From positions 1 to 44,813 of IMG/VR virus record IMGVR_UViG_3300037584_004880: a stretch of DNA of 44,813 nucleotides; one strand, given 5' to 3'. The translations under genes were made by a program, and so were the position numbers. Source of the DNA: a virus. Under the pieces are notes generated by a model. That model was given only the letters and a program-made list of their open reading frames with translations, made no database searches and was not told where the DNA came from. Shown here one piece after another: positions 1-44,813 of this stretch; the first letter of the stretch is position 1, and every line of letters begins with the position of its first letter.

Positions 1-1
1 T

Positions 2-145
2 GAGCCAACTCCAGATCCTGAGCCAACTCCAGATCCTGAGCCAACTCCAGATCCTGAGCCAACTCCAGATCCTGAGCCAACTCCAGATCCTGAGCCAACT
101 CCAGATCCTGAGCCAACTCCAGATCCTGAGCCAACTCCAGATCCT
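2..145 (+). repeat. 18-base tandem repeat, 8 copies, coding for EPTPDP
   Basis: Eight copies of an 18-base unit (GAGCCAACTCCAGATCCT) run in frame with no visible mismatch. The array continues to the window edge, so the copy number is a minimum. Perfect identity at the DNA level suggests recent slippage or recombination rather than selection on protein sequence alone. Confidence 0.95.
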
Positions 146-193
146 AAAGCAGTTAATAAAAGAACTGGGTCAAGATCTAAAAACAAAAAATAG
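2..193 (+). CDS. 3' end of a virion-region protein with (EPTPDP)n tail, partial
   Basis: An open frame enters from the left edge and stops with TAG at 191-193. It encodes eight identical EPTPDP hexapeptides and then a basic, lysine-rich 16-residue tail. The N-terminal part lies outside the window, so the function cannot be read. Proline-rich acidic tails of this kind are usually flexible linkers or surface extensions. Its position just ahead of virion-type genes suggests a structural or head-associated protein, but that is inference. Confidence 0.6.
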   Translation, partial: EPTPDPEPTPDPEPTPDPEPTPDPEPTPDPEPTPDPEPTPDPEPTPDPKAVNKRTGSRSKNKK

Positions 194-217
194 ATAACTT
201 AAACATGGGGTAACCTT

Positions 218-571
218 ATGTCTAATACTAAAGTTAAAACGTCACAAGATGGCAATGGCAAAGGTATGGATAATACCTTTCCTGATGGGGATAACCCTGT
301 TTCTGGGAGCCCATTTGCTGTGGGTACTACTGCAACCGCTATAAGTTTAGATGGTGCTAAGTCCAATGAGGTACTAGTAAGTATAAATGGGGCTACTGGC
401 GGTAAATGCTATCTAACTTTTAGTAATACCCGTGATGCGGATGCCTCACTGGATTTCGGATTTTCTACTGGGGCTATAGTATCTGTACCAAACACGGGGG
501 GCGAACTTAAAGCTATAGGCGATGCCTCTGATATTGAGTTGCGTATGTTTTACTCAAAAGGAGTGTCTTGA
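218..571 (+). CDS. Small putative virion protein, 117 aa
   Basis: This frame starts at ATG 218 after a GGGG-containing leader and stops at TGA 569-571, directly before the next gene. The protein is small, low in charge and rich in Gly, Ser and Thr, with alternating beta-type stretches (SNEVLVSINGATGG, CYLTFSNTRDAD). That composition fits a virion decoration or fibre-associated protein. I do not recognise the family. It sits in a tight + strand run with the following structural genes, and that context is the only basis for the virion assignment. Confidence 0.6.
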   Translation: MSNTKVKTSQDGNGKGMDNTFPDGDNPVSGSPFAVGTTATAISLDGAKSNEVLVSINGATGGKCYLTFSNTRDADASLDFGFSTGAIVSVPNTGGELKAIGDASDIELRMFYSKGVS

Positions 572-572
572 T

Positions 573-1979
573 ATGCCTATAAAAACTTTTTCAGGGGTGT
601 CACAAGGTGGAGGATCTGCAGCAGCAGCGTCTCTTGCGCATTTTAGTTATGAGACTACCGTAAACCAAGCATGGGTTCAGGGAAATGCCATAAAGTTCGA
701 TACCACTCTCTATTCAAATGGGAGTGATATAGATGGCTCGGATATTGCTACAAATGGGTCTTTTAAATTAAAAAAAGGGTTTTACCTTGTATTGGCTTTT
801 ATACCCCTAAATGTGCCTAACGCAGGTGGCGGGGACATAAGGTTAAAAAACATAACTACTAATAGCTATGTCCAAGCCGACGGTTTTGCTTCTGGCATAG
901 GGGGGGCTACTACAAAAGACGTTACTCTAGGTGGAATTATAGAGGTTGTAAACGATGATGACGCTTTTATTTTAGAGATGTACTCAGGGAACCCTACTGC
1001 AATACAGTGTACAATAGATTCTAGGCAGCCTAACTTATCTATACATTCATTAGGAACTGTTACAAACACAGTTAATACAATAAACGGCACACCTAGTTTT
1101 GCGAGGCTGTTCTCACTAGGCACTGATACAGAACCCACAGGCTCGACTACTAGTTTTCAAAAGATGGTGGGGTACGCCAATAATACAGCACTAGGACTAA
1201 CAGCAGATTCAGCAAACGGTGAAATAACAATTGCTGAGGATGGATATATAAAAGTTAGTTTTATGTTAGCAAACCATGATTGGGATGGCGATTGGAGTTT
1301 TGAATTAGCAGTTAACGGCACATTTACAGGCAACAACCACATATTCCAAGCACCTGCAGCAAGCACTGGTGATGTTGCCCATGCGCATTTTAACCCTATG
1401 CAAGTTAATGCGGGGGATAAAATATCGGTATTCTATAAATCAACAGTGAATGATGCCGTAGATTGGCAAAGTAGGTCTGCGATGTCAATGTATTTAGATG
1501 TTGAGGTTTTAGCCTACCAAGATACTATAACTAATATAATCAATGCTACAGACCCTAATGAGTATGAGTACGCAATGGTTGAACCTTTTGCTTCTTCAAC
1601 TGTACCTGCCATAGATGCAGATTATAGTTTCAATAGTGTCGGAGATCATCAATACCGCTCTACAGCAGGTATTTCCGTGGCTAATGATGTTATATCTTTA
1701 GCTAAAGGCGGAATGTTCGAGCTGAAAGCTTTGGTTAAGCCAGATATAACACAAACTGGAACATCAGACTTTCAGTTCCATGATGGCAGTGCATATATTG
1801 GTAGTATTGGTACCCTAGGGGCTAATGGTGGGGATAAGTCTGTGGATACTACATCAACTGCTTTTGTTAACACCTCAGCAAATGCTAAAAACATAACGCT
1901 GAAAAACAAAGCAGGTGACGCAGGTTTTAGTTTTGACACTAACGGCACTGTTATAATTATAAACAGAGTAGCGGGGTAA
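573..1979 (+). CDS. Putative virion fibre or decoration protein, 468 aa
   Basis: The frame is open from ATG 522, but ATG 573 is the better start: AAAAGGAG lies at about 556-563 and the previous gene ends at 571. The protein begins MPIKTFSGVSQGGG and carries at least three segments that resemble compact beta-sandwich modules of the C1q/TNF type seen in fibre heads, roughly residues 20-150, 170-310 and 330-465 (for example SFMLANHDWDGDWSFELAVNG, shown here only in part by position). No catalytic motif is visible. The role as a head or tail fibre is inferred from composition and location among structural genes. Confidence 0.6.
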   Translation: MPIKTFSGVSQGGGSAAAASLAHFSYETTVNQAWVQGNAIKFDTTLYSNGSDIDGSDIATNGSFKLKKGFYLVLAFIPLNVPNAGGGDIRLKNITTNSYVQADGFASGIGGATTKDVTLGGIIEVVNDDDAFILEMYSGNPTAIQCTIDSRQPNLSIHSLGTVTNTVNTINGTPSFARLFSLGTDTEPTGSTTSFQKMVGYANNTALGLTADSANGEITIAEDGYIKVSFMLANHDWDGDWSFELAVNGTFTGNNHIFQAPAASTGDVAHAHFNPMQVNAGDKISVFYKSTVNDAVDWQSRSAMSMYLDVEVLAYQDTITNIINATDPNEYEYAMVEPFASSTVPAIDADYSFNSVGDHQYRSTAGISVANDVISLAKGGMFELKALVKPDITQTGTSDFQFHDGSAYIGSIGTLGANGGDKSVDTTSTAFVNTSANAKNITLKNKAGDAGFSFDTNGTVIIINRVAG

Positions 1980-1982
1980 CAT

Positions 1983-2636
1983 ATGGCCACTATTAATACT
2001 AGGGCGGCTTTAACTGAATTAGCGGAAGATGACTTATTATTCATAGAGGATACTTCTGCTAGTGAGTCTAAGAAGATGGAAGCTAAGAACTTAGAGTTAT
2101 GGCTAAAACGTGAGGTTGGGCAAGTAAAGATAAACAATGGCAATGGGGTAAAGCCCAGTTATGCCTTAACCGCTGATACCTCACAGATATTTAGCTATAC
2201 TAGTCCTTTAAGTTTTTCAAGCTTTCCTACAACAACTTGGCCACAGATGGTAGGCACGAGTAGCGATAACCTAATTTGCGACTTCACTAATAATTCTTTT
2301 TTAGAGAATGCTGCACTTGGACAGTCCCATGTATGGCGGTTTCAGTTTACATTCTCAGGTAAACCTAACAACCAGACTTGCGATATTGCTGTAAGACTTT
2401 ATAATTCAATATCTGGGTTTCAAAGGAATAAAACTATATCCTTACTAGAAAATAAAAATTCTGGGTTTTTCGATGCTGAGTTTATAACTATAGCGGATTC
2501 CGCTAGCCTACCTTCTCCTTTAGGTACTGGTCATGGATATAATCTTGAGGTTACATCAGAACTTGGAATGACAGTTACCCTAGAAGATGCAACTAGGATA
2601 TCTCTATCGCATAACTCATATGCGATAGATATTTAA
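1983..2636 (+). CDS. Fibre-like virion protein, 217 aa
   Basis: ATG 1983 follows the previous stop by three bases. The N-terminus contains LTELAEDDLLFIEDTSAS, which resembles the short 'DLLxIEDxSxSxxKK' segment found at the N-termini of many phage fibre and trimeric virion proteins. Residues from about 60 onward are beta-rich (WRFQFTFSGKP, CDIAVRLYNS). No enzyme motif is seen. It is probably an attachment or decoration protein working with its neighbours; which virion part it belongs to cannot be told from sequence. Confidence 0.55.
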   Translation: MATINTRAALTELAEDDLLFIEDTSASESKKMEAKNLELWLKREVGQVKINNGNGVKPSYALTADTSQIFSYTSPLSFSSFPTTTWPQMVGTSSDNLICDFTNNSFLENAALGQSHVWRFQFTFSGKPNNQTCDIAVRLYNSISGFQRNKTISLLENKNSGFFDAEFITIADSASLPSPLGTGHGYNLEVTSELGMTVTLEDATRISLSHNSYAIDI

Positions 2637-2661
2637 TATTAACTATTTCAAGAGGCCAATT

Positions 2662-3327
2662 ATGGAGCAGAAGATTTTAAGCTGGTTTGGCAACTCAAGT
2701 ATAAGCCCTGATTTAATGGGTATAAATTTTATAGGTGATAGTGTACGATGGGATTATAGTAACTATTGTATAGAGTTAAATTCTAAAGCTACTGGGTCTA
2801 ACTATGTACACTTCCAAAGTGACGTAAAGCAGAGTTCATTTAGGTATAGAGTCTCCGTTAGTTATTACGCTGCAGACGGCAACAATTGGGGTGATGGGCT
2901 TGCTATAGGGTGCATGTGTAATTCAACCCCAATAAAAGATAGGCTATCTGCATGGGCATTACATTATGGAGGGTATTCAGGTTTTGATGGGGCGTATACT
3001 ACCTATTTTAATGAAAAGAAACAAGAAGATACTGAGGCAGGGCAGCTAACCTTTTTTAGCAATGGAGGTTATATTAATTCTAGTATTGGTGTGGGGGAGG
3101 TGAATACTGGGATACATAGCCAGCTTATATTCGAGGGCATTTCAGATGAAAATGGCATGCAGTGTACTATATCTAATAATGATGGGAAGTTAATAAATGG
3201 TGTGTGTGGTATATCTAAATCCCAGATAACTGAACCTTTTGGCGGTAGATTTTTCTTTATAAATGGTATAAATAAGACCTATAATATAGTAAGACGCATA
3301 CATAGCATAGAGTTATGGAGTAGTTGA
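2662..3327 (+). CDS. Putative lectin-like virion protein, 221 aa
   Basis: ATG 2662 is preceded by a purine-rich AAGAGG site at about 2650. The product has alternating aromatic and hydrophobic beta strands and conserved-looking pieces such as VSVSYYAADGN, GLAIGCM and LSAWALHYGG, in the general style of concanavalin/LamG jelly-roll domains. No catalytic residues are recognisable. It lies inside the same compact + strand cluster, so a surface-binding virion role is plausible but unproven. Confidence 0.5.
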   Translation: MEQKILSWFGNSSISPDLMGINFIGDSVRWDYSNYCIELNSKATGSNYVHFQSDVKQSSFRYRVSVSYYAADGNNWGDGLAIGCMCNSTPIKDRLSAWALHYGGYSGFDGAYTTYFNEKKQEDTEAGQLTFFSNGGYINSSIGVGEVNTGIHSQLIFEGISDENGMQCTISNNDGKLINGVCGISKSQITEPFGGRFFFINGINKTYNIVRRIHSIELWSS

Positions 3328-3331
3328 TTGT

Positions 3332-3700
3332 ATGAGTAGAGTGAAAAAAGCAATACTAAAACATGGATCTACTTTTAGATGTGTTTTATTCTGGGGGTAT
3401 TCATATAGAGATAATATAAGTAAGGTAATATCATATAAAGACCTAAGCACAGTAGTATCTGCAAAAATGCAGTTTAAACGTGGTAGTTCGGACAGCATAG
3501 AGTTAGAGCTTAGTTTGCACGACGGTATCAACATACTAGATGCATCTCAAGGTAAGTTTGAGATACAAATAAGCACTGCTAGGGGGTATGAACTTAAAGA
3601 AGGAATCATAACTGGGGATATAATATTTACTTTCGATGACGAAACTACTATAAATCTATTTGATCTAAGATTAGAGATACAAGGAAGCATAACATCATGA
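3332..3700 (+). CDS. Small phage structural protein, BppU-N-like strand pattern, 122 aa
   Basis: Residues about 35-120 follow the pattern 'K D L S ... AKMQFKR ... ELELSLHDGINI ... GKFEIQIS ... I I F T F D D', ending in LRLEIQGS. This matches the strand order of a common small phage module found near fibre and baseplate genes (similar to the N-terminal fold of BppU-type proteins). It starts four bases after the upstream stop, and its stop overlaps the next start as ATGA at 3697-3700, which indicates translational coupling. The family match is from memory of the pattern, not a search. Confidence 0.5.
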   Translation: MSRVKKAILKHGSTFRCVLFWGYSYRDNISKVISYKDLSTVVSAKMQFKRGSSDSIELELSLHDGINILDASQGKFEIQISTARGYELKEGIITGDIIFTFDDETTINLFDLRLEIQGSITS

Positions 3701-3930
3701 GCGCTGATATTGTAACTAACCTACAGGTGCATATAGAAGATTTGCCAGTGTATGTCCTTATAAGTGAACTGGATAGCCCTATAGTAGTTACTTCGGAAGA
3801 GTCTGAGCTTAATACGCTTGTAATAACTTATGATCAAGATGAACAGGATATTGAAGATAGGTTTAAGGAAATAGAAGAATTTAACTCTAATACATTTGAT
3901 GTTATGTCTAAAGGGTTTAAGCAAGGTTAA
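3697..3930 (+). CDS. Small acidic protein of unknown function, 77 aa
   Basis: The start overlaps the previous stop by four bases (ATGA), so it is very likely translated by coupling. The C-terminal half is strongly acidic (DQDEQDIEDRFKEIEEF) and helical in character. I do not recognise it. A hairpin covers its stop codon. Confidence 0.6.
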   Translation: MSADIVTNLQVHIEDLPVYVLISELDSPIVVTSEESELNTLVITYDQDEQDIEDRFKEIEEFNSNTFDVMSKGFKQG

Positions 3931-3952
3931 CATTAAAATGGTTTAATGCTAA
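3927..3952 (+). other. Hairpin over the stop codon of the 77-aa gene
   Basis: Two 11-base arms, TTAACATTAAA and TTTAATGCTAA, pair with one mismatch around a four-base loop. The left arm includes the TAA stop at 3928-3930. There is no T-run after it, so it is not a typical intrinsic terminator; it may stabilise or process the mRNA ahead of the coiled-coil gene. Confidence 0.45.
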
Positions 3953-3986
3953 CAATAGAGTATAACTATATTAAGGAGAATAAATT

Positions 3987-4526
3987 ATGTCAATATATAA
4001 CTTTGATCAATTAAAAACTGATGCATTGGCGTTTAATGCTAGACACCACCAATCTATTTTGGAGAACCAAGATAATGCTGCTGCGATTCAGTCTAACTTA
4101 AACTTAATTCAGTTTGTACAGGATAACGCAGATCCTTCTGCAATCGACTCACTTACTGAAATACTAGCGCAGGCTCAGACTGATAATACTAGCGTGTTGA
4201 ATATTGTTTCTACTTTAGAAGTTAAACACAATAGTGAATTAGCCGCAGCACAAGTTAGTTTACAAGCCTCAATAAATGCTTTAGAGGCTAAACATAATAC
4301 TGAGTTAGCAGCAGAGGTTAATAGTAGACAAGCAGCTTTAACTGCTTTGGAAGCTAAACACGATGCAGAAAAAGCAGCTCTTGATAGCGCATTAGCAGCA
4401 GAAGCTCAGTCACGTATCGATGCAGACACAGCTAATGCAAACTCTCAAGCAGCTCACGCGGCTGATGTGCAAGCTACTTTTGCTGATGTAGCAGAGGTTC
4501 TTAATAACGCACTAGCTAATCAGTAA
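3987..4526 (+). CDS. Alanine-rich coiled-coil protein, 179 aa
   Basis: ATG 3987 has a strong AAGGAG site seven to eight bases upstream. Residues about 70-160 are a long Ala/Glu/Gln/Leu helix with a repeated ALEAKHxxE(L/K)AA unit (three clear copies), typical of a trimeric or dimeric coiled coil. It has no signal peptide or membrane segment. Between fibre-like genes and the connector genes it could be a fibre shaft, a fibre chaperone or a scaffold-like protein. It is followed by an unusual double hairpin. Confidence 0.6.
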   Translation: MSIYNFDQLKTDALAFNARHHQSILENQDNAAAIQSNLNLIQFVQDNADPSAIDSLTEILAQAQTDNTSVLNIVSTLEVKHNSELAAAQVSLQASINALEAKHNTELAAEVNSRQAALTALEAKHDAEKAALDSALAAEAQSRIDADTANANSQAAHAADVQATFADVAEVLNNALANQ

Positions 4527-4537
4527 ATCTATAAAAA

Positions 4538-4599
4538 ACTACTAAAATCTTAGTATAAGTTGTATACTAAGATACATACCCTACTAAGATTTTAGTGGT
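4538..4599 (+). other. Two mutually exclusive hairpins between 4526 and 4620
   Basis: An inner perfect stem pairs 4547-4557 with 4563-4573 (ATCTTAGTATA / TATACTAAGAT, loop AGTTG). An outer stem pairs 4538-4555 with 4582-4599 over 18 bases with one mismatch. Both use the same left arm, so they cannot form together. No T-run follows the outer stem. This is the layout of an attenuator or switch; its function is not shown by sequence. Confidence 0.6.
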
Positions 4600-4619
4600 A
4601 CTACCTGGGAGAGTATTTA

Positions 4620-5132
4620 ATGGCGTTAATATTACAGAATGATCAAGGTACAGTAGTCAATGCTAATAGCTATACAGATACGTCTTACGCTGATATTTAT
4701 TTTTCTGATAGGAATAATGATACATGGGCTAATGCCACTACTACACAGACCACCTCAGCTTTAATAAAAGCTTGGCAGTATATAGATACCATGTTTAAAT
4801 TTGCAGGATATCAGGCAACTGATACTCAAAATACTGAGTTTCCTAGATACGGTATTTTTAATTCTAGGGGACAAGAGCTTACAGGTATCCAAACCAAGGT
4901 TAAAAACGCACAATGTGAATATGCTTTAGTAGCCTTAACCCAAGACTTAACTATAAATCAGACTCCTATAAATACTCCAGTTATTAAAAAGAAGTCTCAG
5001 AAAGCAGATGTTTTAGCTACTGAGGTTGAGTACGATACCACTATAGGTCAGCAAATAGTATTTAGTTATCCAAATGCTGATTTCTGGCTAAAAGAATTTT
5101 TAAATGGAAATAGATTCAATGGCTATTACTAA
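4620..5132 (+). CDS. Head-tail connector, DnaT-like ssDNA-binding family, 170 aa
   Basis: The product matches the pattern of the phage 'DnaT-like ssDNA binding protein' family, which in phages is an adaptor near the neck: a leading V-x-A-N-S-Y-x-D segment, then YADIYFSDRNNDTWA, ALIKAWQYIDTMF, FPRYG and a helical end. Despite the family name, position next to neck and tail terminator genes supports an adaptor role. The start is ATG 4620 after a GGGAGAG site. It ends overlapping the next gene by about 14 bases. Confidence 0.65.
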   Translation: MALILQNDQGTVVNANSYTDTSYADIYFSDRNNDTWANATTTQTTSALIKAWQYIDTMFKFAGYQATDTQNTEFPRYGIFNSRGQELTGIQTKVKNAQCEYALVALTQDLTINQTPINTPVIKKKSQKADVLATEVEYDTTIGQQIVFSYPNADFWLKEFLNGNRFNGYY

Positions 5133-5790
5133 TTTTGAACAAGAAATGTTGGGGGTAGCCAACGAGCTAATAGATGTTTTTGGCCAATATGCAGTGGTTC
5201 TATCTAGGTCAACAGAGTATAAAAACGTGTTGCAGCCTTGGAAGGGTAAGTTAGATAGCTATTCAGCAACTACAGTAAAAGTAGTAAGTAAAACTATTGA
5301 TGAAAACCTATTAAACACTAGTGATAATAGAACTGGAAACATAAATAGGGAGTTATTGGTAGCAGGAGATCAATTAACTGATATACAATCCGATGATTTA
5401 ATCTTAACTTTTAATGCTTTGATGTCTAGCAAAGTGGAATTGCCAAGTTCAAACATAAGCTCTAGCACTGATATAACTTCTAGCGGCGTATATATGGTGG
5501 ATACCTCAGCAGGTGATGTAGATATAACATTAAATAGTAATAATAGCGATCTTACTACTTTAATATTTAGTAAAATATCTACTGATGCTAATGCGGTTAA
5601 TATAACTACAAGTGATGGCGTTACAATAGCTAATAGTAGTTCTTATATAATAAAAAATAACTTTGATGTAACTGGGTTTATACTTAACAGTGGCAACTAT
5701 AAGATTTTAGAAAGGTATAAGGTGTATGAACCTTTAATAATTAGTCCAGCGGGGAATGACTTGCTTTACAAACTTAGGGTTGGTGCATAA
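5119..5790 (+). CDS. Neck / head-tail joining protein with inserted beta domain, 223 aa
   Basis: The first 100 residues and the last 25 (EPLIISPAGNDLLYKLRVGA) follow the pattern of small head-tail joining or neck proteins, which normally are about 120-150 aa and end with a P-L-x-PAG-x-x-x-Y-x-L-R motif. Residues about 120-195 are an additional Ser/Thr/Asn-rich beta segment (SGVYMVDTSAGDVDITL, SGNYKIL) like the modules in the protein at 17165-18004. ATG 5104 is an alternative start; 5119 is preferred because GGAAA precedes it. The gene overlaps both neighbours, as expected in a structural operon. Confidence 0.55.
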   Translation: MAITNFEQEMLGVANELIDVFGQYAVVLSRSTEYKNVLQPWKGKLDSYSATTVKVVSKTIDENLLNTSDNRTGNINRELLVAGDQLTDIQSDDLILTFNALMSSKVELPSSNISSSTDITSSGVYMVDTSAGDVDITLNSNNSDLTTLIFSKISTDANAVNITTSDGVTIANSSSYIIKNNFDVTGFILNSGNYKILERYKVYEPLIISPAGNDLLYKLRVGA

Positions 5791-6215
5791 TGGCTAGTTT
5801 TAATAAGTCTTTAAGTGATGTTAGGGATACTGTATTTACTTATTTTAGCTCTGAATGGAATGATCTAACACCTATTACATACGATAACATAGACCATTAT
5901 ATAACTTTTAATACAGATTGGGTGCGTATATCTTTGAGGGCTACAAATCCTAGTGTTAGTGCTATAGGGCAAAAGAACTTTAGGTTTAAAGGCATAATAT
6001 TTATACAGATATTTACCGTTGCTAATAACTCAACAATGAATAATGATACTTATATAAATTTAATTATAGAAAAATTTTCACAAATTCAATTAGAAAACTA
6101 CATAACTTTGCGTGACACAGAGATAAACGGTTATAATATAAGCCAAGATACTAATGGGGTGTATTATCAAACTAATATGAGCGTACAGTTTTATTATGAC
6201 GTTGTTAGGACATAA
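5790..6215 (+). CDS. Tail terminator, DUF4128-like, 141 aa
   Basis: The start overlaps the previous stop (TAATG). The protein has the layout of small tail completion proteins: an N-terminal helix (FNKSLSDVRDTVFTYF), then strands with WVRISLRATNPSV, FRFKGIIFIQIFTVAN, a helix ending in LIIEKFSQ, and a final strand pair (YYQTNMSVQFYYDVVRT). DUF4128/gpU-type proteins cap the tail tube and join it to the head. Position just before the tube gene agrees. Confidence 0.65.
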   Translation: MASFNKSLSDVRDTVFTYFSSEWNDLTPITYDNIDHYITFNTDWVRISLRATNPSVSAIGQKNFRFKGIIFIQIFTVANNSTMNNDTYINLIIEKFSQIQLENYITLRDTEINGYNISQDTNGVYYQTNMSVQFYYDVVRT

Positions 6216-6241
6216 ATCAAAACATACAAAAGGAGCATAAC

Positions 6242-7762
6242 ATGGCGTTAAATGCAGATACAAATAGGGTTGGATTATCGTATGTAGAGGAGAGTATAAC
6301 GGGGACTACTCCGACAGACCCAGTATATAAAACTATACGATACACTGGGTCTAGCGATTTAAAATTTGAGTATACTACTGATACCTCTAAAGAGATTATA
6401 CCAGATAGGCAGATAAGTGATCAGTTTTTAACAGGGGCAGAAGCGGCTGGCGGAGCTAATATAGAATTTTCTATGGACTCCTATGATGATTTACTTGAGG
6501 GAGCGATGTTCAATAGATGGAATAGAACAATACACCGTAATGATCTATCTACTACTTTGCCTTTGGTAGATATTGAAAAAGTTACAGATTCGACGGGTAA
6601 ACTTAACTGCAATACTGCAGTTACCTCTGCTATATTTGCGGACTCTAGTATAGTGTTTTTTGATGGTGTAGGTGAAGATTTTAGCGGAGCGATAGCTAAA
6701 ATAACAGGAAGCACCTTTGACGCATCTAACAATTTTTATGAATTTACGGTACTAAACGGTAAAACAGTAGAAAACATATACGCTACTGAAAAATCTAGGG
6801 TGTTCCAGTGTGGTTTTATCTTTTCGGACGTGCTGCAGGCTACAGTCTCTCCGAATACGCTTACAAGTGCGTCAACGGATATGACCACACTTGGAATAAG
6901 CGCGGGACAATGGATAAAAATAGGAAGTGTTAGTAATGTTGCAAATGATGGGTTTGATACAACGGCGGATAATGGTTTTGCTAGGGTAGAATCTACTGCT
7001 ACGAATGTAATTTATTTAGATAAGGTTCCCGCAGGATGGGTAGCAGACGCTAATGGTGGTTCAAAAGAAATAGCAATATTTTATGATGCTTATATACAAA
7101 ATGGCACTACCGAGATTAGCTATACCTTAGAAAGGTCATACCAAGACCATAATCCTATAGTTTATGAACGTTTTACAGGTATGCGTATTAACGAGTTCCA
7201 GTTATCAAACGAAAAACAAGCGGTAACCACTGGTAGCTTTAATTTTATGGGGCTTGGGGTTGTATTCGGTAATACTAGAGTTACTGGATCCACTGATGTT
7301 GATGCTTTTAGTACGACTCCATTTAATACCGTAAATAATATAAATTATTTAGAGCTTAACGATGTTGATATATCAGGTGGAGCTAATACTGGCGGCATAA
7401 ACCTCGCTCTGAAAGTAGATTTTAGTATAAAAAACAATCTACGTGGACAAAATGCTATTGGTAGCTTACCTTATGTAGGTGTGGGTGTAGGGCAGTTTGA
7501 TGTGTCGGGTAGCGTTGAAACTTATTTCCAAGATCAATCAATCCTTGAACTACTAGCTAACAATACGGATACCAGTTTAAGGGTGATGTATAATCTTGGT
7601 ACACGTTACCATATAAACGACTGCCCACGGATCAAAATATCTAGCGGTGCACCAGATGTAAGTGGGGTTAATGCGGACGTGACAGCAGAGTATGGGTTCC
7701 AAGCATTAAAAGAACCTAATAAAGGTTATACTATGTCAATGTCTAAAATAAGCACTTATTAA
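6242..7762 (+). CDS. Tail tube protein (Phage_tube_2 type), 506 aa
   Basis: The N-terminus (NRVGLSYVEESITGTTP ... IRYTGSSDLKFEY ... KEIIPDRQISDQ ... SMDSYDDLLEGAMFNRW) is the hallmark pattern of the Phage_tube_2 family of major tail tube proteins. At 506 aa it is longer than many tube proteins; residues about 120-260 and 290-480 contain extra beta-rich material that may be surface-exposed. A clear AAGGAG site lies before ATG 6242. It is followed by the chaperone pair and tape measure, the standard order. Confidence 0.75.
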   Translation: MALNADTNRVGLSYVEESITGTTPTDPVYKTIRYTGSSDLKFEYTTDTSKEIIPDRQISDQFLTGAEAAGGANIEFSMDSYDDLLEGAMFNRWNRTIHRNDLSTTLPLVDIEKVTDSTGKLNCNTAVTSAIFADSSIVFFDGVGEDFSGAIAKITGSTFDASNNFYEFTVLNGKTVENIYATEKSRVFQCGFIFSDVLQATVSPNTLTSASTDMTTLGISAGQWIKIGSVSNVANDGFDTTADNGFARVESTATNVIYLDKVPAGWVADANGGSKEIAIFYDAYIQNGTTEISYTLERSYQDHNPIVYERFTGMRINEFQLSNEKQAVTTGSFNFMGLGVVFGNTRVTGSTDVDAFSTTPFNTVNNINYLELNDVDISGGANTGGINLALKVDFSIKNNLRGQNAIGSLPYVGVGVGQFDVSGSVETYFQDQSILELLANNTDTSLRVMYNLGTRYHINDCPRIKISSGAPDVSGVNADVTAEYGFQALKEPNKGYTMSMSKISTY

Positions 7763-7795
7763 CCAACAACTAATATAATTGGAGAGACTTATATT

Positions 7796-8212
7796 ATGAT
7801 AACTAATTTAGATAAATTTTATGTGAATAATAAAGGTAAAAGCAATACCTACGATTATGAAAAGCATGGAGTGACATTCACACTTAAATTCGCAGGCAGA
7901 GCAAATGAAGCTTTTATAGCTTCTACGGCCAAACATTCAGTAATATTGCAAGATAAAGCCAATAAATTGTCCGAAAAAGAAAAAGAGCGTAAAATCATAG
8001 AGTTTAACCAAAAATTAGAACTGGATGTTTTAGTTGATAGTTTGCTTGTATCTTGGTCTGGAGTTATAGACAATGATGGTAAACCTGTAGACTTTACGGT
8101 TAAAACAGCTAAAGAACAATTAGGCAGGTTCCCAGACTTAGTGGCTGAATTAATGACCGCAGCAGCTAATCCTAAGAACTTTACTTATGTAGTTGATGAT
8201 GAAAAAAAGTAA
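7796..8212 (+). CDS. Tail assembly chaperone, short form (G-like), 138 aa
   Basis: A 138-aa protein begins with TNLDKFYVNNKG and ends VVDDEKK at TAA 8210-8212. Between tube and tape measure genes, this is the place of the lambda gpG equivalent that coats the tape measure during tail assembly. The last codons contain the slippery heptamer A AAA AAG in the correct register, and the -1 frame continues for 116 codons, which strongly supports the assignment. Sequence conservation in this family is low, so the call rests on position and frameshift. Confidence 0.8.
   Translation: MITNLDKFYVNNKGKSNTYDYEKHGVTFTLKFAGRANEAFIASTAKHSVILQDKANKLSEKEKERKIIEFNQKLELDVLVDSLLVSWSGVIDNDGKPVDFTVKTAKEQLGRFPDLVAELMTAAANPKNFTYVVDDEKK
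8203..8209 (+). promoter_or_regulatory. Slippery site AAAAAAG for programmed -1 frameshift
   Basis: Zero-frame codons are GAA AAA AAG TAA (8201-8212), which gives the X-XXY-YYZ heptamer A-AAA-AAG one codon before the stop. This is the strongest known bacterial -1 site, the same heptamer as in dnaX. Its position at the end of the chaperone gene fits the G/GT paradigm. Confidence 0.85.
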
Positions 8213-8559
8213 TTGAAGCGGTAGCTATTGAGTTTGAAAACATCCTAAATAAAGATAGGGATGCTAATATACGCGCACAGCTAGAAGCTAGGGGTATTAT
8301 AAGAAATGATATTTCTAAAGATTCTGGTTTAGTAGATACCGCATTTAGTAATTTTATAATAACTGCTTTTTATGAGCTACATTCAAGCAGTGGTGTAAAT
8401 GGCACTATACCATGGGGGTGTATAAAAGAGTATTTAGTTTTTAATGGCTTTACTGAGTACCAGTTCATTATTTTATCTATTAGCTGTATAAGGCGTTTAG
8501 AAATAGTATATAATGAATATATACAGGCTAAAAATAATAAGGGCGCTTGTGACAAGTAA
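8203..8559 (+). CDS. -1 frameshift extension of the tail chaperone (T part of GT-like fusion)
   Basis: After a -1 slip on 8203-8209 the frame reads GTA ATT GAA GCG and stays open to TAA 8557-8559, adding about 116 residues (VIEAVAIEFENILNKDR...). It has no convenient start codon of its own, so it would normally be missed. The fusion of 7796-8209 with this segment corresponds to lambda gpGT. The segment contains a helical EFENIL region and a WGCIKEY/FNGFTEYQ region. The full product would be about 254 aa. Confidence 0.8.
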   Translation, partial: KKVIEAVAIEFENILNKDRDANIRAQLEARGIIRNDISKDSGLVDTAFSNFIITAFYELHSSSGVNGTIPWGCIKEYLVFNGFTEYQFIILSISCIRRLEIVYNEYIQAKNNKGACDK

Positions 8560-8962
8560 AAACATAAATGTAGATTTTGATGATCTATCTAAAGAGCTAC
8601 AAATACTTGCTAAAACAGCTAAGACTAGTTTTGATAATTCTATAAAAGCTTTTTCGGCAGAACTAGTCTCTAAACTATTTGATAATAGCCCCGTAGACAC
8701 AGGGCTTTATAGATCTAACCATACCGTTAGTATAGGTAGTCTTGTAGACCAAGAACAACCTATCAATGATAAAAGTACCGTTGTATATAACGCTAGAATG
8801 GATGCAAAAAGCTATGATAGTTCAAGGGATTCGGTAGTATATATACAAAATAATGTGGATTATGCTGAAAAGTTAGAATTTGGTCACAGTCAACAAACTC
8901 CAGCGGGTATTTACGGACAAACTTTAAGCGCGTCTACTTTCAAGTTTTTATTTAAGGATTAA
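8549..8962 (+). CDS. HK97 gp10-like tail/neck component, 137 aa
   Basis: The frame is open from ATG 8513, but GTG 8549 is preferred: AAGGG at 8539-8543 is well spaced, and this overlaps the frameshift product's stop by 11 bases. The product has the HK97 gp10 pattern: FDDLSKELQILAKTAKTSF, then SPVDTGLYRSNH, then YAEKLEFGHSQQTPAG. In most phages this gene lies before the tube gene; here it is between the chaperone and tape measure, a less common order. Confidence 0.65.
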   Translation: MTSKNINVDFDDLSKELQILAKTAKTSFDNSIKAFSAELVSKLFDNSPVDTGLYRSNHTVSIGSLVDQEQPINDKSTVVYNARMDAKSYDSSRDSVVYIQNNVDYAEKLEFGHSQQTPAGIYGQTLSASTFKFLFKD

Positions 8963-8965
8963 AAC

Positions 8966-10930
8966 ATGGCTACTTCATATAATGTATTCATTAAAATGCA
9001 AACAGAAGGGGCTAGTAGGGCTTCACGGGATATAAGAAGTATAGAGACTAGTTCAAAATCAGCCTCGTCGGCTACTTTACTTTTAAGTAAAGCCCTATCG
9101 GTGTTGGGTGGGTCTTTTGCTGTCCATAAGATAATAGAAGCGAACGATGCTTGGATAGACTTCACAAATAATCTTAAATCTGCGGGTCTAGCAGGTCAAG
9201 AACTTGTAACGACTCAACAGGCTATATACGATATAGCACAGCAAACACATACACAACTTAAAGAGTCTGCGCACTTATATAGGGTATTGAAAACTACTAT
9301 CGGGGAGGCTGGGGCTTCACAAGAAGATCTATTAAAAGTTACTAAAGCTCTAAATGAAGGTATACAGCAGTCTGGGGCTAGTAGACAGCAACAAATAGGC
9401 GGTATACAGCAGCTTGGCGAGGTTTTTGAAAAGGGTAGGCTGTATGCTAGACAGTATTTATCTATCGTATCTGATTTCCCTGCTATAGGTAACCTATTAC
9501 GTCAAGCTTTCTTGCAGGCAAGTGGCGGTACTGAGTCATTTAGGCAACAGATGGACGAGGGTAAGATATCTAGTGAAGCCTTTTTTATGGCATTAAAAGC
9601 CATATCTTCACAACTTGATGCCACTCAAAACACTTTAGAAGTTACCTCAAAACAAGGATTAACGGATCTTAGCAGCGCTTTTAGTAGATTAGCTGGAGAC
9701 ATAATACCTAATGTAGGGAGTAAGTTAGAGAAAGTAGCTTCTGGAGTAGATATACTTACTGATAGTATACAGATACTTTCAAAAAACTCGGAATCAGTTT
9801 TTAAAAGTATAGCAAGTTCTATAGCACCTATAGGAGAAGCACTAGGTAAATTAAAATTTGACTTTTTTGAAGCTAATGCAGACGAGGTAAAAAATAATTT
9901 TGTAAGCGATATGGAGTCTATGGCTAAATCCGTAGGCATGCTTGCTATAAAAACTTTTGCGTTAAACTCGACGCTAACGGGCACATCTTTTTTACCAAAG
10001 ATGAAGACCGATACTAAAAACCTGGGTGACTATTCTGGTAAAGTAGAAGGTTTAGTTACTGATTTTAAGGATCTAGGGTCTGCAGGGGTCATAGCACAGA
10101 AGGCTATAAATTCAGTAATAAACCCTAAGGTTGTTATAAAAGGTGATATGCCCGATATAACGCAGCCTACTATTAACTTCAAAGATGAAGATTTAAAAAA
10201 TATACGTGATGCTGAAAACGCGTATAAAGGACTATCAGCTAGTCAAGAGGTTACAAGTAAGACTTATGACCAGTTGAGCCTAGCCATAGCGCGACAAAGG
10301 GAATCCTTAACTAGCATAGACCCCTTATATGCTCAGGTGGCACAAAATGCCGATAAGCTTACTAAATCCCAAATTGATAACCTAAATGCGTCTATTAAAA
10401 ACCTAGACGAGGCTAAATCCACCTCTGAACTTTTACACTCCGTTACCGATACTTTCGCGGGTAGTTTCGCTGATGCTATAGCTAATATAACAACGGGGTC
10501 TGAGAGTGCTAGTCAAGCTTTCAAAGAGATGGCTAATAGTATTATAAGTGATCTAATACGTATAGGTCTTGAGAAGGCCGCTATAGGAATGGTTAATATG
10601 GGAGTCAATTGGTATATGGGGGGATCCTCAGCAGGAATGAATACTGGGGGTACTACAGGTGGGTTACAATCAGCCACGCCTCCTAGTTTTTCAAATAATT
10701 TACAAGCCCCTAGTCCTCCTCCCATGTTATCTTCTGGTCTTAGGTCTACACCTAGTGTAGGTTCTACAGTTAATATAAATACTACGGTCAATACCACACA
10801 CACTGGGGCTAGTGGTTCTAAAGATGGGGAAAAAGTAGCAAAGGAGCAGGCCAAAATGATAGCCACTATGGTAAATACTCAAGTACAACAAGAACTAATG
10901 AAACAGAAACGTGTAGGCGGGATGCTATAG
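8966..10930 (+). CDS. Tape measure protein, 654 aa
   Basis: The N-terminus (ASRASRDIRSIETSSKSASS ... LSVLGGSFAVHKIIEANDAW) and the segment YRVLKTTIGEAGASQEDLL through QYLSIVSDFPAIGNLLRQAF match the common tape measure N-terminal domain. The centre is helical and rich in Ala/Ser/Lys. The C-terminal part has DLIRIGLEKAAIGMV followed by a Gly/Ser/Pro-rich stretch and a helical end, as in lambda gpH C-terminal regions. At 654 aa it predicts a tail of roughly 90-100 nm by the usual 0.15 nm per residue rule. Confidence 0.9.
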   Translation: MATSYNVFIKMQTEGASRASRDIRSIETSSKSASSATLLLSKALSVLGGSFAVHKIIEANDAWIDFTNNLKSAGLAGQELVTTQQAIYDIAQQTHTQLKESAHLYRVLKTTIGEAGASQEDLLKVTKALNEGIQQSGASRQQQIGGIQQLGEVFEKGRLYARQYLSIVSDFPAIGNLLRQAFLQASGGTESFRQQMDEGKISSEAFFMALKAISSQLDATQNTLEVTSKQGLTDLSSAFSRLAGDIIPNVGSKLEKVASGVDILTDSIQILSKNSESVFKSIASSIAPIGEALGKLKFDFFEANADEVKNNFVSDMESMAKSVGMLAIKTFALNSTLTGTSFLPKMKTDTKNLGDYSGKVEGLVTDFKDLGSAGVIAQKAINSVINPKVVIKGDMPDITQPTINFKDEDLKNIRDAENAYKGLSASQEVTSKTYDQLSLAIARQRESLTSIDPLYAQVAQNADKLTKSQIDNLNASIKNLDEAKSTSELLHSVTDTFAGSFADAIANITTGSESASQAFKEMANSIISDLIRIGLEKAAIGMVNMGVNWYMGGSSAGMNTGGTTGGLQSATPPSFSNNLQAPSPPPMLSSGLRSTPSVGSTVNINTTVNTTHTGASGSKDGEKVAKEQAKMIATMVNTQVQQELMKQKRVGGML

Positions 10931-11304
10931 TTTTTTAATGTATTTTATTTAAGTTTTAATGCATTTTATTTGAGTTTTAATGCAGTTTATATACTACATT
11001 TTTCCTAAGAATGGCTTAAACATTAGACTTACAAAACCATAAGACATATAAAATATATAAAATATATAAAATATATAAAATAATTAAAAAGACATAAGAG
11101 TTTTTAAGCTTAAATATATAAGAACCTATATAAATATATATTTTTTAAGTTTTATATTACATTTTTAAACAAAAAGCTAGGTATATAAAGGGCTACAAGG
11201 GTATTTACCGTGGTATAAAATATAGTTAAAAAATAATTTTTTTATTTATAAATATAAATAGTGTATACTTAATAGTACATATAAAGCTTTTATTTTTATG
11301 CAAA
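10931..11304 (+). repeat. AT-rich intergenic region with short tandem repeats inside the tail operon
   Basis: No gene is visible in these 374 bases. Three copies of a 21-base unit (TTTTAATGCATTTTATTTGAG and variants) run from 10933 to about 10994. Around 11045-11080 a 9-base ATATAAAAT unit repeats four times. A TATACT box at 11264-11269 could be a -10 for the M-L-K-I-J genes, but the -35 position (TTTATT) is weak. In lambda-type tails the H and M genes are normally adjacent, so this gap is out of place. Confidence 0.75.
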
Positions 11305-11652
11305 ATGGACACGTTCCCAGATATACCTAAACCATCAGATGTTAAGCTAACATCAACATGGAATATACTAAAAGCTTCTTTTGGCGATAACTACGAACAG
11401 TTTTCAGCAGATGGGGCGAACCCAAAGAAAGATAGTTATGAATTATCTTGGGAAATACTCAGTGATGTAGATTATGAAGCTTTAGAAACTTTTTTAGATA
11501 CTCAAACACCCGTAAAAGCCTTTTATTGGGATAACCCTTTGTCGGGGAATAATGAGGTTGTGAGGATGGATATCGGCGGCATTTCCCGTCAAAAGGAAGG
11601 GGTAAACTATGCTAAGGTAAGCGTAAAACTTAATAAAGCGTATGGGTACTAA
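11305..11652 (+). CDS. Minor tail protein M-like, 115 aa
   Basis: The segment MDTFPDIPKPSDVKLTS with a following SFGDNYEQ matches lambda gpM family proteins (FxxxP......V..aqFGDGY.Q), and the C-terminal half DYEALETFLDTQTPVKAFYW fits as well. It acts at the tail tip with L, K, I and J. The start at 11305 has no obvious Shine-Dalgarno, which is odd; no alternative in-frame start exists nearby. It follows the AT-rich gap. Confidence 0.75.
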   Translation: MDTFPDIPKPSDVKLTSTWNILKASFGDNYEQFSADGANPKKDSYELSWEILSDVDYEALETFLDTQTPVKAFYWDNPLSGNNEVVRMDIGGISRQKEGVNYAKVSVKLNKAYGY

Positions 11653-11654
11653 CT

Positions 11655-12374
11655 ATGGCTGATCAAGAATACGCGGCATTACAAACAGATGCCCTAATAG
11701 AACTTTATATAATAGATTTATCTAAAGTATCAGTTTATCCTAACCCGCAAGAAAAGCTATATATAACGAACGGGCTAGATAAGGATAGATCCAATTTAGA
11801 GTATGATGGTAATGAATACACTCCAGTACCAGTTGAGTCGGAAGGATTTGAAATAAACTCCACGGGGGCTATGCCTAGACCTACCATAACCATAGGAAAC
11901 GTAGACTCGGGGTTTAACGATCTTTTAAAAGCCTATGGAAACTTATTAGGTGCTGAGTTAACCAGATATCAGGTATTTTACGAGTACCTAGACGGTAAAG
12001 ATAAAGGCGGCATAGGTGCTTATAAAGCTAAAGATGTATGGACTATTAATAGAAAGGTAGTACATAACAAAACACAAATAAAATTTGAACTAAAAAACCC
12101 TTTGGACTTAGAGAATGTGTTAGTACCTAAAGGTCAATTTACAAGAAAATGCGAACATACATACCGCGTGTGGGATGTAGGAACGCAGTCTTTTATCCAG
12201 GGGTCATGTCCTTATACTGATGAAACACATACTTTTGACGAGTTGGGGAATAAGTGCAGCAAACAAAACGACGTATGCGGTAAAAGATACACTGATTGCG
12301 CTATAAGGTTCAATGCCGTGGATAAGAAGGCTCCAGTTCAAGGTCTTTTCTTCCCTTTAATACCTAAATTTTAG
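11655..12374 (+). CDS. Minor tail protein L-like, iron-sulfur type, 239 aa
   Basis: The product follows the lambda gpL layout: an N-terminal beta domain (LIELYIIDLSKV, FEINSTGAMPRPTITIGNVD) and a C-terminal domain with five cysteines (FTRKCEH, GSCPY, NKCSK, DVCGK, TDCAI). In lambda gpL, conserved cysteines in this region bind a 4Fe-4S cluster; the same spacing style here suggests the same. The gene begins three bases after M and is followed by K. Confidence 0.8.
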   Translation: MADQEYAALQTDALIELYIIDLSKVSVYPNPQEKLYITNGLDKDRSNLEYDGNEYTPVPVESEGFEINSTGAMPRPTITIGNVDSGFNDLLKAYGNLLGAELTRYQVFYEYLDGKDKGGIGAYKAKDVWTINRKVVHNKTQIKFELKNPLDLENVLVPKGQFTRKCEHTYRVWDVGTQSFIQGSCPYTDETHTFDELGNKCSKQNDVCGKRYTDCAIRFNAVDKKAPVQGLFFPLIPKF

Positions 12375-12385
12375 ATAAGGTTTTT

Positions 12386-13159
12386 ATGAGATTAAAAGAG
12401 CTACAGCCGCAGATACAAGATTACTGTAAAAAGCTAGCACCTCAAGAAGCTTGCGGGTTGATTTTAAAGAACGACTTAGAGTTTGAGTTTGTACCTTGTG
12501 AAAATATAGCAGTGGATAAAGAAACTAATTTTAAAATAGCTGATACCACCATGCTCAAATACTCTAAAGACATATACTCTATATTCCATAGCCATGTAGA
12601 GGGTGGAACCCCTGCGGTCACTTTATCGGATATAAAAACTTGTGAAGCTTGGGGATGCATAGGTAGCATAGTGTTTTTAAGTCCTAATGACAATAACATA
12701 TGCTCCGATGTAGTTTTCTACGGTAAGGAAGTTATATATAAGAAGTTAACTGGTAGACCTTATTATTATAATGTGTTTGATTGTTTCACTATGATACGTG
12801 ACTTCTACTACACTCAGCTTAACATAGACTTAAAACATGTATACAGCGACTATGGTTGGTGGGAACATACAGAGCATAAAGATAGCTTATATTTAAAGGA
12901 ACCCGATAGGTTAAACTTAGTAGAGATTGACATTAGACAACCTCTCCAAGTAGGTGATATACTATCCATGAAGCTAGGTCGTAGCAAATGCATAAATCAT
13001 GGCAGCATTTACGTAGGTAACAATAAGATACTTCACCATTTAGAAGGTAAACTATCATGTACAGAGAGTTTTGGTAAATACGGCAATCGGGTAGAGCGTG
13101 GTTTAAGGTATAACCCTGAAATAAAGCTTTTACCTAAACAAGAAAAGGTGGTGTTTTAA
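12386..13159 (+). CDS. Tail assembly protein K-like: JAMM plus NlpC/P60, 257 aa
   Basis: The N-terminal half has a JAB/MPN-type metal site (IFHSHVEGG ... LSD, with an acidic EACG segment upstream). The C-terminal half is NlpC/P60: catalytic Cys in YNVFDCFTMIRDFYY and His in CINHGSIYVG. Lambda gpK has the same two domains and is needed for tail tip formation and probably local peptidoglycan cleavage. Its last bases overlap the I gene (TAATG at 13157-13161). Confidence 0.85.
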   Translation: MRLKELQPQIQDYCKKLAPQEACGLILKNDLEFEFVPCENIAVDKETNFKIADTTMLKYSKDIYSIFHSHVEGGTPAVTLSDIKTCEAWGCIGSIVFLSPNDNNICSDVVFYGKEVIYKKLTGRPYYYNVFDCFTMIRDFYYTQLNIDLKHVYSDYGWWEHTEHKDSLYLKEPDRLNLVEIDIRQPLQVGDILSMKLGRSKCINHGSIYVGNNKILHHLEGKLSCTESFGKYGNRVERGLRYNPEIKLLPKQEKVVF

Positions 13160-13725
13160 TGTTATCTACTATAAGGTTACACGGTGTATTGGCAAAACGT
13201 TTTGGTGATGAACTGCAGTTCAAAGTAGATTCTGTGAGAGAAGGGGTACAAGCACTATTAGCAAATTTTAAAGATTTTAAATCGGTGCTTAGGCAATACG
13301 ACTTTAGATTTATTGCGGATGGCGTTAACCTCGATAGGAAAGACGTATGTGATGCCGTTTACCCTTTTAAGGTATTAGATATAATACCTGTCACTGAGGG
13401 TGATAAGATGAACTCTAACACAACAAAAGCTATAATCGGGGGCGTAGAAATAGCTGCGGGTATAGTTTTTGATGCGTTTTCAATGGGCACAGTAGGTAAC
13501 CCACTCATAATGGCTGGGGTGTCCACTATAGCAGGGGCGGTAATAAACAGCTTTATGAAGCCGCCAGAATACGATCAAAGCGGCGATGCTGCGACTAGTA
13601 ATATATTCGACGGCGCAAGGAATGTGAGTAAAGAAGGGGTAGCTGTACCCATATTATATGGTAGAATGAAAGTAGGCTCACTAGTAGCTTCTGGGTTCAT
13701 AGCCGTAGATGGGCAGAAAATTTAG
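13159..13725 (+). CDS. Tail assembly protein I-like, 188 aa
   Basis: The pattern is clear: LSTIRLHGVLAKRFGDEL, then VREGVQALLANF, a central Gly/Ala-rich hydrophobic stretch (IIGGVEIAAGIVFDAFSMG), and the C-terminal VAVPILYGRMKVGS. This matches lambda gpI, which cooperates with J at the tail tip. It overlaps K by one base. Confidence 0.85.
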   Translation: MLSTIRLHGVLAKRFGDELQFKVDSVREGVQALLANFKDFKSVLRQYDFRFIADGVNLDRKDVCDAVYPFKVLDIIPVTEGDKMNSNTTKAIIGGVEIAAGIVFDAFSMGTVGNPLIMAGVSTIAGAVINSFMKPPEYDQSGDAATSNIFDGARNVSKEGVAVPILYGRMKVGSLVASGFIAVDGQKI

Positions 13726-13733
13726 AGGGTAGC

Positions 13734-16700
13734 ATGTCTAAAAACAAAATACATGAAAGAATACCGCAAAATAACCAGCTAAGTTCGCAGACTTATGGAG
13801 ACGTTAACTATAAGGTTAAGGTAGACTATGTTGATAACGATAATACCCCTCCTCAAAACAACCTATTAACTGGTACATTTAACCTAGGTAAAGGCGGCGG
13901 AGATTCTGGCGGGCACATAAACGGCGATGTCATGCATACGGATACTTACGCCAAGTTTATAGACATAGTGAGCGAGGGGCAAATAGAGGGCGCTGTAAAT
14001 GGGTATAACTCTATATACTTAAATGGTACTCCGCTAGCAGATGAAAATGGCAATCTTAATTTTAAAGGGGTGCAGGTTTTTCCCATGTACGGGACTGAGG
14101 ATCAACAGTTCCCTCCTATGTTTCAGAGATCTGGGGCTACTTATGCGATAAATGCAGAAATAAAAACCAATCAGGACTATACATTCACGGTAACTGATGA
14201 CAGTATAACATCTGTGAACTTATTAATGAAAGTGCCTGTTTTATCAAGCTCAGATGATAAGGGAAATATTAATGGTACTTCTGTAGAGTTTCAAATTACA
14301 GTCAATGGCAAATTTATAACTAAACAGAGCATATCTGGCATAGCCACGAGTCCAATAGAGAAAGGTTTTGTAATTAATTTAGCGGATTTTCAGGGTGATA
14401 GAACCATAGTAATTCAAAGAACTACGCCAGATTCATCAGATCCTAAATTGCAAAACAAGTTGTATATAAATGCGTATACGTTACTGTTAGATCATACTAT
14501 AAACTATGCTAATAGGGCAGGCTGCGCGATAATGCTTGAAGCCGCGCAATTTGGTACACAGTTGCCCGACAGATCATATGACCTAAAGGGCATCAATACC
14601 ATAAACATACCCGAAAACTATGACCCTATAAACAGAACCTACACTGGCCACTGGAATGGGATATTTAAAAAAGCTTATACTAATAATCCAGTTTGGTGCT
14701 TATATGATCTACTAACTAATACTAGGTACGGGGCAGGGGACTATATACCCTTAGACAAGCTTAATAAGTTTGAATTATACGATATGGCGGCTTATTGCGA
14801 TGAATTGGTAGTAGGTTTAGATGGTAAGCTAGAACCTAGGTTTACTTTTAACTGTTTAATAACCCAAAGAGAGCAGGTTTTAAGCATAGTTAAGAAGATA
14901 CAAGGTAATTTCTTAGCGGCTTTATTCTATGTAGGTGGTGTCATAAAAATAGCACAGGATAAACCAGAAGATCCATCTCAATTAGTTACAAATGCCAACG
15001 TTATAGATGGGGTATTCAACTATTCTACTACTGAGCTAGACAAACAAACTAATACAGTAGTGGTTAGCTATAACGATCCTTTGAATGATTACGCTCTTAC
15101 AACTGAAACGGTGTATAATAATGTGTTATTAAATCAATCAGGCAGGCAAGTAAAAAAAGAGGTAAATGCTTTTGGGTGTACGAGTAGATCTCAAGCGCAT
15201 AGGATGGGGAAATATGTACTACTAACTGATATAGATAACGCCGAAACGGTAACCTATACCGCAGGCTTAGATCACGCTAAAGTTATTATAGGTGATATTA
15301 TAGAGATCCATGACAACTTTATGGGGAATACAATATCAGCAGGCCGTATAAAATCCATGGATGGCCTAAATATAGAGCTAGATAGGGAGGTCACACTATT
15401 ATCAGGAAATGCGTATAGCATTAGGCTTTTAGATCAAAATGGTTCAGTAGAAGAACTTAAAATAGATCATTCATCGGTAGGCACAATTAGCAATATAACT
15501 TTACAGGACAACAAGGGTTTCAGCGCTACGGATTTTACTATATATGCGATAACACAAGATGGGAACGATAACTATCAGGGCGAGTTGTACAGGATAATGA
15601 GCATACGTGAAAACGGGTTAAATATGTACGATATAACCGCGAATAAATATGTTAGCAGTAAGTTTGATAATTTATATAGTGGCAACCCTGTTGATGTGAT
15701 ACCCGAGGAACCTCTACCTCTTTTAAGGTACCCTGAAAACTTAGTGCTTGCTCAACATACGCTGTTTAAAGATGGTAAAAATATACTTAATGATGTCAAT
15801 TTTAGTTGGAACAAAGTAAATGGTGCTACACACTACGAGTACCAATATAGGATAGACAGTGGGCAGTTTACTCAGATAGAACGTACTAATGACAGGCAAG
15901 TTAAGATTATAGCAGGAGATGGGGTATACGATATAAGGGTAAGGGCGGTAGACCTATTAAACAGAAGCTCTAAGTTCTCAGAAACCACAAGTAATATACA
16001 ATCAGGTGATATAACCCCTAGCGATGTTACAACATTCACTATACATAGGTCTGGGAGCACGCTTACATTCAGTTGGGATACCGTCCCTCTCCAAGAATAC
16101 GGACTTATTGCATATTATGAGATAAGACAGGGCGAGCATTGGTATAATGCATTAACTGTGTTTAAAACCTTATCTAACTCGTATACGTACACGCTGAACA
16201 CTGGAGGGACATTTTTAATAAAAGCGGTTACCATAGCAGGGACTTATAGTATCAATGCCGCGTCCTATAACGCCTTCCCTGGTGATACCAATATTTATAT
16301 AAACGATAACTATTCTAATTTAGGGTTCCCTCACAGTACCGCCGCGCAGTTAGATAACTTTACTGTAGAGCAAGAGGTATTTGAGTTCTCTGATGGCCAA
16401 GATTTCAATTTTAGTAATGGTGAAGTATTTAGCTTTACAAGCGCAGGCAGCACTAGACTGTTATTGAGTAAATTTAACTATGGAGCCTGGAATACTTTAA
16501 CAGAGACGTGGGATACTTATGTAGAACCATGGGAAGGTCATATAAACATAGGAGACACAGGATTCTATGAAACCGATATAAAAGATTTAGGCGGAGTAGA
16601 AACAGTATTTATACACGCAAAAGCCATACAAACATACACCCCAGTAGACTTATACGCCCCAGATTTTGAGGGTTTATACGTCCCAGATCTATCTGAAAGT

Positions 16701-17144
16701 TGGTATGCAACGGGCAAAGAAGGGGTGGCTGATATGCGTGTGGAGATGAGGTATTCAGAGGATGGTGTAAACTATTCAACTTTTGCTGAATTTATACCAG
16801 GGCAATATCAAGGTAGGTATTTCCAGTATAGGATATACCTGACATCTAAAGTTATGAATTACAGGATCTATATAGAAGGTTTTGAGGTCGAGTATGATAT
16901 ACCCGATGTAATTGAGCGTAGTAATATTACGACAGATAGTACAGGGAAAATTACATATGTGTATACCAAGAATTACCACACTACCGACTTGGTTGTATTG
17001 GGCAACCCTACTGACCCTAATAATAACGTGACTGTGAAAACTTTAAGTAAAGGATTAACCCAAGCGACTTTTGAGTCAATAAACCAAACTACAGGAGCAC
17101 CCGCCCCAAATGTTAATATCAACGTAATGATAAAAGGTTATTAA
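13734..17144 (+). CDS. Tail tip / host specificity protein J-like, 1136 aa
   Basis: The length is close to lambda gpJ (1132 aa). Residues about 60-110 (TYAKFIDIVSEGQIEGAVNG, YLNGTPLAD) and the segment WNGIFKKAYTNNPVWCLYDLLTNTRYGAG (seen across 14650-14740) are hallmarks of the J family. Two FN3-like modules lie at about residues 665-760 and 760-855. The C-terminal 280 residues, which in J carry receptor specificity, look beta-rich and unlike anything I recognise. It is the central hub that contacts the host receptor. Confidence 0.9.
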   Translation: MSKNKIHERIPQNNQLSSQTYGDVNYKVKVDYVDNDNTPPQNNLLTGTFNLGKGGGDSGGHINGDVMHTDTYAKFIDIVSEGQIEGAVNGYNSIYLNGTPLADENGNLNFKGVQVFPMYGTEDQQFPPMFQRSGATYAINAEIKTNQDYTFTVTDDSITSVNLLMKVPVLSSSDDKGNINGTSVEFQITVNGKFITKQSISGIATSPIEKGFVINLADFQGDRTIVIQRTTPDSSDPKLQNKLYINAYTLLLDHTINYANRAGCAIMLEAAQFGTQLPDRSYDLKGINTINIPENYDPINRTYTGHWNGIFKKAYTNNPVWCLYDLLTNTRYGAGDYIPLDKLNKFELYDMAAYCDELVVGLDGKLEPRFTFNCLITQREQVLSIVKKIQGNFLAALFYVGGVIKIAQDKPEDPSQLVTNANVIDGVFNYSTTELDKQTNTVVVSYNDPLNDYALTTETVYNNVLLNQSGRQVKKEVNAFGCTSRSQAHRMGKYVLLTDIDNAETVTYTAGLDHAKVIIGDIIEIHDNFMGNTISAGRIKSMDGLNIELDREVTLLSGNAYSIRLLDQNGSVEELKIDHSSVGTISNITLQDNKGFSATDFTIYAITQDGNDNYQGELYRIMSIRENGLNMYDITANKYVSSKFDNLYSGNPVDVIPEEPLPLLRYPENLVLAQHTLFKDGKNILNDVNFSWNKVNGATHYEYQYRIDSGQFTQIERTNDRQVKIIAGDGVYDIRVRAVDLLNRSSKFSETTSNIQSGDITPSDVTTFTIHRSGSTLTFSWDTVPLQEYGLIAYYEIRQGEHWYNALTVFKTLSNSYTYTLNTGGTFLIKAVTIAGTYSINAASYNAFPGDTNIYINDNYSNLGFPHSTAAQLDNFTVEQEVFEFSDGQDFNFSNGEVFSFTSAGSTRLLLSKFNYGAWNTLTETWDTYVEPWEGHINIGDTGFYETDIKDLGGVETVFIHAKAIQTYTPVDLYAPDFEGLYVPDLSESWYATGKEGVADMRVEMRYSEDGVNYSTFAEFIPGQYQGRYFQYRIYLTSKVMNYRIYIEGFEVEYDIPDVIERSNITTDSTGKITYVYTKNYHTTDLVVLGNPTDPNNNVTVKTLSKGLTQATFESINQTTGAPAPNVNINVMIKGY

Positions 17145-17164
17145 AATTAAGGAGAGAGAAATAT

Positions 17165-18004
17165 ATGTCAAATAACTACCAGGCAAACTCTATGAACCTA
17201 ACTGGGTCTAGCACTGGGGGTGACCAACTACCTGAGCTGTTAAGCAAGATAAAGAACTCTTTTGATGCTTTGGCAACGGGTAATAGTGGTACATCATCCC
17301 CCCCATATGTGCAGCCATATGTGACGTGGATAAACTCTAACACTAATCTACAGTACTATATATCTCCTACTGATTATGGCAGCGTGTTATTGAATAATTT
17401 TAGTCCTGATAACGTAATAGAAGCTTCATCTAATATAGTGCTATCGGAAAACTCACATAAGCAAACTTTTTTAGTAGACTGTAGCGGCGGAGCTTTAACG
17501 GTAACCCTATCTACGTTAAATGCGTCCACTGATTCTGGGTACGAAGTAAATATAAAAAAAATAGATAACTCTGGCAATACTTTGACTATATTACATAGTG
17601 ATATAGATGGGGAGTCGCAGTTAGTTCTACGTGAGAAAAATGATTCAGTTGAAGTAGTATACCATGGGAGCAAATACTATGTTAGAAGCAGCAACATAAA
17701 GCCTTTGCACGTACCTTCTGTGGTCACAGACACTTACACACTAGTCCCAGAAGATCATTTTAAGGTCATATTAATAAATAATACCGCTCCTATATCGGTC
17801 AACCTACCAGATGCGGCAACCTTAGCTAACGGTTATTCAGTTACTCTTAAGAAGATATCTGGGGCTAGTCTTGATGTTACTGTAACCACTAATGGGGCGG
17901 ATACTATAGAGGGTGCTAATTCAATCGTACTAGACAGTCAATATGCGTATTTCACTTTGATATCAGATCAAAGTGGAGTATGGTATAAAGTAAGCGGAGG
18001 GTAA
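17165..18004 (+). CDS. Tail-associated protein with two repeated beta domains, 279 aa
   Basis: ATG 17165 follows a strong AAGGAGAGAG site. After about 75 linker-like residues (rich in Asn/Ser/Gly/Pro) come two related modules, about 80-180 and 185-279, each with a hydrophobic 'FLVDCSGGALTVTL' or 'ILINNTAPISVNL' strand, a KKI strand, and a 'YYV/WYKV' end. The same module style occurs within the neck protein at 5119-5790. These look like decoration or carbohydrate-facing beta domains. The gene lies between J and the fibre gene. Confidence 0.6.
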   Translation: MSNNYQANSMNLTGSSTGGDQLPELLSKIKNSFDALATGNSGTSSPPYVQPYVTWINSNTNLQYYISPTDYGSVLLNNFSPDNVIEASSNIVLSENSHKQTFLVDCSGGALTVTLSTLNASTDSGYEVNIKKIDNSGNTLTILHSDIDGESQLVLREKNDSVEVVYHGSKYYVRSSNIKPLHVPSVVTDTYTLVPEDHFKVILINNTAPISVNLPDAATLANGYSVTLKKISGASLDVTVTTNGADTIEGANSIVLDSQYAYFTLISDQSGVWYKVSGG

Positions 18005-18007
18005 CAC

Positions 18008-19066
18008 ATGTCACAGAACTATATACAGCCAACTACAGATCCCAATTCAAGCCCTAGTGCGAATGAACCTAATATACGCAATAATGATGATGCCTTATTA
18101 ACTAGTTTCAGCGGCAATACCGCACCTGCGTTGACAGTACCAGGACAGCAATGGTTAGATACAGCGAACCAAATACTATACATAAGAAACAAGGATAATA
18201 ACTCTTGGGTGCAGGTAGCGCAGGCGTTTGATTATCAGAATGCACTAAGTTCAGGGTCGCATAACATAGGGACAGATTACAACGGTAGGGTAGTATGGCT
18301 ACTTAACTATGTGGGGCAACCTAGTGTTGACCTTCATTTTTTAGACTCAAACCTTTATCCCCTTAATTTCTCACTTACCGTTATAAGCTACTCTGATGGA
18401 GATCTAAACTTTTACCCTGCTGCTGGACAACAAATTTACCGCAATGGAGATTATGTTAACTCATATACCGCCTCTGGGCAGAGTAATGTCGTGTACACCG
18501 TATCTAAATTAACCTCAGGCGAGCTAGGAGTCATGGGCGTTGAGAAAGGCGTTAACTCCGACTTAGCTACCCTAACGCAAGCAGGAGAGAAGAAGATACT
18601 GGACTTCGTACACCCCATAGGGTCGGTGTTCACAGCTAATAGTAATATAGCTCCTCCTTTGCAAGGAGTCCTAGGTGTACACTGGACACTTTTACCAGAA
18701 GGCAGGGCGGTCATGACGGCTAGCTCAACTAATGTAGGCACCACATCAGGTTCAAACAGGCTAGACACGGGCAATACGGGGGCACATGCGATCACAGTAT
18801 CCCAGCTCCCGTCCCATAATATAAGTTTTAGTGGGAGTATATCGGGCAGTTCCACCGTGCCTAGAGAGTATAACTCAACTCCTGGGTATGATTTTTATGG
18901 GGCTAAGTCTCTCTTTGCGACTTATGCTGTACCTCCTCCGAATATAACCTATCCTATCACAGGAACCTGTAGCGGTACAGCGGCACTAGGAGGCTCTAAC
19001 CAAGGGCATAATCATGGCTTGGCTGTGGTAAACCAGAAACTAATGCACTGGTACAGGGTGTCATGA
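18008..19066 (+). CDS. Tail fibre with collar-like C-terminal domain, 352 aa
   Basis: The N-terminus (PTTDPNSSPSANEPNIRNND ... PGQQWLDTANQILYIRN) is a typical fibre attachment segment. Residues about 205-352 contain IGSVFTANSN, GVHWTLLPEGRAVM, then a histidine-rich end NQGHNHGLAVVNQKLMHWYRVS. This layout resembles phage collar/short-fibre receptor-binding domains in which His-x-His motifs bind metal ions on the fibre axis. It is the best candidate for an adhesin besides J. Confidence 0.7.
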   Translation: MSQNYIQPTTDPNSSPSANEPNIRNNDDALLTSFSGNTAPALTVPGQQWLDTANQILYIRNKDNNSWVQVAQAFDYQNALSSGSHNIGTDYNGRVVWLLNYVGQPSVDLHFLDSNLYPLNFSLTVISYSDGDLNFYPAAGQQIYRNGDYVNSYTASGQSNVVYTVSKLTSGELGVMGVEKGVNSDLATLTQAGEKKILDFVHPIGSVFTANSNIAPPLQGVLGVHWTLLPEGRAVMTASSTNVGTTSGSNRLDTGNTGAHAITVSQLPSHNISFSGSISGSSTVPREYNSTPGYDFYGAKSLFATYAVPPPNITYPITGTCSGTAALGGSNQGHNHGLAVVNQKLMHWYRVS

Positions 19067-19605
19067 TGCCACGTATTTTAATTATAATTAGCACAATATT
19101 ATGGAGCAACATCCTTATGGCGGAACCTATACTACCTACCACGTATACTTTTGAGGCTTTTGAGGGGCAAGAGCAGAACCCTACAACAGGTAGGTCAACT
19201 AGCGTGGTGTTCACACCTAACCCATATATAGAGGGTAATGCGCCCTACGGCAAGGCAGTATGCACAAGGGCGTACAGTTCGCCAGAAAGCAAGGTGTCTT
19301 ACCATTTCAAAGGAACAATAAATGCTAAGGATAGTTTTTTCTTAGCACAGATATTTAGTGATGCGTATACGCGCAAACGCATGGTATTTATAAGTTCATA
19401 CTCGCAGGACTATAGGTTGAATTTGATATCAGGGAATCAAGAAGCTTGGTTAAGGTTTCAGTTTAACATAAATGAGGTGCGTTATTTTAACACAAAAATA
19501 ATATCCCCAGAGATTTACACGCCGAGTATGATGGATCAAACAACACCTTATGTAGATGGGGGGTTAAAATGTGTTTTAGACTATTCGGGGGATACAGATG
19601 GCTAG
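19063..19605 (+). CDS. Secreted protein of unknown function, 180 aa
   Basis: The start overlaps the fibre stop (ATGATG at 19063-19068; either ATG may be used). The first 21 residues (PRILIIISTILWSNILMAEP) form a signal peptide with a likely cleavage after an Ala, so the protein should be exported to the periplasm. The remainder is beta-rich with two cysteines (CTRAYSS, LKCVLDYS) that could form a disulfide. I do not recognise it. Its place just before membrane genes suggests a late role in lysis or superinfection, which is inference only. Confidence 0.6.
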   Translation: MMPRILIIISTILWSNILMAEPILPTTYTFEAFEGQEQNPTTGRSTSVVFTPNPYIEGNAPYGKAVCTRAYSSPESKVSYHFKGTINAKDSFFLAQIFSDAYTRKRMVFISSYSQDYRLNLISGNQEAWLRFQFNINEVRYFNTKIISPEIYTPSMMDQTTPYVDGGLKCVLDYSGDTDG

Positions 19606-20122
19606 GTTTTTATCGGCATATACGCCTTATGAACACGTATACAACTTATTAAGGATTATAGGGGACATATTAATGTTATCACTACTAAGGACGCTTTTTT
19701 TCAACACTAAAAATATAAATGACACACGTAGGAAGTTACTATTGCTAATAACCCTAGTAGTAACAGTCTTAAACTGTTTAGGTATATATAGGAACAGTTT
19801 TACTTTATGGAAATACCAAGACTTTATGAGTTATTTTTGGTTAGGCAGTGATATCTTGCAGCTTATATTCTGTAGCTTCATATACTGCTTTGTATACATG
19901 AAGGATAAAGTACCTAATGCTATGTCTGTGCTACTACTTTTTGCGGGCGGCTTTTTTTTGTTGCTAAATATATATAACTTTCTGGTAAACTTTAAGTGGC
20001 TACCTTACGAGGGGTTTGTAGTATTTACTTTCTGGTTCATAAACAATGGCGCTATGGTTACTTTCAGCGCTATGATAGTATACCTATTAGTAACAGGTAG
20101 GATAGGGTTACGTAAAGCATAG
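19598..20122 (+). CDS. Membrane protein, about four TM segments, 174 aa
   Basis: Hydrophobic segments lie near residues 40-60 (LLLLITLVVTVLNCLGI), 75-100, 105-130 and 140-165. The start overlaps the previous gene by eight bases and has a GGGGGA site. No known motif is visible. Next to the spanin-like pair it could be a holin, though it is longer than most holins; that remains a guess. Confidence 0.55.
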   Translation: MARFLSAYTPYEHVYNLLRIIGDILMLSLLRTLFFNTKNINDTRRKLLLLITLVVTVLNCLGIYRNSFTLWKYQDFMSYFWLGSDILQLIFCSFIYCFVYMKDKVPNAMSVLLLFAGGFFLLLNIYNFLVNFKWLPYEGFVVFTFWFINNGAMVTFSAMIVYLLVTGRIGLRKA

Positions 20123-20196
20123 AGACCTGAATTAGGTGTAACTCGTGGTTATAATGTATAATTAATTAATACTAGGAAATATATGGTTGTATAGCT

Positions 20197-20490
20197 ATGG
20201 GGTTCTGCAGGAACTACTGCAATAACTTGAAACGTATTGTAAGATCAAGGATTATTTTCGTACTCATGGGGGTAGCTATAGCTATAGTGGGTTTCCTCCA
20301 AGGCATTAATCAAGGGAGAATACACTCGGAGATAAAATGCACTAAGATAGATGCGACAAAGGTAGCCTTGATAGAATACAAACTCACTAAGACGAATAAG
20401 GATTTATATGGTAGATATATACTTGCTAAACGCAGTATTGAAAAAGAGGAAGATGCTTACCCTCCTTATTATGCAGATAGCCACGTTTAG
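20197..20490 (+). CDS. Putative i-spanin (Rz-like), 97 aa
   Basis: One membrane segment at about residues 18-38 (IIFVLMGVAIAIVGFLQGI) follows a basic N-terminus, and the rest (about 55 residues, charged) would face the periplasm. This is the i-spanin topology, though shorter than lambda Rz. The 3' end overlaps a lipoprotein gene in another frame, the arrangement typical of Rz/Rz1. The start lacks a well-placed Shine-Dalgarno. I would rate the pairing as likely and the exact start as uncertain. Confidence 0.5.
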   Translation: MGFCRNYCNNLKRIVRSRIIFVLMGVAIAIVGFLQGINQGRIHSEIKCTKIDATKVALIEYKLTKTNKDLYGRYILAKRSIEKEEDAYPPYYADSHV

Positions 20491-20800
20491 CTTATCAGGG
20501 TGCAGTCTACTGCAAAATAAAGGCATAATAAAGCCTACGATAAATGTACCTAGTAGTATTCTAGCTCCTACAACTTTTAAAGGGCAAACGATACATGATT
20601 CACCTATAAAGGTATTCTATGAAACTCTGAGTAATACAAACATCTCCAAGCGTGATAAAGAGAAACTACTAACGGTAGTATATATGCTAAAGAGGAACTA
20701 TTTTGTTGCATCTAAGGCATTACAGCGGTGTAACCTAAAAGTAAGGTACTTCGGTGAGTATATCAAGGCGTATAATACAGCAGTGAGTATGTCTATTTAG
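20408..20800 (+). CDS. Putative o-spanin (Rz1-like) lipoprotein, 130 aa
   Basis: The sequence LIMQIATFSLSGC has a lipobox (L-S-G-C), so the mature protein should be an outer membrane lipoprotein. It overlaps the upstream TM gene in a shifted frame, as in Rz/Rz1. AAGGA at 20398-20402 supports ATG 20408, but ATG 20453 would give a more normal signal peptide (MLTLLIMQIATFSLSGC). The mature region has a Pro-containing start and an ALQRCN segment near the end. It converges with the - strand gene and overlaps its end by eight bases. Confidence 0.55.
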   Translation: MVDIYLLNAVLKKRKMLTLLIMQIATFSLSGCSLLQNKGIIKPTINVPSSILAPTTFKGQTIHDSPIKVFYETLSNTNISKRDKEKLLTVVYMLKRNYFVASKALQRCNLKVRYFGEYIKAYNTAVSMSI

Positions 20801-21239
20801 ATCTGAACTTAGTTTTGGTCTTGGATAGCACGCTTTTAAATTTCTGTACATGTTTAGGTTGCGGTAGGTACCACCCGCATAGAAATACGGCTATGCCACA
20901 TAATAAAAACCCAAAAAAGAAAGACCCTATAGTTCTCCAAAAACTATCTTGGTTCACCGTAAGTTTATCCGCTTGGTAGTTGTTTTGGTTATTACCCGCT
21001 ACTTTACTGTCATTTATGTGCTTGGAGTCAACACTACCGCCCTGGGCTTTATAGTTGTTATCCCCTTTTTGGTTACTAAGCTTTGTATCAACAGTGATGC
21101 TGCGTTGTGAGCCTGAGTTATTAGTCGTACCACCTACTACGTTAGATAAAGCCGACCATACCGCACCTAAAGATGTACAGCCCGATAGACTAGTGCATAT
21201 TAGTAAGAGTACTATGAACCTATTTATAAGTTTTACCAT
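20793..21239 (-). CDS. Lipoprotein with C-terminal TM segment (u-spanin-like topology), 148 aa
   Basis: The N-terminus is a lipoprotein signal (LLLICTSLSGC). The middle is hydrophilic and rich in Asn/Gln/Ser/Lys, and residues about 103-123 form a single TM segment (IGSFFFGFLLCGIAVFLCGWY), followed by a basic tail. Outer-membrane lipid anchor plus inner-membrane TM in one chain is the topology of unimolecular spanins. Known u-spanins have little after the TM, so the 25-residue basic tail is a deviation. It is the last gene of the - strand run. Confidence 0.5.
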   Translation of the reverse strand: MVKLINRFIVLLLICTSLSGCTSLGAVWSALSNVVGGTTNNSGSQRSITVDTKLSNQKGDNNYKAQGGSVDSKHINDSKVAGNNQNNYQADKLTVNQDSFWRTIGSFFFGFLLCGIAVFLCGWYLPQPKHVQKFKSVLSKTKTKFRSK

Positions 21240-21621
21240 CTATATGTCTCTCCATTAACTTATTGTACTTGACCCATAAAAGATCTATGTTTTTCTGTTG
21301 TTCACTGGCACTAGGACTATTACTCAGATATTCTGAGTAATAAGTAAAAGTAGCTAGTAATATTGACGCCACAATACTAACCACGGTGAGTATTTTATTT
21401 GTATGCTTGGTTTTCACTTCTTGAGTTAAAACTTTATTATCTAAAGAATTTATCTTAGATTTAAGTTGTTGTAGAGATACCTTTAAGTCATCAAAATCGG
21501 AAGATAAAGAATCTATTTTAAAATCGGATTTGTAAAGATCTCGTTCTATAGATCCTAGGTGTTTTTGTAGGTTAGTCACCATATCGTATATTAGCTTGGT
21601 ATCATCTGATGGCTGCTTCAT
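21220..21621 (-). CDS. Coiled-coil membrane protein, 133 aa
   Basis: Residues about 10-75 are a heptad-rich coiled coil (LSSDFDDLKVSLQQLKSKI, and so on), and residues about 82-100 form one TM segment (ILTVVSIVASILLATFTYY), with about 30 residues beyond. The layout resembles XhlA-type holin-associated proteins. It overlaps the next - strand gene by 20 bases, so the two are probably translationally coupled. The function is not shown. Confidence 0.55.
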   Translation of the reverse strand: MKQPSDDTKLIYDMVTNLQKHLGSIERDLYKSDFKIDSLSSDFDDLKVSLQQLKSKINSLDNKVLTQEVKTKHTNKILTVVSIVASILLATFTYYSEYLSNSPSASEQQKNIDLLWVKYNKLMERHIDGKTYK

Positions 21622-21624
21622 TAT

Positions 21625-21855
21625 TTACCCGCGTAATTCTTTTAGCTTTTTGTTTAACTCTGCTTGCTCAATTTCTTCCGCTATCTTTTTACGAGCTTTT
21701 TCTTCAACGGTGAGCTCCCGCTCACCTAGAATCAATAATAAGAATAGCAGTAAAGGTACAATCCCGCACAATATGCACCATAAAACCTCAGTGCGCCTAT
21801 ATTTATTAGCTAAAAATGCCCCCAATACAGCGCATAATATTAAAAATAAAGTCAT
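21625..21855 (-). CDS. Two-TM small membrane protein, 76 aa
   Basis: Two hydrophobic segments (residues 2-15 LFLILCAVLGAFLA and 25-43 LWCILCGIVPLLLFLLLIL) flank a short basic turn (NKYRRTE). A charged helical tail follows. Size and topology would suit a class II holin, but similar small proteins with unrelated roles are common in phages. It heads a tight three-gene - strand set with the coiled-coil and lipoprotein genes. Confidence 0.5.
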   Translation of the reverse strand: MTLFLILCAVLGAFLANKYRRTEVLWCILCGIVPLLLFLLLILGERELTVEEKARKKIAEEIEQAELNKKLKELRG

Positions 21856-21916
21856 TAAGATACCCCCAAAAATTATACAGCTACATACTTATTATATATA
21901 CTTTTAAGATATACTC

Positions 21917-23335
21917 CTAATTTCCAGATTCTTTGGTTTTTTGATACTGGTAGATAGCATCTAAAAAAGCACGTTGCCCTTGTTCTTTTGCTTGTAATTT
22001 GTTAAACACAGCTACATCTATAGTATCCTCCATCAAGAGTATATGGTTACGCACCTCATTACGCTGTCCTTGACGGTGGAGTCTACCTATTAACTGAGTA
22101 TATTGCTCCCAACTATACGTTAAACTATACCATAGGATATTATGCCCTCCTTTTTGAAGGTTCAACCCATGACTGACACTCGCGGGATTACATAACATAA
22201 TAGGTAGTTCTTTACTATTCCATAGCTTTTCGTATTCTTTCATCTTAGCAGAAGGAGTCCCGCTACCTAAATGCGGAACATCCTCACCCAGTGCGGATTT
22301 TAACATTTCATACTCATACCTAAAAGTATAGGCTATCAAAAGCGGTTCACCATTCATACCTTCTACAAAATCCTTCAATACATCTAACTTTAAAGTATGG
22401 ATCTTCTCAACTTCTCTAGGCAAATCATCTACTAGGTCGTGGTATAGAAACCCTTGTACAAACTGTCTACATTTACCTGTTAAACTCGCTGCATTAAACG
22501 CTTCTATACCTTCATCTTTTGAGCTATCCAATTCGTAAAACATATCTTTTTCTAAGCTCTCATATTTCTTTTTAAGCTTCTTAGTTAGTTTTACGTTTAT
22601 TTTATTTAAAGATAGTTCTGGGATACTAGGGAGTTCAGCTTCATCTATTCTATAGGTTATATCCGCGACAAGTTTAGGTATTAATTCTTTACATTCAGGA
22701 CGTATTTTATATTCTTTAAAGTTATAACCCACTTCATAAAAGAACCTAGCCTTAAAAGCAGATATAGTCTTGCCAAGCCTTTCCCCTTTATCTAGGAGAT
22801 AATACTGCGACCATAAGTCGAGGTAGTTATTCGGGGATGGGGTGGCTGAAAGCAGAACTACACGTTTAACTAATTTACACAAACCTTTACATATTTTAAA
22901 TCTAGTTGTAGACCAAGATTTTAGTTTACTAGATTCATCGAATATTATAGCATTAAATTTTAGTAGCTTATGTTTGATAATACACTTCTCTAGCCAAGCT
23001 AACCCTTCATAGTTTATTAAGAATATATCTGGCCTGCTTTCTAAATACACCTTCTCTTTATTGGTTCCGTGTAAAGTAGCTATGGTGGTGTCCTTAAATT
23101 GTTCCCACTTAGCGCACTCTTGCGCCCACGTTAACTCGACAACCGACAAAGGAGCTACTATTAGAACCGTTGAGCCTTTGAATTTATTTTTAAGGTAATT
23201 TATATGGCTTAACGTACATGAGGTCTTACCCGCCCCCATAGGTAGCCACATCGCAGACTTTTTGACGTTCTCTAAAAAATCAATAGCCCCCTGTTGGTAG
23301 CTATGAGGTGTAAAAGTCTTTATTTCGCTAGCCAT
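21917..23335 (-). CDS. SNF2-type DEAD/H-box helicase, 472 aa
   Basis: Superfamily 2 motifs are all present: Walker A PMGAGKTS near residues 32-39, motif II DESS near 133, motif III SATPSP near 160, and motif VI QLIGRLHRQGQRNEV near 425. Motif V-like segments (LCNPASVSHGLNLQ) also fit. Phage SNF2-like ATPases of this length commonly sit beside VRR-NUC and polymerase genes and act in replication or recombination. Its start overlaps the nuclease gene by 16 bases. Confidence 0.85.
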   Translation of the reverse strand: MASEIKTFTPHSYQQGAIDFLENVKKSAMWLPMGAGKTSCTLSHINYLKNKFKGSTVLIVAPLSVVELTWAQECAKWEQFKDTTIATLHGTNKEKVYLESRPDIFLINYEGLAWLEKCIIKHKLLKFNAIIFDESSKLKSWSTTRFKICKGLCKLVKRVVLLSATPSPNNYLDLWSQYYLLDKGERLGKTISAFKARFFYEVGYNFKEYKIRPECKELIPKLVADITYRIDEAELPSIPELSLNKINVKLTKKLKKKYESLEKDMFYELDSSKDEGIEAFNAASLTGKCRQFVQGFLYHDLVDDLPREVEKIHTLKLDVLKDFVEGMNGEPLLIAYTFRYEYEMLKSALGEDVPHLGSGTPSAKMKEYEKLWNSKELPIMLCNPASVSHGLNLQKGGHNILWYSLTYSWEQYTQLIGRLHRQGQRNEVRNHILLMEDTIDVAVFNKLQAKEQGQRAFLDAIYQYQKTKESGN

Positions 23336-23640
23336 ACTCCCTCCTTGTAAGGCATCAGTACATCATCTACACTCGTATATGAGTCCACAACATGAACTGT
23401 TTGTCCTAGGTCTCTCCTCTTATTATGGTCACGTAGTTGCGCATCTGTTGGTTTTTCACCTGTAGCTTTACATTCGATGAAAAATACGGGTAAGTTAGGT
23501 AAGGTAATAACCCTGTCTGGGACTGAACGTCTAGCGGGAGATGTAAACTTTTCAGCGACACCTCCTAGCTTCTTGACCTCTTTAACTAGGTATGCCTCGA
23601 CTTTAGACTCAGGTAGACCCTCTTTTCTAGCTTTCAGCAT
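23320..23640 (-). CDS. VRR-NUC domain nuclease, 106 aa
   Basis: A minimal VRR-NUC protein: VEAYLVKEVKKLGG at the start, then SVPDRVITLP and FFIECKATGEKPTDAQ. The PD-(D/E)xK residues correspond to D42, E56 and K58. Stand-alone VRR-NUC proteins of about 100 aa are common in phages and cleave branched DNA such as Holliday junctions. It overlaps the helicase gene, and the pair is likely coexpressed. Confidence 0.85.
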   Translation of the reverse strand: MLKARKEGLPESKVEAYLVKEVKKLGGVAEKFTSPARRSVPDRVITLPNLPVFFIECKATGEKPTDAQLRDHNKRRDLGQTVHVVDSYTSVDDVLMPYKEGVWLAK

Positions 23641-23642
23641 AA

Positions 23643-24290
23643 CTAATCCTCTTTAATATTACAGTTTTGCTTTATGTAATCGGGCAATGATACCATTTGA
23701 AACTTACATGCATCTATATACATTTTATCGTATTTACGATCTATTTTACGCAATAGTAGGCTAAATATATCTTTACAGGTTGCCATGCGAGCTTTGCCTT
23801 GCATTTCAGCATAAAGAAACTCAGTTATTTGATTTAGGCTTAAACTTGGTAAATCATCGAAAAAGTTATCATTATCTAATTCTTTTTGTAGGGACAGCAA
23901 TTTCTCGTGGTAGGTACATAGCTGTTTAAAAAGTTCTTGTTCTTTTAAAGGCAATGGGCTAGCATTTGTAGATATGTCTATATCAGTGCCCCTAAAATTA
24001 TCTGGTAGAGGTATGTTAAGTGATTTGCAACTACCTATATAAGCTATTATGTATCTTCTACGGATAGCTTTACGTATTTTTTGGTATGTACGTCTGCAAG
24101 TATCCATGCGAGCTTTGCCCATCATTTCTACGTAAAGAATTTCTTTTAACCCGTGTACTCCTACCCCTTTTAATACTTCTTTTAAGGGCAAGTTATCTAA
24201 CGCTCCCTGCAATTCCACCGCAGTAGTATCGTTCATGGTTATACCCTCAAATAAAGGTAAATCTATCAATTCTAGTTTTCTGTCTATCAT
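23643..24290 (-). CDS. Internally duplicated protein of unknown function, 215 aa
   Basis: Two halves are clearly related: residues about 31-99 (LKEILYVEMMGKARMDTC ... YIGSCKSLNIPLPDNF) and about 144-205 (ITEFLYAEMQGKARMATC ... YIDACKFQMVSLPDYI). Shared residues are L-Y-x-E-M-x-G-K-A-R-M-x-T-C, a basic RK(I)xR(R/K)Y, and a C-K-x-x-x-x-x-L-P-D end. The basic character could allow nucleic acid binding. I do not recognise the family. A GGAGAG site precedes ATG. It lies between the Cys-rich gene and the VRR nuclease. Confidence 0.6.
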   Translation of the reverse strand: MIDRKLELIDLPLFEGITMNDTTAVELQGALDNLPLKEVLKGVGVHGLKEILYVEMMGKARMDTCRRTYQKIRKAIRRRYIIAYIGSCKSLNIPLPDNFRGTDIDISTNASPLPLKEQELFKQLCTYHEKLLSLQKELDNDNFFDDLPSLSLNQITEFLYAEMQGKARMATCKDIFSLLLRKIDRKYDKMYIDACKFQMVSLPDYIKQNCNIKED

Positions 24291-24311
24291 AAGTCTCTCC
24301 TTTTTATATTA

Positions 24312-24350
24312 TGTGTTCTTAATAACTTTATAAATTTTAAATATTTTAGT
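24312..24350 (-). other. Relic of the Cys-triplet N-terminal module after the gene's end
   Basis: Directly overlapping and following the stop, the - strand reads TKIFKIYKVIKNT in one frame, which is a degraded copy of the module start TKIFKSYEEFKN (the DNA is also clearly similar). A matching relic lies after the gene at 38206. This suggests the genes once stood in tandem and collapsed by recombination. Confidence 0.55.
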
Positions 24351-25041
24351 AGTAATTGTATTCACCTTCTAGGTTGTTGCCCCTTACGCAGTATCTGCAG
24401 TCGGTGCAGTTGTAGCAGTTGTTGCAGTTGTTACAGTCTTTGCAGTCTTGGCAGTCGTCGCAGGAGCTGCAATTGTCGCAGGAGCTGCATTTATAGCATT
24501 TGTTGCAGTCGTCGCAGGAGCTGCATTTATAGCATTTGTTGCAGTTGTTGCAGTTGTCACAGTCTTTGCAGTCTTGGCAGTCGTCGCAGTCGGTGCAGTT
24601 GTAGCAGTTGTTGCAGTTATTGCAGAAGTAGCAGTCGTTGCAGTGTTTGCAGAAGTAGCAGAGTTTGCAGTCATAGCATTTGTAGCAGCCATCGCAGTTG
24701 TAGCAGAGTTTGCAGTTATTGCATTTGTTGCAGTTGTTGCAGTTGTCACAGTCTTTGCAGTCTTGGCAGTCGTCGCAGTTGTTGCATTTGTAGCAGTAGT
24801 TGCAGTTATTGCAGAAGTAGCAGTCGTTGCAGTCGGTGCAGTGATAACAGTAGTTGCAATTGTCGCATTTGTGGCAGTAGTTGCAATTGTCGCATTTGAA
24901 ACAATCCCAACAGCCTGTGTTTGTTTCGTTCATCTGTTCCCAATTGCTATGCTTGGCTGCAAATTCTTCACTAACTCCGTTTACTGTTTTATCTGGTCTG
25001 TTCTTAAACTCTTCATAACTTTTAAATATTTTAGTTGCCAT
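24346..25041 (-). CDS. Cysteine-triplet repeat protein A, 231 aa
   Basis: After an N-terminal module (MATKIFKSYEEFKNRPDKTV ... AAKHSNWEQMNETNTGCW) comes an uninterrupted run of about 58 x-x-C triplets, with N, D, K, Y, H, F, S at the other positions, then a short end (NNLEGEYNYY). Cysteine is about a quarter of the residues. ATG 25041 is preferred to ATG 25056 because GAGGA sits in between. No signal peptide or TM is seen, so it is probably cytoplasmic, where most Cys would be reduced or metal-bound. The same module occurs at four more loci in this window. Function unknown. Confidence 0.75.
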   Translation of the reverse strand: MATKIFKSYEEFKNRPDKTVNGVSEEFAAKHSNWEQMNETNTGCWDCFKCDNCNYCHKCDNCNYCYHCTDCNDCYFCNNCNYCYKCNNCDDCQDCKDCDNCNNCNKCNNCKLCYNCDGCYKCYDCKLCYFCKHCNDCYFCNNCNNCYNCTDCDDCQDCKDCDNCNNCNKCYKCSSCDDCNKCYKCSSCDNCSSCDDCQDCKDCNNCNNCYNCTDCRYCVRGNNLEGEYNYY

Positions 25042-25074
25042 TGGTTTAATCCTCAATATTGTTTAACTATATTT

Positions 25075-25102
25075 AGCATAACATGTTTTCAAAATAAGTA
25101 AA
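25075..25102 (-). promoter_or_regulatory. Repeated early-type promoter, copy 1
   Basis: Reading the - strand: TTTACT (25102-25097), 16-base spacer holding TTTTGAAAA, then TATGCT (25080-25075). It is followed by ATAGTTAAACAA and the Cys-triplet gene. The -35 touches the stop codon of the polymerase gene. It is one of seven copies with the same spacing. Confidence 0.7.
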
Positions 25103-27238
25103 CTACTTTTTGTACCTTCTGCCAAAATACCCCTCGGCTTTTAGAGGTAAAGTCTCTGCCCATGGCGGGTTTTTAGTCATAATAGCTATTTGCTCGTCTA
25201 AAGTCTGAGGACTCTGTGTTTCGCATATTATTTCATCGTGTACATGCGCCACTGTTTCATATCCCGCAGCATGGAGGTTATTTAAAGCATTAACCAACAA
25301 GTCCCTACTAGTAGCTTGGCAAATATTCTCACAAAGTTTGCCCCCGTAGGTGCTGCTGTCTACCCATTTACGCATTATTTCAGCTTTAAAATATATCTTG
25401 TCCCATCCATCATTAACTATCCTAGCCTTTGGGTAGCATAAATTCCTACCGCTGGGGAGCTTACAATATAGGTTCTGACCTATTACCTTGTATATGACTC
25501 TACCGTTGGGAGTGCCCCCTACCACGAAAGCCTTACCTCTGTACCTTAGAGCGTCTTTAGCGGCTTTATCTAAAGCACGCCATAATATCGCGTTCTTGTA
25601 ATACGTTTCGCGGTATTTATGTACATAAAATTCTGCTTCTTCAAGAGTTATACCTAATTTATATATACCGTTTGCAGTTTCATGAAAGGTCTTATGCCCC
25701 ATTTGATACCCACACCCTAATATAATAACTTTCCCTACGTGACGTTGTGAAGTGGTTACATCTTCATAAGGTACATTAAATAGAGAAGATGCCATAACTT
25801 TATACTGATCTGTATTATCCCTAAAACCCTGCAACGTGGCTTCATCGTTGGCATACCAGGCTAATACCCTGTTTTCTATACTAGCATAATCCGCTACCGA
25901 TAGACGTTTGCCTTTGGGAGCTATAATTGCTTGTCTTAGACCATTACTAAGAGTCTTTAATGTATCTACCTTAAAGTAATTAAAATACTCGCTTTTAACA
26001 GCTTTTATTGCGTCTATTGTACCCTCTATTAGCTGTGTGCCTTTTGGGAAGTTCTGGATTTGTATCAATCTGCCTGCAAAACGCCCAGTTCTAGTAGCTC
26101 CCATGAATTGGATAGTGCCCCTTACCCTGCCATCGATACAAGCTGCCTCTAGCATCTTTTTATACTTGGCTACACTAGCAAGACCTAGCTCTTGGCGTAT
26201 TCTTAAAGCTCTCTCAGTCTTAGGTGTTAGATCTTTACACGCACTAGCAAGACCTAGCTCTCGGCGTATTCTTAAAGCTCTCTCAGTCTTAGGTGTTAGA
26301 TCTTTACACGCATTAACATTATTTAGCTTATTATGGACGGTTTCTTTTTTTAAATCAGGGATATACGTCCCTTGGGAAGATAGCCATATTAAGAATTTAG
26401 CCGTCTGTTTAACTGAGGTAACTTCCCCATTCGTAAGCTCGCTAAACTCTTTTAGTAAAGACTCCTCATGTTTTGCCATAAGCTTTATAGCGCCTTGTGC
26501 CATTTCAACATCGATATTTAAGCCTTTTGAGTTTATAAGGCTGTCTAACTCCCAAGCTTTTTGTTCTGCTTCTGGTAAGTTTTGTCTCGGTAGAGCCTTA
26601 ACAATGGCTTGCTGCGCTCTAACATCCTGGTCACAATAGTCCACGAACTCATTAAATTTGATAGGGTCATCCGTAGGTAATATCCTTATACGCGGGTCAT
26701 TTTTTGTGGGTTTTCTAGGTTTACTGAATCTATTTATTAAAAGAGTACCTTTAACGTCTTTCAAATGTTCGATAGGAAGCCCTAAAGACTTTCCACAGCG
26801 TTTTAAAGCTGCTCCACAACGTTCTAATGATAGTGGGTAGCTAAAGTAAGCTGCGATAGCCATATCATCTATCCATTGGTGTATCGCTACTGGAGGCCAG
26901 TTCAACCTCTTTACGGCCACTAACTCCCATATAGCCCTTTCAAAATTAGCGTTCCATGCCCTTAATTTACATCCATTGTTTATCAATTTAACTAGTTCAA
27001 TAGGTAGGGGCATGCTTATATCTGGCCTTATATGCCTTAACTCCCCGTTTACCGATCTAACTATTTCAACAGAGGAGGTCATGTTTGTATCTTGCCTTAT
27101 ATGCCTTACCTCGCCATTGTTGACGCTGTAACTCATGCAAAGTATCTCAGTGCTTGGGTGTTCTGCGTACTTCCAAACACCCACTTTTGTTAAATCTGTC
27201 TCGCTGTAAGTCTCGAAATCTATACTAATCTCTACCAT
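25103..27238 (-). CDS. Family A DNA polymerase with 3'-5' exonuclease, 711 aa
   Basis: Residues 7-10 (DFET) are exonuclease motif I. Polymerase motifs are present: A (SVADYASIENRVLAWY), B (RHVGKVIILGCGYQMG) and C (HVHDEII). The size fits phage PolA-type replicases. Two in-frame tandem duplications of 23 residues occur: residues 41-86 near the exonuclease motif, and about 310-355 between the exonuclease and palm regions. The second is almost identical at the DNA level. Whether these affect activity or fidelity cannot be told. The gene is the core of the replication module. Confidence 0.9.
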   Translation of the reverse strand: MVEISIDFETYSETDLTKVGVWKYAEHPSTEILCMSYSVNNGEVRHIRQDTNMTSSVEIVRSVNGELRHIRPDISMPLPIELVKLINNGCKLRAWNANFERAIWELVAVKRLNWPPVAIHQWIDDMAIAAYFSYPLSLERCGAALKRCGKSLGLPIEHLKDVKGTLLINRFSKPRKPTKNDPRIRILPTDDPIKFNEFVDYCDQDVRAQQAIVKALPRQNLPEAEQKAWELDSLINSKGLNIDVEMAQGAIKLMAKHEESLLKEFSELTNGEVTSVKQTAKFLIWLSSQGTYIPDLKKETVHNKLNNVNACKDLTPKTERALRIRRELGLASACKDLTPKTERALRIRQELGLASVAKYKKMLEAACIDGRVRGTIQFMGATRTGRFAGRLIQIQNFPKGTQLIEGTIDAIKAVKSEYFNYFKVDTLKTLSNGLRQAIIAPKGKRLSVADYASIENRVLAWYANDEATLQGFRDNTDQYKVMASSLFNVPYEDVTTSQRHVGKVIILGCGYQMGHKTFHETANGIYKLGITLEEAEFYVHKYRETYYKNAILWRALDKAAKDALRYRGKAFVVGGTPNGRVIYKVIGQNLYCKLPSGRNLCYPKARIVNDGWDKIYFKAEIMRKWVDSSTYGGKLCENICQATSRDLLVNALNNLHAAGYETVAHVHDEIICETQSPQTLDEQIAIMTKNPPWAETLPLKAEGYFGRRYKK
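26173..26310 (-). repeat. 69-base tandem duplication in the DNA polymerase gene
   Basis: Units 26173-26241 and 26242-26310 are the same apart from one base near the middle (CTTGG versus CTCGG), which changes Gln to Arg. The unit encodes 23 residues (ACKDLTPKTERALRIR, then R/Q-ELGLAS). Near-identity indicates a recent event. Confidence 0.95.
26981..27118 (-). repeat. Older 69-base duplication in the polymerase exonuclease region
   Basis: Residues 41-63 (NGEVRHIRQDTNMTSSVE...) and 64-86 (NGELRHIRPDISMPLPIE...) align over 23 positions, with DNA similarity still visible (TATATGCCTTA in both). It has the same period as the younger duplication in the same gene. Confidence 0.8.
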
Positions 27239-27257
27239 ATTTTTTGCTCCCTATACT

Positions 27258-27278
27258 AAAAAGGTGCTTGACGCACCT
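27258..27278 (-). terminator. Intrinsic terminator between ssDNA-binding and polymerase genes
   Basis: On the - strand AGGTGC pairs with GCACCT around a GTCAA loop, and a run of five T follows. It lies after the stop of the gene at 27322 and before the polymerase start at 27238, so it could terminate or attenuate transcription between them. Confidence 0.6.
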
Positions 27279-27321
27279 AGTATGGTTAATTATTTATATA
27301 CTTATTTATTATTCTTAGGGT

Positions 27322-27888
27322 TTATACACCAAAATCCTCCTCAGTGATCTCAGAAGTTACTCCTTCAAACTCATTCGCGGATACAGCACCTTCACCTAAC
27401 GGGTCGTCGTGCCTTAGAAACATTAACGCCCTTACTGAACTGCTTATGAAAGCCTTGCCGCCCAATTTTGCTGCAGCTGCATCAGCTTTAGTTTTGCCGT
27501 ATAGGTCTAGGCTTACAGCTACCCTAGCTCCTGCGTATAGGTACCTAGGTGCCTCTTCCGCATCCAAAATTTTTAGCTCAGATGGGGACGGTTTTATGTA
27601 GCACTTTATAGGATTTTTATGCGATGATCTTACAAAGTACTGGTTAAAAGTGTTCTCATACTCTGGGTCATCGCCTTTACGCTCTACATAATCACTTAAC
27701 GCACTACCTTGAGGTATTTTATCCCCGAAAACCTCTTTTAAGAGTATTTGTTTTTGTTGGCGTAGTTTATCTAATTGACCCTCGTCCAACACAACTTGTA
27801 CCCAATATTTCTCTATTCCAGATTGTTCCTGCGCCTTAGGCTTGAATATGTTACTAACTAGTCTGCCTGTTACGGTTACTTTACCCAT
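27322..27888 (-). CDS. ssDNA-binding-like protein (DUF2815 type), 188 aa
   Basis: The pattern MGKVTVTGRLVSNIFKPKAQ ... KYWVQVVLDEGQ, then YLYAGARVAVSLDLYG and a final acidic tail (SEITEEDFGV), fits DUF2815, an OB-fold ssDNA-binding family found beside DUF2800 and PolA genes in phages. The acidic C-terminus is typical of SSBs and usually recruits partners. AGGAGA precedes ATG. The leader of about 180 bases is unusual (hairpin and 8-base repeats). Confidence 0.75.
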   Translation of the reverse strand: MGKVTVTGRLVSNIFKPKAQEQSGIEKYWVQVVLDEGQLDKLRQQKQILLKEVFGDKIPQGSALSDYVERKGDDPEYENTFNQYFVRSSHKNPIKCYIKPSPSELKILDAEEAPRYLYAGARVAVSLDLYGKTKADAAAAKLGGKAFISSSVRALMFLRHDDPLGEGAVSANEFEGVTSEITEEDFGV

Positions 27889-27902
27889 GATTCTATTCTC
27901 CT

Positions 27903-27963
27903 GTTTCTTAGTTTCTTAGTTTCTTAGTTTCTTAGTTTCTTAGTTTCTTAGTTTCTTAGTTTC
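27903..27963 (-). repeat. 8-base tandem array in the SSB leader
   Basis: Seven perfect copies of GTTTCTTA on the + strand (27903-27958) plus a partial one. On the transcribed strand this reads (TAAGAAAC)n, ending about 12 bases upstream of the AGGAGA ribosome binding site. The single-stranded, A-rich array is a possible binding site for the SSB product itself, which is inference. Confidence 0.95.
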
Positions 27964-27991
27964 AAAGTATTCCTTGATTCTAAGGGTTATA

Positions 27992-28020
27992 TCCCAAAAC
28001 ATTTTGGGAATCTTTTTTTT
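27992..28020 (+). other. Terminator-like hairpin in the SSB leader, + strand orientation
   Basis: TCCCAAAA (27992-27999) pairs with TTTTGGGA (28002-28009), then a run of eight T at 28013-28020. This has intrinsic-terminator form on the + strand, although no + strand gene is nearby. On the - strand the same hairpin lies in the SSB mRNA leader, where it may serve as structure rather than terminator. Confidence 0.55.
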
Positions 28021-28069
28021 AGCTAATGGATTTAATCTTGTAATACCATTTTGCTGTTTAACTATAACT

Positions 28070-28097
28070 AGTATACCACAATTTCAACATAAGTAAA
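28070..28097 (-). promoter_or_regulatory. Repeated early-type promoter, copy 2 (SSB)
   Basis: TTTACT (28097-28092), 16-base spacer containing TTGAAA, then an extended TGGTATACT -10 (TATACT at 28075-28070), and the shared ATAGTTAAACAGC downstream. It would give the SSB gene a leader of roughly 175 bases. Confidence 0.7.
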
Positions 28098-28135
28098 TAC
28101 TTAATTTGAAATATTTTTAATAAAAATTTAACCTC

Positions 28136-28438
28136 CTAAATCAGTTGCAAATCTGTAGATTCTAATTTCATACGTAGTATATTATTTTTTGTATTAGCCA
28201 TACAGTTCTTATATCGCTTATTATGGCGCTTTTTAGCACTTTGACTCAACCGTAAAGCTTGTCTACTTGGAGGAATCCACATACCTTTATCTTTAAGTAC
28301 CTCTGATATATGTGCCTTTTTAATTTTTATACGGTAATATACCCCACCATAAGATATATTGATTCCCAGAGTCCTTGTTAAGTAGTCATATATCTCTTGG
28401 ATAGATTTGAATTTACACCCTTCTACTACGTAACTCAT
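28136..28438 (-). CDS. Small basic protein, possible DNA-binding, 100 aa
   Basis: The N-terminal half (FKSIQEIYDYLTRTLGINIS, then YYRIKIKKAHISEVLKDKG) looks like a short winged-helix or HTH arrangement similar to the NUMOD/intron-encoded endonuclease type accessory motif. The C-terminal half is very basic (SAKKRHNKRYKNC). AGGAGG precedes ATG. A regulator or nucleic-acid-binding role is plausible; I do not recognise a specific family. Confidence 0.5.
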   Translation of the reverse strand: MSYVVEGCKFKSIQEIYDYLTRTLGINISYGGVYYRIKIKKAHISEVLKDKGMWIPPSRQALRLSQSAKKRHNKRYKNCMANTKNNILRMKLESTDLQLI

Positions 28439-28476
28439 GTCTTTATTCCTCCTTTTGTTGTTTAACTGCGTTTATT

Positions 28477-29463
28477 CTATTTATACCAACTAGGCAAAGT
28501 TTCTAGGCTAGTTGCATTTTTAAACATACTATCCATATTTTCAACTTCTCGAGTATCCCACTTGTTAATATCTTGATTGAAGGCAGTTGCACCACGAAAC
28601 ATACCACGCATATAAGTGACGTTACTAACATCCCAGTCACCAATAGGTTGGTTGAAGCTAGTTGCCTCATTAAACATACCGCGCATATTAGTTACATTTT
28701 TAATATCCCAGTCACCAATAGGTTGGTTGAAGTTAGTTGCCCTGTAAAACATACACTCCATATCTTCAACGTTTTGAGTATCCCACTTGTTAATATCTTG
28801 ATTGAAGGCAGTTGCACGACGAAACACACCATACATATTAGTGACATGTTTAGTATCCCAGTTACCAATAGGTTGATTGAAGCTAGTTGCACCCAAGAAC
28901 ATACGCTCCATATTAGTGACGTTGCTAGTATCCCAGTCACCAATAGGTTGGTTGAAGCTAGTTGCCCTGTTAAACATACTCTCCATATAAGTGACGTTGC
29001 TAGTATCCCAGTCACCAATAGGCTGATTGAAGCTAGATGCACCACGAAACATACCCCGCATATCATTGACATTGCTAACGTCCCAGTCACCAATAGGTTG
29101 GTTGAAGCTAGATGCACCACGAAACATACCCCGCATATCATTGACATTGCTAACGTCCCAGTCACCAATAGGTTGGTTGAAGCTAGTTGCGCCACTAAAC
29201 ATACCCCACATATTAGTGACATGTTTAGTATCCCATTCGCTAATGTCACCATTAAAATCTGAATTATGAAACAAAAAACTCATATCAGTAATTTGACTGG
29301 TATCGATGTGATTAAAATCGCAATCGTAACCCTTTTCAAGTACTTCTTTCTTTATTATTTCTTGTAAATGCTGTCTATTTTTAGCTACTATTTTATTACT
29401 CATTGATTTAATCCTTATTTCTTGTAAATGCTGTCTATTTTTAGCTACTATTTTATTACTCAT
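28477..29463 (-). CDS. DUF285 (BspA-like) repeat protein 1
   Basis: Nine 25-residue repeats of the form M[18 protein letters not shown] follow an N-terminal module ([13 protein letters not shown] ... [14 protein letters not shown]). This is the DUF285 repeat, known from Mycoplasma and BspA-like surface proteins, where it folds as leucine-rich-repeat-like solenoids. No signal peptide is visible, so it is probably cytoplasmic. The frame can start at ATG 29463 or at 29403 because the start region is duplicated. The protein ends LETLPSWYK, as in the paralogue at 40674. Confidence 0.8.
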
Positions 29464-29480
29464 TGATTTAATCCTTATTT
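29355..29480 (-). repeat. 60-base tandem duplication of a ribosome binding site and gene start
   Basis: Units 29355-29414 and 29415-29474 (plus six further matching bases) are identical. Each includes AAGGATTAAATCA, an ATG and the first residues [16 protein letters not shown]. The gene therefore has two start sites in frame, giving products that differ by 20 residues. Confidence 0.95.
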
Positions 29481-29497
29481 ATTGTTTAACTGTAATT

Positions 29498-29525
29498 AGA
29501 ATAACACATTTTCAAATTAAGTAAA
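29498..29525 (-). promoter_or_regulatory. Repeated early-type promoter, copy 3
   Basis: TTTACT (29525-29520), 16-base spacer with AATTTGAAAATGTGT, then TATTCT (29503-29498). It is followed by an ATTACAGTTAAACAA leader and the DUF285 gene. Confidence 0.7.
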
Positions 29526-29554
29526 CAGTTATCTAAATTTTTTTTGAGTTTTTT

Positions 29555-30658
29555 TTAAATATCCTTAAAATCATCTTCTATAGGGGTCATGTCTACTTTT
29601 TCACCTTTATCGCTCTCATGTGCAGCTTTTAAGCGACCTGAACGCTTATGCACTAACTTCCCACATTCACTGTTAAACTTCTTCCTACCTAATAATGTTT
29701 CTATAGAAGTTAGAGACTTAATGCTAGTTGTGTATAATTGGTCATGGGGTATAAGGGTCTTAAGATGACTTTCGACTTTTTGTGGGTCTATCCACGCACG
29801 ACTGCCCCTTCCTCTTATAAGCTTAACCCCTTTTATCTGCCCCCCTTCTTTTAAGTTAGCTTCTGCCTGTTCAACTACAGCTTTTAAAAACCCCTCTATC
29901 AACCCTTTATGCTTTATTATATTGGCTATATCATCTTCCCCCAAAGTGCTAGGGTTAAGCTCCTTAAAGTCATCAGTTAGTAAAACTTGCTCCGTAAAAC
30001 CTAATAAAGCCCTACATTTACTTTTAAATTTACAGTATTTACAAGCTACTTCACTAGGTTGATAACTAGGGTTTAATTCTACTTCTAGGGCTTTTTGTTT
30101 AGCATACTCTCCAAACTCTAGTAGCTGTTCTAAACTCAGAACCTCGGACTCTATATGGCTCTTAGTAGGTTGGCATATATGCAACTCAAATCTTACAGGC
30201 TCAGTAGGTAACTCTTTGGCTAGAGTCTGTAATGCCCCAAGAGCGTACAATCTTAATTGGCTGTTATTTTCTGCTGATACTATATTTCTACCTGTTTTTA
30301 AATCAATGACATGGAGAGTCCTAGTTTCTAGGTCATAGCTTATAAAGTCCGCATAGCCATACCCATCCGCCACCCATTGAGTGTAGAACACCTTCCTTTC
30401 TACAAAATTAAATTGGTAAGTGTACTCCTCCACATAATCTAAATATGTGCCAACACATCTTCGCATATCGATATCATTGCATGAACTTAAGTCATCTGTT
30501 CCTAACAGGCAGCCTTGTGCTAAGTCATGAGCTATTGTACCCATACGTGCTGCATCGGATACCTGGGGTTCATTTAAAGAACTCTCAGCAGCTACGCTAG
30601 CAGTGCATTGTAACCATCTATGAGACGATGATGCCCCTAATTTTGAATGTTGTACCAC
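29555..30658 (-). CDS. DUF2800 PD-(D/E)xK nuclease, 367 aa
   Basis: The start is set at GTG 30658, which has a strong AAGGGAGGG site, rather than upstream ATG 30712. The protein begins with QHSKLGASSSHRWLQCTASV and has GYADFISYD, then LHVIDLKTGR (catalytic D and D-x-K) and a later cysteine cluster CKYCKFKSKC. With C near residue 18 this gives four cysteines placed as in Cas4/AddB-type Fe-S nucleases. DUF2800 proteins are phage exonucleases linked to recombination beside PolA and DUF2815. It overlaps the end of the Cys-triplet gene by about 22 bases. Confidence 0.85.
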   Translation of the reverse strand: MVQHSKLGASSSHRWLQCTASVAAESSLNEPQVSDAARMGTIAHDLAQGCLLGTDDLSSCNDIDMRRCVGTYLDYVEEYTYQFNFVERKVFYTQWVADGYGYADFISYDLETRTLHVIDLKTGRNIVSAENNSQLRLYALGALQTLAKELPTEPVRFELHICQPTKSHIESEVLSLEQLLEFGEYAKQKALEVELNPSYQPSEVACKYCKFKSKCRALLGFTEQVLLTDDFKELNPSTLGEDDIANIIKHKGLIEGFLKAVVEQAEANLKEGGQIKGVKLIRGRGSRAWIDPQKVESHLKTLIPHDQLYTTSIKSLTSIETLLGRKKFNSECGKLVHKRSGRLKAAHESDKGEKVDMTPIEDDFKDI

Positions 30659-31002
30659 AGTACCCTCCCTTGTATATGTTTGCAGTATGTGCATTTGTGG
30701 CAGTGTTTGCATTTGGAGCAGTGTTTGCAGTGTTTGCTGTCTTTGCAGTCTTTGCAGTTGTTGCAGTGTTTGCAGTGTTTGCAGTCTTTGCAGTCATTGC
30801 AGTGGTCGCAGGCTTTGCAGAGGTAGCAGTTGAAGCAGTAGTTGCAATTGTCGCAATCACTGCAATTCCAACATCCTTTGTTTGTTTCGTTCATCTGTTC
30901 CCAATTATCAAACTTGGCTGCAAAGGCTTCACTAACTCCGTTTACGGTTTTATCTGGTCTGTTCTTAAAGCCTTTATAAGACTTAAATATTTGTGTTGTC
31001 AT
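30637..31002 (-). CDS. Cysteine-triplet repeat protein B, 121 aa
   Basis: Same N-terminal module (MTTQIFKSYKGFKNRPDKTV ... WEQMNETNKGCW) followed by about 20 x-x-C triplets rich in K, H, D and N, one lost Cys (KDSKHC), and a short hydrophobic end (GRVLWYNIQN). Its end overlaps the GTG start of the DUF2800 nuclease, so the two are likely cotranslated. The higher His/Lys content differs from copy A. Function unknown. Confidence 0.75.
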   Translation of the reverse strand: MTTQIFKSYKGFKNRPDKTVNGVSEAFAAKFDNWEQMNETNKGCWNCSDCDNCNYCFNCYLCKACDHCNDCKDCKHCKHCNNCKDCKDSKHCKHCSKCKHCHKCTYCKHIQGRVLWYNIQN

Positions 31003-31012
31003 TGTTTATACC

Positions 31013-31174
31013 TTATTTTAATAAGTCTAAAAGATCACTTAAAAGTTTTATCCTATTTAACCTAGAGCCATACGTGAAGTGCGATTTTATGAGTTCGGAT
31101 ATATCGGATTTTAGGGTTTCATAATTTTTGCAATCTTTGCAATCGTTTTGGGTATCTTGGTGTTTAATGTACAT
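31013..31174 (-). CDS. Small protein with C-x-x-C motif, 53 aa
   Basis: ATG 31174 follows AAGAGG, and the frame ends at TAA 31013-31015, ten bases ahead of Cys-triplet protein B. The sequence begins MYIKHQDTQNDCKDCKNYET and continues as a helix. The CKDCKN piece resembles the triplet repeats of its neighbour. It is preceded by a structured leader and a promoter. No family is recognised. Confidence 0.55.
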   Translation of the reverse strand: MYIKHQDTQNDCKDCKNYETLKSDISELIKSHFTYGSRLNRIKLLSDLLDLLK

Positions 31175-31189
31175 GGTAAACCTCTTTGA

Positions 31190-31271
31190 GTACCCCGCAA
31201 GCTTTTGGATAGTCAGTTAAACAACAAAAGGACTCACCTATCTTTCAAGGTATTTGAGTTTTGCGGGATAC
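31190..31271 (-). promoter_or_regulatory. Structured mRNA leader with long-range stem
   Basis: On the - strand GTATCCCGCAA (31271-31261) can pair with TTGCGGGGTAC (31200-31190) over 11 positions with one G-U pair, and inside it GATAG pairs with CTATC. A tiny frame, MYPAKLKYLER then stop, begins at ATG 31274 and lies over the left arm, so translation of it would alter the fold. The layout resembles a leader-peptide attenuator. Confidence 0.45.
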
Positions 31272-31277
31272 ATGGTT

Positions 31278-31306
31278 ATTATCGCTTAACTGTTTACGTA
31301 AGTAAA
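31278..31306 (-). promoter_or_regulatory. Promoter TTTACT-17-GATAAT
   Basis: On the - strand TTTACT (31306-31301), a 17-base spacer and GATAAT (31283-31278) form a good sigma-70 promoter ahead of the structured leader. It differs from the seven repeated promoters in its spacer. Confidence 0.6.
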
Positions 31307-31330
31307 GTTTTTATTGATTTTTATCAATAT

Positions 31331-31516
31331 TTATGACGCGTTCATCAATTTCGCACATTTATCTATCTTACGTTTAACTTTCTTTTGCTCTTGGGGCTTT
31401 TTGTAGAAATCACTTTCTAAATTCTCAATTTTTTTATGCAGTGAGTATACTAGTGCCCATAGGTATATAGCCACTAAGCCCATTAGTATCAGTATTGTTC
31501 CTAAGATTGTACTCAT
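31331..31516 (-). CDS. Single-TM small protein, 61 aa
   Basis: One TM segment at residues 4-25 (ILGTILILMGLVAIYLWALVY, shown by position) is followed by a basic coiled tail (KKVKRKIDKCAKL). GGAGAGAC precedes ATG. No family is recognised; it lies between two Cys-triplet genes. Confidence 0.5.
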   Translation of the reverse strand: MSTILGTILILMGLVAIYLWALVYSLHKKIENLESDFYKKPQEQKKVKRKIDKCAKLMNAS

Positions 31517-31539
31517 ATTAGTCTCTCCTTTTTATGTGT

Positions 31540-32046
31540 TTATTTCTTTTTTGGGCTGTCTATATCCGCCTTAGTTACGTAATCGATACATAAACCTGTT
31601 TTACTATCAAATCCAACAGCTTTTGTGCAATTTTCACAGTCTTTACTATCTATACAATATTCACAGTTACTACATTTTGTGCATTTTATACAGAAGTTGC
31701 AGGAGTAACATTCTTGACAGGATTGACATTTGTTTGATATCTCACACATGTAACAGTCCACGCAACCTACGATTCCGTCACATCTGCTACAGTGGTGTGA
31801 GTCTTTACCCTTGTTACAAAAACTACAAAAGCTACAATTACTGCTCAACTCACAGGAGTTACAGTATTCACATCCTCTACAATTGTTACAGTAGTAGCAT
31901 ATGTAACAATCCCAACAACCTGTATTTGTTTCGTTCATCTGTTCCCAATTGCTATGCTTGGCTGCAAATTCTTCACTAACTCCGTTTACTGTTTTATCTG
32001 ATCTACTCTTAAAGTCTATATAACTTTTAAATATTTCAGTAGCCAT
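31540..32046 (-). CDS. Cysteine-triplet repeat protein C, diverged, 168 aa
   Basis: It has the same N-terminal module (MATEIFKSYIDFKSRSDKTV ... HSNWEQMNETNTGCW) but the x-x-C run is broken by short inserts (ELSSNC, NKGKDSHHC, DGIVGC) and includes Ser, Glu and Arg. A non-repetitive 30-residue tail (GFDSKTGLCIDYVTKADID) follows. This is the most diverged copy and may show which residues matter. About 30 cysteines remain. Confidence 0.7.
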   Translation of the reverse strand: MATEIFKSYIDFKSRSDKTVNGVSEEFAAKHSNWEQMNETNTGCWDCYICYYCNNCRGCEYCNSCELSSNCSFCSFCNKGKDSHHCSRCDGIVGCVDCYMCEISNKCQSCQECYSCNFCIKCTKCSNCEYCIDSKDCENCTKAVGFDSKTGLCIDYVTKADIDSPKKK

Positions 32047-32069
32047 ATTAGTCTATCCTTTTTAAGTGT

Positions 32070-32336
32070 TTATTTCTTTTTATCTTGTCTTATCTTGTAG
32101 GCAGTCAATGCAGCACCAAATAGGATTAACAGCACTGGTATAATCCATACAAAACTTAGTGATGTAATTGCTAAGTTAACTACCTCTAATACGGCAACCA
32201 ATAATGAAAACCCTACAAAGACAAAACCCACAAGAGTTAAAGCTGTCAATAGACAGGGTATGCTCTCTCGATCAGCAGTGAACACCAATTTAATCTCTTG
32301 GCATGCTACCTTAAAGGCTTCCTTAAATATATTCAT
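32070..32336 (-). CDS. Two-TM small membrane protein, 88 aa
   Basis: Two hydrophobic segments at about residues 28-50 and 55-78 follow a helical, charged N-terminus (IFKEAFKVACQEIKLVFTADR). A short basic tail (KIRQDKKK) ends it. No known family is recognised. Confidence 0.5.
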   Translation of the reverse strand: MNIFKEAFKVACQEIKLVFTADRESIPCLLTALTLVGFVFVGFSLLVAVLEVVNLAITSLSFVWIIPVLLILFGAALTAYKIRQDKKK

Positions 32337-32364
32337 AACATAGACTCCTTGTGTGTTTTATTAT

Positions 32365-33399
32365 TTACTTTTTAAAATATGATTTTACTATAGCTAACCA
32401 TAGTTGGTCTTTTACCTGCTGTTCAAAAGGTAGTGAGTTATAATCAACTAAACATGGATGCTGCTTGTTATCGGGGTCTTTAACTTTGCCATATGACCAT
32501 CCGTCCGCTATTTTTTGCTTACACCAAGCACGATGTATATCTTCTGGGGAGCAGTCTTTATTTTTTAAAAAATAATTTATGCCATTAATTGAACTTTCTT
32601 TTTGCCAATCTTCGGCTAACCCCCAATGCTTCTGTGACTTATCGCCTATGGCCTCGCAATACGCCTTGTTTACCTCGTGGCAAACTCTAGCTATTTTAAT
32701 TACTTCATCATTAGTAATAGCAAACTGCGGGCTAATGCTAGTATCAAATGTGCAATCGTCACCAGTTTCAAAAGTGCAATAGTCACCAGTTTTAAAAATG
32801 CAATCGTCACCAGTTTCAAAAGTGCAATAGTCACCAGTTTTAAAAGTGCAACTATTAAGCGTTTTAAAAATACAACCAGAACTAGTTGTAAAAGTACAAT
32901 TAGAACCAGTTTTAAAAATGCAATCGTCACCAGTTTCAAAAGTGCAATAGTCACCAGTTTTAAAACTACAATTAGAACTAGTTGTAAAAGTACAATTAGA
33001 ACCAGTTTTAAAAGTGCAATAGTCACCAGTTTTAAAAATGCAATCGTCACCAGTTTCAAAAGTGCAACTTTTACCAGTTTTAAAAGTGCAACTATTAAGC
33101 GTTTTAAAAATACAACCAGAACTAGTTGTAAAAGTACAATTAGAACCAGTTTCAAAAGTGCAACTTTTACCAGTTTCAAAAGTGCAATAGTCACCAGTTT
33201 TAAAACTACAATTAGAACTAGTTGTAAAAATGCAATTATTACCCATTGTAACAATGCAATAATCTTCACCATTAAAATCAATAACTAAATTATTTTCACT
33301 ACTACTAAATGTTCTAGTTTCTTCACACCAGTAAAACTTATCTAAGTCTAATGGCTTACCATGTTGCAACACTCTCTTTTGAACTTCTAATTTATTCAT
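32365..33399 (-). CDS. Octapeptide beta-solenoid fused to a RyR domain, 344 aa
   Basis: Residues about 48-221 are 21 octapeptides of the form x-x-C-(T/I/S)-F-(K/E/T)-T-(G/S), for example DYCTFETG. Residues about 230-343 match the RyR domain pattern: ARVCHEVNKAYCEAIGD, HWGLAEDWQKESSINGINYF, SPEDIHRAWCKQKIADGW, YGKVKD, KQHPCLVDYNSLP and KDQLWLAIVKSY. RyR domains are known from ryanodine receptors and many prokaryotes and phages. The solenoid would present the RyR domain or a binding surface. It lies two genes downstream of the NAMPT-like gene on the same strand. Function unknown. Confidence 0.8.
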   Translation of the reverse strand: MNKLEVQKRVLQHGKPLDLDKFYWCEETRTFSSSENNLVIDFNGEDYCIVTMGNNCIFTTSSNCSFKTGDYCTFETGKSCTFETGSNCTFTTSSGCIFKTLNSCTFKTGKSCTFETGDDCIFKTGDYCTFKTGSNCTFTTSSNCSFKTGDYCTFETGDDCIFKTGSNCTFTTSSGCIFKTLNSCTFKTGDYCTFETGDDCIFKTGDYCTFETGDDCTFDTSISPQFAITNDEVIKIARVCHEVNKAYCEAIGDKSQKHWGLAEDWQKESSINGINYFLKNKDCSPEDIHRAWCKQKIADGWSYGKVKDPDNKQHPCLVDYNSLPFEQQVKDQLWLAIVKSYFKK

Positions 33400-33405
33400 T
33401 TTCTC

Positions 33406-33612
33406 TCACTCCTCTATATTTTTTGGAAACACTTTTTCTAAATCTGATAATGTTATATGCCCGCCGTTAGTCACCTTTACATAAAGGCTCAATAATATCT
33501 TATTTATATTCTCTCTAAGGTAAGTATATTGTTGCCTTTGGATATTGTGGTCTTCTAAAAGCTTTAAATAGTTATCTGCATTAACTTGAACGTTGTTTGC
33601 TTCATTGCTCAT
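33406..33612 (-). CDS. Small helical protein, 68 aa
   Basis: A mostly helical, hydrophilic protein (NADNYLKLLEDHNIQRQQYT ...) begins at ATG 33612 after GAGGATAATATC and ends seven bases before the RyR gene start. It is probably cotranscribed with that gene from the promoter at 33647-33674. No family is recognised. Confidence 0.55.
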   Translation of the reverse strand: MSNEANNVQVNADNYLKLLEDHNIQRQQYTYLRENINKILLSLYVKVTNGGHITLSDLEKVFPKNIEE

Positions 33613-33623
33613 GATATTATCCT

Positions 33624-33710
33624 CGTTTGCTGTCTAACTAAGTTCTATTATAAACTGTTTTCAAATTAAGTAAACAAGTATTTAAATTTTTTTTGTTTTT
33701 ATGGTTTATT
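33624..33710 (-). repeat. 87-base promoter cassette, copy shared with 36076-36162
   Basis: These 87 bases are identical to 36076-36162. The unit spans the end of the upstream gene (stop codon included), a T/A-rich run, a promoter (TTTACT 33674-33669, 16 bases, TATAAT 33652-33647) and the start of the leader. Two such copies flank the NAMPT/PRPP synthetase pair, one on each side. Confidence 0.9.
33647..33674 (-). promoter_or_regulatory. Repeated early-type promoter, copy 4
   Basis: TTTACT, 16-base spacer containing TTTGAAAA, and a consensus TATAAT. It should drive the 68-aa gene and the octapeptide-RyR gene. Confidence 0.8.
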
Positions 33711-35193
33711 GTAGTTGAGACTCTAGTCTCTGCCTTACTTCAGATAGTGTTACCGGTTTAACAAGTTTCCCATCTAAAAATATGACATCAAGAGCACCGC
33801 CTTCTTCTCCTTCTTCTGTTTGTTGATCATGTAGGATATATGTATTTCCCTCTTTAACAACCTTTAGTAAACCTTTTGCCGACTTTTTGGTGCCTGAGTC
33901 TGTTTTAGGGTCTTTAAAGATATCTCTGCGTTGCCCGTTCACAACACCACTGGTCGCTTTCATTGCAAATCCAAAGTTATCTCGTGTCGCATATTGATAT
34001 GTATATGACCCTATCCCAAAAACCACGTTTGACGATGCAAACCCTTTTTGCTCTAATTTATGTAGTATTGCTTGAGCTCTTTCAAGAGTTATAGAGTCCC
34101 CATAAATAAGTCCAATATGTTCATCAAGCATTTTATAACCCTGTGCGGTTACAGAGCCCCCAAATATTTCCCATAAACATTCTATGGCACCTTTATTTTC
34201 AGGTGTACCTTTAGGAGCATTTTCATCACCAGCAACTATTTTCACAGGGTCGCCACTATCAGGTCTTATAACAACTTTACCATCACGTTTTAGAATATCA
34301 TCTTTTAATATAGAGACATATTCAGTCACAACTTTCCAAAAATCCCAAGTGTCAGATACAATTGATACAATTCCATTCGGATAAAGATCATTTATCAACC
34401 TTCTGAATGTATTGATCTCACCATCTTTCATACCCATACACATAACAGAGTGTTCTGTTGCAGGAACTGAGCAGCCAATCATTTCAGACTCTGCATTAGC
34501 ACCATAATAGTCTTCTGCTAAATCTATAGAAGGAACTGTATCAGTTCCTACAAATGACGTTAAATGGGCAACCCCGCTCATAACAGCGTCTTGTAGGCCA
34601 GACATCCCTCTAAAAGAAAAATCATGGGCTTGATACATTACTGATTCAATTGAAGAACCTGTTTTTTTAGCGTAACTGGTCAATAGTTTTTTATATTCAA
34701 AAGCAGTTGTTGCTGAAGTTGTAGGTTTCCATAGGTAACTAGATATGATAGTTTCTATATAGTTAGTAAGCCAAAAAAACTCAGGGTGTGTATTTACCAC
34801 GGTTATAACAGGGACACCTATTGGAACACGAGTCCCTTCGGGTAAAGCTTTTATTTTTAATGGTAGGTATCCTAGGTCATGTAAAGCTTCTATGTGGTCA
34901 ACATCTATAGCGTCTTTGCCTAAAGATGTATCCATTCTACGCTTATATTTAGATACTACTTCAATCTTAGGCTTAGCGAAAAAATTAGCACCCCAAGACT
35001 CAATTAGAAAATGTTTAATGAAGTATTGTAACCCAAAAAAGACAATTTTATTATCATACGTACCTTTAATTACTTTACCAAGCTTGGAACTGCGAGCAGT
35101 AAAGTTCGAGTATACCTCTGTAGTGCCTACTGGATATTGTTTGCGGTGGTCTGTTTTATAAAAATCTATTCCTGTTAGTGGATTAATTTTCAT
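33706..35193 (-). CDS. nadV: Nicotinamide phosphoribosyltransferase-like protein (Namat/NadV type), 495 aa
   Basis: The length equals the NAMPT family. Key motifs are present: DFYKTDHRKQYP at the N-terminus, HDFSFRGMSG (190-199), PATEHSV with the phospho-histidine at about 248, and RPDSGDP (310-316) for the phosphoribosyl group. NAMPT makes NMN from nicotinamide and PRPP. In phages, a NAMPT-like enzyme beside a PRPP-synthetase-like enzyme is the layout of NARP1, where the pair (Namat and Adps) rebuilds NAD+ from nicotinamide and ADP-ribose. Which substrate this enzyme prefers cannot be read from sequence. It follows the PRPP synthetase-like gene by 45 bases. Confidence 0.9.
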   Translation of the reverse strand: MKINPLTGIDFYKTDHRKQYPVGTTEVYSNFTARSSKLGKVIKGTYDNKIVFFGLQYFIKHFLIESWGANFFAKPKIEVVSKYKRRMDTSLGKDAIDVDHIEALHDLGYLPLKIKALPEGTRVPIGVPVITVVNTHPEFFWLTNYIETIISSYLWKPTTSATTAFEYKKLLTSYAKKTGSSIESVMYQAHDFSFRGMSGLQDAVMSGVAHLTSFVGTDTVPSIDLAEDYYGANAESEMIGCSVPATEHSVMCMGMKDGEINTFRRLINDLYPNGIVSIVSDTWDFWKVVTEYVSILKDDILKRDGKVVIRPDSGDPVKIVAGDENAPKGTPENKGAIECLWEIFGGSVTAQGYKMLDEHIGLIYGDSITLERAQAILHKLEQKGFASSNVVFGIGSYTYQYATRDNFGFAMKATSGVVNGQRRDIFKDPKTDSGTKKSAKGLLKVVKEGNTYILHDQQTEEGEEGGALDVIFLDGKLVKPVTLSEVRQRLESQLQ

Positions 35194-35238
35194 CGTCTTA
35201 TTTCCTTATTTATAGTTTATAATTCAAAATTATTTTAG

Positions 35239-36066
35239 TTAACCAATAGATGATGTGCTGTCGCTTAATACTGTTAACATAGTGTCTTCATCATCAATAT
35301 ATTTACCTATTAAATGATAACAGTAAATATGTTTGAAGTTTTCTGAAAAGTTATTTAACCCTTTTGAGAATATGCCATGTGTAACATACAAATATATATT
35401 GTTAGCACCTTTCTCTTTTAAAACTTTTGCTAATTCTGTAAATGTTCTGCCTCCATCACAAATATCATCAAGTATAATACAATCTTTATTGCTTACGTTA
35501 CCATGTAGTGTTGATGACTTAATATGACCTGTTTTAACATCTCTAACTTTAGTAGCACAAACTACTTCAGTTGATATCTCATCAGCTACATCTTTTACTT
35601 TTTCCATCGCACCTTTATCAGGTGAAATTAATACGCAGTTTTGCTCTTGTATATGCTGAACCAACATGCTGTTGGATAAAATAATATCTTTCATACTGAT
35701 GATGTTACTATTATTAATCATATCAATTGTAACTTGAGAATGAGGGTCATATATAGTAACAGATGAACATTTTAAACTGTTAATTAAATCAGCCATTACC
35801 CTAAGGCTAAAGGACTCTCCATAATTGCAAACCCTATCCTGCCTCGCATACGGAAAGTAAGGGATCGTTAACTCTATTTTAGTTTCATTATTTATATTAC
35901 GAACTGCATCAACAGTCATTAATAACTGCATGATAGAGTTAGAATCATGCAGCTTAGCCATAATATTTGTTACCCCATTAATCTCCACATGCTTGACTGT
36001 CACGTGACATTCACCCGCTGAAAAATTAAAACTCTTTACTTCTAACCCATTTACAAAAATTGTCAT
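35239..36066 (-). CDS. PRPP synthetase-like protein (possible ADPR-pyrophosphate synthetase), 275 aa
   Basis: It is shorter than cellular Prs (about 315 aa). Motifs: PYFPYARQDR (69-78), DPHS (107-110), a pyrophosphate loop around SPDKGA (148-153), a flexible catalytic loop KVRDVKTG (173-180), and the ribose-phosphate loop ILDDICDGGRT (198-208). It belongs to the ribose-phosphate diphosphokinase fold. Next to a NAMPT-like gene it may be Adps of the NARP1 pathway, which makes ADPR-pyrophosphate from ADP-ribose. A GGGGGG site precedes ATG, and an identical promoter cassette lies upstream. Confidence 0.85.
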   Translation of the reverse strand: MTIFVNGLEVKSFNFSAGECHVTVKHVEINGVTNIMAKLHDSNSIMQLLMTVDAVRNINNETKIELTIPYFPYARQDRVCNYGESFSLRVMADLINSLKCSSVTIYDPHSQVTIDMINNSNIISMKDIILSNSMLVQHIQEQNCVLISPDKGAMEKVKDVADEISTEVVCATKVRDVKTGHIKSSTLHGNVSNKDCIILDDICDGGRTFTELAKVLKEKGANNIYLYVTHGIFSKGLNNFSENFKHIYCYHLIGKYIDDEDTMLTVLSDSTSSIG

Positions 36067-36075
36067 GTTACCCCC

Positions 36076-36162
36076 CGTTTGCTGTCTAACTAAGTTCTAT
36101 TATAAACTGTTTTCAAATTAAGTAAACAAGTATTTAAATTTTTTTTGTTTTTATGGTTTATT
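36076..36162 (-). repeat. 87-base promoter cassette, second copy
   Basis: Identical to 33624-33710. It includes the promoter TTTACT (36126-36121), 16 bases, TATAAT (36104-36099), and covers the last codons of the gene at 36151. Confidence 0.9.
36099..36126 (-). promoter_or_regulatory. Repeated early-type promoter, copy 5 (NAD pair)
   Basis: Consensus TATAAT with TTTACT and a 16-base spacer containing TTTGAAAA; it should drive the PRPP synthetase-like and NAMPT-like genes together. Confidence 0.8.
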
Positions 36163-36393
36163 ATACCTCATAACTGCAAAAGCGGCTAAAATAAGGTAGA
36201 CCGAAAACTGGCAAGATGCCCATATGTTATGGTAATAGTAACTAAAAACAAAAAGCTCAAAACTGTTAGTACCTATCCATATAGAAAAACCCCAAACAGC
36301 TAACTTTTTATAGTTTAATGATACTAAAAATGTAGCGAATATAGCAAAAGACGCTACAAAATACCCTATTATATTAACACTAAATGGTACCAC
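36151..36393 (-). CDS. Small membrane protein, about three TM, 80 aa
   Basis: Three hydrophobic segments (residues 3-24, 32-52 and 57-75) with KKLAVWGFSIWIGTNSFEL between the first two. The general pattern recalls small PnuC-like or semiSWEET-like transporters, which would make sense beside NAD genes, but the similarity is weak. AAAGGAGG precedes ATG. Confidence 0.5.
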   Translation of the reverse strand: MVPFSVNIIGYFVASFAIFATFLVSLNYKKLAVWGFSIWIGTNSFELFVFSYYYHNIWASCQFSVYLILAAFAVMRYNKP

Positions 36394-36424
36394 CTTTTAC
36401 CTCCTTTTATGTATAACTTGGTTT

Positions 36425-36604
36425 TCATTTCGATAAAATATTACAGACTTTTTGCTGTGTGGCATCATCTATTTTATGTATACTCATGCAGTTAAGTAAT
36501 TGATCTGGGTAATCCCTTTGCACCCTAATGAAAAAATTAACCTCGTCATCCCTTAAATTTAATCTCCTAAGTTCTAGTTTTGTTAGTTCGATTGGGTCGT
36601 TCAT
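36425..36604 (-). CDS. Small protein, 59 aa
   Basis: ATG 36604 has AAGGAGAC seven bases upstream, and the frame stops at TGA 36425-36427. It encodes a hydrophilic helical protein (MNDPIELTKLELRRLNLRDD ... CNILSK). The clean ribosome binding site and fit between neighbours support it as a real gene. No family is recognised. Confidence 0.55.
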   Translation of the reverse strand: MNDPIELTKLELRRLNLRDDEVNFFIRVQRDYPDQLLNCMSIHKIDDATQQKVCNILSK

Positions 36605-36626
36605 ATTCTTGTCTCCTTGTTTTAGT

Positions 36627-36809
36627 TTAATTAACAGTTTCAGTTGGTATATTCGTGCTTAAATAAAACACAAGTGTGCTAGTTAAAGTGTCATTAAGTT
36701 TAATTGTTACTCCAGTTTCTAGGGTCAACTCGCTTCCATGCTCTAATAACTCGATCGTTACCACTTTTGTTATATCTAAATAAAAATCTTTATCTAATTG
36801 TACAAACAT
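36627..36809 (-). CDS. Small protein, 60 aa
   Basis: A 60-residue, beta-type protein (MFVQLDKDFYLDITKVVTIE ...) resembling small phage proteins that begin with a short 'V.LD..F.LDI..V..IE' sheet. It sits between two other short genes; AAGGCAT is the only ribosome-site candidate. Confidence 0.45.
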   Translation of the reverse strand: MFVQLDKDFYLDITKVVTIELLEHGSELTLETGVTIKLNDTLTSTLVFYLSTNIPTETVN

Positions 36810-36813
36810 AAAT

Positions 36814-36924
36814 CTATGCCTTATAGTTTTCTAGCTTCTCAATGGTTGAAAGTCTACTCTTCATAGCTAAACACAGGTATCCATATTTAAATTTGTCATT
36901 ACTTGGGGGATATCTAAACCACAT
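36814..36924 (-). CDS. Very small protein, 36 aa
   Basis: AAGGAGATAGC directly precedes ATG 36924, and the frame (MWFRYPPSNDKFKYGYLCLA ...) ends at TAG 36814-36816, four bases ahead of the next gene's start. The ribosome binding site and tight spacing are the main evidence. Confidence 0.45.
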   Translation of the reverse strand: MWFRYPPSNDKFKYGYLCLAMKSRLSTIEKLENYKA

Positions 36925-36943
36925 GCTATCTCCTTAATTATAG

Positions 36944-37639
36944 TTAAAATTCATTTGCTTGTGATAAGCTTTCATATCTTATCATGTTATCTCTTAAATA
37001 GTCCTCTGGAGTTTTAGCACCTGAGTATAATTCTGAGACGCTAGAATCCCTAAAACGACTTTTATTAAACCAACATGATGTGACATCCTGTGCAGAGTCA
37101 AAAGCTTGTATATGGGCTGCAAAACGCTGTTTAAACTCCTCGGGCTTTGTATTCATGTGTGAAGGGCTTTTAAACCTTTCTATAACTTCTGCCAAGTGCG
37201 TAGGCAAAGTAAATTCTCTATTTAACCCATAATAACTACCAATTTTTACTTTTTGTCCTCCATAACCCATAAACTTTGTCACTTTACCATCAAACTGCTC
37301 GGCAATATCCGCTAAAAATTGAACATTTATTTTTTTATAACTTTCTACTTCCTTTATAGTTTTGTCTAATTTAGTTTCAATAGCTACTGCTGCTTGTTTT
37401 GGCATTGTTGGGTGTAGGTATGTAAGAACATTAAAAAACTGTCTAAAGTTATAAGGACTAACCTCATTATAGTTACTTTTCTCAGTATTTATAGTGATAT
37501 TATATTGGGTGCATAAGTCTATAACACCATGTAGCGCTTTCTTATACATGCTACTAGCTGCCTCACTTCCTAGCATCATGAGTCTGTTTTCTAATGTTAA
37601 TGATAATTTGCTTAATTTTACAGTTCTTTTTACTGCCAT
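36944..37639 (-). CDS. Protein of unknown function, 231 aa
   Basis: A soluble, mixed-charge protein (KLSLTLENRLMMLGSEAASS ... FMGYGGQKVKIGSYYGLNRE ... CWFNKSRFRDSSVSELYSGA). No catalytic motif or membrane segment is visible. AAAGGAGC precedes ATG 37639, and the upstream 190 bases hold two hairpin cassettes. I do not recognise it. Confidence 0.6.
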   Translation of the reverse strand: MAVKRTVKLSKLSLTLENRLMMLGSEAASSMYKKALHGVIDLCTQYNITINTEKSNYNEVSPYNFRQFFNVLTYLHPTMPKQAAVAIETKLDKTIKEVESYKKINVQFLADIAEQFDGKVTKFMGYGGQKVKIGSYYGLNREFTLPTHLAEVIERFKSPSHMNTKPEEFKQRFAAHIQAFDSAQDVTSCWFNKSRFRDSSVSELYSGAKTPEDYLRDNMIRYESLSQANEF

Positions 37640-37696
37640 GTTGTTTGCTCCTTTTGTTGTTTAACTGTATTTTTGTGCTATAATATTAATTACATG

Positions 37697-37730
37697 ACCA
37701 CCTCAGTTTAAATACTCTTGGTGGTTTTTT
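37697..37730 (-). other. Conserved-loop hairpin, copy 1
   Basis: On the + strand ACCACC and GGTGGT (37697-37702, 37720-37725) pair around the loop TCAGTTTAAATACTCTT, followed by a T-run. It is the first of four copies with the same 17-base loop. It lies upstream of the 231-aa gene. Confidence 0.7.
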
Positions 37731-37795
37731 AGTTTTAGTTGTCACCTCCTTTTGTTGTTTAACTATATTTTTTGTGTTATAATTGTTATTAACAC

Positions 37796-37826
37796 GGCCA
37801 CCTCAGTTTAAATACTCTTGGTGGCC
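37796..37826 (-). other. Conserved-loop hairpin, copy 2
   Basis: GGCCACC (37796-37802) and GGTGGCC (37820-37826) form a perfect seven-base stem around the identical 17-base loop. It lies directly after the stop of the Cys-triplet gene at 37834. Confidence 0.7.
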
Positions 37827-37833
37827 ATTTATT

Positions 37834-38148
37834 TTAAATCTTAAAAATACCTATAATATTTCTAATTAGACCCCCAGTCTGTTTGCCACGTATCTTTTTT
37901 CTGCAAAAACGTTCGTTGCAGTAGTAGCAGTCTTTACAGTGGTAGCAGTCTTTACAGTGGTAGCAGTCGTCACAGTAGTCGCAGTAGTCGCATTTGAAGC
38001 AGCCTATGCAATTCCAACAGCCAGTGTTTGTTTCATTCATCTGTTCCCAATTGCTATGCATGGCTGCAAATCCCGCACTAACTCCATTTATTGTTTTATC
38101 TGGTTTGTTCTTAAACTCTTCATAACTTTTAAATATTTGTGTTGTCAT
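37834..38148 (-). CDS. Cysteine-triplet repeat protein D, short, 104 aa
   Basis: The shared N-terminal module (MTTQIFKSYEEFKNKPDKTI ... AAMHSNWEQMNETNTGCW) is followed by only about 12 x-x-C triplets rich in Y, D and H (CDYCDDCYHCKDCYHC), and then a 25-residue basic tail (FCRKKIRGKQTGG ... GIFKI) found in none of the others. It is the shortest copy, so the repeat number varies more than threefold across the family. Confidence 0.7.
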   Translation of the reverse strand: MTTQIFKSYEEFKNKPDKTINGVSAGFAAMHSNWEQMNETNTGCWNCIGCFKCDYCDYCDDCYHCKDCYHCKDCYYCNERFCRKKIRGKQTGGLIRNIIGIFKI

Positions 38149-38168
38149 GGTTTACCTCTTGTGCATGT

Positions 38169-38208
38169 TCGGTTCTTAATAACTTTATAAATTTCAAATA
38201 TTTTATTA
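38169..38208 (-). other. Relic of the Cys-triplet N-terminal module after the gene's end
   Basis: After the stop the - strand reads KIFEIYKVIKNRT, a degraded form of KIFKSYEEFKNRPDKT, and its DNA is close to the relic at 24312-24350. It supports former tandem arrangement of these genes. Confidence 0.55.
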
Positions 38209-38628
38209 GTATCTGCACTCACCTTCTAGGCTGTCACAGTCTTCTAGGTAGGCACAGTCTTCGCAATTTTTGCATTTGACGCAGTCTTCGCAGACATAGC
38301 ATTTATAGCAGTCTTTACAGCCTTTACAGTATATGCAGTCTTTACAGTCTTTACAGCAATTGCATTTGTAGCAGTCATCGCAGTCTTTGCAGTATCCGCA
38401 TTTTTGGCAGCCGTTGCATCTTTCGCACCCAAAGCAGTCATAGCAGCCGTCGCAGTCTTTGCAGTCTTTGCAATATTTGCATCCGTAGCAATTCCAACAC
38501 CCTTTGTTTGTTTCGTTCATCTCTTGCCAATTGCTATGCTTGGCTGCAAACTCTTCACTAACTCCGTTTACTGTTCTATCTTTCCTATACTTGAACTCTT
38601 CATAACTTTTAAATATTTTAGTTGCCAT
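38206..38628 (-). CDS. Cysteine-triplet repeat protein E, 140 aa
   Basis: The shared N-terminal module (MATKIFKSYEEFKYRKDRTV ... HSNWQEMNETNKGCW) is followed by about 29 x-x-C triplets and a short end (LEDCDSLEGECRY) like the LEGEYNYY end of copy A. The end and the downstream relic closely match copy A, so A and E are likely recent duplicates. Cytoplasmic; function unknown. Confidence 0.75.
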   Translation of the reverse strand: MATKIFKSYEEFKYRKDRTVNGVSEEFAAKHSNWQEMNETNKGCWNCYGCKYCKDCKDCDGCYDCFGCERCNGCQKCGYCKDCDDCYKCNCCKDCKDCIYCKGCKDCYKCYVCEDCVKCKNCEDCAYLEDCDSLEGECRY

Positions 38629-38638
38629 TGTTTACCTC

Positions 38639-39097
38639 TTATTTATCTGTATGTGCCTGATCGCATATACAGTAAGCATTTATCGATATACATATAACAA
38701 TAGTTACGTTGTACATTAAGACCCACACCATAAGAATAAAAATAGATTTAATAAAGATAAAGGGCAATAACACAAAACTACCGACCATAAATAAACACGA
38801 CATTAATATTGTTTCTTGTAAAAACCTATTAAAATTTAAAATTGATCTGGTGGACAAGTCCGCTTTTCTAGCTACCTCACCTAATATATTACTCCTAAAG
38901 CCTATCAAGGCTATGACTACTATAAAATGTATTATTGGTGCGTTTTGTATCTCACTAAAATAATTAAATAGTAAATCACTATTAATAATATTAAACATGC
39001 CAATAAAACCGCATAGTAATGTGGGTACACATGCCGATGTTACTCTAACCCTTTTAGGTGTTAATGTCGCATTTTGCCAAAAACTTTTAACTATCAT
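38639..39097 (-). CDS. Membrane protein, about four TM, 152 aa
   Basis: Hydrophobic segments lie near residues 26-45, 53-72, 92-115 and 117-142. The sequence starts MIVKSFWQNATLTPKRVRV. No family is recognised. It is separated from the next genes by a copy of the conserved-loop hairpin. Confidence 0.5.
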   Translation of the reverse strand: MIVKSFWQNATLTPKRVRVTSACVPTLLCGFIGMFNIINSDLLFNYFSEIQNAPIIHFIVVIALIGFRSNILGEVARKADLSTRSILNFNRFLQETILMSCLFMVGSFVLLPFIFIKSIFILMVWVLMYNVTIVICISINAYCICDQAHTDK

Positions 39098-39138
39098 TTG
39101 AATTATTCCTTATCTGTGTTATACTTACCTTGAAACGC

Positions 39139-39165
39139 CCACCTCAGTTTAAATACTCTTGGTGG
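39139..39165 (-). other. Conserved-loop hairpin, copy 3
   Basis: CCACC (39139-39143) and GGTGG (39161-39165) around the identical 17-base loop. It lies just after the relic end of the frameshifted gene at 39219. Confidence 0.7.
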
Positions 39166-39218
39166 CCATTTATTTTAATTCATCAAATACAATGATAATT
39201 GCAAAAACATTAGTGAAG

Positions 39219-39428
39219 CTAAGATAATATTGAAGCCACACCAGTACCAAAAATAGAAGCTAAATAAAAGCAATTTTTAAGATCACCAAAACAATGTAAT
39301 CCATGCTTACTAAAGTGAACAAAAAATACCCCTGCAAACATAAATGGGAAGAAAACTGTAAAATATACAAGACAAAGTCCTGTGATAGACATTAATAATT
39401 CTTCTACAATTTCATTTTTCATTATCAT
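39219..39428 (-). pseudogene. Frameshifted paralogue of the two-TM gene at 39519, 69 aa
   Basis: It aligns with the 93-aa neighbour (FFVHFSKHGLHCFGDLKNCF ... SIFGTG against AVSLSKGGLHCGDALQNTVV ... GIFGTG) but ends soon after GTG. In another frame the DNA goes on to encode a hydrophobic stretch ending FDELK, which is exactly the neighbour's C-terminus, down to TAA at about 39170. A single-base slip near 39235 would explain this. It may still give a truncated protein. Confidence 0.55.
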
Positions 39429-39486
39429 AACCCTCGATTATCATTTTACTTGCTCCTTACTTGTGTTATAATTGTTATTAACAGAC

Positions 39487-39520
39487 CCGCCTCAGTTTAA
39501 ATACTCTTGGCGGCTTTTTT
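39487..39520 (-). other. Conserved-loop hairpin, copy 4, co-varying stem
   Basis: CCGCC (39487-39491) and GGCGG (39509-39513) flank the same 17-base loop, followed by a T-run. Compared with the other copies the central A-T pair is changed to G-C on both sides, so pairing is kept. Confidence 0.75.
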
Positions 39521-39800
39521 ATTTTAATTCATCAAAAATATTTACATGTATTAAATATACCAATGCTATTGCACCTCCACCAGTACCAAAAATACCTGCA
39601 AAAACAACAGTATTTTGAAGAGCATCACCGCAATGCAATCCACCTTTACTAAGAGATACGGCTAATATACCTATAAACATCACTAACAAGAAAACTGTAA
39701 AAAACGCCCCAAAAAATACAGCTACAAGTTTTAATAAGTCTTTTAATTTATCGTCTTTCATTCTTCTAACCCTCTCTTGTTCTTTTATTTGTTCGCTCAT
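39519..39800 (-). CDS. Two-TM membrane protein, 93 aa
   Basis: Two hydrophobic segments at about residues 24-48 and 62-83 with a short GLHC loop follow a charged N-terminus (EQIKEQERVRRMKDDKLKDL). The gene at 39219 is its damaged paralogue. The function is not recognised. Confidence 0.55.
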   Translation of the reverse strand: MSEQIKEQERVRRMKDDKLKDLLKLVAVFFGAFFTVFLLVMFIGILAVSLSKGGLHCGDALQNTVVFAGIFGTGGGAIALVYLIHVNIFDELK

Positions 39801-39813
39801 TTTTAACCTACCC

Positions 39814-39990
39814 CTACCAATTTTCTATATCACAATAATCAACTGTACCCATTGCTAAAGCATCATTAGCCGCGCCATCACTTATTTTAATAGCTTGCAT
39901 ATAATGCTTACGGTCTAAGTCACATAAATGGTTAGCGTAAGCTTGGCCAAGTGTTAAAGCTATTATTACTAATATTGCTATACGTTTCAT
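39814..39990 (-). CDS. Small exported protein, 58 aa
   Basis: The ATG at 39990 overlaps the upstream stop (ATGA). The N-terminus is a signal peptide (MKRIAILVIIALTLGQAYA) with cleavage after AYA. The mature part has two cysteines (HLCDLD and DYCDIE), suitable for a disulfide in the periplasm. Function unknown; a role at the cell envelope such as superinfection exclusion is only a guess. Confidence 0.6.
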   Translation of the reverse strand: MKRIAILVIIALTLGQAYANHLCDLDRKHYMQAIKISDGAANDALAMGTVDYCDIENW

Positions 39991-40334
39991 GACTCTAAAG
40001 TTCCTTTTTTTAAATTACTATTTATGATACTATTTAATCTTTTTATAGCGCTTTTACAACTGTATTTACCTGATAGGAATATATCAGCGGGACAATATCC
40101 GCATTTCAGGTTTAATATGAGCCTAAAATGATAGTTATTTGTATTTTTTAGAGTAAACACAAGGTCAATATTGTCGGCTATATAATTACATATAACAGTG
40201 CGTAATAAGTTTAAGTTTTTAGTATACAAATCTTTTTTACTAATCGATTCACCATGGTATAGACCTTCGGCTATTCTTAAAGTATTCATCGTGTAGACTA
40301 TACGCTCTTTCTGTTTTACTATTAAGTCTTTCAT
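39987..40334 (-). CDS. Protein of unknown function, 115 aa
   Basis: A soluble basic protein (MKDLIVKQKERIVYTMNTLR ...) with three cysteines near the end (LKCGYCPAD, YSCKS). Four-base overlaps with its downstream neighbour indicate coupled translation. No family is recognised. Confidence 0.55.
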   Translation of the reverse strand: MKDLIVKQKERIVYTMNTLRIAEGLYHGESISKKDLYTKNLNLLRTVICNYIADNIDLVFTLKNTNNYHFRLILNLKCGYCPADIFLSGKYSCKSAIKRLNSIINSNLKKGTLES

Positions 40335-40338
40335 GACT

Positions 40339-40602
40339 CTAAAGCTCCCCTAAATTTACTAATATTTGCTCAATGTCATTGTCAAATAAATCATTGCATA
40401 TTACTGTGCCTGCGTTTTTTCCGTATAGCTTTACGCATAATTCTAATACTTTATTGTCATCAATAGCCACCCATACAGAGGCAGGTTCGTCCATACCATC
40501 CTTATACCCTTGCACTGAATGTTCAATTTTATATTCCAAACCCTCAACAACTAAATCCTTAACTACCCCTTTTATAGCGTCTTCATATGTATGCTTGCTC
40601 AT
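40339..40602 (-). CDS. Protein of unknown function, 87 aa
   Basis: A small mixed alpha/beta protein (EDAIKGVVKDLVVEGLEYKI, then SVWVAIDDNKVLELCVKLYG). It follows a repeated promoter and heads the run of four small genes to 39519. No family is recognised. Confidence 0.55.
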   Translation of the reverse strand: MSKHTYEDAIKGVVKDLVVEGLEYKIEHSVQGYKDGMDEPASVWVAIDDNKVLELCVKLYGKNAGTVICNDLFDNDIEQILVNLGEL

Positions 40603-40616
40603 TGTTCTGATCTCCG

Positions 40617-40692
40617 TTTGTTGTTTAACTATGATTAGAATAACACATTTTCAAATTAAGTAAATAGGTATTTTTAACTTTTTTTCTGTTTA
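40617..40692 (-). repeat. 76-base promoter cassette, identical to 41627-41702
   Basis: These 76 bases match 41627-41702 exactly. The unit carries the promoter TTTACT (40664-40659), 16 bases, TATTCT (40642-40637), and on its other side the final codons of the DUF285 gene at 40674. Confidence 0.9.
40637..40664 (-). promoter_or_regulatory. Repeated early-type promoter, copy 6
   Basis: TTTACT, 16-base spacer containing TTTGAAAATGTGT, TATTCT, then the common ATAGTTAAACAACAA leader. Confidence 0.7.
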
Positions 40693-41612
40693 TACCAACT
40701 CGGCGAAGCTTCTAGGATAGGTGCGCCCTCAAACATACCACGCATATCAGTAACACTTTTAACATCCCAGTCACCAATAGGTTGGTTGAAGCTAGTTGCG
40801 CCACTAAACATACCCCACATATTAGTGACATTTTTAACATCCCAACCACCGATAGGTTGGTTAAACGCAGTTGCATCACAAAACATACCACGCATATCAG
40901 TAACACTTTTAACATCCCAGTCGCCAATAGGTTGGTTAAACGCAGTTGCATCACAAAACATACCACGCATATCAGTAACACTTTTAACATCCCAGTCGCC
41001 AATAGGTTGGTTAAACGCAGTTGCATCACAAAACATACCCCACATATTAGTGACATTTTTAACATCCCAACCACCGATAGGTTGGTTAAACGCAGTTGCA
41101 TCACAAAACATACCACGCATATTAGTAACACTTTTAACATCCCAGTCGCCAATAGGTTGGTTAAACGCAGTTGCCTCACAAAACATACCACGCATATCAG
41201 TAACACTTTTAACATCCCAGTCGCCAATAGGTTGGTTAAACGCAGTTGCCTCACAAAACATACCACGCATATCAGTAACACTTTTAACATCCCAGTCGCC
41301 AATAGGTTGGTTAAACGCAGTTGCATTACAAAACATACCTCCCATATCAGTAACACTTTTAACATCCCAGTCGCCAATAGGTTGGTTAAACGCAGTTGCA
41401 TCACAAAACATACCACGCATATCAGTAACACTACTAGTATCCCATTCACTGATATCACCATTAAAATCTGAGCAATAAAATAAATAACTCATATCAGTAA
41501 TTCGGCTAGTATCGATGTGATTTAGATCGCAGTTATTTCCTTTTGCAGATATCTCTTCTGTTATTAAATCTTTTAAATGCTGTTTATTATTAGCTACTAT
41601 TTTAGTTGACAT
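40674..41612 (-). CDS. DUF285 (BspA-like) repeat protein 2, 312 aa
   Basis: Nine full repeats of 25 residues ([20 protein letters not shown]) and a partial tenth follow the N-terminal module (KIVANNKQHLKDL ... HIDTSRITDMSYLF). Repeats are nearly identical at the DNA level (75-base unit), more than in paralogue 1, so expansion is recent. Here many repeats have an extra Cys (GMFC). No signal peptide. It probably forms a leucine-rich-repeat-like solenoid; its binding partner is unknown. Confidence 0.8.
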   Translation of the reverse strand: MSTKIVANNKQHLKDLITEEISAKGNNCDLNHIDTSRITDMSYLFYCSDFNGDISEWDTSSVTDMRGMFCDATAFNQPIGDWDVKSVTDMGGMFCNATAFNQPIGDWDVKSVTDMRGMFCEATAFNQPIGDWDVKSVTDMRGMFCEATAFNQPIGDWDVKSVTNMRGMFCDATAFNQPIGGWDVKNVTNMWGMFCDATAFNQPIGDWDVKSVTDMRGMFCDATAFNQPIGDWDVKSVTDMRGMFCDATAFNQPIGGWDVKNVTNMWGMFSGATSFNQPIGDWDVKSVTDMRGMFEGAPILEASPSWYKQKKS

Positions 41613-41626
41613 TGTTTTAATCCTTA

Positions 41627-41702
41627 TTTGTTGTTTAACTATGATTAGAATAACACATTTTCAAATTAAGTAAATAGGTATTTTTAACTTTTTTTCTGTT
41701 TA
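41627..41702 (-). repeat. 76-base promoter cassette, second copy
   Basis: Identical to 40617-40692; it lies between the primase-helicase gene (stop at 41707) and the DUF285 gene. Confidence 0.9.
41647..41674 (-). promoter_or_regulatory. Repeated early-type promoter, copy 7
   Basis: TTTACT (41674-41669), 16-base spacer, TATTCT (41652-41647), drives DUF285 protein 2. Confidence 0.7.
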
Positions 41703-41706
41703 CCCA

Positions 41707-44361
41707 TTAAGCAGCCCCCCACCGTTCTTCCTCTGTAAATCCCTTAAAAAATGATAAAGGTATTATGACGGACTCCTTGCGCTTATCCTTAAAAGAGTGG
41801 TGTAACTGCTTGCCCGCTTTACCTGAAAAATCTATCTTATTGGCTTCTACTATGAAACTGTTACGCAGCTCTTGGTTGAACATTTGACCTGATAGATTCT
41901 TGCTTGCATAATTATCTATATAATGGTCTTTAAAGTTCCTTTTAACTATATATAAGCATCTCCTCTTTATATCTACCACCGTCCCCGACTCCGTGAAGCC
42001 ATTGTCTGCGTTGCCCTCAAAAGTATCAATCAATTCGTCTTTAGTAAGGTTGCTAAGTTCTGTTAAAAATTGATCTATAGACTTCTGCCCCATGTGGCTC
42101 ACGTCTGTATATAAATCGGTTGCATACATTTTACGCAAGTTTGAAGTTATCTCCCTATCTAGTAAGAACCCAAGGAATAAGTCGGCACTGTTATATATGC
42201 AACTATATAACCTATCAAAATATTCTTTACTTTTCTTACGCTGCTCTAGGTTAAAGCTGCGTTCTGCCTTACTCCAGGTAGTAGTATCCATATTGCCAAC
42301 TAAAGGGAAGTGGTTCTTAAGTTTCAACATTGTATAGCGTCTCTCCTCTACGCTTGCATCAACATCAACCACATGCTTATGGTTAGATGTGATTAAGTAC
42401 CTTGTGCAGTCCTCCATCTCGTACCCGTCTACACCTTTACGCTCTATGTACCGCTGTTCCGAGGTTACTAAGCTGCGCATCTTAGCAGCGTCTTTTTTAG
42501 CTTGAAAGCTAACATCATCAAGTAACCCAAGTAAACAATTACTTAAGTTCGCGTTAAACCTACGTGTTAACATGTCATGCGGTAAGTTTTGCGCTGTCAT
42601 GCCTAACATTGCTTTCAATAGTACAAATAAAGTAGATTTACCTAGCCCACGCTCAGCCGAATAAAGCACCAACGCAGTACCAGGTTTATTAGCGGGGTTC
42701 TGTACTATATCTGCTAACCAGTCAAGTACCCAAGTATTAGCCTTGTCGTCCTCACTACACACCACTTTATAAATATAGTCTAAAATGATGTCTAAATTAT
42801 GCCTGCTTACCTCGTCATTATAATTAAAGTTAGGTGCTACCCCGTACCCATTAAATATATTAACTTTGTCACTCTCTGCAACAGGGTTAACCACTTTCTT
42901 AGCATACTTGTTATAAGGCTTAAAACAAAATCCGCTATATATCTTCAATGATCTGCTATGCTTAAATAAATATTTTATAGTGTCTATAGACTTTTTAGGG
43001 TTCTGGGGGTCTGCCAACTCTCCGCAATACCCTAAAAAGTTTTCTAAGGCTGTTCCGTAAGTTATGTTATAAAACTCTAAATAATGGTTTACTTTCTTTA
43101 CTTCTCTGTTTAAATAATTATCCCACTCAAGTGTTCTGTTCTCTCTCTTTATAGGAAATACTAGTTCTATAACTTTTCCCTTAGCTATTACAAGCCCATA
43201 TTTTAATATAAAGTCTATGGCTTCGTTAGGTGCGTTGATTCCCCGAATTTTTAATAACTCACTCCAGTTTAAAGGGTTTACTTCTTGCTCGTTATCGCTG
43301 GCCGCCTCAATAAATGACTCTAATTCCTCAAAGTCCTCTGCTAATTTATCCATAATAGCCTTGTCGTTCATCAAAGCAGCGTCTGCATGCACCGTGTTGC
43401 CGTTATGCTTAAAGTGTGTGTATAAGTCATAGGCAGTCCACTGTTTACACCCTTTGCTAACCAGATTGCTACGTAGGGGGTCAGTACTGTGATCACTTTG
43501 TAATAACTCTCCATCCTCGTAAAAGCGTATGCCATTCAATCCACTTCCCGCCCTATAAGTCCAACGCCCCTCGGGGTTTAATGGGTCATCTGGATTGTCG
43601 GGTGCGTATTCATCCCGTGGTGCGTACTTGTTCAATAACTCAGGGCATTTGTGTAATGCATTGTATGCACCACGAATCCCGCCCAACTCACTAGGACGCT
43701 TGCGCTCCATTATAGTTCTAGGCAACCCCGTGTTAATATCTAACCCTTTGTCATCTGTTGTAGGAGGTGTGTATAAATTAGCTGTTGTGTGCGTTTTTAT
43801 AAAGTAGTCTTGACCTTTTAGTACTACAGGCTCAAACATGGCTCGGGCGGTGTCGATACTTGCCCCTTTGTCGAATAGGTCATAACCAAGCGCTTTCGCT
43901 ATCTCATTGTAACATGCCTCATATACTTGTGGGGTGGTTACGTTACTCGCGCACGGTATCACCAACCTATATTTATAGTTTGCGAAATTAGGATTATGGC
44001 TTATACTGCTGTGCATTATATAGTTTATGTTTAAGTCGTTAGCAAGTGCATAGTGTACTTGTGCAGCGGTATCCTCGTTTGCATGGTCTATGTCAAATGT
44101 TAATAAGTTTCTAGCACTTACTTGGTCACGCCTACGCCTTGGTATACCTTCAACCTCGTTGTATATAGCACCAGACCAATAACACAACTTGCATTTTATG
44201 CTATTTGCGTCTTTCTTATCTAATTTTGAGTAAGCTTCGATATCTACGTCAAGCTTCTTAGGGTTACTAAAATAATCTATGAGTTCAGGTAATGTTGATT
44301 CTAGGTTTTTTACCTTATTAGAAGTAACCGCTTTACCAGTTGAAAATGTGAATTTATCCAT
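41707..44361 (-). CDS. Primase-helicase (D5/DUF5906-type), 884 aa
   Basis: The N-terminal part has a primase-like active site region (ARNLLTFDIDHANED, near residue 90) and RLVIP as in archaeo-eukaryotic-type primases. The C-terminal part is an AAA+ helicase: ALVLYSAERGLGKSTLFV (Walker A, near residue 570), NCLLGLLDDVSF (Walker B), and LITSNHKHVVDVD with an Arg finger in VEERRYTML. This two-domain architecture is common in phages that replicate with a PolA. The start overlaps the end of the Cys-triplet gene by eight bases. Confidence 0.85.
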   Translation of the reverse strand: MDKFTFSTGKAVTSNKVKNLESTLPELIDYFSNPKKLDVDIEAYSKLDKKDANSIKCKLCYWSGAIYNEVEGIPRRRRDQVSARNLLTFDIDHANEDTAAQVHYALANDLNINYIMHSSISHNPNFANYKYRLVIPCASNVTTPQVYEACYNEIAKALGYDLFDKGASIDTARAMFEPVVLKGQDYFIKTHTTANLYTPPTTDDKGLDINTGLPRTIMERKRPSELGGIRGAYNALHKCPELLNKYAPRDEYAPDNPDDPLNPEGRWTYRAGSGLNGIRFYEDGELLQSDHSTDPLRSNLVSKGCKQWTAYDLYTHFKHNGNTVHADAALMNDKAIMDKLAEDFEELESFIEAASDNEQEVNPLNWSELLKIRGINAPNEAIDFILKYGLVIAKGKVIELVFPIKRENRTLEWDNYLNREVKKVNHYLEFYNITYGTALENFLGYCGELADPQNPKKSIDTIKYLFKHSRSLKIYSGFCFKPYNKYAKKVVNPVAESDKVNIFNGYGVAPNFNYNDEVSRHNLDIILDYIYKVVCSEDDKANTWVLDWLADIVQNPANKPGTALVLYSAERGLGKSTLFVLLKAMLGMTAQNLPHDMLTRRFNANLSNCLLGLLDDVSFQAKKDAAKMRSLVTSEQRYIERKGVDGYEMEDCTRYLITSNHKHVVDVDASVEERRYTMLKLKNHFPLVGNMDTTTWSKAERSFNLEQRKKSKEYFDRLYSCIYNSADLFLGFLLDREITSNLRKMYATDLYTDVSHMGQKSIDQFLTELSNLTKDELIDTFEGNADNGFTESGTVVDIKRRCLYIVKRNFKDHYIDNYASKNLSGQMFNQELRNSFIVEANKIDFSGKAGKQLHHSFKDKRKESVIIPLSFFKGFTEEERWGAA

Positions 44362-44813
44362 TGTTTACTCCTTGTCTATGTTCGCAATCGTTGCAGATAA
44401 AACAGTATCTGCAGTCGGTGCAGTTGTAGCAGTTGTTGCAGTCGGTGCAGTGATAACAGTATCTGCAGTCGGTGCAGTTGTAGCAGTTGTGGCAGTTGTT
44501 ACAATTATCGCATTTGTAGCAGTATTTGCATTTGTCGCAGTCGGTGCAGTTGTAGCAGTTGTGGCAGTTGTTACAATTATCGCATTTGTTGCATTTGTAG
44601 CAGCCATCGCAGTTGTAGCAGCCATCGCAGTTGTAGCAGTCGTTGCAGTGATAACAGTAGTTGCAATTGTCGCATTTGTGGCAGTTGTTGCATTTGTAGC
44701 AGCCGTTGCAGTTATTGCAGAAGTAGCAGTCGTTGCAGAAGTAGCAGTCGTTGCAGTCGGTGCAGTGATAACAGTAGTTGCAATTGTCGCATTTGTGGCA
44801 GTAGTTGCAATTG
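44354..44813 (-). CDS. Cysteine-triplet repeat protein F, partial (5' end outside window)
   Basis: Read on the - strand, the frame runs from the window edge for 152 codons, with 48 x-x-C triplets in a row (NYCHKCDNCNYCYHC and so on), then EHRQGVNNG and TAA at 44354-44356. The stop overlaps the primase-helicase ATG, so the two are translationally coupled. The N-terminal module is not in the window. Repeats TDCRYC and YNCTDC match copy A. The longer hydrophobic-looking frames in this stretch are shadows. Confidence 0.75.
   Translation of the reverse strand, partial: NCNYCHKCDNCNYCYHCTDCNDCYFCNDCYFCNNCNGCYKCNNCHKCDNCNYCYHCNDCYNCDGCYNCDGCYKCNKCDNCNNCHNCYNCTDCDKCKYCYKCDNCNNCHNCYNCTDCRYCYHCTDCNNCYNCTDCRYCFICNDCEHRQGVNNG

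Follow-up and report, generated by a model that had tools for sequence, protein, structure and literature searches.

The presence in a viral genome of a RyR-domain gene beside genes for a NAMPT-like and a Prs-like enzyme raises the question of whether these neighbours act as a single system and, if so, against what. In the window, a 44.8-kb viral fragment, four open reading frames follow one another on the minus strand, in the row originally predicted: a Prs-like Adps (ADP-ribose pyrophosphate synthetase) gene of 275 aa (35239-36066), a NAMPT-like Namat (nicotinamide ADP-ribose transferase) gene of 495 aa (33706-35193), a gene for a 68-aa protein (33406-33612) and a 344-aa octapeptide-RyR gene (32365-33399). 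A near-DNA search with the whole region against 50,697 phage records returned no match. The evidence discussed below suggests that the row probably comprises two adjacent, separately promoted counter-defence cassettes against NAD+-based immunity, one encoding NARP1 and the other a RyR sponge borne on a solenoid scaffold.

Judging from sequence, the NAMPT-like and Prs-like pair is almost certainly NARP1, an assignment already proposed for this locus and upheld by the signatures that separate Namat and Adps from NAMPT and Prs (PMC12774641). Pfam places the two products in NAPRTase/NAMPT_N and Pribosyltran_N/Pribosyl_synth, respectively. The window Namat and the proven Namat of SPbetaL1 share 56% identity, and in phmmer searches the window protein scores 584 bits against SPbetaL1-type Namat versus 248 against mammalian NAMPT. 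All the NAMPT-like fold and catalytic residues of the SPbetaL1 enzyme (F189, R192, D215, R306, D13, and Y15) are kept, and the positions that contact NAD+ in SPbetaL1 are identical or conservatively substituted in the window protein (D10, Y12, F192, R195, D218, R310, D312, G365, D366, S396, Y397, Y401, T403, R404, and D405). The selectivity-clamp helix that is exclusive to Namat has been defined as GSX-phi-X-phi-X-phi-TRD, in which the third and seventh residues are aromatic (PMC12774641). The window helix, GSYTYQYATRD, fits this definition, and the PRPP-type helix found at the equivalent place in mammalian NAMPT (GSGGALLQKLTRD), which is devoid of adenine-binding aromatics, was searched for in the window Namat and is absent. 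The second clamp element is unusual, for the clamp loop is expected to carry either Arg as the stacking residue or Lys/Tyr followed by a stacking residue, and the window Namat presents K37 followed by L38, a K-L pair also seen in kutterviruses. The Adps gene lies directly upstream of Namat, as it does in 78 of 89 Namat loci, and its product matches phrog_619. It carries the motifs DPHS, KVRDVKTGHI, and DDICDGGRTF, which are common to the proven Adps of SPbetaL1 and DyoEdafos and absent from E. coli Prs, and which were derived from these two proven enzymes rather than from a published definition. PADLOC matches of Adps to the toxins PsyrT and ShosT were taken as phosphoribosyltransferase cross-matches.

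The four genes do not appear to share a single transcriptional unit. An early-promoter repeat, oriented on the minus strand, precedes each gene pair, with one copy upstream of Adps (36073-36165) and another upstream of the 68-aa and RyR genes (33621-33713), and the two copies bracket NARP1. The original prediction described an identical 87-base cassette before each pair; its placement holds, but the copies are only near-identical, forming a 93-nt direct repeat that agrees at 91 of 93 bases. The repeat contains TTTACT-16-TATAAT, which matches the sigma-70 consensus at 10 of 12 positions, and its distal end harbors the stop codon of the preceding gene in the first copy and that of Namat in the second. 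The cassette belongs to a phage-wide, promoter-like motif on the minus strand, and the element is hence not private to the four genes, because six copies of this motif are found across the phage (0.31 expected by chance). Furthermore, a sister phage (L226/L211) encodes at the same position a protein 94% identical to the 68-aa product, and in the 19.8-kb fragment covered it carries the 68-aa and solenoid genes but neither a RyR domain nor NARP1 at the corresponding site. A tblastn search with the 68-aa gene, which opens the solenoid cassette, yielded no match among named phages. A four-gene operon is made less likely by the extra promoter copy and by the gene content of the sister phage, and with the direct repeats flanking NARP1 also taken into account, the proposal that all four genes act as one unit is unsupported.

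The RyR domain (32365-32724) is identified by Pfam (PF02026, 45.2 bits against a cut-off of 27.4), by a confident AlphaFold2 model (pLDDT 96-98) and by Foldseek, which returns RyR Repeat12 as the top match of the modelled domain with a probability of 1.00. A May 2026 preprint has reported binding or hydrolysis of 2'/3'cADPR by phage RyR proteins, one of which, RyDEP, is located inside a NARP1 operon (PMC13232231). That work sampled eight homologues from across the viral RyR tree, of which six bound 2'/3'cADPR and two bound no signal; none hydrolysed the signals, and those of the Ruegeria and Pectobacterium kind behaved as nanomolar sponges (PMC13232231). The equivalents of RyDEP H75, W78, H100, and D117 are all present in the window RyR with identical spacing, H289 and D331 being the counterparts of H75 and D117. 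The position of RyDEP Q54, a residue mutated along with other active-site residues in the preprint (PMC13232231), is Q in 11 of 11 RyDEP-type proteins and S in the window RyR. In the tree, the window RyR clusters with RyRs from Ruegeria and Pectobacterium phages, and the RyDEP clade (support 100) does not include it. The tree and the S at Q54 rule out membership in the RyDEP hydrolase clade. The broad RyR branch that includes the window protein appears to hold the tested sponges, and from this placement a sponge is therefore the likelier function, although binding of 2'/3'cADPR would not be assured, since two of the eight homologues bound none. The earlier suggestion that the RyR protein senses or sequesters a NAD-derived signal thus agrees with the preprint and with the four conserved residues, but as an idea it is no longer new.

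The remainder of the RyR protein (32725-33399) consists of an N-terminal head of roughly 45 aa followed by 22 octapeptides that bear cysteine and have the pattern CTFxTGxx. AlphaFold2 models one strand per eight residues in the octapeptide part (pLDDT 53-77), which is accordingly predicted to be a beta-solenoid. Foldseek matches of this solenoid to SufB/SufD were not significant, and Pfam matches to Cupin_3, Cornifin, and Big_8 were taken as repeat-driven, with Cupin_3 and Cornifin lying wholly within the octapeptides. The same head (MNKLEVQKRVLQHGKPLDLDKF) and repeats occur without a RyR domain in other phage proteins (L010-L012 and L205-L225). Both the enzyme-pair and the RyR ideas have precedents in recent publications on other phages; the new element of this locus is the fusion of a RyR domain to a cysteine-rich, predicted beta-solenoid of 22 octapeptides. 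This RyR-repeat scaffold architecture is absent from the main text of the preprint, whose homologues were purified as R12-like domains (PMC13232231).

Three other explanations of the locus merit consideration. The RyR protein could be a RyDEP-type glycosidase that opens 2'/3'cADPR into linear ADPR, from which Adps and Namat would then make NAD+, so that the neighbours form a single metabolic route. The window RyR retains both catalytic residues of RyDEP, H and D, its gene adjoins NARP1, DyoEdafos RyDEP works in exactly this manner, and kutterviruses show a similar layout, with 112 bp between a RyR gene and Adps-Namat. However, these two residues do not vary among any of the 94 aligned RyR domains, the eight homologues of the preprint showed no hydrolysis, and the window RyR departs from RyDEP in its S at Q54, its position outside the RyDEP clade and its low identity (26%), so that a glycosidase is unlikely. 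An ordinary Prs-NAMPT salvage route from PRPP to NMN would be compatible with the library models, which read ribose-phosphate pyrophosphokinase and nicotin(am)ate phosphoribosyltransferase, and with the PRPP activity that Namat enzymes retain in vitro (PMC12774641), but it is very improbable in view of the selectivity-helix motif, the identity to a proven Namat and the Adps-type motifs.

The RyR-solenoid protein might also perform another job, be it binding of another adenine nucleotide, virion assembly or regulation, and owe its place beside NARP1 to an accident of cassette shuffling. The sister phage, with the same cassette and neither RyR nor NARP1 at the corresponding site, is consistent with such an accident, and some RyR genes are found amid structural genes, as in Pseudomonas phage USP_25. 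Moreover, among 137 other broad-branch RyR loci, RyR and NARP1 are neighbours in 1 of 80 viral loci (5.7 kb apart) and in 0 of 57 bacterial ones, and the same is true of 0 of 93 Namat loci, leading to the rejection of any general linkage. Against this reading, six of the eight homologues across the viral tree bound 2'/3'cADPR (PMC13232231) and the ligand residues are kept in the window. The predicted co-occurrence in other phages is also borne out, if rarely: kutterviruses have RyR and NARP1 side by side, and DyoEdafos-type mycobacteriophages have them interleaved, which with the window makes at least three unrelated settings. An unrelated function is hence quite unlikely.

In the preferred model of two counter-defence cassettes, Adps would phosphorylate ADP-ribose to ADPR-PP and Namat would join ADPR-PP to nicotinamide, rebuilding NAD+ through the NARP1 pathway. 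The RyR domain would bind 2'/3'cADPR, the alarm signal made by the Thoeris TIR, and most likely sequester it as a sponge, keeping the NADase effector off. The octapeptide solenoid may act as a rigid oligomerising or display scaffold, a role that is a guess, and thereby yield a multivalent RyR sponge. The pairing would hence provide two layers, with one cassette blocking the alarm and the other repairing the damage, and the window would represent an independent case, outside the mycobacteriophages and on another RyR branch, of a likely ADPR-signal sponge paired with NAD+ rebuilding. A bolder and rather unlikely possibility is that the locus embodies a new anti-Thoeris architecture, in which the solenoid, perhaps by forming an intertwined oligomer, either presents a set of RyR pockets together as a multivalent sponge or brings in a broad-branch RyR that hydrolyses its signal for recycling by the neighbouring NARP1. 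If that were true, the solenoid family would constitute a general chassis on which phages swap counter-defence heads.

Several known systems come close to this locus. The related octapeptide-solenoid phage proteins end differently from the window protein: in the loci examined, they close with a different cap or C-terminal domain and in no case with RyR. The sponge-type RyRs of Ruegeria and Pectobacterium phages (PMC13232231) share its tree branch, about 44-45% identity and the same ligand residues, but the genes examined do not lie beside NARP1 and lack the octapeptide solenoid. The NARP1 of Bacillus phage SPbetaL1 (PMC12774641) has the same gene order, the same selectivity-helix motif and the 56% identical Namat, whereas in the window enzyme the first clamp loop is longer and has K-L in place of R, and identity between the Adps proteins is only 32%. 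In the kuttervirus cluster (Salmonella phage pertopsoe), the RyR gene likewise directly adjoins Adps and Namat, but it comes first, encodes another N-terminal domain, and its RyR is not the closest kin of the window RyR. In mycobacteriophage DyoEdafos (PMC13232231), RyDEP (gp78) is a standalone, 138-aa glycosidase with Q54 that sits between Adps and Namat, whereas the window RyR is a solenoid fusion of the broad branch, with S at Q54, that lies outside the pair, downstream of Namat and past the second promoter copy and the 68-aa gene, under its own promoter. Both nonetheless place a RyR protein with the H75, W78, H100, and D117 equivalents beside NARP1, and both would be aimed at ADPR-based signals.

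The four genes lie in a row on the - strand, at the positions originally predicted, and the first two are annotated by Pfam and PHROGs as Prs-like (35239-36066, 275 aa) and NAMPT-like (33706-35193, 495 aa). Judged by sequence, this enzyme pair is NARP1, the pathway in which Adps and Namat rebuild NAD+ from ADPR, and the original prediction to this effect is backed by Namat scores, a helix motif and Adps motifs. For the NAMPT-like protein, the bit score is 584 with the solved Namat of the type found in SPbetaL1, a Bacillus phage with proven NARP1, and 248 with mammalian NAMPT; the protein shares 56% identity with SPbetaL1 Namat, and the NAD+-contact residues correspond one by one. The helix motif exclusive to Namat, GSX-phi-X-phi-X-phi-TRD with aromatic residues at positions 3 and 7 (PMC12774641), reads GSYTYQYATRD in the window and GSGGALLQKLTRD in mammalian NAMPT, and its aromatics are present in most related loci. 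The window Namat is atypical in carrying K37-L38 within the first clamp loop, at the place of an Arg in SPbetaL1. The Prs-like partner has PHS, KxR[DN]xxTGxI and DDICDGGxTF, all lacking in E. coli Prs, in common with one or both of the proven Adps enzymes (SPbetaL1, DyoEdafos), and lies immediately upstream of Namat, as does Adps in 78 of 89 Namat loci.

NADase or TIR defences yield ADPR, nicotinamide and 2'/3'cADPR. The Adps-like enzyme would very probably convert ADPR to ADPR-PP, and the Namat-like enzyme would then form NAD+. The octapeptide protein (32365-33399, - strand, 344 aa) ends in a C-terminal RyR domain (45.2 bits; Pfam cut-off, 27.4) that is likely to capture the cyclic ADPR signal. 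Cutting of the signal, which seems rather improbable here, is what the RyR glycosidase of mycobacteriophage DyoEdafos (gp78, RyDEP) does within a NARP1 operon, hydrolysing 2'/3'cADPR to ADPR and thereby feeding Adps and Namat, while among eight further phage RyR domains, six are binders that leave 2'/3'cADPR intact, and those of one Ruegeria and one Pectobacterium phage are nanomolar sponges that defeat Thoeris, a defence using that signal (preprint of 29 May 2026, PMC13232231). We located gp77-gp78-gp79 in the DyoEdafos genome. RyDEP residues H75, W78, H100 and D117 have equivalents at equal spacing in the window, but these are invariant across all 94 aligned RyR domains and hence have no power to separate sponge from enzyme. 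At the position of RyDEP's Q54, 11/11 RyDEP-type proteins found have Q, the window has S, and 87 of the 94 broad-set domains have A. In the RyR tree, RyDEP-type proteins form a single clade (support 100), and the window falls in another branch, beside the RyRs of Ruegeria and Pectobacterium phages, presumably those tested as H4 and H7. The serine and the placement outside the RyDEP clade thus favour a sponge, which we infer to be likelier than a glycosidase. PDB 35tm, entered as a 'Ryanodine receptor Ryr domain-containing protein' of 139 residues, approximately RyDEP's size, is probably the RyDEP crystal structure.

The proposal that all four genes act as one unit probably does not hold in the genetic sense. 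A 93-nt direct repeat including TTTACT-16-TATAAT places early-promoter copies before the Adps gene (36073-36165, -) and before the 68-aa gene (33406-33612; repeat at 33621-33713, -), identical at 91/93 bases. The window has six copies of its core motif, always on the - strand, where 0.31 would be expected, pointing to a phage-wide promoter-like element. Flanked on both sides by these repeats, NARP1 would fit a cassette mobile through recombination at promoters. The fragment of a sister phage (L211/L226), with 80-91% DNA identity to the window across several blocks, carries the 68-aa gene (protein 94% identical) and a solenoid gene, downstream of a promoter of this type and with a helicase as upstream neighbour; its solenoid protein stops where the window's RyR domain starts. 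NARP1 does not follow its genes corresponding to window 36431-36851, and both NARP1 and RyR are absent from its 19.8 kb. Separately, an element of 68 nt that looks like a regulatory hairpin occurs at 37672-37739, 37772-37839, 39113-39180 and 39461-39528; its four copies conserve a stem-loop-like core, CACCTCAGTTTAAATACTCTTGGTGG or a near variant.

AlphaFold2 models the RyR domain confidently as four helices (pLDDT 96-98) and the 22 octapeptides as a regular array with a strand every eight residues (pLDDT 53-77). The only Foldseek match to the fusion model below E 0.001 was an RyR Repeat12 chimera, with no significant match for the solenoid. In T4 gp5, octapeptides form a triple-stranded beta-helix; the window's solenoid may be single-chain or intertwined. 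At a guess, it might multimerise or position RyR. The solenoid head and repeats recur on further viral contigs, in proteins that have different C-termini and lack RyR, and octapeptide repeats did not turn up in 80 other viral RyR ORFs, which indicates that RyR was joined onto a wider solenoid family. Within this family of phage solenoid proteins (L010, L011, L205-L225), the head is conserved, tandem paralogues are common and C-terminal domains are exchangeable; one member had no match at E 1e-5 in named phage records. Other repeat proteins are encoded in the window. Most of five paralogues (24346-25056, 30637-31002, 31540-32046, 37834-38148, 38206-38628; four match phrog_15341) share the start IFKSY.DFK.R.DKTVNGVSEEFAA.HSNWEQMNETN.GCW, which leads into cysteine repeats of period 3 (CxxCxxC). 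Two long proteins with internal repeats (40674-41612 and 28477-29463, the latter with a 75-nt unit) match the same families (phrog_17273/phrog_3649), and a 60-nt perfect tandem duplication (29355-29474) lies at the beginning of the gene for the 328-aa repeat protein.

The expected co-occurrence in other phages stood for DyoEdafos-type phages and kutterviruses, but is rare overall: with many loci incomplete, NARP1 lies near 1/80 viral (5.7 kb apart) and 0/57 bacterial RyR loci, and RyR near 0/93 Namat loci. RyR and NARP1 lie directly together in three settings, these two and the window, which is suggestive of a functional fit, short of proof. NARP1 accompanies the RyDEP-type gene in 4 of 11 RyDEP-type contigs (L194-L196 and L200, with the gene between Adps and Namat) and is not nearby in L197-L199 and L201-L204. 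In kutterviruses RyR lies 112 bp from NARP1; in pertopsoe (L005:7698-11197) RyR, Adps and Namat are adjacent, although the N-terminal domain of that RyR protein is unlike the window's. The core idea of RyR signal handling alongside NARP1 is already published; what is new here is the solenoid-RyR fusion and its location beside NARP1 in a separate cassette.
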